A stretch of 41,881 nt of DNA from an uncultured Verrucomicrobiota bacterium (GTDB taxonomy: Bacteria > Verrucomicrobiota > Verrucomicrobiia > Opitutales > Opitutaceae): assembly GCA_913058185.1 (NCBI GenBank), contig CAJXQX010000030.1, positions 1 through 41,881 on the forward strand. Reading direction: 5' to 3'. This document shows positions 1-41,881 of the stretch, piece by piece. A program made the position numbers and the translations under genes. How positions within the stretch are numbered: the stretch's first letter is position 1; each line of letters opens with the position of its first letter. Under the pieces are notes generated by a model, which was given only the letters and a program-made list of their open reading frames with translations, was not told the DNA's origin and did not search any database.

Positions 1-1152
1 TTGAATTAAGAGATCTCCCGAAAGGGAAAGCGGCTCATTCGGCCAGTAATCTACCATCGACCAAACCAGTGAACCCAAAATCATAAACACGCCACTTAGC
101 GCGACGACAATCACCCCGGGGAAGAAAAGCAGCTCGACGATTACCAGCACCACCCCGAGCACAAAAAACAGCATCGGTTCACTACCAGACAAGCCGGCGA
201 CGTTGTGGCCGAGAAACACGACTAGCAGCAGCAACCCACCACCGATGCCAAATATCCCGAACCCCGGGGTCTTAAACTCAACAAAAAGACCTAACAACCC
301 TAGCCCCATCAGGATCGGTGCAATAACATTGAGAGACGCGGCCAAATCTTCCGACCACGTGGTTTCGAGCTTCGTGACTTCGTAAGCCCCGGGACCAAAA
401 CGCGCATCCAGGATGTCTTCCACCGATTCCGCGATACCGGCCGCGAGCAGCGGTTCCGCGGGATCGCCATAAGTCTGCGAAGCTTCGGTGGCGGTGAGCG
501 AAAGCAGTTCCCCCTTCTCCTTCAAGATCTCGCCCTCCACCTCTAAAACATATTCAGAGTCAATCATCGCCGAAATCACCGCTCCGCGATAGGCATGCCC
601 CTCCGAGATAGCCCGAACCCGGGCCCGCAGGTAACTGACGATCTTCTGCTTCATCGAAGCATCGATTTCACCTCCGGTCGACATCACCGGAGCCGCCGCG
701 CCGATTACCCCAGTTGGAGCAAAATAAATATCATCGGTCATGGCTGAGATGAACGCCCCAGCCGAAATCGCCTCTTTATTTACGAATGTCGCCGTCTGGC
801 CGTCGAATTTGTCCAGCGCCTCCATGATCTCGAAGGTCACTCCGAGGCTTCCGCCCGGCGTCTCCATATCGAGCACCACCAGATCGGCTTCCGCCTCGAT
901 CGCGTCCTTCAATCCTCGGCGGATGACATAGAGAATGGGTTGAGCGATTTGATCGCGCACCGGGATCACCACGACTTTGACAGGCCCTTCACGCTCCGAA
1001 TCGACTTCGCGTTCGATCGAAATTGGCGCACTCTTTTCCGACTTTTCGACGGAACGAGGTGGCACTTCCTCCAGCGCGGAGGCTACGCCCCACGACACCA
1101 GCCAGCCCGCTAAACAGGCTACAGAAAATCGAATAGGGCGGGATAACTTCAT
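1..1152 (-). CDS. NfeD-type membrane-bound serine protease (ClpP class), 3' end beyond window
   Basis: The reading frame is open from the ATG at 1152 to the window edge (384 codons, C-terminus missing). Residues 1-26 look like a signal peptide. Residues about 58-260 form a ClpP/crotonase-like protease domain: ETPGGS at 97-102 matches the oxyanion-hole glycine motif, Ser130 in AISAGA fits the catalytic serine of NfeD proteases, and Lys170 in MKQK fits the general base (established for the NfeD family as a Ser-Lys dyad). Several hydrophobic membrane segments follow (from about residue 280), rich in Gly, Leu and Val, and these continue to the edge. Family members cleave membrane proteins and usually work with a stomatin/SPFH partner; the partner, if present, would lie outside the window. 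It is divergent from the epimerase gene, with 154 bp between the two starts. Confidence 0.9.
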   Translation of the reverse strand, partial: MKLSRPIRFSVACLAGWLVSWGVASALEEVPPRSVEKSEKSAPISIEREVDSEREGPVKVVVIPVRDQIAQPILYVIRRGLKDAIEAEADLVVLDMETPGGSLGVTFEIMEALDKFDGQTATFVNKEAISAGAFISAMTDDIYFAPTGVIGAAAPVMSTGGEIDASMKQKIVSYLRARVRAISEGHAYRGAVISAMIDSEYVLEVEGEILKEKGELLSLTATEASQTYGDPAEPLLAAGIAESVEDILDARFGPGAYEVTKLETTWSEDLAASLNVIAPILMGLGLLGLFVEFKTPGFGIFGIGGGLLLLVVFLGHNVAGLSGSEPMLFFVLGVVLVIVELLFFPGVIVVALSGVFMILGSLVWSMVDYWPNEPLSLSGDLLIQ

Positions 1153-1306
1153 CGGGATGAACGCCAAACCTGCATCAACCGCCTGAACACCGCAAGCACC
1201 CGTGCCTTACATTTACGACGATTGTTTCGAATCGTTCCGGCCCTAACTGCGATTCCGGATTGAAAATTCCGTAAGGACCGCTCGCTTTAAGGCAGACCCA
1301 ATCGCC

Positions 1307-2230
1307 ATGGAAACCATCAACTATCTCGGCCAATCCATCCGTCGCTGGCAAATCGGCGGATCAACCTTCCTCGCGTGGCCCGAAGTAGGAGCTCGCCTCA
1401 TGCACTGGAACCACGCCCGCATCGACGGCTCCATCCGGGAAGTGATCCATTGGCCAGAACTCATGGAGCTCGACCAACCTCTCGCCCATGTCCGGGGCGG
1501 CAATCCCGTGCTCTTCCCTTTCAACGCCCGTTCCTACGAGGCTGGCGAAATCCATTTCTGGCGCGACCTGCAAGGGAAACGTCGGGCCATGCCTATGCAC
1601 GGCATCGCTCGCCAAGGCGCTTTCACCCTCGATCACATCGACGACAACGGTTTCCGGGCCATCTTTCAGCCGACGGAATCTGATCAGGAAATTTACCCCT
1701 ACGACTATGAGTTTCGAGTCACCTACCGATTTGAAGCCCGTAGGCTGATCTGCGAATTCGCCCTGCTGAATCGCGGAACGACGCCAATTCCTTGGTCCGC
1801 TGGCCATCATTTCTATTTCGCCGCCCCGTGGACCGAGGGCGAAACCCGCGACGATTATTTCATCAAGTTGCCGCCGGCCGATGCCGTGCGCCAAACCGCA
1901 ACCGGCGCCCTCGAGCCGGGCCCCACTCTCTCGCGCCTCGCCACCCTCTCGAATCCCGGCCTGGTGGACACAATCCACGTCGGCCTCGCCGACAATACCG
2001 TGAAATTCGGGCCAAAGGACGATTCGGAACACGTAACCGTGAGCCTGGGCACCACCGCCAAACCCGATCCCGACGCCGCATTCGTCACCTGGACCGCCAA
2101 TCCCGAGACCCCCTATTACTGCGTTGAACCCTGGATGGGACCACCAAACGCCGCCCAACACGGCCGGGGCCTACAGCTCGTGGCGGCGGGCGACACGGGA
2201 CGATTCACCGTCAGTGTGGCGATCGGCTGA
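1307..2230 (+). CDS. Aldose 1-epimerase / D-hexose-6-phosphate mutarotase family
   Basis: A 307-residue protein with the galactose-mutarotase fold. It starts at ATG with an N-terminal strand typical of the YeaD-like branch (GARLMHWN near residue 30, GGNPVLFPFNAR near 65). HHFYFAAPW near 167-175 supplies the histidine that protonates the ring oxygen, and the C-terminal VEPWMGPPNA (about 273-282) supplies the acidic residue that acts as general base in this family. It probably interconverts alpha and beta anomers of a hexose or hexose phosphate in the cytoplasm; the exact sugar cannot be read from the sequence. It stands alone, with no sugar pathway genes next to it. No clear ribosome binding site precedes the ATG. 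Confidence 0.88.
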   Translation: METINYLGQSIRRWQIGGSTFLAWPEVGARLMHWNHARIDGSIREVIHWPELMELDQPLAHVRGGNPVLFPFNARSYEAGEIHFWRDLQGKRRAMPMHGIARQGAFTLDHIDDNGFRAIFQPTESDQEIYPYDYEFRVTYRFEARRLICEFALLNRGTTPIPWSAGHHFYFAAPWTEGETRDDYFIKLPPADAVRQTATGALEPGPTLSRLATLSNPGLVDTIHVGLADNTVKFGPKDDSEHVTVSLGTTAKPDPDAAFVTWTANPETPYYCVEPWMGPPNAAQHGRGLQLVAAGDTGRFTVSVAIG

Positions 2231-2337
2231 AACAGAGTAAACCAGCCTCACCGTAAAAATGTTCGTGTCTATTCGGGACGATTCATGGTTAAAAGACCGA
2301 CCCACATCCCTGCTTGAACCAAAAACTTTCCTGACTC

Positions 2338-2883
2338 GTGAATAGTTACTCCCAGATTTTCGCTTTATTCGACGGCCTCGGCGGCCTCGAGATGTTGGTG
2401 ATTTTCGTGCTCTCGCTGATGTTATTTGGCGGAAAACGGCTCCCAGAAGTAGCCAAAGGTCTCGGCAAGTCCGTGCGCGAATTCAAACGCGCCGCCTCCG
2501 GAGTTGAGGACGAAATCCGCCGCGCCATGGATCTGGATGCCTCACCTCATCGACGCCCTCCGATCCGACGCGCCCGTTCAACGGTCTCGCATACCAATCC
2601 CGGCGCAACTCCCACTCCCGAAGCTTTACCCGCCGCTGCTGCTGCGGCGGCCGCCAGTGAGGTTTCCGAAACCGGCGAACCTCTGGATCAAGCCGAGTAC
2701 GATCATCATCACGATGAATACGACTACGATGAAGATCACCGGAATCTCGAAAGCTCGTCCGAAACTGAGCCGAAAGTAGACGAAACATTCGAAGCCGGCA
2801 CCGATGCCGAACCAGAAGATACGACTCCTCCGGAATCTCCCGATTCCCCGGATGTTCCCGACTCTCCCGAGAAAAAGGCTTAA
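2338..2883 (+). CDS. tatA: Sec-independent translocase TatA-like protein with long acidic tail
   Basis: The start is GTG. Residues 18-31 are one hydrophobic membrane segment, followed by FGGKRLPEVAKGLGK (30-44), the classic TatA hinge and amphipathic helix, and by VREFKRA. TatA forms the pore-like assemblies of the twin-arginine pathway, which moves folded proteins across the inner membrane. The usual length is 60-90 residues; this protein has 181. The extra part is an Ala run near 98-106, a stretch rich in His, Asp and Tyr (DHHHDEYDYDEDH near 121-133) and a Pro/Asp/Ser-rich end. The tail is low-complexity and probably disordered. No tatB or tatC is present nearby. An ATG at 2392 exists but would remove most of the membrane segment, so GTG at 2338 is preferred. 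Confidence 0.85.
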   Translation: MNSYSQIFALFDGLGGLEMLVIFVLSLMLFGGKRLPEVAKGLGKSVREFKRAASGVEDEIRRAMDLDASPHRRPPIRRARSTVSHTNPGATPTPEALPAAAAAAAASEVSETGEPLDQAEYDHHHDEYDYDEDHRNLESSSETEPKVDETFEAGTDAEPEDTTPPESPDSPDVPDSPEKKA

Positions 2884-2929
2884 AGCCTAGTTCATTTCAT
2901 CGGCACACCTCCCCCGATTATAGATCGCC

Positions 2930-3217
2930 ATGGAGACGTCACCGCACGAAGACGAACCGGTTGAATTCCTCATCACCGACGAACTCGATCTGCACACGTT
3001 TCGTCCGTCAGATCTCGGCGAATTGATTCCCGCCTATCTCGATGCCGCAAAAGCCAAAGGCATCAAGGAGGTTCGCATCATCCACGGGAAAGGCACCGGG
3101 ACGCTAAGGACGACGGTCCACACCTTACTCGATCGAATGCCTCAGCTCGTGGAGGGTTACCGCCTCGGCAACGAAAAGACCGGTGGCTGGGGTGCGACGT
3201 TGGTCAATCTTAAATAG
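2930..3217 (+). CDS. Smr (MutS2 C-terminal type) domain protein
   Basis: A 95-residue stand-alone Smr domain. The diagnostic motifs are LDLHTF (about residues 20-25) and HGKGTGTLR (about 52-60), which line the active site of Smr nucleases, with a C-terminal GGWGATLVNL strand. Family members nick or cut nucleic acids; stand-alone versions have been linked to mRNA cleavage and to processing of stalled ribosomes, but which applies here is unknown. The gene lies 46 bp behind tatA on the same strand and may share its transcript. Confidence 0.88.
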   Translation: METSPHEDEPVEFLITDELDLHTFRPSDLGELIPAYLDAAKAKGIKEVRIIHGKGTGTLRTTVHTLLDRMPQLVEGYRLGNEKTGGWGATLVNLK

Positions 3218-3360
3218 CGAGCCGGTCACACCCGTTTTTTATATCATGCTAAATGATTGCGATTGGTGGGTCCACAAATGAGCGTCACGTTCTTGAATTG
3301 ACCTGAAATCTAAATATTGGGAACACGCTGAGAAACGACCGCACACGTAAAACAACACCT

Positions 3361-3612
3361 ATGAACTCCAAACTATACATCGGCAATCTGTCATTCAACA
3401 CCACCGAAGATGGCATCCGCCAAGCCTTCGGCGCTCACGGTGACATCACTGACATCTACGTCGCAATGGACCGCGAAACCGGCCGCCCACGTGGCTTCGC
3501 TTTCGTGACTTTCAGCAAAGCTGAAGAAGCCCAAGCTGCTATCGAAGCCCTCAATGGTTCCGACCTCGACGGTCGCTCCCTTAAGGTCAACGAAGCCAAG
3601 CCCCGCGAATAA
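3361..3612 (+). CDS. Small RRM RNA-binding protein
   Basis: An 83-residue protein made of one RNA recognition motif. RNP2 is LYIGNL (5-10) and RNP1 is RGFAFVTF (44-51), with the aromatic residues that stack on RNA bases present in both. Short bacterial RRM proteins of this kind are often cold-induced and have glycine-rich tails; this one ends directly after the domain with KPRE, so it has no auxiliary tail. It is a single-gene unit: a 143-bp leader separates it from the Smr gene and a strong terminator follows 24 bp after the stop. High expression is an inference from the compact unit and the strong terminator. Confidence 0.9.
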   Translation: MNSKLYIGNLSFNTTEDGIRQAFGAHGDITDIYVAMDRETGRPRGFAFVTFSKAEEAQAAIEALNGSDLDGRSLKVNEAKPRE

Positions 3613-3636
3613 GCGACTCGGTTAATCACCACTTTC

Positions 3637-3666
3637 GGCGGGTCACACCAGTGACCCGCCTTTTTT
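3637..3666 (+). terminator. Rho-independent terminator of the RRM gene
   Basis: A perfect 10-bp GC-rich stem (GGCGGGTCAC at 3637-3646 with GTGACCCGCC at 3651-3660), a 4-base loop and six T residues at 3661-3666. It lies directly behind the RRM stop codon. Confidence 0.93.
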
Positions 3667-3714
3667 GTGCCCGGACGGAATTCACGATCGAGGCCAAACT
3701 CCTTGAGTTCCCTT

Positions 3715-4017
3715 TCACTGACGGACTTGATCTACAATTTCCGATCCCGCTGGACTTATCCTCGCCTCCTTCACCGCCTGTCGCGTGGTGAGGGTTGCGA
3801 CCGTCATCAACGTAACCAACGCGGCAGCAACCGACCAGTTGGCCCACTTCCATGACGTCCACGAGGTGGTGGTCGTGTAGCGACGACGGCTGCGAGACGG
3901 CGCCGGGCCAGGCTCGGAATTCAAGGATTTGGCCAAACGCTCAGCCAGTTGAGCACTGGGTAGCGTGGCTCGGAGCTGGAGCAGCTCCGCTTCGATTTCG
4001 GCAAATTCGTTATCCAT
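3715..4017 (-). CDS. Small single-pass membrane protein, probable anti-sigma factor
   Basis: A 100-residue protein whose ATG at 4017 overlaps the last codons of the sigma gene by 8 bp. The N-terminal 35 residues (MDNEFAEIEAELLQLRA) are helical and charged, followed by an Arg/Ser-rich stretch and one hydrophobic segment at about residues 64-80 (VAAALVTLMTVATLTT). Overlap with an ECF-type sigma gene plus a cytoplasmic helical head and one membrane span fits a membrane anti-sigma factor; this is inference from context, since no zinc-binding HxxxCxxC motif is present. Because the sigma gene upstream is interrupted, this gene would have to be translated without normal coupling. The reading frame ends CAG TGA. 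Confidence 0.6.
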   Translation of the reverse strand: MDNEFAEIEAELLQLRATLPSAQLAERLAKSLNSEPGPAPSRSRRRYTTTTSWTSWKWANWSVAAALVTLMTVATLTTRQAVKEARISPAGSEIVDQVRQ

Positions 4018-4522
4018 GATTTTCCACAGGGTTGAGGGCTTCGCGCAGTTTCGTGAGCGCGTATCTATAGCGGGACGCCGCCGTGTTGGCGGACAGATCA
4101 AGTTGTTCGGCGATTTGGGCGAAGGTAAGTCCGCCCCATACCTTAAGCACGACCACCTCGCGCTGTTCGGAAGGTAACTGCACCACCGCTTCTTCGAGCC
4201 GGTTGGCGCGTTCATTACCCTCGATCTTGGGATCAAACCAAGACTCCGCGTGCAGATCGACATGGGCTTGCCCACGCTTTTCGCGCCGATCTCGACTGCG
4301 CAACAGATCGAGCGCCGACCTACGAACCGAGGTAATGAGCAGCGGCAAGGGGTCGCCGCCCAGATGACGTTACTGACGCCAGAAGCGCACAAAAGCCTCC
4401 TGCACCACATCCTCGGCATCAGCCCCCGATCGGGTCCATTGTCGGGCCACCAAAAGCAACCGCGCCCCGTAGGTATCAAACCACGGGCGCCAATCAGAAG
4501 CGGATGAAGAGGAGGCGGACAT
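4010..4522 (-). pseudogene. ECF-type RNA polymerase sigma factor with in-frame TAA at codon 51
   Basis: Reading from ATG at 4522, the first 50 codons give sigma region 2 (DAEDVVQEAFVRFWRQ), then TAA at 4370-4372, then in the same frame RHLGGDPLPLLITSVR, a linker, and region 4 with LPSEQREVVVLKVWGG and a helix-turn-helix (FAQIAEQLDLSANTAASR) ending NPVENHG at 4010. Both halves are needed: region 2 for the -10 element and core binding, region 4 for the -35 element. The stop falls where homologous proteins simply continue, and CAA (Gln) would differ by one base. A TTG at 4348 could restart region 4 alone, which would not be a working sigma factor. It forms a pair with the overlapping membrane protein gene downstream. 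Decay, error or leaky readthrough cannot be separated here. Confidence 0.85.
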
Positions 4523-4614
4523 CAGAAGCAGTAGCCATAAAGCTAATGCCTAATAAGCGCCGCCGTTACCAATATTCGTCTCTCTTCCTCGTGTTTTCCT
4601 CTAAAAAAGTCAGC

Positions 4615-4641
4615 CCAAAGTAACCAATATGGTTACTTTGG
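4615..4641. promoter_or_regulatory. Perfect 11-bp inverted repeat upstream of the sigma gene
   Basis: CCAAAGTAACC (4615-4625), a 5-base AATAT centre, then GGTTACTTTGG (4631-4641). It lies 93 bp upstream of the sigma start. It could be an operator for a dimeric regulator. On the minus strand a run of six T follows after a 6-base gap, so a second, weaker terminator is an alternative. The nearby half-site at 4565 favours an operator. Confidence 0.45.
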
Positions 4642-4701
4642 AAGACAAGTGCCTTGGGGCGAATCGGTTATACTCACTTCAAAACGAGTATTGAAGGAGT
4701 A

Positions 4702-4731
4702 AATTAAAACGGCCCGGGTTACCCCGGGCCG
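4702..4731 (-). terminator. Rho-independent terminator of the small membrane protein gene
   Basis: A 9-bp stem (CGGCCCGGG at 4710-4718 with CCCGGGCCG at 4723-4731) and, reading leftwards, the T-rich tail GTTTTAATTT. It sits 35 bp beyond the stop codon of the minus-strand gene at 4766. Confidence 0.85.
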
Positions 4732-4765
4732 CATTGGAAACTAACTGAAAGTTAAAAAGAGCCGC

Positions 4766-4948
4766 TTAGAGCAGGCTCTTGCTGTTGTGATCGTAGTCTT
4801 GGAAGGCTACGAGGAGGGTCGCGATTACCGCGTAAACACTCAATCCCACCATGAAGGTGTGAGCGGTTAGGGAGACCGATGCGATGGCCCAAACTGAGGC
4901 CACTGCGAGGCCGCCGATGATGGCGAAGAGGATGTTCCCGTTGTTCAT
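4766..4948 (-). CDS. Small two-span membrane protein of unknown function
   Basis: A 60-residue protein starting at ATG 4948 (MNNGNILFAIIGG). It has two hydrophobic segments, about residues 7-26 and 31-49, and a short polar tail DYDHNSKSLL. A longer frame extends upstream to 5020, but that extension is not hydrophobic and runs into the regulatory region, so the internal ATG is preferred. AAAG 11-14 bases upstream may be a weak ribosome binding site. It is divergent from the OxyR-like gene and has its own terminator, so it may be a target of that regulator (inference). I do not recognise a family. Confidence 0.7.
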   Translation of the reverse strand: MNNGNILFAIIGGLAVASVWAIASVSLTAHTFMVGLSVYAVIATLLVAFQDYDHNSKSLL

Positions 4949-5028
4949 GTTTGTTATGCTTTCTATTTTTTGCCGCCCACTGATTTGGTCGACGGGCAGA
5001 CTATACCGCATAACTAACAATAGTTGAA

Positions 5029-5065
5029 ATATTTGATTACTATGACTTCCATAGTCTACTCCTAT
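5029..5065. promoter_or_regulatory. OxyR-type operator overlapping the start codon of the LysR-family gene
   Basis: The tetranucleotides lie at exactly the OxyR spacing: ATAT (5029-5032), CTAT (5040-5043), ATAG (5051-5054), CTAT (5062-5065), each separated by 7 bases. The published E. coli OxyR consensus is four such elements (ATAG, CTAT, ATAG, CTAT) with 7-base gaps; 15 of 16 bases agree. The centre is a perfect inverted repeat, ACTATG / CATAGT (5039-5044 and 5050-5055), which also contains a T-N11-A LysR motif. The last element covers the ATG of the regulator, so bound protein should block its own expression. Confidence 0.75.
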
Positions 5066-5984
5066 GGAATTACATCAACTCCGATACGTTCTCGCGATCG
5101 CGGACACCGGAAACTTCACCCGAGCCGCAGAAGCTTCGTTCGTATCACAACCTTCACTAAGCCAACAGGTTGCTAAACTAGAGTCTGAATTGGATCACAA
5201 ACTATTCCATCGTCTCGGTCGTCGCGCGGTGCCGACCGACGCCGGAGAGATCCTAATCGAACGAGCCCGCCGGATCCTCTTCGAGGTAGATAATGTTACC
5301 AACGAGATCCACGACGACCCCGCATTAGGGGGGCAGGTGACGGTCGGAATGATTCAAACCGTTGCTCCCTACGTTTTGCCCAAACTCATTCGACGCTGCC
5401 ATGAGGAGTATCCCCATATGAAGATCAACAGCTTCGAGGGTTTTCGAGGCGACCTGGTAGACGGAGTTCTCGAGGGACAAGTGGACTTGGCCCTCATCCC
5501 GCTTCCCTTTCACGAACCAAGAGTATCAACCGAACCCCTTTTTCGGGAACCATTGATGTTGGCGGTGGGCCGCAACCACCCCCTGGCGTCCAAGCGTCGA
5601 TTCACCGCCCAGGATCTAAAGGACGAAACCTTCATCATGCTCGGCCGGGGCAGCTCTTTGACCGCTCAAATCTACGAATACTGCGGAGAACACGATTTTG
5701 AACCCTCGATCGGACATCGCTGCGCCCAGGTTTCCACCCTCAAAGCCCTCGTTGGTCTGGGCCGAGGCATCGCAATCTTACCCAAACTCGCCCAACACCC
5801 CAATGACCACGACCACCTCGTCTACCGGCAGATAGTCGGCCGCACCCCGGAACGCGAGATCGCCATGGTCCGCCACCTTCAGCGCTATCAAAGTCAGGGC
5901 ACACGGCAGTTTCTCAAAGTATTACGGGAGGTCTTACGCGGCCATGGCGCTACGCGGGCGCCGATACCGATAAACGGCGAATGA
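5064..5984 (+). CDS. LysR-family regulator, OxyR-like
   Basis: A 306-residue LysR-type regulator. The winged helix-turn-helix is at residues 1-60 (FTRAAEASFVSQPSLSQQ), and the ligand/redox domain covers about 90-295. The best match by eye is the OxyR branch (IMLGRGSSLTAQIYEYC at 191-207). In E. coli OxyR the peroxidatic Cys199 lies nine residues before Cys208. Here the first position is Ser (197/198) and only Cys207 remains; other cysteines are Cys112 and Cys220. So it either senses by another cysteine pair or is not a peroxide switch. The gene is divergent from a small membrane protein, and an OxyR-type operator overlaps its start codon, which suggests self-repression. OxyR identity is an inference from overall pattern plus operator. 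Confidence 0.85.
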   Translation: MELHQLRYVLAIADTGNFTRAAEASFVSQPSLSQQVAKLESELDHKLFHRLGRRAVPTDAGEILIERARRILFEVDNVTNEIHDDPALGGQVTVGMIQTVAPYVLPKLIRRCHEEYPHMKINSFEGFRGDLVDGVLEGQVDLALIPLPFHEPRVSTEPLFREPLMLAVGRNHPLASKRRFTAQDLKDETFIMLGRGSSLTAQIYEYCGEHDFEPSIGHRCAQVSTLKALVGLGRGIAILPKLAQHPNDHDHLVYRQIVGRTPEREIAMVRHLQRYQSQGTRQFLKVLREVLRGHGATRAPIPINGE

Positions 5985-6029
5985 TTCCGTTTGCCGATCG
6001 CACGAACAGGGACTTATATTTCCACCACT

Positions 6030-6350
6030 ATGATCGACTTGCTGAAGAAAACTCTCCTCGCGGGCGTAGGCGCCGCAGTCATCACCAAGGATAAGATCGA
6101 GGGTGCCCTCGACGACTTTGTGCGCCAAGGTAAGGTCAACTCCTCCGACGCCCGAATCATAGCCGAAAAGATTGCGGAGCAAGGTCGCCGAGAATTCGAC
6201 GAACTCGCCGGAGACCTAAACGAGAGCATTTCCAGTTTACTCGATCGCAAAACCTCTGAGAACAACGACCGCATTGCCGCGTTAGAAGAACGCGTGCGCG
6301 CGCTCGAAGCGGCACTCGCCGAACCGCCGACCCGAAACGGCGAGCCGTGA
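6030..6350 (+). CDS. Phasin-like / PHA-granule type helical protein
   Basis: A 106-residue, almost wholly helical protein starting at ATG 6030 (MIDLLKKTLLAGVGAAVITKD). A short hydrophobic N-terminus is followed by an amphipathic region with many charged residues and a C-terminal coiled coil (NDRIAALEERVRALEAALAE, about 77-96). This pattern resembles the poly(hydroxyalkanoate) granule-associated protein family, which also occurs in bacteria without PHA; no PHA synthase is in the window. Its stop codon overlaps the GTG start of the UbiB-like gene (GTGA), so the two are translationally coupled. A frame open further upstream to 5991 adds no conserved-looking sequence. Confidence 0.72.
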   Translation: MIDLLKKTLLAGVGAAVITKDKIEGALDDFVRQGKVNSSDARIIAEKIAEQGRREFDELAGDLNESISSLLDRKTSENNDRIAALEERVRALEAALAEPPTRNGEP

Positions 6351-8002
6351 AACCATTCGACCTGCTCGGCAACGCCGTTCGGGCGAAAGAGATTTTTGCT
6401 GTCTTCGCCCGGCACGGATTTGCCGACTTCATCAATCAACTGGATTTACCCGCCACGCTCGCGCGGCGCTTCCAGAATCCGGACAAACCCCGGAGATCAA
6501 AATGGGAACGCATCCGCCTCGCGGCCGAAGAGCTCGGTCCCGCTTGGGTGAAGTTTGGTCAGTTGCTGAGTATGCGGCCGGACCTGATTCCCCAGCCGCT
6601 TATCCTCGAACTGCGCAAACTGCAAAACGCCGTTCCGCCCGTTGATTTCAAAGATATTCGCAAAGTTCTCGTCGAAGAATTGGACGGCGACCCCCAACAC
6701 GTCTTCGCTTCGTTTGACGAGACTCCGATCGCCGCTGCTTCTCTCGCTCAAGTCCATCGTGCCCGGCTCCATGAATCCGATACGGTGGTCGCAGTCAAAG
6801 TCCAGCGGCCCGACATCTCCAAAACCATCATCGCCGATCTGGATCTCGTTGAGTGGTTGGCCAACCAACTCCATCAACGCAGCTCCAACTTAAAGCCTTA
6901 CGATTTGCCGTCCGTCGTCGAAGCGGTTCGCGAAGGGGTAGAACGCGAAATCGACTTCCGCCACGAGGCACGTAACCAATCTTACTTCAGCACCAAGAAC
7001 CCGTCCCCCGAGGACGTGTTCGCCCCGCAAGTTTATAATAAATACACGACGGATCGGGTGTTGGTCATGGACTTCATCGAAGGTGTCCCGGTTGGCCCCG
7101 AGGCGGTCAGCGCCGAACGCGCCAAGGAGCTGGCTGCCGGTGGCGCCACTTCGATCGTGCGGCAGGTGTTGATCGATGGGTTCTTCCATGCCGACCCCCA
7201 TGCCGGCAACGTGTTGATCACTCCGGACGGACGTCTCTGTTTTCTGGATTGGGGTCTCGCGGGACACCTGACAAGAAGACTGCGCTATGCGCTCGCCGAC
7301 TTTTGGGTAGCAGCCGTCGAAGGTGACGCTGAAAGCGTGGTGCGCATCGCCGCCGAATTAGCGCCACCCGGATCACGCACTGATCTGCGGGAGATGGAAA
7401 AGGACGTCACTCTGACGCTCCGCGAGGAACTGAATTTCACCATCGGCCGTCAAGAAATTGGCCGAGCGATGCTCAAACTGCTCTTCATCTTTGGCGATCA
7501 CGGCATCCCGCTTTCCCGTGACTACGCTCTCATGGCGAAGGCCGTGCTCGCGATTGAAGAAATCGGTCGAGCCCTTGATCCGGAATTCGATTTACGTGAT
7601 CACGCCGCACCGGTGTTGAAGCAACTTTATCGCGAGCGCACGGGGCCACGTTCGATGGGGCGCCGTTCTCGCGAGTTCTTGCGCGGAACGCTCGCCAGCC
7701 TGCAGGAACTCCCGTCCAGCGTGCAGCGCTTGGTCCGCCGATTTGAGCACGATGACATCACCGTAAACTTGGAGCACAAAGGCCTCGATGATTTGGACGA
7801 TGCCATCGAGACCGCGGCCAATCGCATTACGCTCGGACTCGTCTCCGGGGCGCTTGTGATCGGATCTTCCATGATTGTGACAACGGGTATCCGCCCCCTG
7901 TTGTTCGGCTATCCCGCCCTCGGCATCGTTGGATATCTATTGTCCGGTATGATGGGCGTTTACATCGCCTGGGACATATTTCGGCACAGCCGAAACCGGT
8001 GA
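6347..8002 (+). CDS. ubiB: ABC1/UbiB-family atypical protein kinase-like ATPase
   Basis: A 551-residue protein with all hallmarks of the UbiB/COQ8 family: WVKFGQLLSMRPDLIP (near 65-80), the Ala-rich nucleotide loop AAASLAQVHRA (near 130), AVKVQRP, EIDFRHEARN, the catalytic HADPHAGN (281-288) and LDWG (near 300), and two C-terminal membrane helices (about 500-545). Family members are membrane-bound ATPases that support ubiquinone or other isoprenoid-lipid synthesis. No ubiquinone genes are nearby, so the lipid served here is unknown. The gene starts with GTG inside the stop codon of the phasin-like gene, forming a two-gene operon. The symbol denotes the family, not a proven quinone role. Confidence 0.9.
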   Translation: MKPFDLLGNAVRAKEIFAVFARHGFADFINQLDLPATLARRFQNPDKPRRSKWERIRLAAEELGPAWVKFGQLLSMRPDLIPQPLILELRKLQNAVPPVDFKDIRKVLVEELDGDPQHVFASFDETPIAAASLAQVHRARLHESDTVVAVKVQRPDISKTIIADLDLVEWLANQLHQRSSNLKPYDLPSVVEAVREGVEREIDFRHEARNQSYFSTKNPSPEDVFAPQVYNKYTTDRVLVMDFIEGVPVGPEAVSAERAKELAAGGATSIVRQVLIDGFFHADPHAGNVLITPDGRLCFLDWGLAGHLTRRLRYALADFWVAAVEGDAESVVRIAAELAPPGSRTDLREMEKDVTLTLREELNFTIGRQEIGRAMLKLLFIFGDHGIPLSRDYALMAKAVLAIEEIGRALDPEFDLRDHAAPVLKQLYRERTGPRSMGRRSREFLRGTLASLQELPSSVQRLVRRFEHDDITVNLEHKGLDDLDDAIETAANRITLGLVSGALVIGSSMIVTTGIRPLLFGYPALGIVGYLLSGMMGVYIAWDIFRHSRNR

Positions 8003-8022
8003 CCTCCCTATTCTGACACCAA

Positions 8023-8050
8023 GACGGGGCCGCCCATAGGCGACCCCGTC
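8023..8050. terminator. GC-rich hairpin behind ubiB without T tail
   Basis: GACGGGG (8023-8029) pairs with CCCCGTC (8044-8050), and an inner CGCC/GGCG stem closes a CATA loop with one mismatch between the stems. No run of T follows, so it is a weak or Rho-assisted terminator at best. Confidence 0.5.
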
Positions 8051-8158
8051 AGGTCCAGCTTCAACTAACTCCCGAAGAAAAATCCTCCGCGATGCCTTTC
8101 GGCTCCTTGATAGACCTAACGCGCAACAAGAGGTTCCCTAATGAGTTGAATTACACGC

Positions 8159-9442
8159 ATGGCTGCGCTGGACATTCGGGCGGCATCCCCCTCCGCTAGA
8201 TATGTCGCTATGCACGCCGAAAAAGAACCCTCCTCGCCGCCTTCTCCCGCTGCCACCGAGCAGCCCGATCACTCACACGATCTCGAGATTAAGGATTCGG
8301 CCTTAATTTTTAAAAATGTCTGGCATACCCTCGAAGCCGAATTCCCCCGCAGCCGGCTTCGTTTCCCCAAAGAAATCATCCTGCTCGGTGGTGCCCCGGG
8401 TTCCGGTAAGGGCACCAATACCGAATTTATTTTGGAGGCGCGCGGCCTCACCTGCCCACCGATTGTGGTGAGTGCGCTCCTCGATACGCCTGAGGCCAAA
8501 CGGATCAAGGATGCCGGCATGATGGTCGGCGATCGTGAGGTCCTCGCCATCCTACTGCGGGAGCTGCTGAAACCGGAATATGCCGATGGCTGCATACTCG
8601 ACGGATTTCCTCGCACCGGGGTTCAAGTCGATGCGCTCAAACAACTCGTCACCAAGATGCAGGGACTGCGCCAGGAGTTTTTGCACACCCCACTTGGGAT
8701 GCATTTTCGGCAGCCAACTGTGCACATCATGGTTCTGTTCGTCGAAGAACGCGTCTCCATCGATCGCCAACTCGGCCGCGGTAAACTCACCAATGAGCAC
8801 AACGACGAGGTCCGCCGCACCGGCGACGGTGAACTTTGGGAGGAACGCGCAACCGACTACGACCCGGAGCTCGCCCGTAAGCGTTACCGCGTCTTCAAAG
8901 AGAAGACTTGGGACGCGCTGCAGTCTCTCAAGTCGATCTTCCACTACCACTTCATCAACGCTCAGGGTGAAATTCACCAAGTGGAGCAAAACATCGTCAA
9001 CGAGCTCCAATACCAGAGCACGCTCGAACTTGACCCGGTTACTTACGACGCATTGCGTTCGATTCCAGTGGCACGGGAACTCATCGTGCACGCCCGCCAG
9101 GAAATGGTGAAGCGACTGGACGCCTATCAATTCGAACACGGCGAGCTACTGCGCAAAGTCGTCGATTTTATCAGCCGCAAATTAATGCCCATCATCGAGC
9201 GGCACGCAATTTCAGGAGGGGCTCACATCAACACCGAAGATACGTTGCTCCACGATCCGTTGGCGCCCGCCATCCTCATCGATGTCTTCTCCGAACGGGG
9301 CTACCATGCGGTGGTCGATCAGCACCGGATTGAAGTTCCCGAAACGTTTGATCAAGCAACGGGCAAAATCCACTGCCGCACCAAGAAAGTATTCCGCCTT
9401 TCGATCCGCTTCATCGGCTCCGAGATTCGTCGCGGACATTAG
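8159..9442 (+). CDS. Adenylate-kinase-like nucleoside monophosphate kinase with C-terminal extension
   Basis: A 427-residue protein. After a Ser/Pro-rich N-terminus (about 1-45), a P-loop GGAPGSGKGT lies at 77-86. It is followed by LDGFPRT, the NMP-binding motif of adenylate kinases, and a basic segment with conserved-looking Arg residues (DRQLGRGK and ARKRYRVF) that would form the lid and phosphate contacts. The kinase part ends near residue 285. The remaining 140 residues contain a long helix (ARQEMVKRLDAYQFEHGELL) and a beta-rich end, and I do not recognise them. Standard adenylate kinases have about 190-220 residues, so this is a two-domain form; such long forms occur in Verrucomicrobiota and relatives. 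The start at ATG 8159 is uncertain; ATG 8210 is an alternative. It is a single gene, convergent with the permease gene. Confidence 0.82.
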   Translation: MAALDIRAASPSARYVAMHAEKEPSSPPSPAATEQPDHSHDLEIKDSALIFKNVWHTLEAEFPRSRLRFPKEIILLGGAPGSGKGTNTEFILEARGLTCPPIVVSALLDTPEAKRIKDAGMMVGDREVLAILLRELLKPEYADGCILDGFPRTGVQVDALKQLVTKMQGLRQEFLHTPLGMHFRQPTVHIMVLFVEERVSIDRQLGRGKLTNEHNDEVRRTGDGELWEERATDYDPELARKRYRVFKEKTWDALQSLKSIFHYHFINAQGEIHQVEQNIVNELQYQSTLELDPVTYDALRSIPVARELIVHARQEMVKRLDAYQFEHGELLRKVVDFISRKLMPIIERHAISGGAHINTEDTLLHDPLAPAILIDVFSERGYHAVVDQHRIEVPETFDQATGKIHCRTKKVFRLSIRFIGSEIRRGH

Positions 9443-9519
9443 TTGGAATTACCATTTCAAATTTACGAATTTGGATTTAACCGACCAACCGCTGGGCCTA
9501 TCAATTCGTAATTCGCAAA

Positions 9520-10746
9520 TCATTCGTAGCGCAGCGCTTCGATCGGATCCAGGGATACGGCTTTCCAGGCCGGATAAAGGCCGAACGTTATTCCGATACC
9601 ACAGCACACGACCAGACCGGCCGTCGCCCACCCTACCGGGAATACCACTGAGGCGCTGAGTAATTGCCCTGCCAGGTTTCCGCCTCCGATACCCAACAAC
9701 ACGCCGGCCACGCCGCCGAACAGGGATAATGCCACCGCCTCCAACAGAAATTGATAAAGGATGGCTCGCTTGCGGGCACCCAAACTTTTGCGAATACCGA
9801 TCTCGCGGGTTCGTTCGGTCACACTGACCAACATGATATTCATCACGCCCACCCCGGCCGCGAGTAATGCGATCGCACTGATCACGAATGCGCCAATCGC
9901 TACGGTATCGAGGGCCTGATCAAATGTCTTAACGAGGGAGTCATTGGTCGTGATTTCGAAATCGTTGCGGTCTTCCGGCAACAGGCCACGCACGATACGC
10001 ATGGCGCCAATCGCCATCTCCTGCAATTCGTCCAAATCCTCCGGGGACTCTCACTGAACGTTGCAACTAATAGAGCGACCGGTGCGTCCGTAAGCGTTGA
10101 AAAACCGGGTAATCGGAGTGATCACGATATTGTCCTGACTCTGGCCGAACGAAGACCCTTTAGATTCAAGTAGACCCACGACGGTAAACGAATTCCCGTC
10201 GATCCGAATGACCTCGCCGATGGAGTCCTGAATACGAAACAATCGCTTACGCAGGTCCTCGCCGATCAAACAAACTGACCGAGCGAAATCGACGTCGTCG
10301 GCTGAGATCGGACGTCCCGCGGCAACCTCAAAACTGTAACTCGTGAGATAGTTTTCCTCGGTGCCGATCAAATTGATATTGGGGTTGGTATTCTCCTGTT
10401 CGAAGAACACCCGTCGACCACCACGACTGGTGATCATGCTGACGCGGGCATAGCTCGACATCAGGTCTTTGAACCGCACCCCGTCCCGTAAAAGAATATT
10501 AGGCCGGTTACCAAACCGCTCGCGCGGATCACTGAAATTCACGATCGGGAATTTCGAGACCTGAAAACTGTTTGCTCCGAGAAAATTGAGGCCATCCTGG
10601 ATCGTGGACTTCACCCCACTGACCGCGGTCATCACGCCGATGACCGTAAAAATACCAATCGTTATCCCCAACATCGTCAGAGACGAACGCAGCTTGTTCG
10701 ACTTCAGCGAAGAAAACGCCAACCGCACGGTTTCCCACATATTCAT
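9520..10746 (-). pseudogene. MacB/FtsX-type ABC permease A, in-frame TGA at codon 232
   Basis: Reading from ATG 10746, residues 1-231 give the first membrane helix (MLGITIGIFTVIGVMTAV) and the MacB-type periplasmic domain. A TGA at 10051-10053 follows CAG, and the same frame then continues without a gap as [21 protein letters not shown], and the three C-terminal helices with the conserved [16 protein letters not shown] loop, ending [10 protein letters not shown]. Total length 409 codons, normal for this family. CGA (Arg) is one base away. The product would be one of two permeases of a macrolide/lipoprotein-type exporter. Without readthrough only a truncated protein with one helix would be made. 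The start overlaps the stop of the four-helix-bundle gene (ATGA). Confidence 0.88.
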
Positions 10747-11135
10747 TTGGATTTCGGATTTCGGATTGGCGATTTCAGATTTTTGGCCGCCTGACGAGCG
10801 GTCTTGATCGATGCGACCACGATGGCGGTCAGTTCGTCCGCTTCATCGCGAAGGGACTGGAGTTTCGCCTCTCGCATCAACTCCGCTTCCACCAACATCT
10901 CCAACCAGAAACACGATTCATCAGCTTCCTCTTCTACGATTCCCAATTTGGCTGAGAATTCAGCATTTGAACGTGCACGGCATGCCGCCCGGTAATTCGC
11001 CGCGACCGACGTCGAGCAACGCAAGAGCGGTCGGCCGATCACCTCTGCCGACTTCGTTTCGGGCAACGCATCGACCAGTTTAATCGCCCGCAAAGCGAAC
11101 TGCTTGGTCCGAGATTTCATTTGTGTGGGTGTCAT
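10743..11135 (-). CDS. Four-helix-bundle protein (S23 / IVP family)
   Basis: A 130-residue protein of the family found as the ORF in 23S rRNA intervening sequences and related to the Avd protein of diversity-generating retroelements. Signs are FALRAIKLVDALP, RPLLRCSTSVAANYRAACRA (helix 2) and EADESCFWLEML. It sits between two permease genes of one operon, and its C-terminal residues (SPIRNPKSK) are encoded by an A/T-rich AATCCGAAATCC-type repeat that recurs at 11146-11180 and near the tRNA at 39705. It may be a mobile cargo gene placed in the operon (inference). The start may be ATG 11135 or ATG 11120. The stop overlaps the permease A start by 4 bp. Confidence 0.85.
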   Translation of the reverse strand: MTPTQMKSRTKQFALRAIKLVDALPETKSAEVIGRPLLRCSTSVAANYRAACRARSNAEFSAKLGIVEEEADESCFWLEMLVEAELMREAKLQSLRDEADELTAIVVASIKTARQAAKNLKSPIRNPKSK

Positions 11136-11177
11136 ACTAAAAAATCCGCATTCCGAAATCCAAAATCCTCAATCGAA

Positions 11178-12425
11178 TCATTCATATCTCAATGCCTCCA
11201 CGGGATCGAGGGAGCTGGCGGAGAGTGCGGGCAGGAAGCCACTGGTGACGCCGACGAGGGTTGAGAGGCCCATCGCTACGAGCACAACGGATGGGGAGAA
11301 GACGATCGGGAACGAGGGAGCCGCAAAAACGATGATTGCTGCTAACCCCCAGGTGAGCCCCAACCCGATGAGTCCGCCGACTAAGCAGATACACACCGCC
11401 TCAATGAGGAACTGCATGAGAATGGTGCGACGACGCGCGCCCATCGCTTTGCGTGTGCCAATCTCGCGAGTGCGTTCTTTCACACTCACATAGGTGATGT
11501 TCATGATGCCGATCGCACCGACGAATAGCGCGAGTCCGGTGATCACCAAACCGGCGGTCGCGATACCATTTTTAATCGGATCAAGTTGTTCGCGAATCAC
11601 GGTCGATTCATTGAGTTCAAAATCGTCACGATCCTCGGGAGCCAGTTGTCGGATGCGACGCATCAATCCGCGTAATTCGTCGCGGGCTTGATCGCCACGA
11701 GTCACATCATACTGCACCCGCACTTCGCCTTCGTCGCGACCAGAAATATTGTGCCGATACGCTCGGATCGGAATAATCAAACTCGAATCCCAGCTAAACG
11801 CTCCGAGAAAACTTCCCTGCCGTTCGGCGATACCGACGACTCGAAACGGTGCGCCGCGCACGAGCACCGTTTAACCCATCGGTGATTCATGAGGGAAAAG
11901 TGCATCTGCTACGTCATAACCAATCACGGCAACCTTGGAGCCGCGTTGGTCTTCGAATTCACTAAAGAATCGTCCTTCGGCCATATCCGATTTTGAGGTC
12001 AATGCCATCTCGTGGGACGTGCCCGTGAGGGACATTCCACTGACCTTTAATTCGCCCCGCACCACATCGGTGCGCGTATTGTCCGCCGGCACCGCTCGAA
12101 TGAGCGCGCTATCGGGGTTACTCTTAATCCAATCGTTGATGGGTTCTGAATAGGTCGTGCGGATATCGCGCCGGTTGCGATAAATCCACCACTCTTGCGT
12201 GCCTGCCCAGGGCCACTTGCCCACATAAAGCATATCATCGCCGAACCCCGAAAAGCTGTCATCAATACCTTTGTCGATACCCTTGATCGCCGTCACCATG
12301 AGCGTAACCGCCACAATGCCGATCACCACCCCGAGGGCGGTGAGTCCGGACCGCATTTTGTTGGCCCGAATCTGCGTCACCGCGATTCGAACCGACTCAA
12401 TGAATTCTAATATGACACGACGCAT
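11178..12425 (-). pseudogene. MacB/FtsX-type ABC permease B, in-frame TAA at codon 185
   Basis: From ATG 12425 the frame encodes an N-terminal helix (LGVVIGIVAVTLMVTAI) and a periplasmic domain up to ALFPHESPMG, then TAA (11871-11873), then directly TVLVRGAPFRVVGIAE and three helices with VKERTREIGTRKAMGA, ending LDPVEALRYE. Family members read PxGxTVxVxGxxFxVxG across this point, so the stop replaces one residue; CAA or AAA is one base away. Total 416 codons. With permease A it would form the membrane part of a heterodimeric exporter driven by the ATPase at 12544. A GTG at 11867 could restart the second half. Confidence 0.88.
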
Positions 12426-12470
12426 AAAGGTTTACGACAGGGCCTGGTTGATTGCCCGCAGGTTGAGGGT

Positions 12471-12525
12471 GTCGGGCATAAAGCCCGACAGCGCCCCGCT
12501 GGTTCGAATCGCGAACCGAACCAGC
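12471..12525. repeat. Two REP-like hairpins between ATPase and permease B
   Basis: GTCGGGC (12471-12477) and GCCCGAC (12483-12489) form a perfect 7-bp stem with an ATAAA loop. A second stem pairs GCTGGTTCG (12498-12506) with CGAACCAGC (12517-12525). The first hairpin has a near-identical copy at 41766-41784. They lie in the 118-bp gap of the exporter operon and may tune transcript stability. Confidence 0.7.
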
Positions 12526-12543
12526 ACCGAGTTGTTTACCATA

Positions 12544-13281
12544 TCACGCATTGGCCGTATCCGATTCGATTAACCCGTCCCGCAAGCGCACAATGCGACG
12601 AGCGTGTCGGGCGACATCCTCTTCGTGCGTAACCATGATGATAGTATTCCCGCGATCGTAGAGGTCTTCAAACAGGTCCATGATTTCAATCCCTGTCTTG
12701 GTATCGAGCGTACCGGTCGGTTCGTCGGCGAGGATAATGGAAGGACGGTTCACCAAGGCACGAGCAATGGCGACGCGCTGGCGCTGACCGCCAGAAAGTT
12801 CGTTGGGTTGGTGATGCATGCGATCACCGAGGCCGACATTCTCCAGTGCATCCTCGGCCCGCTCGAGACGTTCGGTCTTGGATAATCCCGCGTAGATGAG
12901 CGAAAACTCGACGTTGTGCAGCGCATCGGAACGCGGCAGTAGATTGAAACTTTGAAAGACAAATCCAATCTCACGATTACGGATATCTGCGAGCTCGTCA
13001 TCGGTCATGTCGGCCACGTCTTCACCGGCAAATTCGTAGCGGCCCGCGGTCGGCGTATCGAGACAGCCGAGCATGTTCATGAGCGTGGATTTGCCCGAGC
13101 CGGAAGGACCCATCACCGCGAGGTATTCTCCGAGATGAATCTGCATCTGCACGCCGCGAAGGGCATACACGACTTCCGTGCCCATGCGGTAGAGTTTGGT
13201 CACCCCTTCGATATCGATCACCAGCTCACCCGGCGAATGCAGGGTGCGCGATGATGCGGGGGATTCAATAGATTCAGACAT
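12544..13281 (-). CDS. MacB/LolD-type ABC transporter ATPase
   Basis: A 245-residue ATPase. Walker [10 protein letters not shown] at 58-66, Q-loop near 110 ([10 protein letters not shown]), signature [14 protein letters not shown] at 162-175, Walker B IILADEP at 182-188, and the switch histidine in VTHEED near 217. FNLLP and GTLDT are typical of the MacB/LolD/FtsE branch, whose members drive mechanotransmission by FtsX-type permeases rather than classical substrate transport. It is followed by permease B and permease A on the same strand, and preceded 21 bp upstream by the adaptor gene. The ATPase frame itself is intact. Confidence 0.93.
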
Positions 13282-13302
13282 CGTGATTTGAGTTGGACCG
13301 GT

Positions 13303-14247
13303 CTATTCGTCTTCGGCTTTTTCGCCCGCCTTACGGCGTTTCTCGATCTTCACGGCCATGTCGTCTTTGAGCACCCGAGTGATCGTGGCATAACTGCCAC
13401 TCACGACTTTCTGGCCTTCTTCGAGGCCTGAAGTGATCTCCATATAGGACGTGTCGGCGATGCCCGTCTCGACGTCGACCAGCTTGGCTTTTCCATCTTC
13501 GACAACGAAAACGACCCGACGGAGAGATTCTTTGTTTTCGCGTTCACGTTCGCGTTGGGCGGACTCGTTTTCAGCGGTCGCGGCGCCGTCGCCTTCGCGC
13601 TCTTTCTTCGCCTTCTCTTGATCCTTGCCCAATTGATCAACCGTCTTGCCACCCTCGCGACTCCGCACGGTGACGGACTGGATGGGAACCACGATAACAT
13701 TGGTCACCGTCGCCGTCTCAATATCTGAGAGCGCACTCATACCAGGACGCAGTTTTTCGCCATCCGCATCGACTCGAATCTTTACCTCAAAGTTGGTGAC
13801 TTCCGCTTGGGAGTTGGCGCCGGAGGTGACCGCGGTGGAGGCAATTTCCGTTACGCTACCTTCAAATTCGCGATCGGGAAATGCATCGACGTTGATCCGG
13901 GCGTTGTCGCCGATCTTCACGTTGAACACGTCATTTTCGTTCACTTTGACGACCACCTCAATGTTAGAGAGATCAGCGACACGCATGACTTCGGCCGCAT
14001 TAAATTGGCCGGTGCCGGTGACGCGCTCGCCGACTTCCACCGGTAGGCGGCTGATCGTGCTGTCCATGGGGGCGTAAATGATGGTCTTGCTCAATTGGTC
14101 CTCGGCTTGCTTGAGGAATCCTTCGGCCCGACGGACCTGAGCTTTTGCGCTTTCTTGATTAGCCTCGCCAACCTCGACGCTCGTCTGCGCGGCGATGAAG
14201 CCTGCTTCGGAGAGGAGATTCTTCTTATAGATATCTTCACTGCGTCC
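13303..14247 (-). pseudogene. Periplasmic adaptor (membrane fusion protein), 5' part missing
   Basis: The frame encodes the second half of a HlyD/MacA-type adaptor: the end of the alpha-helical hairpin (SEAGFIAAQTSVEVGEAN), the second lipoyl half (IYAPMDSTISRLPVEVGERV), the beta-barrel domain (VVVKVNENDVFNVKIGD) and the membrane-proximal domain (LRPGMSALSDIETA, VVPIQSVTVR), ending in a Lys/Glu-rich tail. Homologues have about 150-200 more N-terminal residues: a signal or anchor, the first lipoyl half and the first hairpin helix. Here the frame upstream of RSEDIYKK (about 14245) is open to 14418 only because it overlaps the FAD gene in another frame, and it looks like shadow sequence. The break lies at about 14245-14267. 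Without its N-terminus the protein could not be exported. Confidence 0.82.
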
Positions 14248-14267
14248 AGCGGAAACCGGCCAGAACC

Positions 14268-15227
14268 TCAATCGAAGCGCGTCACCGTCACCTCTGGTTC
14301 CAGTTCCGTCCCCGCCAACCCATCCGCAACCCACTGCCGAGCCAACGCAGGAGCCCACAACGCGCCCTTCGCAGCCAGCCCAGCGAAGACCCCAATCGAA
14401 TGAGAATCGTCTGTCCATCCGGCCACTGGACGGTGATCTGGCACCGTCACCCGCAGGCCCGCATCGCCCCGCACATGGGCGATTGGCCGACCGGCCAATC
14501 GTGCCGCCGCCTCAGTCAATTCACGTATCCCCTCTTCCGTGCAACGCACCTCCAAATTCTTCCGATCAAACGTAGAACCAACTCGCACGCGCCCACCCGG
14601 AATGGGTAACAACCATTTGCCATCGTTGAGGATCACATCCTCCGCCAACCTTGGGAGTTCACCCGTAATCAACTCTCCGCGGGACGGCTGCCACGGGATT
14701 CCATCGATCGGCATCGCATTCGCCCCCAGGCACCAAATTACGGGGCCTTCGGTCGTCGCCTCAAACGATCCCTCCACCAGTTGACCCGTCACCAACCAAC
14801 GTTCCCGCAACGCAGCGATCAAGGTCCCCGTTTCAACCTGCAGCGCACCATGCAGCCACAAACCTTCGTAATCGAACGACTCCACCCAGCGCGCCACCTC
14901 AGGTTTCTCGCGGCGTTTTTCAAACAACTCACGCTGCGTCTGATCACGAAAGTAACGTCGAATTCTCATCTCGCGCACCAACGGCACGTTAAGCTCCGAC
15001 TCAAGTTCTCGGTAGATGGCCAAAACCTCATCGCGCCAATCGGAAAAACGCCACGTCGGCACCAAACGTTTTCCAGTCAGCGGGCTCACCAAGCCCGCCC
15101 CCACTCGAGAAGCCGACGTCGCATGGCCGCGATCAACAACCCGGAAATCAACTCCCTCTCGTTCGCATTGCCACGCCAACATCGAGCCCGCGATCCCCTG
15201 TCCGACAATCTGGATGCGTTGGTTCAT
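14268..15227 (-). CDS. FAD-dependent oxidoreductase (DAO family)
   Basis: A 319-residue protein. IQIVGQGIAGSMLAWQ at about 5-20 is the FAD-binding Rossmann motif GxGxxG, and the acidic end of strand two is FRVVDRG. SRVGAGLVSPLTGKRL matches the DAO fold, related to the C-terminal domain of MnmC and to glycine oxidases, and GLRVTVPDHRPVAGW with GVFAGLAAKGALWAPALA matches the C-terminal FAD contact. The substrate is unknown. The end (VTVTRFD) resembles the natural end of such proteins, so this gene seems whole, although a truncated adaptor gene begins within 20 bp of its stop. It lies 17 bp behind the SlyD-like gene, probably in one operon. Confidence 0.85.
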   Translation of the reverse strand: MNQRIQIVGQGIAGSMLAWQCEREGVDFRVVDRGHATSASRVGAGLVSPLTGKRLVPTWRFSDWRDEVLAIYRELESELNVPLVREMRIRRYFRDQTQRELFEKRREKPEVARWVESFDYEGLWLHGALQVETGTLIAALRERWLVTGQLVEGSFEATTEGPVIWCLGANAMPIDGIPWQPSRGELITGELPRLAEDVILNDGKWLLPIPGGRVRVGSTFDRKNLEVRCTEEGIRELTEAAARLAGRPIAHVRGDAGLRVTVPDHRPVAGWTDDSHSIGVFAGLAAKGALWAPALARQWVADGLAGTELEPEVTVTRFD

Positions 15228-15244
15228 TAAAGACGTAATGGGAC

Positions 15245-15715
15245 CTAGTCCACCACAGGCAGTGGTTTGCCCTGTTTCAGTTCATCAGCGGTCGCGGGCC
15301 GCTCTTGTAGAACTTCGACCTCAAACGATAGATCCACCCCGGCCATGGAATGATTGGCATCAAGCATCACCTGATCTCCATCAATTCCCACCACGGTCAC
15401 CACCGGTGCTCCCGCGTCAGGCGCAGTCTGAAACTGGTCGCCGATCTTCAAGTCACCTTCGACCGGGATTCGATCACGGGTCACCGGCTGAACCTGGCTG
15501 GGGTCATGCGCGCCGTAGCCTTTCGCCGCGGGCACTTCGACCGTCGTTTTCGTTCCAGCCGATAACGCCTGCACGGCTTCATCAAGGCCATCGATGATCA
15601 TCCCGGCCTGCTCCAAGAATACGATGGGATCGCCTCCCGCCGAGGAATCAAGAATGCGCCCCTCGGGGTTGCGTAAAGTATAGTGAAAGGAAACAACGCG
15701 GCGATTTTCGCTCAT
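15245..15715 (-). CDS. FKBP-type peptidyl-prolyl isomerase, SlyD-like
   Basis: A 156-residue protein from ATG 15715. FHYTLRNPEGRILDSS, then the isomerase motif with an inserted-flap arrangement (IIDGLDEAVQALSAGTKTTVEVPAAKGYG) and DANHSMAGVDLSFEVEVLQ, are typical of SlyD/FKBP proteins, in which a flap domain inserted in the FKBP fold binds unfolded chains. The His/Cys-rich metal tail of E. coli SlyD is absent. It acts as a folding helper in the cytoplasm. It lies between a BamE-like lipoprotein gene and the FAD gene on one strand. The frame extends 16 codons upstream of this ATG, but MSENRRVVSFHY is the usual start. Confidence 0.9.
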   Translation of the reverse strand: MSENRRVVSFHYTLRNPEGRILDSSAGGDPIVFLEQAGMIIDGLDEAVQALSAGTKTTVEVPAAKGYGAHDPSQVQPVTRDRIPVEGDLKIGDQFQTAPDAGAPVVTVVGIDGDQVMLDANHSMAGVDLSFEVEVLQERPATADELKQGKPLPVVD

Positions 15716-15772
15716 AAGCAGAAACGATCGTCGGGCGGCATCCGTCGCGGAGCAATCCTGCAAACGAGTCGT

Positions 15773-16146
15773 CTAGCTGCTTTCGTTTTCTTCAACCCAG
15801 AATCGACTGAGGACTCCGGCGTGGAACTCGAAGAACACCGTTCGACTCACTTCCTTGCGGGAACTCGTATCGATCACGAAGAGGAGCTCTGAATTTATTT
15901 TAGTGAATTGGCGGGAACTGTATTTAAGCAAACGCCCTCCTTCAATCTCACGCTCCGATGCCGGATGTCCCAATGTCGCAACCACCCATTCTGCTGTGGT
16001 TCGGCCCACCTCGACCTGATCGAGCGTCGATTCGGAAACATGCGTGCCGGACGTTCTGGTTTCCGAGTGGGAATTAATTACGGCGCAACCCGTAAAAACA
16101 GGCTCGTGAACGCTAAACAAAGAACAAGGTAGGAAGGTGTTTTCAT
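15773..16146 (-). pseudogene. BamE/SmpA-like lipoprotein, frameshifted in a T run
   Basis: From ATG 16146 the first frame gives a signal peptide, MKTPSYLVLCLAFTSLF, that then runs into a stop after LRVAP. In the +1-shifted frame the sequence continues as a lipobox and mature protein: FTGCAVINSHSE, then a SmpA/OmlA-type domain (TLDQVEVGRTTAEWVVATLG, LLKYSSRQ, VFFEFHAGVLSRFWVEE). One extra T in the five-T run (A run at 16094-16098 on the plus strand) would join signal, lipobox and domain perfectly. So this is either a frameshift mutation, a phase-variable tract, or a one-base sequence error. BamE-like proteins are outer-membrane lipoproteins that help barrel assembly; the exact role here is unknown. 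Confidence 0.78.
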
Positions 16147-16282
16147 GACTGGATAGGTTGAGTGGGGTTTCTTCGGACAAGAAGCATCACCCACTGCGAC
16201 GTTCGAAGTTTCAGGTTTATTCAAAAATCGTCATCGCACGCCCCTCACCCTTTCTGTTTCAACTCTTCCCTTCATTAACCTC

Positions 16283-19200
16283 ATGACTCGTTCCCCACTC
16301 CGCCTCTTGGTAGCTACTAGCACGCTGGCCGCCGCGGCCACCGCCCTCTTCGCCGACTCCTTCCCCGCCGATCTCGAGGCCGTTCGCTTCTCTGGCCCCG
16401 ACCTCACGCCTAGCCCGGCCACCCTAGCGGTCTCCGCCCACGGCGAAGTTTATGTCGGCGTCGATCTTCACGGCTCCCTCGGCAAAGGCCCCGGCAAGGG
16501 CAGCATCGTCAAACTCGTAGATACCGACGGCGATGGCACATCCGACGAACACACCGTGTTTGTCAAAATTGATAACCCCCGCGGCATCATCTCTATCGGC
16601 ACCAAACTCTACGTGCTGCACACCACCTACGGCGACGATGACCTATCGACGGGCATGAGCCTCGTGGTGCTAAACGACGGCGACCGTGATGGCTACGCCG
16701 ACGGACCTCCTGTGACGCTCGTATCCGGCATCTGCTCGCCCACCAATATCAACGGCCGCGGCACCGATCACTCCACCAACGGGATCCGCATGGGCATCGA
16801 CGGCTGGATCTACATCGCCGTGGGTGATTTTGGATTCCACGACGCGACCGGCACGGATGGCACTCAAATCACCCTACTCGGCGGCGGCATCGTCCGCGTG
16901 CGCCCAGACGGCACCGAGCTCGAACTTTACACCACCGGCACCCGTAACATCTACGACGTCGCCATCGATCCGTTCCTAAACGCCTTCACTCGCGGAAACA
17001 CCAACGACGGGGGCAGTTGGAATGTGCGGATCCTCGATCACCTGCAATCAGGCGAATACGGCTACCCTCGTCTCTTCCTCAATTTCCCCAACGAAATCAT
17101 CCCCGCCCTCGAAGATGTCGGTGGAGGTTCCGGCGTGGGCGCGCTGTTCTTGTCCGAGCCCACCTGGCCGGACCACTACAACAACCAGCCTCTCTTGGCC
17201 GACTGGGGACGCCAGGCCGTTTACCTCCATCGCCTCACTCCCGACGGCGCCAGCTTCACCCAAAAAGCCGAGGAGTTCATTCAAGTTTCCCAAGTCACCG
17301 ACCTCGACGTGGCCCCCGACGGACAGATGTATGTGGCCGCCTGGGATGGTGCCGGCTTCCGCGGCAGCGATCAAAAAGGTTACGTCGTCCGCGTGACCCC
17401 CAAGGGCTGGAAACCCCGCGCCGTGCCGGACTTCGCCAGTCTCACGTCTTCGGCTTTGGTCGAGCTCCTCAAGTCTCCCAGCTCCACCACCCGCTTCTAC
17501 ACTCAACGCGAACTGCTTTCGCGCAACTCCGCCTGGAGCTCCGTTTCGTCGCTTCAGGCCCTCATCACCGATCCATCCCTCTCACTCGAATCCCGCGTGG
17601 CTGCGCTGTTCACCCTCGCTCAACTCGACACCGATTCCGCCAAGCTCCTCGCCTACGCTGCCGATGATGACTTGAACGAATTCGCCCTCCGCGCCTCCGC
17701 CGACCGCCTGCCGTTCGTCGCAAAATCTGAACTGCCGCTCGCTCCCTTCAAATCATCCCTGCTCAACGGCACGCCTCGCCAACAAGCCGCCGCCGCTGTC
17801 GCCCTCGGACGAATTGGAAACCCGGAAGCCGCCCAGACCTTACTCGACGTTGCCTTCGCTACTCCCGGTGAAGAACGCGCCCAAATCACGGAAAAGTTCA
17901 CCATCAAAGGCGGCCGCAAAGCCACCATGGAACTCTTGGTCACACCGGGCGAAGAACTCCGTCTCCACACCGTCCTAACCGATGCGATCGACGGCCGCCC
18001 CGCGGTCATGGTGCACACCGCTGCCTTCATCCTTAGCGATGGCACGCGCTTGGCCCTCGCAGATCTCAAACCCAAGTCCGGAGATATCGCCCACACCGAC
18101 GTGAAACCGGCCGGCTACGGGAAAAAGACCGACACTGAGAAGTCCGAGATTGGCCAATCTCTCGTCGTCACCGGACCCGCTCCCGTAATTTTCGAAGTCC
18201 CTACCGGCGCCGTATCGTTCACCTCTGGCGCCGCTCCGCTCGGCGCGAAAGACAAAGTAAAGTCTGCCGAAATTTACGCCACGACCAGCGCGACTGGCGT
18301 AGCCGTCGACGAGTCCGCCGGACCGCGCCACGCTACGCCGAACTCCGGTATCCTCATCCCTCACCTGTCGGCTCAGGCTCTCATCCGCCTCCGATCAGTT
18401 GACGCCTCCCTTGAGGCCATTGGCACTCCGGCTGAGGACTTGGCTCTTTGGGCACTCTCCTACCTTCACGAAGAATCCGCCGTCGACGGACTGTTGGCCA
18501 AACTCGCTGAGTCCGACTCACCCGAGCAACGCAACAAACTGCTCACGACTCTCGGGCGCCTCTATCAAAAGGAAGCACCTTACGACGGCACCTGGTGGTG
18601 GACCACGCGCCCCGACACCCGTGGCCCCTACTACAAACCCGTAACCTGGGCCGCATCCGAACGTATCGCCCAAGCGCTCGAAGTTGAAGCCGTCGATACT
18701 TCCCGCGAAAAACTAGATTTCCTCGCCCACCTCAACGATTCCCATCGTCTGGGACTCGACAAACTCGGCACCCGCATCGAAGAGGGGAACCTCGAAGCCT
18801 TGCCCACTGTCGATCTTGCCAAAATCGCATCGATGAAAGGTGCCGTCGCGAGCACCCCGATCGAGGACATCGTGCTCGCCATGGATAAGCTGAAGCCGAA
18901 CCACGCGCTCGGCGAAAAGCTCTTCACCCAACAAGGCTGCGTCGCCTGCCACGCCCTCACCACCGGCGGACCGGTGCTTGGTCCCTTCATGGGTCAAATC
19001 GGATCGATCATGAACACCGATCAACTCGTGACCGCCATCCTGCGCCCCAACGACACCATTTCCCAAGGCTTCCAATCCGTCGTCCTCACCATGAAAGACG
19101 GCAGCGTCAAAACTGGCTTCGTCTCCGAAAGCACATCTGACAAGATGGTCCTGCGGGACCCCGCTGGTGGAGTTACTACCGTCGCTACCAAGGACATCAA

Positions 19201-19306
19201 AGACGAGCAGCACATCCCCGTATCGATGATGCCCGAAGGCATGGCCAACGCCCTGTCCCTCGACGAATTCGCCGCGCTCGTCCACTTCCTTGCCTCCAAA
19301 AAGTAG
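16283..19306 (+). CDS. PVC-type secreted dehydrogenase with HEAT-like region and C-terminal cytochrome c
   Basis: A 1007-residue protein. Residues 1-24 form a signal peptide ending ALFA. Residues about 30-370 form a beta-propeller of the membrane-bound dehydrogenase type common in Planctomycetes and Verrucomicrobia (KLVDTDGDGTSDEHTVF, NGIRMGIDGWIYIAVGDFG, TGTRNIYDVAIDP). Residues about 390-520 are alpha-helical and HEAT-like (LVELLKSPSSTTRFYTQREL). A beta-rich insert follows (about 535-690), then helices. The C-terminus holds one haem site, CVACH at 886-890, with SMMPEGM near 975 as likely axial methionine, in the PVC haem-binding domain. It is probably a periplasmic sugar or alcohol oxidase passing electrons to its own haem; the substrate is unknown. 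It forms a single-gene unit. Confidence 0.88.
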   Translation: MTRSPLRLLVATSTLAAAATALFADSFPADLEAVRFSGPDLTPSPATLAVSAHGEVYVGVDLHGSLGKGPGKGSIVKLVDTDGDGTSDEHTVFVKIDNPRGIISIGTKLYVLHTTYGDDDLSTGMSLVVLNDGDRDGYADGPPVTLVSGICSPTNINGRGTDHSTNGIRMGIDGWIYIAVGDFGFHDATGTDGTQITLLGGGIVRVRPDGTELELYTTGTRNIYDVAIDPFLNAFTRGNTNDGGSWNVRILDHLQSGEYGYPRLFLNFPNEIIPALEDVGGGSGVGALFLSEPTWPDHYNNQPLLADWGRQAVYLHRLTPDGASFTQKAEEFIQVSQVTDLDVAPDGQMYVAAWDGAGFRGSDQKGYVVRVTPKGWKPRAVPDFASLTSSALVELLKSPSSTTRFYTQRELLSRNSAWSSVSSLQALITDPSLSLESRVAALFTLAQLDTDSAKLLAYAADDDLNEFALRASADRLPFVAKSELPLAPFKSSLLNGTPRQQAAAAVALGRIGNPEAAQTLLDVAFATPGEERAQITEKFTIKGGRKATMELLVTPGEELRLHTVLTDAIDGRPAVMVHTAAFILSDGTRLALADLKPKSGDIAHTDVKPAGYGKKTDTEKSEIGQSLVVTGPAPVIFEVPTGAVSFTSGAAPLGAKDKVKSAEIYATTSATGVAVDESAGPRHATPNSGILIPHLSAQALIRLRSVDASLEAIGTPAEDLALWALSYLHEESAVDGLLAKLAESDSPEQRNKLLTTLGRLYQKEAPYDGTWWWTTRPDTRGPYYKPVTWAASERIAQALEVEAVDTSREKLDFLAHLNDSHRLGLDKLGTRIEEGNLEALPTVDLAKIASMKGAVASTPIEDIVLAMDKLKPNHALGEKLFTQQGCVACHALTTGGPVLGPFMGQIGSIMNTDQLVTAILRPNDTISQGFQSVVLTMKDGSVKTGFVSESTSDKMVLRDPAGGVTTVATKDIKDEQHIPVSMMPEGMANALSLDEFAALVHFLASKK

Positions 19307-19623
19307 CGGGCGGAAAGTAGCGAGTAGAGTGAAGCCCGCCCTGCCATATCCGACATAGCCTTGGCGAAGTCGAATGCACCCGGTCCCGTGGAACAACATA
19401 TAGAATGAAACAGCGGTTTCGGCGAAACCGCCCTACCCCGCAATCCGCAAAGAAACCGAGGTAGGGCGTGCTCGCCGAGCGCGCCGTTTCAATTTCGCCA
19501 AGGCTCCGTCGGGCAAGCCGGAGTCAGCTACAGCCAAACAGAGCTCCGGCCTTCCCCACTCTTACTCATTCTCGTTCTCGTTCTCGTTCTCTTTTTCACC
19601 CTGCCAATTATCGAGACCACTAC
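19307..19623. other. 317-bp intergenic region with hairpins and a hexamer repeat
   Basis: It lies between two convergent genes and has no supported coding region. GCGGTTTC (19413-19420) pairs with GAAACCGC (19424-19431). GGCGTGCTCG (19465-19474) pairs with CGAGCGCGCC (19477-19486), allowing one G-T pair. Both are REP-like hairpins that may end transcription from either side. A short CTCGTT repeat follows. Confidence 0.75.
19565..19594. repeat. Five-unit CTCNTT hexamer microsatellite
   Basis: CTCATT, three exact CTCGTT units, then CTCTTT, directly behind the stop side of the YbbP-like gene. Confidence 0.85.
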
Positions 19624-22155
19624 TCAGCCCTCCGCCCGCAATACTTCCAACGGCGGATGGTTGGCGACGCCGCGGCTGGCGAGAAGGCCCGTCAATACCG
19701 TGACCGTGATCACACCGCCCAGTGAGGCGGCGATCACGGTTGGAGGGAAGGCGGCCACTGTTTCGAAAACGTAATAAGCGAGCCCCCAATTGCCGACCAA
19801 CGCCAAACCACATCCCGTGAGAGCGGCCAGTCCGCCGAGCACCGCATACTCGATCAATTGAATGAGCCAGAGCTGGCGGCTGGTGGCTCCGAGAGTCCGG
19901 AGCAGGACAGCTTCCTTCAGCCGTTGATGACGCCCACTCATAATCGCACCGCCCAATACGATCACGCCCGTCGCGACCGTAAACAGAGCCATAAACTGGA
20001 TCACAAACTGCACTTTCTCAAAAATTCCGTCCAACGTTTCCATCACCAATTGTAGGTCGATCGCAGACACATTGGGTAATGCCGCCACCACCGCGCGTTG
20101 GATCCTAGCGGACTCCGCGGGCGATCCCGCTCGGGCCGCCGCCACCCAAAACTTTGGCGCCGGCTCCAATACTCCCGCCGGCCAAACCACAAAAAAGTTC
20201 GGCTCTAGTCGGCGCCACTCCACTTCGCGCAAACTCGCCACGCGGGTCTTCATCAGGAGCCCCTGAACGTCCCATTCGATTTCGTCCCCCAGTTCGAGTC
20301 CGATATCCTCAGCGAGGCCTACCTCCACCGAAACAGGCACAAAGTCGATGTCCGGCTCGACGCGGGAAACAAACTCGCCCGCCGTCAATTTCTCGGTGCG
20401 ATCCACGATCGCATCGCGAAACGTCGACCGGTATTCACGGCGCAACGTCCAGTCAGGAATGTCACGCGACTTATCCTTGAGTATGGCACTCACCTTCACC
20501 CCGTTCACCGCTGCGATTCGCATCGTCACAATCGGCGCATCGGCAATTAACGGTGAGCCTAAATCGGTCATGATTTCGCGCAGCGGACCGATCTGGTCGT
20601 CCTGCACGTCGAAGAACAATAAGTTCGGCCGATCACCATCCCCGGTGCCCTCGATTTGGGCCAAGAGGGTCGAACGGGTCAGCACCAGCGTGACCATCAA
20701 AAACGAGCCCAAGCCAAGCGCGAGCAACAGCAGCAGCGTGCGATTGTTCGGCCGGTGCAAATTGGCAATGCCCTGACGCCAAACATAAGGCGCCCGCTTC
20801 GGAGTGAAGCGCCGCGCCGCCCACGCTACGACTTTACCCAACCCAGCGAGGACGAAGAAACTGCCCGCCAGCATCCCCACAAATCCTGCCCCAATCTGCC
20901 ACCGCGGAGCTTGTTGGAATGAGAACGCTACGACCAGCAGCACGATCGCACCATAGACCGCCCACACCCAGAGATCAAAACGACCTCCCGTCGGGGCCAC
21001 ATCGGCTCGAATCGCGGCCAGTGGCGAAACCCGCCGCACCGCCAGCAACGGCAAGAGTGTGAATAGTCCACAGATGACCAAACCGGCCGCGGCCCCCTTG
21101 GCCACCACCCGCCAAACGATATCAAAGCTCACGTCGACCGGCAGACTCCCCGCCACCAATGCCGGCAACGCCAATTGCACCGCGATTCCCAGCGCAGCCC
21201 CCACCAGAGCGCCCACCACGCCGAGGGCAATGCCTTGCACCAGATACACGCCAAATGCCGTCTGAGAACTCGCGCCCAAGCACCGCAACACAGCGACAGT
21301 CGGGATTTTTTGACGGATGTGCACATGCACTGCGCTCGCCACCCCAATCGCACCGAGAAACAGGGCGACAAATCCGACCAAACTCAAAAACCGATAGACA
21401 TTGCGCAACGCGCCTCCGAGCTCCCGTTTGCGCTCTTCTACGGTATCGATCGATAGCCGTTCTTCCGAGAATTCCCGACGTAAGCGTCGCTCAACCCGCA
21501 TGGGATCGGAGCCATCATCGAAAACGATGTAGCGACGGTGCCGCACTAAGCTTCCAGGCCCGAGCAGGCCCGTTTCATCCAGCGTCTGGAGCGGCACAAA
21601 AACGCGCGGAGAAAGCATCGCTACAGCCATCGAATCTCCTGGCACCTGTTGCAGTGCGCCCACGACTTCAAAGAACTGCGTCCCCAACTTCACTTCATCG
21701 CCCACCTGCACGCCATACTGGGCCATCATCGTTTCTTCCATGATCGCGACGCGCCCTCCTTGGGCGAGGCGATCCGGAGCATCGGCCGGCACGGTGACAA
21801 ATTCGCCGTAGAACGGATACCCCCCCTCGAGGGCCCGCATCGTGGCGAGACGGGTGGCGTTATCGGCCTGCGGAAATACCACCATCGTGGACAAAGCAAT
21901 TTCGTCGGCCTGCTGTCCGCCATAAGACTCCAATTTCGCGGCCAAGGGTTCCGAGAATTCGGCGCGCGACTGCACCATGATATCGGCGCCGAGTAGCGTC
22001 TTGGCCTGCCCGTCGATCGACGTGATCAAATTGTCATTGAACGACGCGATAGCCACGAGTGCAGCAATCCCGAGCACGATCGAGGACGAAGCCAGCAACA
22101 ACCGCCCCCGCGATGCCCGGGAATCCCGCCAAGCCATTTTAAAAATAAAGTTCAT
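19624..22155 (-). CDS. YbbP-like FtsX-family ABC permease
   Basis: An 843-residue permease from ATG 22155. An N-terminal helix (LLLASSSIVLGIAALVAI) is followed by a periplasmic domain. Then come three helices near 255-390 (FVALFLGAIGVASAVHVHI with the FtsX loop), extra central helices near 410-500, a second periplasmic domain, and three last helices near 715-830 ending PPLEVLRAEG. Two FtsX domains in one chain are typical of YbbP. In E. coli tesA is divergent from ybbA-ybbP; here the same three genes are present in that arrangement, with a GxxExxY gene placed between ATPase and permease. The function is probably extraction or export of lipophilic molecules across the envelope; the substrate is not settled for the family. 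Confidence 0.88.
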   Translation of the reverse strand: MNFIFKMAWRDSRASRGRLLLASSSIVLGIAALVAIASFNDNLITSIDGQAKTLLGADIMVQSRAEFSEPLAAKLESYGGQQADEIALSTMVVFPQADNATRLATMRALEGGYPFYGEFVTVPADAPDRLAQGGRVAIMEETMMAQYGVQVGDEVKLGTQFFEVVGALQQVPGDSMAVAMLSPRVFVPLQTLDETGLLGPGSLVRHRRYIVFDDGSDPMRVERRLRREFSEERLSIDTVEERKRELGGALRNVYRFLSLVGFVALFLGAIGVASAVHVHIRQKIPTVAVLRCLGASSQTAFGVYLVQGIALGVVGALVGAALGIAVQLALPALVAGSLPVDVSFDIVWRVVAKGAAAGLVICGLFTLLPLLAVRRVSPLAAIRADVAPTGGRFDLWVWAVYGAIVLLVVAFSFQQAPRWQIGAGFVGMLAGSFFVLAGLGKVVAWAARRFTPKRAPYVWRQGIANLHRPNNRTLLLLLALGLGSFLMVTLVLTRSTLLAQIEGTGDGDRPNLLFFDVQDDQIGPLREIMTDLGSPLIADAPIVTMRIAAVNGVKVSAILKDKSRDIPDWTLRREYRSTFRDAIVDRTEKLTAGEFVSRVEPDIDFVPVSVEVGLAEDIGLELGDEIEWDVQGLLMKTRVASLREVEWRRLEPNFFVVWPAGVLEPAPKFWVAAARAGSPAESARIQRAVVAALPNVSAIDLQLVMETLDGIFEKVQFVIQFMALFTVATGVIVLGGAIMSGRHQRLKEAVLLRTLGATSRQLWLIQLIEYAVLGGLAALTGCGLALVGNWGLAYYVFETVAAFPPTVIAASLGGVITVTVLTGLLASRGVANHPPLEVLRAEG

Positions 22156-22173
22156 CAGATGCTATTTTTTAAG

Positions 22174-22202
22174 CCCACGAAACACACGAAATGGCACGAA
22201 AG
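22174..22202. repeat. Left inverted repeat of the GxxExxY unit (CACGAAA type)
   Basis: CCCACGAAACACACGAAATG followed by GCACGAAAG. It is inverted and degenerate relative to 22593-22623 on the other side of the GxxExxY gene, and nearly identical to the arms of the repeat at 34088-34224. Confidence 0.8.
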
Positions 22203-22207
22203 AAAAA

Positions 22208-22585
22208 TCACTTAACAATACGCTCCCATTCCAGTTGCGGAGAATGTCCGAAATTTACGAGTAACCCAAGTTTCGCCCCGGTTGCATTGAGGTAGTTTAA
22301 CACTTGAGAACGGTGTGCGTCCGCGAGGCTCTCGACCGCTTTAATTCCGACGATCACTTGGTTGATGCACCAAAAATCGGATCGATAGGTCTTTGAAAGA
22401 GAGCGGCCTTTGTAGGTTAGAGGATGTAGCTTCTGCGCCTCAAAGGGAATGGCTTGGTCAGTAAACTCCAGTTCCAGACACTCCTGGTATACATCCTCAA
22501 GAAATCCACATCCCTTTTCCTTATAAAACTCAAAACAAGCGCCCATAATCGCGTATGATTCATCCTTCAGCACTAGTTCAGTCAT
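22208..22585 (-). CDS. GxxExxY family protein
   Basis: A 125-residue protein. GCGFLEDVYQECLELEF carries the family motif GxxExxY (G27-Y33), and HPLTYKGRSLSKTYRSDFW, VIVGIKAVESLADAHRSQVL and GLLVNFG are the other usual blocks. The pattern IxVEIKA/VxxLxxxHxxQ resembles PD-(D/E)XK nuclease cores, which is the fold proposed for this family; no activity is established that I can rely on. It is inserted between ybbA and ybbP and flanked by inverted CACGAAA-type repeats, so it looks like cargo of a small mobile unit (inference). Confidence 0.88.
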   Translation of the reverse strand: MTELVLKDESYAIMGACFEFYKEKGCGFLEDVYQECLELEFTDQAIPFEAQKLHPLTYKGRSLSKTYRSDFWCINQVIVGIKAVESLADAHRSQVLNYLNATGAKLGLLVNFGHSPQLEWERIVK

Positions 22586-22592
22586 ATGATCC

Positions 22593-22623
22593 CTTTCGTA
22601 TTTTTTAGTGTGATTTAGTGGGC
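22593..22623. repeat. Right inverted repeat of the GxxExxY unit, degenerate
   Basis: CTTTCGTATTTTTTAGTGTG followed by ATTTAGTGGGC. Compared with the inverse of the left repeat it keeps TTTCGT, GTGTG and GTGGGC, but several C have become T or A. Confidence 0.65.
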
Positions 22624-22640
22624 GAGAAATTCACTGCCTC

Positions 22641-23324
22641 TCAGTCCGTGACGACTTCGCCGCGGCGGAGTTTTAGGACTCGGCTGCATTTTTGGGCGAG
22701 TTCCAGGTCATGCGTCACCACCACGAGGGTGGTTTGATTCTCTCGGTTCAGACCGAATACCAGCTCCTCCACCTTCTGAGCGGTATCTCCATCGAGGTTC
22801 CCCGTAGGTTCATCACAGAACAGAATCTTAGGCTCATTAATGAAGGCCCGAGCCAGCGCCACGCGTTGCTGCTCCCCGCCAGACAACTGCACCGGATAAT
22901 GGTCATAACGATCATCAAGGCCCACTCGACCCAGTAATTCCCGAGCCCGGCGCTCCGCCTCGTCTCCGCCTTCGCCTCGAAGTTCGAGGGGCACGAGCAC
23001 ATTTTCCAGTGCGGTCAAGGTAGGCACCAACTGAAAATTCTGGAAAACGAAGCCCACATGCTCGTTACGCACCCGGGCGCGCTCGTCCTCGGTCATCGTT
23101 TGGATCGCCTCCCCTGCGAGCACCACTGCGCCAGCACTCGGTTGATCTAACCCCGCGCACAGACCCAGCAGCGTGGTCTTTCCACTACCGGAAGGACCTA
23201 GGATAGCGAGTGATTCGCCAAGACCTAGGTCGAAGTTAACTGACTTGAGCACCGTGAGTTGTCCCGCCGCGGTGGGATAACTCTTAGTGAGGTGCTGGAC
23301 TTTCAACATTGATTGAACACTCAT
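22641..23324 (-). CDS. ybbA: YbbA-like ABC transporter ATPase
   Basis: A 227-residue ATPase from ATG 23324. Walker [10 protein letters not shown] at 43-51, [18 protein letters not shown] near 92-109, signature [14 protein letters not shown] at 147-160, Walker [13 protein letters not shown] at 167-178 and a switch histidine in VVTHD. It belongs to the LolD/MacB/YbbA group. It is divergent from the TesA-like gene (43 bp between starts) and in line with the YbbP-like permease, exactly as in the E. coli tesA-ybbAP locus. An inner ATG at 23309 ([11 protein letters not shown]) is an alternative start. Confidence 0.9.
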
Positions 23325-23366
23325 GAACGGAACCGCGAAGAAAGCTCCGCGTCTCCTATTGTGCAA

Positions 23367-24005
23367 ATGGTGAATCCAATTCGTAGAATTCTTATTTCCA
23401 TCGGCCTACTCGGCCTCGCAGTGGGCGCAGTAGCAGATGAGCGGGAAACTCCGACCATTCTGTTCTACGGCGACAGCCTCACGGCTGGCTACGGGATGGA
23501 CGATCCCACCGTCACCGCGTTCCCGGCGATTATCCAAGATAAGATCGATGCCGACGGTCTGAACTACCGGGTGATCAACGCCGGGCTCAGTGGGGAAACC
23601 TCCTCCGGTGGCCTCCGACGGATCAATTGGGTGATGCGTCAACCGGTCGACGTTTTTGTGCTCGAACTCGGAGGCAACGACGGATTGCGCGGGCTCCCGC
23701 TCGAATTACTGCGCGATAATCTCCAAGCCATTCTCGATCGGGTGAAGGCGAAGAACCCCGAGGTCAAATTTGTCATAGCGGGGATGCGCATGCCACCCAG
23801 CATGGGGGAATATGCGGCCAAGTTCAATGCTCTCTATGCCCCTCTGGCCGCGACCAATACCGCTGCCCTCATCCCCCATTTGCTGGAAAACGTCGGAGGC
23901 GACCCCAAATTAAATCTCCCCGACGGCATCCATCCCTCAGCTGCCGGACATGCTATTGTTGCCGATAACGTTTGGAGCGTGCTCCAACCTTTGCTTCAAC
24001 CGTAG
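23367..24005 (+). CDS. tesA: TesA-like SGNH esterase / lysophospholipase
   Basis: A 212-residue protein from ATG 23367 with a signal peptide (about 1-24, ILISIGLLGLAVGAVA), so it is periplasmic. The SGNH blocks are in order: GDSLTAGYGM with catalytic Ser37, the block I/II glycine in NAGLSGETSSGG, ELGGNDGLRG with the oxyanion Asn, and DGIHPSAAGH with the catalytic Asp and His. E. coli TesA hydrolyses acyl-CoA, lysophospholipids and esters. The divergent ABC genes support a shared role in handling lipids or esters in the envelope. Confidence 0.92.
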   Translation: MVNPIRRILISIGLLGLAVGAVADERETPTILFYGDSLTAGYGMDDPTVTAFPAIIQDKIDADGLNYRVINAGLSGETSSGGLRRINWVMRQPVDVFVLELGGNDGLRGLPLELLRDNLQAILDRVKAKNPEVKFVIAGMRMPPSMGEYAAKFNALYAPLAATNTAALIPHLLENVGGDPKLNLPDGIHPSAAGHAIVADNVWSVLQPLLQP

Positions 24006-24020
24006 CCTTCTCCTTTACTT

Positions 24021-24848
24021 ATACCCCATTTTCGTCTCGCCCTGTTTCTAAATAGTGGCGCCGCCGTCATCGCGGCGCCCGGTTCCCCCGTCCTCACGGT
24101 CGGAGTGCTATCCGATTCCAATACGAGCAATTCGATTCGGCAGCAAAAGGACGACTCGGCTGCCACCGCGAGTATCAGTTTCTCCTCCCTGCGCGTGATT
24201 GATCGCAACTGGCAGGGCAACATCCGCCTGAACGCCAGCACCAGTCGTTGGAAAAAGTTCGGCGGCCTCGATCTCTGACCCATTTCCGTGCAAGGTGGTC
24301 TTCGGCGTAAATTCGGGCTTGGCTCCTACGCCCCTACCTTGGATTTCTCCATGGAACTCGGCCGCCGTTTCGCTTCAACGAGCACCCGCACCAGTAATTT
24401 CGGGATGGGCAAACTCACCTTCTCGCAACGGATCAATCCCTCCCTGCGTTGGCATGCTTCCGCCGAGATCGAACGCCACTCCGCCCGTCGCGCCGTCTTC
24501 TCGACGACTCGCCACGTGTTTCGGATCGGGGGCGATTATGATCTCAACGAGAACTGGAGCGCGTCCGTGAGCATCGGTCACGGTAAAGGCGACCTCGTGT
24601 CGTGGTGTCGACTTAGTTTTCCCGAGTTTCTCGGCACGACCCAATGGCTCGATGGCATCTTCGGCGGAGATTGGTTCCCCTACCAAACCATCAGCAATAC
24701 AACCTTGGGCCACTTCAGTCTATTGCGCGCGCTCGGACCTAACCGTGCGATGGCCGTCAGTGCCGATTTCGCCAAGTCAGTCGGGACCGGCAAACCCCAC
24801 ACCTATTTCAACGATATCTACAGCCTCCAATACATCCATGCGTTTTAA
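24021..24848 (+). pseudogene. Outer-membrane beta-barrel-like protein, in-frame TGA at codon 86 and no standard start codon
   Basis: One frame is coherent from 24021 to 24848. It begins ATA, then PHFRLALFLNSGAAVIAAPG, which looks like a signal peptide, then alternating beta strands (VLTVGVLSDSNTSN, ASISFSSLRVID, NIRLNASTSRWKKFGGLDL), a TGA at 24276-24278, and then PISVQGGLRRKFGLGSYAP and further strands to YSLQYIHAF, ending in an aromatic residue as barrels do. ATG to ATA and CGA to TGA would each be one base change. A GTG at 24288 could start the second half, but without a signal. Its last codons overlap the ATG of the cupredoxin gene by 11 bp. The role is unknown; context suggests partnership with the cupredoxin and cyclase. 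Confidence 0.68.
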
Positions 24849-25488
24849 AGATCTCCTCGTATTCGCGCTGATTAGCAGCAGCGCTTTGACCGGTCTGACT
24901 GCCGCCTCACTCGATGTGACCGCCCAAGACCAAAACGCGAAAACGATCTCAGAACTTGTCGTCTCGCTTACCCCGCTCGACGCCGAGCTACCGCCATTGC
25001 CCACTCCCGGCAGCCTCACTGCGACCGTCGAACAAAAGAACGAAGAATTTGATCCTTATGTGATCGCCGTGCGCACGGGCACCGAAGTGATGTTTCCCAA
25101 TCTCGACGACGTGCAACACCACGTTTACTCGCTGTCTCGACCCGCCAAGTTCGATATCCCTCTGCATGGCGGCAACAAATCGAAGTCGGTCGTCCTAGAT
25201 CAAGCCGGCCTCGTTCCCGTGGGGTGCAATATCCACGACTGGATGCTCTCATATGTGGTGGTCATCGACTCCCCCTGGTTCACCCAAACCTCCGCCGATG
25301 GAGCCGCCGGTCTCAGCGACCTGCCAACCGGCCGCTACAAACTCGAAGCGTGGCACCCGCGTCTACGCAGACCGCACGCACAAGAAATCACGATTTCCGA
25401 CGCCTCGAACTCGGTTAATATCGAGCTTCGCCTGCGGCCTGATCGCCGCATTCGTCGAGCCCCCACTGCCAACGGTAAGGGTTACTGA
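24838..25488 (+). CDS. Cupredoxin-domain protein (annotated in other genomes as methylamine utilization protein)
   Basis: A 216-residue protein from ATG 24838 with a signal peptide (about 1-23). The plastocyanin-like region covers about 75-147 and has a full type-1 copper set: H94/H95 in VQHHVYSLS, Cys130 and His133 in GCNIHDW, and Met136. The C-terminus (LSDLPTGRYKLEAWHPRL, about 159-176) is a transthyretin-like beta sandwich. It is thus a periplasmic blue-copper or copper-binding protein. The family name methylamine utilization is historic; no methylamine dehydrogenase is here. It overlaps the barrel gene and is followed 26 bp later by a membrane cyclase, suggesting a three-gene sensing or redox module (inference). 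Confidence 0.85.
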   Translation: MRFKDLLVFALISSSALTGLTAASLDVTAQDQNAKTISELVVSLTPLDAELPPLPTPGSLTATVEQKNEEFDPYVIAVRTGTEVMFPNLDDVQHHVYSLSRPAKFDIPLHGGNKSKSVVLDQAGLVPVGCNIHDWMLSYVVVIDSPWFTQTSADGAAGLSDLPTGRYKLEAWHPRLRRPHAQEITISDASNSVNIELRLRPDRRIRRAPTANGKGY

Positions 25489-25514
25489 ATCCGCATCCCG
25501 CCGGAGCACTTACC

Positions 25515-27077
25515 ATGATTCAGTTGCGCAGTTTTCGCTCCAAGCTGCTTGCGCTTTCCCTCCTCGCGGTCGCCACGACTCAAATCGCGACTTACTTCAT
25601 CGTTGATGCGGTCAGCCACCGCGAAGCCCGGGCCGAGATCAGCGAAAACCTACGGGTTGCGGCCATCGCATTCCAGCGCGTCACAACCGAGCGTATCAGC
25701 TTAATCGCTACAAGCGCGACCGCCGTCGCCAGCGACTACGCCTATCGTCAGAACTACTTAGAATTCATCGAAGATCCCCAGACGCTGCAGTCCGCCTTTA
25801 CCTCCGCCAGCGCTCGAATCGATGCCGACCTGAACGCGTGGGTCGACCTAGACGGTATCACCGTCACAAGCACCCCCGCGGCCACAGACGAGAACTTCAT
25901 CGAGACCGTTTTCCGCGCCGATGAAAGCGAAGGCGCCCGGGCATTCGGATATGTGGAGATTAATCACGAGCTTTACGTCATCGTCGCGGTGCCCATCCGC
26001 GCACCGAACATCGGCGCATGGTGGATCGTAGGTTCACGGGTCAATCATGCTTTGGCCATAACCCTGCAGGAAATGACCGCGATCGATGTGAGCTTCAGCA
26101 ATACCGATCACGAAATCGTTGCCTCCAGTTTGCCCGCGGCAACCCGCACGTCGCTCGGGCAGTTGATCGCCTCCCTCCCGGCTGACCCCAATCAGATCCA
26201 CACCCTCGACTTAGCTGGGGAATCCAGCTTAGTAAAAGTGCTACCGATGAGCCTCGACTCCGGAGCGACATTTGCGGCGGCGCTGCAATATTCCCTCGAC
26301 GAAAAACTCGAGCCCGCTCGCCGCCTCAGTCGTCTCATTCTCCTTATCACCGCCGGTGGCCTGGCTTTGGCCTGTGTGCTGGGTCTCGGGTTTGCCCGAC
26401 GCCTGAGCAAACCCATCCAAACGTTGGCGGCCCACACTCGGGTCATTACCGCGGGGGACTACGAGACCCGGCTTCACCTGAACCGCATCGACGAATTAGG
26501 CGATCTCGCCAACGCATTTAACGATATGAGCAGCGGCCTAGCCGAACGCGATCAAGTGCGAGATTTGTTGGATAAAAACGTATCCCCCGAAGTGGCCGCT
26601 CAGCTGATGCGCGAGGGCTCTGGACTTGGCGGCGAAGAGCGCGAGGTTACGGTGCTTTTTGCGGATCTTCGTGGATTCACCACGCTGAGCGAAAACATGC
26701 CGCCACGTGACGTGGTGACCCTCCTCAATCGTTACCTCGATTGTATGGCCCAAGCCATCGAAGCCGAAGATGGCGTGATCGATAAATTTATCGGCGACGA
26801 AATTATGGCGCTCTTCGGCGCACCCATCGCGGGTGAAAACTCAGCGCTGCGAGCCATCAAAGCCGAGTTCGCTACCGAGGGGGTTCCCCCACTGGAATTC
26901 GGCATCGGAATCAACACGGCTCCGGTAATCGCCGGAGATATCGGCTCCAGCCGTCGACTCAACTATTCCGTGATCGGCGACGGCGTAAACCTTACGGCCC
27001 GACTCCAATCGCAGACCCGTAACCCAGAATTCGCGCTGGAACTTGAGGCGGACCACTTCCTGTTGGTTCTTCGGTAA
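25515..27077 (+). CDS. Membrane adenylate/guanylate cyclase with extracytoplasmic sensor and HAMP, 3' end lost
   Basis: Starts at ATG 25515, with GGAG 9 bases upstream. Membrane segment about 9-30, a sensor domain about 31-265 (cache-like), second membrane segment about 272-292 (LILLITAGGLALACVLGLGF), HAMP about 293-345, and class III cyclase from about 375: VLFADLRGFTTLSE with the first metal Asp, DKFIGDEIMALFGAP with the second, and RRLNYSVIGDGVNLTARL. The coherent part ends at TRNPEF (27032). The last 14 residues (ALELEADHFLLVLR) are antisense to a sigma gene and not cyclase. The usual 30-50 C-terminal residues are absent. The linker ALRAIKAEFATEGVPP is also about 15 residues shorter than usual, as if the helix with AMQxAL were missing. 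Activity is doubtful. Confidence 0.82.
   Translation: MIQLRSFRSKLLALSLLAVATTQIATYFIVDAVSHREARAEISENLRVAAIAFQRVTTERISLIATSATAVASDYAYRQNYLEFIEDPQTLQSAFTSASARIDADLNAWVDLDGITVTSTPAATDENFIETVFRADESEGARAFGYVEINHELYVIVAVPIRAPNIGAWWIVGSRVNHALAITLQEMTAIDVSFSNTDHEIVASSLPAATRTSLGQLIASLPADPNQIHTLDLAGESSLVKVLPMSLDSGATFAAALQYSLDEKLEPARRLSRLILLITAGGLALACVLGLGFARRLSKPIQTLAAHTRVITAGDYETRLHLNRIDELGDLANAFNDMSSGLAERDQVRDLLDKNVSPEVAAQLMREGSGLGGEEREVTVLFADLRGFTTLSENMPPRDVVTLLNRYLDCMAQAIEAEDGVIDKFIGDEIMALFGAPIAGENSALRAIKAEFATEGVPPLEFGIGINTAPVIAGDIGSSRRLNYSVIGDGVNLTARLQSQTRNPEFALELEADHFLLVLR
27027..27032. other. Junction of two truncated convergent genes at GAATTC
   Basis: To the left the plus strand reads as cyclase up to TRNPEF. 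To the right the minus strand reads as sigma factor up to LKFQREF. Both Glu-Phe pairs are encoded by the same GAATTC, and both proteins lose their family pattern immediately beyond it. The six bases therefore form a breakpoint with microhomology, or an EcoRI join. Confidence 0.75.
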
Positions 27078-27443
27078 TCGATCTATCAGGTCGAGCACGG
27101 CCGCCTGCGTTTCCGCGACTTCCAGGGACTTGCCCGGCCGAGCCTCGGCCGTGCTCACCCGTTCCATTTCGCCGTCGTTGAATGATCTCATCCGCCCCTC
27201 CTTCCGCATAACATCAACCGCGCGATTGCGACAGACGGTGTAGAGCCACTCGACCACGTGGTCCCGCACGGCGTACTCGGGTTGCTGGCATAAGCGCAGG
27301 AACGCGTCCTGCACGACATCTTGCGCTCGGTCGAAATCCCCACCCACCAGGCGGGCGACATAGCGCACCAGCGGTGCCTGATGCTGGCGCATCGCATCCG
27401 CGATCCAATTTTCTGCGTTTTCATGATAATCGGTCTTTTTCAT
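27027..27443 (-). pseudogene. ECF RNA polymerase sigma factor lacking region 4 helix-turn-helix
   Basis: From ATG 27443 the protein has region 2 (HQAPLVRYVARLVGGDFDRA, QDVVQDAFLRLCQQ, VEWLYTVCRNRAVDVMRKEG), a linker, and the start of region 4 (VLDLIDRLPKNQQEVVRLKF, then QREF). The helix-turn-helix that should follow (SYxEIxxVTxxSxxNV in close relatives) is replaced by sequence antisense to the cyclase gene; the frame stays open to 26841 by chance. It could bind core polymerase but not a -35 element. Sigma genes of this type are usually followed by an anti-sigma or target gene, which would have been lost in the same event (inference). Confidence 0.82.
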
Positions 27444-27496
27444 AAGGACCTTCGCAGAATTAAACGGGCGTCATTCGCCCTTCTTAGAAAATAAAC

Positions 27497-28492
27497 CTAT
27501 TCGGGTGGTCTACCCGCCGCCGATTCACACGCATCGTGATAAATCTGGGCAACGATCGCTCCATACATCGGCAGCACAAAGACGAGCCCGATCAACAAGG
27601 CCAACATCCCGGCGAAGCATAAAAGGAAAAGGATAATCCCTAGGCCGAGGATCGTAAAGAAACGGCCCTTGGTGATTCTCCAACTGAATCGGAATGCATT
27701 GATCGCCGAGTCAGCTCGATCAATCGCCGCAATGTGTGAAACGCAAAATCGGACGGCAAGAAACACGACAAATACAAAGGCCACGAAACCCATTGCCGCC
27801 ATGCCAGCCGCTGCTTCGGGAAGGATCTCCGGTGGTTTGCCCGAATTAAGCCCATCCATGGTGAGCCCCATGCCGAGCAGCGGAACCACAAACGCCACCA
27901 CCAACGCCATCGTCGCCACAAATTGGATCAATCCCACGACCGCCAGTTTTCCGTAACAGCGTGAAAAACCAGTGAATACGTCACTAAATTCGACCTCTTC
28001 ACCACGGGCGCGTTTCAAAAACAGCCACACCGCCCCGGCTGTGGTGTGCGGCGCAACCAAGATACCCGCAAAAAGCCCCACCAACGGAAGCATCCCGGCT
28101 ACAAACGAAATAATCGACGCCACCAACACCGTACCCAGCGCCAACCAGAAAAATGATTTATAGTTCTCCCAAGCTCGGGACAGGCAGCCACCGACCGACG
28201 TCGCGAAACCGTTTTGGCGCAGGTTCTCCTCGAATTCATCGATCGACCAGTCCAACTCGGGACCCTCTTCAGATTCGTCCGCGACAGGCGTCACGGGAAT
28301 CGGTGGCGCACTCGCATCTGGCTGTGGCAAGGAATTGGCTGCAGCGACCTCGCTCCATGCCTGCCAGCTAGCAAAACCTTCGCGCCAAACCAACGTCGTT
28401 TCCGAAACGGTGTCGTTCGCTATCAGGTTGGATAATTGTTGATCCGAGATAGGACCAAGTCGTTCACTGCCAACTGCGTAAAACCATTTCAT
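27497..28492 (-). CDS. GYF_2-domain polytopic membrane protein
   Basis: A 331-residue protein from ATG 28492. Residues 1-50 are a GYF_2 domain (WFYAVGSERLGPISDQQL, TLVWREGFASWQAWSEV), a small module thought to bind proline-rich peptides. A Pro/Asp/Glu-rich linker follows. From about 125 on there are several hydrophobic segments (ALGTVLVASIISFVAGML, VVGLIQFVATMALVVAFVV, AAMGFVAFVFVVFLAVRF, LGIILFLLCFAGMLALLIGL). The helical part resembles DUF-type proteins with an amphipathic pattern shared with GlpM/YciC-like membrane proteins. The function is unknown. It is divergent from the oligopeptide-binding lipoprotein gene. Confidence 0.8.
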   Translation of the reverse strand: MKWFYAVGSERLGPISDQQLSNLIANDTVSETTLVWREGFASWQAWSEVAAANSLPQPDASAPPIPVTPVADESEEGPELDWSIDEFEENLRQNGFATSVGGCLSRAWENYKSFFWLALGTVLVASIISFVAGMLPLVGLFAGILVAPHTTAGAVWLFLKRARGEEVEFSDVFTGFSRCYGKLAVVGLIQFVATMALVVAFVVPLLGMGLTMDGLNSGKPPEILPEAAAGMAAMGFVAFVFVVFLAVRFCVSHIAAIDRADSAINAFRFSWRITKGRFFTILGLGIILFLLCFAGMLALLIGLVFVLPMYGAIVAQIYHDACESAAGRPPE

Positions 28493-28602
28493 AATAAATA
28501 AAGGGGCTAGGTTCTGATCACAGCTCGGAGGACACTCTGCCGCAAGGTTCAATACCGCCCCGTGGTTGCCCCAACCATTCTCTTCTGCATTACTCAACCG
28601 TC

Positions 28603-30231
28603 ATGCTATCGCGCTCCGGGTCATTCGTCCTCCTACTCACCGCATCCTTTGCCTTGGTCGGCTGCGGACCACGCACCACGCGCGTCGAACAAGGCAATGC
28701 CGACGGCGTGATGCATATGGCGATCGGCGCCGAACCGCGTGACCTCGATCCACACATGGTATCCGCCTACACCGACATGCAGGTCGTGCTGGCTCTGTTC
28801 GAAGGACTCGTCGCCGTCGATGAACTCACCTCTCGCGCCGTTCCCGCCTGCGCAGAGCGATGGGAGATTTCCGAAGACGGCCTCACTTGGACGTTCTATT
28901 TGCGACCAAATCTAAAATGGTCCGACGGCACCGCCCTCACCGCTCAAACTTTCCGCGACTCCTACCGGCGCGCGTTGGCCCCCGCTCTTGGTTCCGAATA
29001 CGCTTACGTACTCTATCCGATCCGAGGTGCCCCCGCCTTCAATAGTGGAAAGAACAAAGACCCCGCCTCAGTCGGAGTCAGTTCACTCGACGATCAGACT
29101 TTCGTGATCGAGCTCGCCCAACCCACCCCCATGCTCGCCTCGATCCTCACCCTGCCGGTCGCCTTTCCCGCGCCGCTGCATGTGATCGAAGCTCAAGGTG
29201 GATTAACCAGTCGCACCAACCGCTGGACTCGGCCCGAAAACATGGTGGGCAACGGCGCGTTTCGTCTCACTATTTGGGGGCCCCAGAGCCAGATCGCAGT
29301 TGAACGCAATCCGCACTTCCGCGATGCCGCCGCTGTCGGACTCAACGGCATCGTCTTCTATCCCTACGAAAATGCCGTGAGCCAGGAGGCCGCTTTTCGT
29401 TCGGGTCAACTCCACCTCACTTCCGAAGTTCCTTTGACCAAAGTCGCCGCCTACCGACGCGACTCGCCGGAACTGATCCGCGTCGATCCTTTCGTCCTCA
29501 CCGGTTTCATGCGTTTCAACGTCACGCGACCGCCCCTCGGTGATATTCGCGTTCGTCGCGCGCTGGCCATGGCGATCAACCGAGAGGCACTGACTAGCAA
29601 CGTGCTCGTCGGAGGCGAACAACCTGCCAGCCGCCTCACCCCACCGGACACTGCGGGCTACACCGCCCAGGCCACCCTATCCTACAATCCCGACGCAGCC
29701 CGTGCCCTCTTGGCAGAAGCCGGATTCCCGGGAGGTGACGGTTTCCCCAAACTCGAAGTCATGTCCCGCGCCCGCGAGATCAACCAATCGATCCTCGAAG
29801 CCGTGCAACAGATGTGGCGCACCGAACTGGGTGTAAACATCAGCATCGCGATGAAAGAACAACGCGTGTGGCTCAACGACGAAACCAATCTCTCCTACGA
29901 TATCTCCAATGCTCGTTGGATCGGTGACTACGTGGAACCCTACACCTTTCTCGAGTTGTTCCTCTCCTACAGCGGCAACAACAACACCGGCTGGGACAAT
30001 CCAGCATACGACGCATTGATGAACCGAGCAGTCGCTATCAGCGATGAAGCGGAACGCTACGCACTCTACCAACAGGCGGAAACCATCCTGCTCGAACACG
30101 CCCCCATCGCGCCCATCTATCACGGCACCCAAGCCTATCTCATGCGTCCCGAAGTCCAGGGTTGGCCACCCGCCCTGCTCGGATTTCACCGTTATCAATT
30201 TGTCCGCCTGTCTTTACCCGAGACACCCTGA
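28603..30231 (+). CDS. Oligopeptide ABC transporter substrate-binding lipoprotein (OppA/SBP_bac_5)
   Basis: A 542-residue protein with a lipoprotein signal peptide and lipobox ALVGC near residue 21. GAEPRDLDPHMVSAYTDM, VVLALFEGLVAVDE, WEISEDGLTWTFYLRPNLKW and VRRALAMAINREAL are characteristic blocks of the SBP_bac_5 family, and RYALYQQAETILLEHAPIAP is typical near the C-terminus. It would bind peptides at the outer face of the inner membrane and hand them to an Opp/Dpp permease. No permease or ATPase genes follow in this window, so it is an orphan binding protein that must share a transporter encoded elsewhere. Confidence 0.92.
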   Translation: MLSRSGSFVLLLTASFALVGCGPRTTRVEQGNADGVMHMAIGAEPRDLDPHMVSAYTDMQVVLALFEGLVAVDELTSRAVPACAERWEISEDGLTWTFYLRPNLKWSDGTALTAQTFRDSYRRALAPALGSEYAYVLYPIRGAPAFNSGKNKDPASVGVSSLDDQTFVIELAQPTPMLASILTLPVAFPAPLHVIEAQGGLTSRTNRWTRPENMVGNGAFRLTIWGPQSQIAVERNPHFRDAAAVGLNGIVFYPYENAVSQEAAFRSGQLHLTSEVPLTKVAAYRRDSPELIRVDPFVLTGFMRFNVTRPPLGDIRVRRALAMAINREALTSNVLVGGEQPASRLTPPDTAGYTAQATLSYNPDAARALLAEAGFPGGDGFPKLEVMSRAREINQSILEAVQQMWRTELGVNISIAMKEQRVWLNDETNLSYDISNARWIGDYVEPYTFLELFLSYSGNNNTGWDNPAYDALMNRAVAISDEAERYALYQQAETILLEHAPIAPIYHGTQAYLMRPEVQGWPPALLGFHRYQFVRLSLPETP

Positions 30232-30311
30232 ATCGATCCGAATTAAAGCGCATGCGACCAGCACCATAATTGGATACAGATGGGACCTGAAAAATCTCGA
30301 AACCTAACTGT

Positions 30312-30785
30312 ATGAACCTTCTTCGCCTCATCACGCTGGTCCTCGCCCTAGGACTCGGTGCCTCGTCTGCTTTCGCCGAACTGGAACTCGTGCGGATATG
30401 GCCCGGCTATCGAGATGCCGCCAGTTTTACTTCTGCGAGCGAATACTTCCAAGGCCCGGCCGCGAAATCCAATCAACTCGCTCATCGGACCCAACCCGAA
30501 GCCCGCGAGGGTTACTACTGGCTCGTCCGGGCCAAGTCTCCGGTCGCGATCTCCGCTGCAAAAATACGTCTCGAAGTCACGCGTACCGATTCGACCGAAC
30601 CCTCGGTATACGAATTCGACGCCGATCTCGCTTCTGGTAGTCACGCCATCCCGGTCGGCCTTACCGGTTCCGATTGGGTCGATGCCACCGAAGCCCCCGT
30701 CGCCTGGCGGCTCACCATATTTTCCCATGAAGGCTCAACCCTCGCCACCAAAAGCAGTTTCCTCTGGCAAGAGACCACCGACTAA
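30312..30785 (+). CDS. Secreted protein of unknown function
   Basis: A 157-residue protein with a clear signal peptide (LRLITLVLALGLGASSAFA, cleavage after residue 22). The mature part is probably all beta (LELVRIWPGYRDAASFTSAS, EGYYWLVRAKS, VAWRLTIFSHEGS). I do not recognise a family. It lies 80 bp behind the binding-protein gene and 52 bp before the DNA glycosylase gene on the same strand. Confidence 0.75.
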   Translation: MNLLRLITLVLALGLGASSAFAELELVRIWPGYRDAASFTSASEYFQGPAAKSNQLAHRTQPEAREGYYWLVRAKSPVAISAAKIRLEVTRTDSTEPSVYEFDADLASGSHAIPVGLTGSDWVDATEAPVAWRLTIFSHEGSTLATKSSFLWQETTD

Positions 30786-30837
30786 ACGGAATGCCTGACT
30801 TCCCCACCGACACCGCTCCCGTTGAAGCTGCAATCGT

Positions 30838-31830
30838 ATGAGTGATTCATCCGGGCCGTGGCGTCCGTTGGAAATCAACGTCCGCTTTACCGCCGAATCG
30901 CTGGCTGAGCTTCTGGACGGTGGCCAAGCATTCCGCTGGAATCGCCAACCCGACGGAGTATGGCGCGGACAATGGGCCAATCACGTGGTCGAGCTTTCGC
31001 TCGTGGGTCCGACGTCATTGCAGTGGAGGCCGATCACTCCCGATACCCTCACCTCAGCGGCAACGCTCCAACGCTACCTTCGCCTCGATGATGAACAACA
31101 CGATCTCCACCTCGACGTGTTACCCTGGCGCAGCGACGCCCATTTAAGGAAATGTATCACCGCATTCCCGGGACTGAGAATCCTGCGCCAACCCTTCGGC
31201 GAAACCCTTCTCGGATTCCTCTGCAGCGCCACGAAACAGATCGTGCAGATAAAACAAATGCAGGCGCTCCTGGCCGAACGCCACGGTAGCCTCACCGCCC
31301 TCAACTGTCATATTACACGTGACAAACCAGCCCACCCGCCACTATCACCTCCTCCAAATACCGACCCTAACTGTCATATCACAAGTGAAAATAGAATCTA
31401 TAGCACTGGTGATAAAGTGTTTATAATGCCTACTTGGCGGCAAATTGCAGAGCTTTCGGAGGAACAGCTGCGTGCGTGCCAACTAGGATTCCGGGCGCGC
31501 TACATCAAGGGCACGGCGGACTACATAAAGGCTCATCCGGGATGGTTGGAGCAGACGGCTGAGCTGCCTTATGCGGAAGCCAGGACCGCACTATGCGTGC
31601 TGCCTGGCGTCGGTGAAAAGATCGCCGATTGCGTCTCCCTTTTCGGACTTGGTCACCCGCAAGCGTTTCCGGTGGACACCTGGATGATCAAATCCATGGC
31701 CCGCCGTTACGGTTTGGACGGTTGGACGCCGACTCAAGTCGCCCACTTCGGACGCGTTCACTTCGGACCGAGTGCGGGACTGGCCCAGCAATACCTGTTT
31801 GCTTGGGAACGCGCCCACGGAGGGCGCTGA
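30838..31830 (+). CDS. OGG1-like 8-oxoguanine DNA glycosylase / AP lyase with in-frame insertion
   Basis: A 330-residue protein. The N-terminal OGG_N-like domain (FTAESLAELLDGGQAFRWN, residues about 16-35) is followed by the HhH-GPD domain. The hairpin is LPGVGEKIADC with the catalytic Lys261 (OGG1 K249), and the catalytic Asp280 is in PVDTWMIK (OGG1 D268). It removes oxidised guanine and cuts the strand. Between KQMQALLAERHGSLTAL and PTWRQIAELSEEQL there are about 40 extra residues (about 156-196) containing NCHITRD and NCHITSE, encoded by a repeat-bearing DNA insert. The insert lies between helices, where it may be tolerated. The frame is open throughout. Confidence 0.88.
   Translation: MSDSSGPWRPLEINVRFTAESLAELLDGGQAFRWNRQPDGVWRGQWANHVVELSLVGPTSLQWRPITPDTLTSAATLQRYLRLDDEQHDLHLDVLPWRSDAHLRKCITAFPGLRILRQPFGETLLGFLCSATKQIVQIKQMQALLAERHGSLTALNCHITRDKPAHPPLSPPPNTDPNCHITSENRIYSTGDKVFIMPTWRQIAELSEEQLRACQLGFRARYIKGTADYIKAHPGWLEQTAELPYAEARTALCVLPGVGEKIADCVSLFGLGHPQAFPVDTWMIKSMARRYGLDGWTPTQVAHFGRVHFGPSAGLAQQYLFAWERAHGGR
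31303..31424 (+). repeat. In-frame palindromic repeat insertion inside the DNA glycosylase gene
   Basis: Two copies of AACTGTCATATYACAMGTGA lie at 31303-31322 and 31369-31388 (two differences). The second copy forms a 10-bp inverted repeat with one mismatch: ATCACAAGTG (31378-31387) against CACTGGTGAT (31404-31413). The stretch is visibly richer in A and T than the gene around it. The outer borders are estimates from where the protein family pattern resumes. Confidence 0.72.
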
Positions 31831-31844
31831 CCCAAACAGTGCGT

Positions 31845-32234
31845 TTACTTTGCGCGTTGGATCAACTCGACCTCGTAGCCTTCGGGGGCGTCGAAGAAGG
31901 CGATTATTGAACCGCTACCAGATTCGGTAGGACCATCACTAAGCTCGTAACCTTTGGCAGCGGCTTCGGCCGCAAATGCCTTCAGGTCTTCCACCTGAAA
32001 AGCGAGGTGCATCAAGTCTTCCTGCACTTCCACGGAGGGAGCGCCATCTGGCATTTGGCAGATCTCAATTTCCTCTTCGCTGTTAGAGGTGGCGAGAAAC
32101 ACCAACTGGGCTCCGCGGGGCGAGGTATGGCGACGGGTCTCAGTAAGACCGAGTGCTTCGGTGTAGAACTTCACAGTCGCATCGATATCGTTCACTCGCA
32201 TGCGCGTGTGGAGGAGCTTGGTAACAGTAGCCAT
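31845..32234 (-). CDS. Glyoxalase I (lactoylglutathione lyase)-like protein
   Basis: A 129-residue vicinal-oxygen-chelate protein. LLHTRMRVNDIDATVKFYTE at the N-terminus, EIEICQ, DLMHLAFQVED and PEGYEVELIQ supply the four metal positions His-Glu-His-Glu known from E. coli GloA. Length fits GloA (about 135). It would detoxify methylglyoxal with glutathione or another thiol. It lies 52 bp behind the VWA gene on the same strand and may be the last gene of that long transcript, or separate. Confidence 0.88.
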   Translation of the reverse strand: MATVTKLLHTRMRVNDIDATVKFYTEALGLTETRRHTSPRGAQLVFLATSNSEEEIEICQMPDGAPSVEVQEDLMHLAFQVEDLKAFAAEAAAKGYELSDGPTESGSGSIIAFFDAPEGYEVELIQRAK

Positions 32235-32286
32235 AAGCCATCAGGGTAGCTCACGGTCACGCAATCCGCCAACGAAAATTTCGATT

Positions 32287-33618
32287 TTACTGGGTAACCG
32301 ATTCGTCGAAACCACCCATCAATCGATGGGATCCTTCCGGGAAAATATCTGCTAACTCCTCAATCACGGCGGTGCCTTTCGCGTTGGGCGAATAACCGAC
32401 CACATTGATTGAGGGCATCGTATTGCCCGAACTCTCATAAAGGGTTCGCGCCGTCTTGCGCACAAATCGCACGAGATCTTCCAAATCGTAATAACTGGTG
32501 GGCCGGCTCGGGCGCGAAGGCCCCGGCTTCGACGGTGCCCCACGCGAACCGCCTTCGCGCACAATCGGGGGTAAGCCACGAGCTTCGCGAGCCGACGTGA
32601 TCTTATCACGGTCGGCCCGCCAGACCGCACGCACTTCTTCGTATTTCACCAACGCTTTCTGCCCCTTCTGACTCTGCTCAAAGCGAGCCCAGTCCGTCTC
32701 AAACCGTTCGACGCGTTGACGCCATTTACCTTCTTCCGCTGGCTTGCGACCTTGGCGAATGGAGGGGGTCCCATCCGTGATCATGAATATCAGATCGGCC
32801 CGCAGCTCGAGAGCTGCCGCGAAGGCTTGGTCCATGCGCGAGCCCCCACCGGCTCCGTTCCAATCGATCATCTGCGGCTCGTAGTTTTTGCGAAAAGGTC
32901 CCCGCCGCTCGATCTTGCCGTCGGTCATGCGCCAGTAAGGCGAAATCCAGTCGCGCACCTGCGACGTGTTGTCGGCCGTCGCGACTACCATGCGCGGCGC
33001 GTAAAGATCGATGGCCCGCGAGAATACGATGATGTTAAAAAACGTCCCTGGAGAAAGCCCTTCGATCATCGCCGCCAGCTCATTCTTCACGCGATCATAC
33101 CCCGGTAGGTCACCGCGCTCCGGCTCCACCATCGAGGCCCCGACATCGACAATAAAAACGACGCGCTCGCCCTGTTTTTTTATGCCAAAGAAGTCGACCG
33201 CCGAAACGCCAAAATCGAGCCGCCCACCGCTACCACCGCCGAGTCGCCCGATTCCCCGGCCTACTCCACTACCGTTCACCACCACCGGGGTTCCTCCCAA
33301 CGCCGAGGTTCCGAACGCACGACCGGGACTATCGAGCTGGTCAAGTGATTGGTTAAGCAGGGATTCCGCCTGTCCGGCGGTCTGGCGAGGAGGGCGGGTG
33401 CTCTGTTGCTGCAGCTGCTGCATCTGCACGCGATATTCGAGATTCGCGGGCGGCACGCGGGCGGCGGGCGGTGGTGATGAAAAAGTAGCCTCGGGTGGTT
33501 GGGTGTAACGATAGATTTTCCACGAAGCCAAAACAGCGCCCACCAACACATGAGCTCCCGCGCTGATCACAATGACCCAAAAGAGCGTGCTGCGAGGACG
33601 GCGATTCGTGGTCGTCAT
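32287..33618 (-). CDS. Membrane-anchored VWA-domain protein of the ExbB/ExbD cluster
   Basis: A 443-residue protein. An N-terminal membrane segment (LFWVIVISAGAHVLVGAVLA, 12-31) is followed by a Pro/Gln-rich periplasmic stretch (about 35-100), a Gly-rich linker (about 112-132), and a VWA domain from about 135 (GERVVFIVDVGASM, FFNIIVFSRA, ADLIFMITDGTPS). The metal-site motif reads DVGAS, so the first serine of DxSxS is glycine. A basic, Pro-rich insert splits the later domain (about 340-385). The topology of a single N-terminal span plus Pro-rich spacer resembles TonB/TolA, which makes it a candidate force receiver for the ExbB/ExbD motor directly upstream (inference). It starts 6 bp behind the second exbD gene. 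Confidence 0.83.
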   Translation of the reverse strand: MTTTNRRPRSTLFWVIVISAGAHVLVGAVLASWKIYRYTQPPEATFSSPPPAARVPPANLEYRVQMQQLQQQSTRPPRQTAGQAESLLNQSLDQLDSPGRAFGTSALGGTPVVVNGSGVGRGIGRLGGGSGGRLDFGVSAVDFFGIKKQGERVVFIVDVGASMVEPERGDLPGYDRVKNELAAMIEGLSPGTFFNIIVFSRAIDLYAPRMVVATADNTSQVRDWISPYWRMTDGKIERRGPFRKNYEPQMIDWNGAGGGSRMDQAFAAALELRADLIFMITDGTPSIRQGRKPAEEGKWRQRVERFETDWARFEQSQKGQKALVKYEEVRAVWRADRDKITSAREARGLPPIVREGGSRGAPSKPGPSRPSRPTSYYDLEDLVRFVRKTARTLYESSGNTMPSINVVGYSPNAKGTAVIEELADIFPEGSHRLMGGFDESVTQ

Positions 33619-33624
33619 ACCGGG

Positions 33625-34059
33625 TTATTCTAGGTTGAAGGAGACGAGAGAAATCTCCGCGACTGCACAGGCGTTGAGCACGTCGATGATCCGTTGATGC
33701 GCGGCATCATCCTCCGCTTGCACCACGATGAAAGCGGGCACCTGCGCATCCTCCGCCGCTGCCCGGAATCGAGTCAACGTGCGGGTCAGTTGCGGCAGCG
33801 TGGCACTTGTCGCATCATCGAAAGGTTGCCCGTTCAGCCACACGGAACCGTCGGCCAAAATATCGAGCACCTGTTCTTCGGGCATGTCCAACGGTTCGTC
33901 CTGCGAAACCCGACTCGGCAGCGACATGCTGATGTCTGCTTCCTCCTTCACGAAGGCCGCCGTGACCATGAAGTAAATCAGGAGCAGGAACACGATATCC
34001 AACATGGAATCAATGGAGAACCCGTCATCCTCGTCTTGAATGGGGTTGTGGCTTTTCAA
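33625..34059 (-). CDS. ExbD/TolR-family protein (second copy)
   Basis: A 144-residue protein with the standard ExbD layout: short cytoplasmic N-terminus, one membrane helix SMLDIVFLLLIYFMVTAAFV (18-37) with the essential proton-carrying Asp in LDIVF, and a periplasmic domain ending SLVSFNLE. In ExbB/ExbD and TolQ/TolR motors this Asp couples proton flow to movement. It differs from the first copy in sequence, so the motor may be built with two kinds of ExbD. Confidence 0.9.
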   Translation of the reverse strand: MKSHNPIQDEDDGFSIDSMLDIVFLLLIYFMVTAAFVKEEADISMSLPSRVSQDEPLDMPEEQVLDILADGSVWLNGQPFDDATSATLPQLTRTLTRFRAAAEDAQVPAFIVVQAEDDAAHQRIIDVLNACAVAEISLVSFNLE

Positions 34060-34087
34060 ACTTCACGTCCTCCACTGAAATATTTGA

Positions 34088-34224
34088 CCCACGAAACACA
34101 CGAAATAACACGAAACCACTCCACCCTCACTACGAGTGGTTGCGGTGAAAACGAGCAGTTTGATCTACCTTTCGTGCCATTTCGTGTGTTTCGTGTGTTT
34201 CGTGTGTTTCGTGTGTTTCGTGGG
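34088..34224. repeat. 137-bp palindromic repeat of the CACGAAA type without cargo gene
   Basis: The left arm CCCACGAAACACACGAAAT... (34088-34115) is answered by an inverted right arm ending at 34224 (TTTCGTGCCATTTCGTG, then four TGTTTCG units, then TGGG). The arms match those around the GxxExxY gene at 22174-22623. Here only 54 bp lie between the arms and no coding region exists. It sits between the two exbD genes. Confidence 0.82.
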
Positions 34225-34234
34225 CCAGAAAAAA

Positions 34235-34651
34235 TCATCCTTCACCTCCGGGTTGTAGAGAGGAAAAAATAATGTCAGCGATACCCGCGTCGCGGCAGAC
34301 CTTCATGACTTGTTTGACGAGCCCGTAACGATTGCCGCGATCGGCGCGGATCACGACCCGCGCTTCTTGATTCGACTCACGCCACTCGCGAACTTCATCC
34401 GCCAATTGATCGAGTGTAACCGGCCGAGAGCCGGCCCAGACTTGCCCATCCACCGAGATCGATATCAGCACCCGATTTTGCTGATTCTCCGCCATCGCCG
34501 CATTGACTGCCATCGGCAAATCCACCTCGACCTTCTCTCGCGTTACGTAGGTCGCGACGATCATGAAAAACGCAATGAGCTGGAAAACGATATCCATCAT
34601 CGGAGTCATGTCGAAGAGGGCATCGTCGCCACCTAGAGAGGTGATTTTCAT
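34235..34651 (-). CDS. ExbD/TolR-family protein (first copy)
   Basis: A 138-residue protein: MTPMMDIVFQLIAFFMIVAT (15-34) holds the membrane helix and the conserved Asp, and the periplasmic domain ends with a beta strand (VVIRADRGNRYGLVKQVMKV, then CRDAGIADI). It starts 19 bp behind the exbB gene and is separated from the other exbD by the palindromic repeat at 34088-34224. Confidence 0.92.
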   Translation of the reverse strand: MKITSLGGDDALFDMTPMMDIVFQLIAFFMIVATYVTREKVEVDLPMAVNAAMAENQQNRVLISISVDGQVWAGSRPVTLDQLADEVREWRESNQEARVVIRADRGNRYGLVKQVMKVCRDAGIADIIFSSLQPGGEG

Positions 34652-34670
34652 GGTCGGTGAGACGGAAAAG

Positions 34671-35414
34671 TTAACGCTTGGCGTGCATCGCCTGATTCAG
34701 CGTGTGATGGAGATCACCACAGATCCGAGCCAGACGACTAGTCAACCGAGCGTAACGGCTCTTGAAAAAGAAGAACGCAAACATTGCCGGAATTCCCACG
34801 ACCAAACCCACGGCAGTGGTGATCAACGCCTCCGAGATATTATCGGCCAGCAACTCCGGCTTTCCCATGCCGCCGAGCGCGATATTGCGGAACGCTTTGA
34901 TCATACCGGAAACCGTGCCGAGCATGCCCACCATCGGGGCGAGGGTGGCGAGAATGGATAGGTAACTGATGACGCCAAATGGTCCGGCAACCTCTTCGAC
35001 TGAAGCTTGTTCCATCGCCTTCTCAACGGCCTCCGAATCGTAGGACCCCGGGTTTGCCCGAACTAGGCCAGCGCGAGTGATGTTGGCAACGAGACAGGGA
35101 CTCGCCTCACAGACGGCTTTCGCCCCATCGACGTCTCCCTTGGCGAGTAAAGCATCCAACTCGTTCGAGACATCAGCCCGCAACAGCGGCTGTTCGCGAA
35201 TGCTGAGCGCATTAAAAAGAATGAGACCAAACGCCGCGACCGAGAACATCGCCAATGGATACATGGCCCAACCGCCTTGCCGCCAGAGTTGACCCAAGCT
35301 CACGTCGCCAGCGGATGCGGCCGTTTCTTGGGCGTGCAGGAACACGGGGATCAAACCAAGTAACAAGAGCCATCGCGTAAATGAGAGCCAAGGGAGTGAG
35401 GGAGTGTGTTTCAT
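34671..35414 (-). CDS. ExbB/TolQ/MotA-family proton channel protein
   Basis: A 247-residue protein from ATG 35414. It has an N-terminal signal-like segment (FTRWLLLLGLIPVFLHAQ), a first channel helix near 52-72 (AMYPLAMFSVAAFGLILFNA), a cytoplasmic loop with helical bundle (EAVEKAMEQASVEEVAG), and two more helices near 155-220 (SYLSILATLAPMVGMLGTVS, ALITTAVGLVVGIPAMFAFF) with the typical GMLGTVxGM motif. It forms the pentameric stator with ExbD. An extra cleavable-looking N-terminus is common in longer ExbB proteins. Confidence 0.92.
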   Translation of the reverse strand: MKHTPSLPWLSFTRWLLLLGLIPVFLHAQETAASAGDVSLGQLWRQGGWAMYPLAMFSVAAFGLILFNALSIREQPLLRADVSNELDALLAKGDVDGAKAVCEASPCLVANITRAGLVRANPGSYDSEAVEKAMEQASVEEVAGPFGVISYLSILATLAPMVGMLGTVSGMIKAFRNIALGGMGKPELLADNISEALITTAVGLVVGIPAMFAFFFFKSRYARLTSRLARICGDLHHTLNQAMHAKR

Positions 35415-35443
35415 AAATTTGGAAGGACTGAGGGGGGAATTAA

Positions 35444-36457
35444 TCACGGGGAGATAACCCAACGCGACTGGGGGTGCATCCGTTGCAGATCTGATTCGAT
35501 CGTTTTGGCTAAAACTTCGTCGCCCTGAGCTCGATAGGCTTCGGCGATGAGGGCGGTGATTTCGATCCGCCACTCGCTCGCCGCATCGACGCCGATCAAG
35601 GTTTCACCCAGCACATCCAAAGCAGTGGTCAGCTCACCATTCGCCAGCGCCACTCGACCCATGAGCAGACCGACCAAGCCGGCTTGAGATGTCGGGATCA
35701 AATCCTCAACCGCTGCCACCGCTACGCCGGCCCGCAGGGCACTGCCTTGATGCCAATCAGTGTAGGCAATCAACCAATCCCAACGAGCGACCTCCTCGGT
35801 CGAAGCGGGTTCTCGGAGCCGTTGATAAATCGACTGCGCCTCAACCCAATGGCCGGCACGACGCATCTCGTCGGCGACGCCCACGATAAGCACGTGGTTG
35901 GCCCCGCCCACGTCTCCAATCGGCAGACGTCCGACCAGCCAAGCTGCATCGTCGAACCTCGACTCCAATTGCAGGGATCGCACCAGTCGCACGAGATCTG
36001 GCACAAAACGATCCGAGACTGTTTGCTCCACCAAACCCGCGGCTATCGCGAGGGCCTCCACCCATTCGCGTTGGTCGATCAATAAGTTGAGATAGAAACG
36101 CACCGCCGCGCCGGAGTTGGAGCCCGGAATATGCGCGTAAGGCACGTAAGCGGGCATAACCTCACGCAATAGGAACACCGCTTCGGCAGGACGGCCCACA
36201 AACACCCGTTGCTGCGCCTCTCGATAAACTTCGGGCAAGATAAATTGTAGATCCGCCGCTTCCGTCAATGGAATCAATGCTTCTCCTTGCGCCCCATCGA
36301 TTGCGGCCAGTCGCAACCGGTTCTCTGCGTCGACGCCAATCACGCGCATCACCGCGCTCTGCTCCCCGCCCCAACGCACGCGCAATACATCGTCGCTCTG
36401 AGCTAGGCCTGAGACCACCACCATGAGAGTGGCCAACGTTGAAGTGATTGATCTCAT
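35444..36457 (-). CDS. Secreted TPR-like helical protein of the ExbB/ExbD cluster
   Basis: A 337-residue protein with a signal peptide (about 1-20, TSTLATLMVVVSGLAQS), a small beta region (VLRVRWGGEQSAVMRVIGVD), then repeated helix pairs of about 34 residues (VFVGRPAEAVFLLREVMPAY, RRAGHWVEAQSIYQRL, VALANGELTTALDVLGETLI, AYRAQGDEVLAKTIESDLQR), which fit degenerate TPRs. The start overlaps the stop of the large TPR gene by 4 bp (ATGA). It probably works in the periplasm with the large TPR protein; I do not recognise a named family. Confidence 0.8.
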   Translation of the reverse strand: MRSITSTLATLMVVVSGLAQSDDVLRVRWGGEQSAVMRVIGVDAENRLRLAAIDGAQGEALIPLTEAADLQFILPEVYREAQQRVFVGRPAEAVFLLREVMPAYVPYAHIPGSNSGAAVRFYLNLLIDQREWVEALAIAAGLVEQTVSDRFVPDLVRLVRSLQLESRFDDAAWLVGRLPIGDVGGANHVLIVGVADEMRRAGHWVEAQSIYQRLREPASTEEVARWDWLIAYTDWHQGSALRAGVAVAAVEDLIPTSQAGLVGLLMGRVALANGELTTALDVLGETLIGVDAASEWRIEITALIAEAYRAQGDEVLAKTIESDLQRMHPQSRWVISP

Positions 36458-39330
36458 GAGAGTCGTAATGCCTCCAATCTTTCGGCGGCGGCTTTCGCGG
36501 CCGATTCGTCCCGCAAGCTTTCCGTTGAGAGCAACTCTTCATAAGTCGCAACCGCATCGCTCGTTCGATCAAGGGCCTCCAAGGAAAGGCCACTGGTGAG
36601 ATAGGCCTCGGCTGCCCAACGTTCGACACCGCCATACAAAACATAGACCCGCTGACAAAATCCAAACGCCGCAGAATAGTCACCCGATTCAAAGTGGGTG
36701 AGGCCAATTTTGTAGTTGGCTTCCGCCCACGCTTCACCCCGCCATTGACGCACTTTTAGCACTTCACGGTAAGCCGTGATCGCCGCCGTATGGGCACCCC
36801 GCTGGCGTTGCATATCACCTTCCCGCAGTCGAGCCACGGACGCATGAGCCGAGGTGGGGAAATTCTCCGCCAAATGACGCCACGCCCCGATCGCTTTCAT
36901 CGTATCGCCTCCCGCGGCGCTGAGTTCAGCAACAGCCTTCCACGCATCGGCCGCAAAAAGCCCCCAGGGATTTAAATCCAAAACACGCTCAGCGGCTACC
37001 AAGGCCAGCTCAGGATTAACTACCCGCTCACGGTCAACGGTTGCGAGCAACACGGCACCACTCGCGGCTGCAATGTTGTCGAGCGAAACATGAGGCAATT
37101 GATCGACCGGCTCGCCCAGCAACTCCAAGGCCAAGCCCATCCGAAGTTGCAGGGTCTCGTGTTGCTGAGCGCGCGCGATGGCCAAGGAGTCGCGCAAGAC
37201 CGCGACGGGCGACTGGCCACGCACCGCTTCAAAGTGTTCGGGGAATTCTGCCAACATTAAATCAGGGCCCGTATCGGCGGGATCATTGCCAAACTCCAAA
37301 ATCGACTGGATCCACAATTCCAGCATCGCCTCGTTACGGCCCAACGCGACTTGGGCGCGCCCCAACTGGTAAAGCGCATCGCCGGCCCGGCCTTGTTTGC
37401 CCCAACGTTTGAGATAGAACTCAAACCACTCCGCCATTTCGATCCAGCGTTGTTGCTGGGCGAAGAGCTCTCCCGCCTGAAATACGGCGTGATTGATGTA
37501 ACCCATATTGGGCGGATTGAGCCATCCGCCCGTTTCCTGCGCCATGGCATAGGCATCGATTGCCGCCTCCACGCGCCCTTCCGCCCCCGCCAAATCCCCT
37601 AACAACGCGTGAGCCTCACTCACCAATCGACTGTCCGGGTAATCGGCCAAAAACCCTTCGAGCTGCAGTTTCGCTTTGGCGTAGTCGAGCAATCCAAACC
37701 AACAGACTCCCATCCGATACTCCACATCCTCCGTGTAGCTGCCATTGGGGTAGTCCGCCGCGATGGTAGAAAAGTGATCCAATGCGGGACGAAACCGGCC
37801 TTCTAAAACGTCAGCCAACCCGAGCCAATAATGGAGCCCATCACTGAATCCACGATCTGGATACTCGTGCAGCATCGGTCCAAACCCTTCACTCAAACCC
37901 GAGGCATCTGACCCTTCCATGAGAGTCGATCCTACGAGATAAATAAGTTTGGGAGCTTCCTGCAGCGTCGGATCCAGACGCACGCGGTCGAGATAGGCCC
38001 CCGCCAACTCACGCACTGCCGGCAGGTTGCCCGTCTGCACTTCGGTCTGAAGCAGCTCGTAAGCGACGTCCCCAATAAACCGCCCATAATCTGCCGTTCG
38101 CAGATAGCGTCGGGCCAAACGTTGGATGCGATCGGATCGCCCCGCCGCCGCGGCCATTTTGACCTGACCATAAAGCGACTCTTCGGCAAAACCACCCGTC
38201 GCCGCGGTCTTCGCGGTGGCGAGCTCTGACTCCAAGCGATGGAAGGCCCAGAAGGCTTCGTGACTACGACCCCGCGCCATGTAACACCGCGCGATACGAA
38301 AGTTCAGAGCGGCACTGAAATCGGGCACGCGATTTTCGCTATTCCCTCCATCACCTTTTTCGACCGGAGAAAGTTGCGTGATCCGCGTCCGCGCTTGGGC
38401 GAGGTCGTTGTCCAATTGGATGAGGCGATCGGCAAACCACTCCACGTCGGCAATGCGCGCCCGTTCCATTTGCAGCTGGCCGATCTGTTCAGCCCAAAAG
38501 GCTTTTAAAGCCGCCGGCCGAATCACCAATTCATAAAAGAAGAGTGCCTCGCCGAATCGCTGCGCTTCATACAAACCATCCCCACCTCGCATCAACGCGA
38601 GATTGAGCGCTACGTCATATCGTGACTTACCCGTCCGCCCGCTAAGCTCGGGTAGAATAGCCATCGCCGCCTCGAAATTATCAAGTGCCATGGCGGCTTG
38701 GAGTTTATACGAACTGGCTTTGGCCCGTTTCTCATCAACCCCCAATCGACCGAGCGAGGCCGTCAACGCATCACTAAACTGGGCAAATACCGGCAGTCCC
38801 GCTGCCCAGTCCCGCTCAGCGTAAACGGAGTCGGCATAATGCTCCCAAAACAACAGCCGCAGTTCGGAGGTGAGCCGCGACGGATCTCCCTGTTGCTCCA
38901 TCTCGGCGTAAAGCGATCGGGCGTCGGCCAACCGCCCCTGGTAATAATAAGCATCTCACTGATAGAGCCGAGCCGAGGACGCATGGGGGGAGTCGGGGTA
39001 TAGCGAAATAAACTCTGCCAAAGTGACCGCAGCTAGGGGCAACTCAGCGGCCTGCAAACGTCCGAGTCCGAGATAAAACAAAATGCTCTCGCGAGCGCGA
39101 ATCGCGGCGCTGTCTTCGGACTCCCGCAACCGTCGGTTCAACTCGTGCAAATACGGCACCGCAGCCGCGAAGGCAGAACGATCCAGATACTGTGAAGCCA
39201 CCTCCTGGAGCCGCGTAGTGCCCAAACTACTCGGGCTCTGTGCCATCGCCGGGAGGGCCGAAAAACTCAGCCACAAAAGCACCCACCCCATGAGGTGAAT
39301 CCGAACGCCATATTTCGGCCGGTCAAACAC
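36454..39330 (-). pseudogene. Large secreted TPR protein, in-frame TGA at codon 125
   Basis: From GTG 39330 (or ATG 39291) the frame gives a signal peptide (MGWVLLWLSFSALPAMA) and the first helices up to SSARLYQ, then TGA at 38956-38958, then in the same frame DAYYYQGRLADARSLYAEME and a long array of TPR units to the stop at 36454. Examples are FGEALFFYELVIRP, GRSHEAFWAFHRLESEL, DYPNGSYTEDVEYRMGVCWF, DYAKAKLQLEGFLADYPDSR and DYSAAFGFCQRVYVLYGG. The total is 959 codons. The sequence around the stop reads as one unbroken TPR helix, and CGA (Arg) is one base away. Family members of this length are periplasmic scaffolds (YbgF/BamD-like TPRs). A TTG restart at 38931 would lack a signal peptide. 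Confidence 0.87.
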
Positions 39331-39817
<487 letters not shown>

Positions 39818-39915
39818 AGGTTGCTCCGCCCGACCGTTGGAAACGGCCTAGTGATTGACGAAAGACGATCAGCTAAGGCTGATCGGGCACCGCCGGTCAA
39901 TGGGAATTTATCCCC

Positions 39916-41160
39916 CTACTCTACGCCGAAAAATTTTAAGATGCGTTGCATCGACGCTACGAGGGCATCGACGTCGGCCGGAGTGTTATACAGGTAGAAA
40001 CTCGCCCGAGTCGTGCTGGGCAGGCCCAATTTACGCATCAAGGGCTGGTTACAGTGGTGTCCGCCCCGTAGCGCGACCCCATCTTGGTCGGCAAACGTGA
40101 CCACGTCGTGGGCGTGCACGCCTTCGAACGCAAAACTGACCAAACCGGCCCGCGGCTGGCCTTTTCCTGGTCCTAATATGCGGATTCCCGGCAGTTCGCT
40201 AAGAGCATCATACGCCAAAGCGGCGAGCTCCGATTCGTGACGACCAATGGCCGGGCGCCCGACTGAATCCAAATAGTCCATCGCCGCGTGCAATCCGATC
40301 GCATCGGCCACATTGGGGGTGCCCGCCTCAAAACGCTCCGGAGAGGGCTTCCATTTGCTACCTTCGTATTCGACCGTGCTGATCATGCCGCCTCCGCCCT
40401 GCCACGGTGACATGACGTCCATGAGCTCGCGGCGTCCGTAGAGCACTCCGATGCCGGTGGGAGCGGCCATCTTGTGACCGGAGAATGCATAGAAATCACA
40501 TCCCATGGCCTGAACATCGACGTTTTCGTGCCCGGCGGATTGGGCGCCATCGACCATCGTAAGAGCCCCCGCGGCTTTCGCTTTCGCGCAGATTTCGGTA
40601 GCAGGGTTGATCGTGCCCAACGTGTTGGAAATGTGGGTGAACGCCACCAACTTGACGTTACCGGCGAGCAGTAACTCGTCATACGCAGCCATATCGAGGC
40701 CACCTTCGGCGTTCTCACCGAGAACCGGGATGTAGCGTAACGTCGCGCCAGTCTGTTGGCAGACGATTTGCCATGGCACCATGTTGGAGTGATGCTCCAT
40801 TTCGGTGCAGACCACGACGTCGCCGGGCTTCAGAGTGTCGCGGCCCCACCCTTGGGCGACCAGGTTGACCGAGGCGGTTGTGCCGCTGGTGAACACCACT
40901 TCGGCGGACTCAGACGCGTTGATGAATTTGGTAGTGCGTTCGCGCGCGGCTTCGTAGCCATCGGTCGCCCGCATGGAGAGTGCATGTAATCCACGATGCA
41001 CGTTGCTATTGTCGCGTTCGTAGAAACGCGCGAGAGCATCGATCACGGCCCGCGGCTTGTGGGTGGTCGCGGCGTTGTCGAGATACACGAGCGGATGGCC
41101 GCCCACGTGTTGATCGAGGACCGGAAAATCCAGCCGCAGGTTTGAAAAGTCGGGTGTCAT
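39916..41160 (-). CDS. sufS: Cysteine desulfurase SufS
   Basis: A 414-residue PLP enzyme from ATG 41160. YLDNAATTHKP near 26-36 is the typical SufS start, TSGTTASVNL (91-100) binds phosphate, and Lys230 in SGHKMAAPTG carries PLP. Cys370 in RGGHHCNQP is the active-site cysteine of group II desulfurases (E. coli SufS Cys364). It takes sulfur from cysteine for Fe-S cluster assembly and passes it to SufU, whose gene lies 7 bp upstream. The frame is open further upstream to 41280, but that part overlaps sufU. Confidence 0.95.
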   Translation of the reverse strand: MTPDFSNLRLDFPVLDQHVGGHPLVYLDNAATTHKPRAVIDALARFYERDNSNVHRGLHALSMRATDGYEAARERTTKFINASESAEVVFTSGTTASVNLVAQGWGRDTLKPGDVVVCTEMEHHSNMVPWQIVCQQTGATLRYIPVLGENAEGGLDMAAYDELLLAGNVKLVAFTHISNTLGTINPATEICAKAKAAGALTMVDGAQSAGHENVDVQAMGCDFYAFSGHKMAAPTGIGVLYGRRELMDVMSPWQGGGGMISTVEYEGSKWKPSPERFEAGTPNVADAIGLHAAMDYLDSVGRPAIGRHESELAALAYDALSELPGIRILGPGKGQPRAGLVSFAFEGVHAHDVVTFADQDGVALRGGHHCNQPLMRKLGLPSTTRASFYLYNTPADVDALVASMQRILKFFGVE

Positions 41161-41167
41161 GGTGGGA

Positions 41168-41605
41168 TTACTCCTCGACCGGCGAATCCGGTTTCTTAAG
41201 CGCTTCGATAGCGGCGTGCCACGAGAGGGTCGCACATTTGATGCGGGCCGGGAATGCGTGCACCCCAGCGAAGGCGGCAACCTCGGAAAACTCCTCGGGC
41301 TCCTTGCCGGTGGTCACGATGTCGCGGAATTCGCCAAACTCGGACTGCGCCTCGGATAGGGTTTTCCCGGCTAGCTGAGTCGTCATCAGAGAGGCGCTGG
41401 CCTGCGAGATCGCACAGCCTGATCCGTCGAACCCGATCTTACCGATCCGGTCGCCATCCATCTGTAGATAGACCGTGCAGTTATCACCACACGTAGGATT
41501 GTCGCCACTGGCCACCCGGGTGGCTTGCGGCAGTTTACCTCGATTGCGAGGACGCTTATTGTGGTCTAGTATGACCGCCTGATAGAGGTCGGTGAGATCG
41601 GACAT
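41168..41605 (-). CDS. sufU: SufU-type Fe-S assembly sulfur carrier
   Basis: A 145-residue protein from ATG 41605. Cys39 and Asp41 in NPTCGD, Cys64 in GSGCAISQAS and Cys124 in RIKCATLSW form the zinc site of SufU. The insert of about 18 residues between the second and third cysteine regions (KTLSEAQSEFGEFRDIVT) separates SufU from IscU. In the known Bacillus system zinc-ligand swapping with SufS moves a persulfide to SufU. It is the first gene of a sufU-sufS pair; sufB, sufC and sufD are not in the window. Confidence 0.93.
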   Translation of the reverse strand: MSDLTDLYQAVILDHNKRPRNRGKLPQATRVASGDNPTCGDNCTVYLQMDGDRIGKIGFDGSGCAISQASASLMTTQLAGKTLSEAQSEFGEFRDIVTTGKEPEEFSEVAAFAGVHAFPARIKCATLSWHAAIEALKKPDSPVEE

Positions 41606-41765
41606 GGAACGGCTAATCTCGCCGCCTACTGCGATTTGGCAACCCCCCAACGCAATCGATCACCGCTTAGGAGAGTGACTGCGAAACGCGGTAAACCTTT
41701 TTGAGCATACTTATAACCGCCTGAAGCATCGATTCAGACGAAGAACGTGGGCTGGCGAATCCGCT

Positions 41766-41784
41766 GTCGGGCGTAAAGCCCGGC
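41766..41784. repeat. REP-like hairpin, second copy
   Basis: GTCGGGC (41766-41772), GTAAA loop, GCCCGGC (41778-41784). It differs at two bases from the hairpin at 12471-12489. Confidence 0.7.
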
Positions 41785-41834
41785 TTACCATCGAGTTCCG
41801 TATTCACCTTGTGGGTCGTGCTTTATGGGCGAGG

Positions 41835-41880
41835 TGACAACAGATCCCGAACGGTTCAAGTGACAAGAGATGCCGAACGG
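41835..41880. repeat. Two direct repeats of 20 bp at the right edge
   Basis: TGACAACAGATCCCGAACGG (41835-41854) and TGACAAGAGATGCCGAACGG (41861-41880), 18 of 20 bases equal, 26-bp period. The array may continue outside the window. Repeated subterminal sequences of this kind occur at the ends of IS21-family elements, but no transposase is visible here. Confidence 0.6.
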
Positions 41881-41881
41881 C

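Follow-up and report, generated by a model that had tools for sequence, protein, structure and literature searches.

How did a signalling cyclase gene and an ECF sigma factor gene come to run into one another's ends? The window analysed here is a stretch of 41,881 nucleotides that makes up one whole contig (C30) in the assembly of an uncultured Verrucomicrobiota bacterium, and it carries the two genes as convergent open reading frames that overlap tail to tail around a GAATTC. A sequence-only reading had proposed that both genes lost their C-termini at that hexamer, either in a deletion through 6 bp of microhomology or by the joining of two fragments at an EcoRI site. The parent assembly (G000; 4.09 Mb in 159 contigs, 99.18% complete with 2.06% contamination) is the only one available for its species, and we compared the window with seven congeners, that is, other genomes of the same genus (G001–G007). 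A scan of titled genomes yielded 49 loci, none of them from a congener, the best showing 43% identity over part of the cyclase.

Both genes are truncated, since the corresponding congener proteins match their Pfam profiles further than those of the window do, and alignment to the congeners bears out the proposed loss of both C-termini. The cyclase gives HAMP and Guanylate_cyc matches, the latter ending at profile position 142 of 183, whereas a congener cyclase reaches position 179. Homology is kept through ...TRNPEF (27032), after which 14 residues are antisense sigma sequence; the four full-length congener cyclases continue for 44–55 residues beyond the homology retained in the window. An additional 13 codons, present in all four of these congeners (G001, G002, G003 and G007; codon alignment), have been lost in frame from within the catalytic domain. 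The complete domain expected of a class III cyclase is thus not found, given the internal 13-residue gap and the 44–55 missing C-terminal residues, and alignments of solved cyclases to an intact congener span most of the same internal stretch and the C-terminal end. Because these two pieces are missing, the window cyclase is probably non-functional. The sigma factor matches Sigma70_r2 only, its region 4 being unmatched, while an intact congener sigma factor matches both Sigma70_r2 and Sigma70_r4_2. The surviving part is 81% identical to its counterpart in G005, and the gene measures 175–178 aa in all seven congeners; the 39 residues that follow Gln136 there are absent from the window, which has 64 antisense-cyclase residues instead. 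Of the two regions that a functional ECF sigma factor carries, region 2 alone is therefore present, and since region 4 is the region that binds the −35 element, this sigma factor too is probably non-functional.

Table 1. Features of the cyclase/sigma locus and its surroundings, in window coordinates.
Feature	Position	Strand	Basis
In-frame TGA in the gene two genes upstream of the cyclase	24276..24278	+	Translation against the open G005 orthologue
Cyclase ORF, full	25515–27077	+	Tail-to-tail overlap with the sigma ORF
HAMP–class III adenylate/guanylate cyclase gene, surviving part (residues 1–506)	25515..27032	+	Pfam and alignment to four congeners
39-bp (13-codon) in-frame deletion, cyclase catalytic domain	between 26864 and 26865		Codon alignment
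ECF sigma ORF, full	26841–27443	−	Overlaps the cyclase ORF tail to tail
Sigma ORF read-through tail, 64 residues + stop, antisense cyclase	26841..27035	−	Translation and alignment
GAATTC, best read as cyclase Glu-Phe codons	27027..27032		Phe in 4/4 congener cyclases; sigma Gly opposite TTC
Probable deletion joint, origin of three bases ambiguous	27033..27035		Cyclase side fits Ala (GCG); sigma fits from 27036
Cyclase ORF read-through tail, 14 residues + stop, antisense sigma	27033..27077	+	Translation and alignment
ECF sigma gene, surviving part, residues 1–136 (region 2 + linker)	27036..27443	−	Pfam
Second deletion scar, 16-codon mini-ORF MPDFPTDTAPVEAAIV	30791..30841	+	Comparison with G005

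The congeners reveal what an intact locus looks like. In all four that hold both genes whole on one contig (G001, G002, G003 and G007), cyclase and sigma gene converge in the same order and orientation as in the window with extra DNA between them, and none shows the short tail-to-tail arrangement that would have made the truncated forms a normal state of the genus. The interval, measured between the Gln codon of the sigma gene and the Phe codon of the cyclase, amounts to 6,221 bp in G002, 5,541 bp in G007, 6,263 bp in G003 and 2,767 bp in G001. It holds sigma region 4 (39 residues), a VWA/YfbK-type gene directly after the sigma gene, the cyclase C-terminus (44–55 residues) and, in G002, G003 and G007 though not in G001, a gene whose product, of about 1,135 aa, has PATR repeats and a PEP-CTERM signal (Pfam run on the G002 and G003 copies). 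The earlier supposition, that the event cost the sigma gene its helix-turn-helix and the cyclase its C-terminus and took out anything between, was therefore sound; what lay between was the VWA/YfbK gene and probably the PEP-CTERM gene. Of the remaining congeners, G004 carries the sigma and VWA genes, together with an end of the PEP-CTERM gene, on a single short contig. G005 is the closest to the window in sequence, and its contigs stop within this interval, after 33 codons of the cyclase and 233 bp beyond the sigma gene. G006 keeps the sigma gene together with VWA residues 1–639, an orthologous cyclase not being listed; VWA residues 630-786, with one TAG, lie with the PEP-CTERM gene about 570 kb away on the same contig (split-VWA loci L054, L057 and L051, at C1:1118640-1122277 and 1689345-1691810), reflecting either a rearrangement or a misassembly. 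The VWA gene that follows the sigma gene in G007 is split over two overlapping ORFs in different frames, of 187 and 411 aa (L043:2712-4251), and may for that reason be frameshifted or broken. As the intervening genes vary and the VWA gene is not one open frame in these two congeners, the locus looks labile in the genus.

Outside the genus, the sigma gene followed by a facing cyclase recurs in three genomes of the family (G022, G029 and G031) at distances of 10–46 kb; in G010 the two lie megabases apart, and in other family genomes they are on different contigs or without a clear orthologue. The VWA neighbour is more widely shared: a motif scan of L023-L041 found, in 15 of 19 genomes, an N-terminal motif resembling DPRLTAYALGEL no more than 100 bp beyond the sigma gene; five of the seven congeners are among these, and BLAST placed the VWA gene after the sigma gene in the remaining two, G004 and G007. 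This direct adjacency suggests that the ECF sigma factor and its VWA/YfbK neighbour form a sigma and anti-sigma-like pair. Our literature search returned nothing on an ECF sigma/VWA gene pair, from which we claim no absence from print.

The lost pieces do not appear to survive elsewhere. A search of the window's genome, which is 99.18% complete, gave no match to the VWA protein, although the query did match all three other congeners searched; the PEP-CTERM protein likewise had none, that query giving strong matches in two of four congeners and a weak one in another. Full-length congener cyclase and sigma queries recovered only the truncated copies and distant paralogues from the window's genome; the displaced C-termini were not found there, although fragments of 39–55 residues could be missed. 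Neither lost C-terminus turned up as a separate copy, which disfavours any inversion or translocation in which the pieces would have been retained.

Where exactly do the two stumps meet? The proposal that the cyclase is coherent to the Glu-Phe at 27027–27032 is borne out: four congener cyclases align with it through a TRxxxF motif whose Phe (TTC, 27030–27032) is kept in all four, the wider family having mostly Tyr or His at this position, and directly afterwards the congeners read Ala/Asn/Gly, Thr, Asp against GCG CTG GAA in the window. The companion proposal, that the sigma gene is coherent to a Glu-Phe at the same bases, goes too far, as its secure homology ends at Gln (27036–27038). We compared sigma codons at 19 loci (L023–L041, one per genome), the best 19 of 50 matching other genomes; after LKFQ all 19 read Asn/Ser–Gly–Phe against Arg–Glu–Phe (CGC GAA TTC) in the window, the Gly codon being GGN throughout (GGA in 10, GGT in six, GGC in two, GGG in one) and Glu occurring at that position in none. 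Beyond Gln, only the Phe of the window sigma factor matches these homologues, and its complement, GAA, is the cyclase Glu codon. For this reason, and with TTC at 27030–27032 and the plus-strand triplet 27036–27038 as the last secure ones on either side, the join is best placed at 27033–27035, directly right of the GAATTC. Since the sigma ‘Glu’ occupies a Gly position in 19 of the 19 homologues examined, the hexamer itself is most likely cyclase sequence and the sigma ‘Glu-Phe’ an accident of reading. DNA spanning the joint was matched across the join in one of the eight genus genomes, the window's own, and on one side only in four congeners.

A check on base composition, suggested along with the original reading, gave no change at the join: GC content is 0.584 and 0.568 over the 2 kb on either side, and the tetranucleotide distance, averaging 0.138 over 44 split points, is 0.124 at the join. 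Nor do the stumps clearly show accelerated decay, there being no clear excess of substitution over their intact neighbours (two genes, the GDSL gene and one at 24.0–24.8 kb, were left out of this comparison). At columns otherwise fixed, the window is changed at 31 of 275 in the cyclase and 2 of 61 in the sigma factor, and at 37 of 305, 11 of 101 and 13 of 249 in the neighbours. Its cyclase has the most such changes of the five compared (8–23 in the others), as does its intact 843-aa neighbour. The pattern fits a recent event and offers no independent sign of decay.

Further lesions lie around the locus, at 24–31 kb, a stretch that seems to be decaying. Besides the 39-bp deletion, a gene two genes upstream of the cyclase contains an in-frame TGA where its G005 orthologue, which has a weak, sub-threshold Pfam match to an outer-membrane beta-barrel family (OMP_b-brl, 21.4 bits, cut-off 28.7), is open. 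Some 3.8 kb from the cyclase/sigma join, the beginning of a CP-ATP-grasp gene is fused to the final part of an Alpha-E gene in the mini-ORF MPDFPTDTAPVEAAIV; G005 has both genes, and relative to that genome about 2.5 kb has been lost there. The Alpha-E family (PF04168) has no match in the window's genome and matches in seven of seven congeners, two apiece in five of them, G004 having only the other, longer copy. An ATP-grasp query, run without a positive control, found no match in the window's genome. Far from this region, the window also contains a second ECF sigma-like frame (4423-4040, minus strand), interrupted by one TAA at 4370-4372, for which the fetched congener stretches hold only distant sigma relatives (27–32% identity).

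What, then, produced the join? The GAATTC that directly adjoins it could be taken for the seam of a cloning or library chimera, two unrelated fragments having been ligated at an EcoRI site; to this we give next to no credence, as both sides belong to one syntenic locus in the correct order and orientation, no composition step accompanies the join, and the sigma side would need GAA where the 19 homologues examined have GGN. The same codon burdens a deletion through perfect 6-bp microhomology, for which an ancestral sigma Gly would have changed to Glu (GGA to GAA) and so given GAATTC on both sides. A single substitution would suffice, since GGA for Gly (10 of 19) and TTC for Phe (15 of 19) are the commonest codons there, and when the joint DNA was compared by BLAST, one match, to the intact G003 sigma gene, did span the hexamer (query 88–187, from 27027). 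However, the match to the G007 cyclase in the same BLAST ends at query 93, or 27032; the required Glu is absent from the 19 homologues; the window sigma factor departs from the other seven congeners at just 2 of the 61 columns fixed among them; and the Asn/Ser before the Gly would also have had to become Arg, all of which makes this route highly unlikely. Judged from homologues rather than from the window's own parental allele, GAATTC is not found on both parental sides. Because each of the two would require a Gly-to-Glu change where all 19 homologues examined have GGN, the codon comparison leads us to reject EcoRI ligation and to disfavour exact 6-bp microhomology, so that of the deletion through microhomology first proposed, the deletion stands on the congener intervals and the perfect hexamer goes unsupported. 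The hexamer is mildly over-represented in the window (26 sites against 17.8 ± 3.8 in shuffles, none of 100 shuffles reaching 26), with two further sites, at 25761 and 26895, within the cyclase itself.

It is also conceivable that the locus is intact and that an assembler or gap closer misjoined two contig ends flanking an unassembled, repeat-containing interval. Such an error would suit a window that is one whole contig of a 159-contig assembly, from a species with no other assembly available; the contigs of sister G005 end in the same interval, which may therefore resist assembly, PATR repeats occur in the PEP-CTERM gene, and the surviving gene parts are not clearly decaying faster than their neighbours. 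Yet the VWA and PEP-CTERM proteins go unmatched in a genome that is 99.18% complete, and a false join would rest on merely a few shared bases. The 39-bp deletion, the nonsense codon and the second scar close by, together with the genome-wide absence of PF04168, argue moreover for real, lineage-specific loss. We therefore think an artefact rather improbable and favour, with good though incomplete confidence, a real lineage-specific chromosomal deletion of about 2.8–6.3 kb with the joint placed as above; the sequence itself shows the deletion, and the organism very likely carries it. A different suggestion concerns the outcome more than the origin, namely that the fused locus has been kept, with the sigma fragment lacking region 4 still acting as a competitor by binding core RNA polymerase or an anti-sigma factor and the two overlapping convergent transcripts, with 237 bp of complementary ORF, regulating one another; we hold it to be most improbable.

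We suggest that the deletion proceeded from an ancestral arrangement in which the cyclase gene faced the sigma factor gene across a VWA/YfbK gene adjoining the latter and, perhaps, a PEP-CTERM gene. It would have taken the cyclase C-terminus, sigma region 4 and the intervening gene or genes, among them the VWA neighbour of the sigma gene. The stumps would then have been joined immediately right of the GAATTC, and it is this joining that would make each ORF run into the antisense of the other. The better fit at the joint is homology of 0–3 bp, or else an imperfect match between cyclase GAATTCGC and a sigma complement GAATCCGC built from the codons of two congeners. With the sigma codons of G001 and G004 (AGC GGA TTC), the complement would be GAATCCGCT against cyclase GAATTCGC; the joint homology is clear for 0–3 bp and would extend to at most 8 bp with one mismatch if the ancestor had those codons. 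This imperfect GAATTCGC/GAATCCGCT match may have helped the joining, and it agrees with the BLAST result, in which the G003 sigma match starts at 27027 and the G007 cyclase match ends at 27032. Classical NHEJ is unlikely, as Ku (PF02735) was not found in the window's genome (0 matches; the control matched one of 14 genomes, B. subtilis), and for the same reason the stumps were likely joined without Ku, or by slippage, where homology was very short or imperfect. Bacterial alternative end joining (A-EJ), as set out in the review PMC6990116, involves resection by RecBCD, sealing by LigA and microhomology of 1–9 bp, and operates independently of Ku. The window resembles the A-EJ and illegitimate-recombination deletions known from bacteria in its multi-kilobase loss, its little or no joint homology and the lack of a detected Ku gene; it differs in that its mechanism is deduced from the joint alone rather than with ancestral sequences in hand.

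Several lessons follow for the reading of such loci. Neither the cyclase nor the sigma gene should be annotated as functional, and their tail-to-tail overlap is not to be taken as a regulatory arrangement. That a join lies next to a restriction site does not point to cloning, and the codons of relatives can shift a supposed microhomology by a few bases. The event itself is of an ordinary kind, a gene-loss scar of known type. Pseudogene pairs arise by deletion between convergent genes in the course of ordinary genome reduction, and the window resembles these in its truncated genes fused tail to tail and its syntenic flanks; the sole difference is that here the lost pieces come from a signalling cyclase and from an ECF sigma factor with its VWA neighbour.
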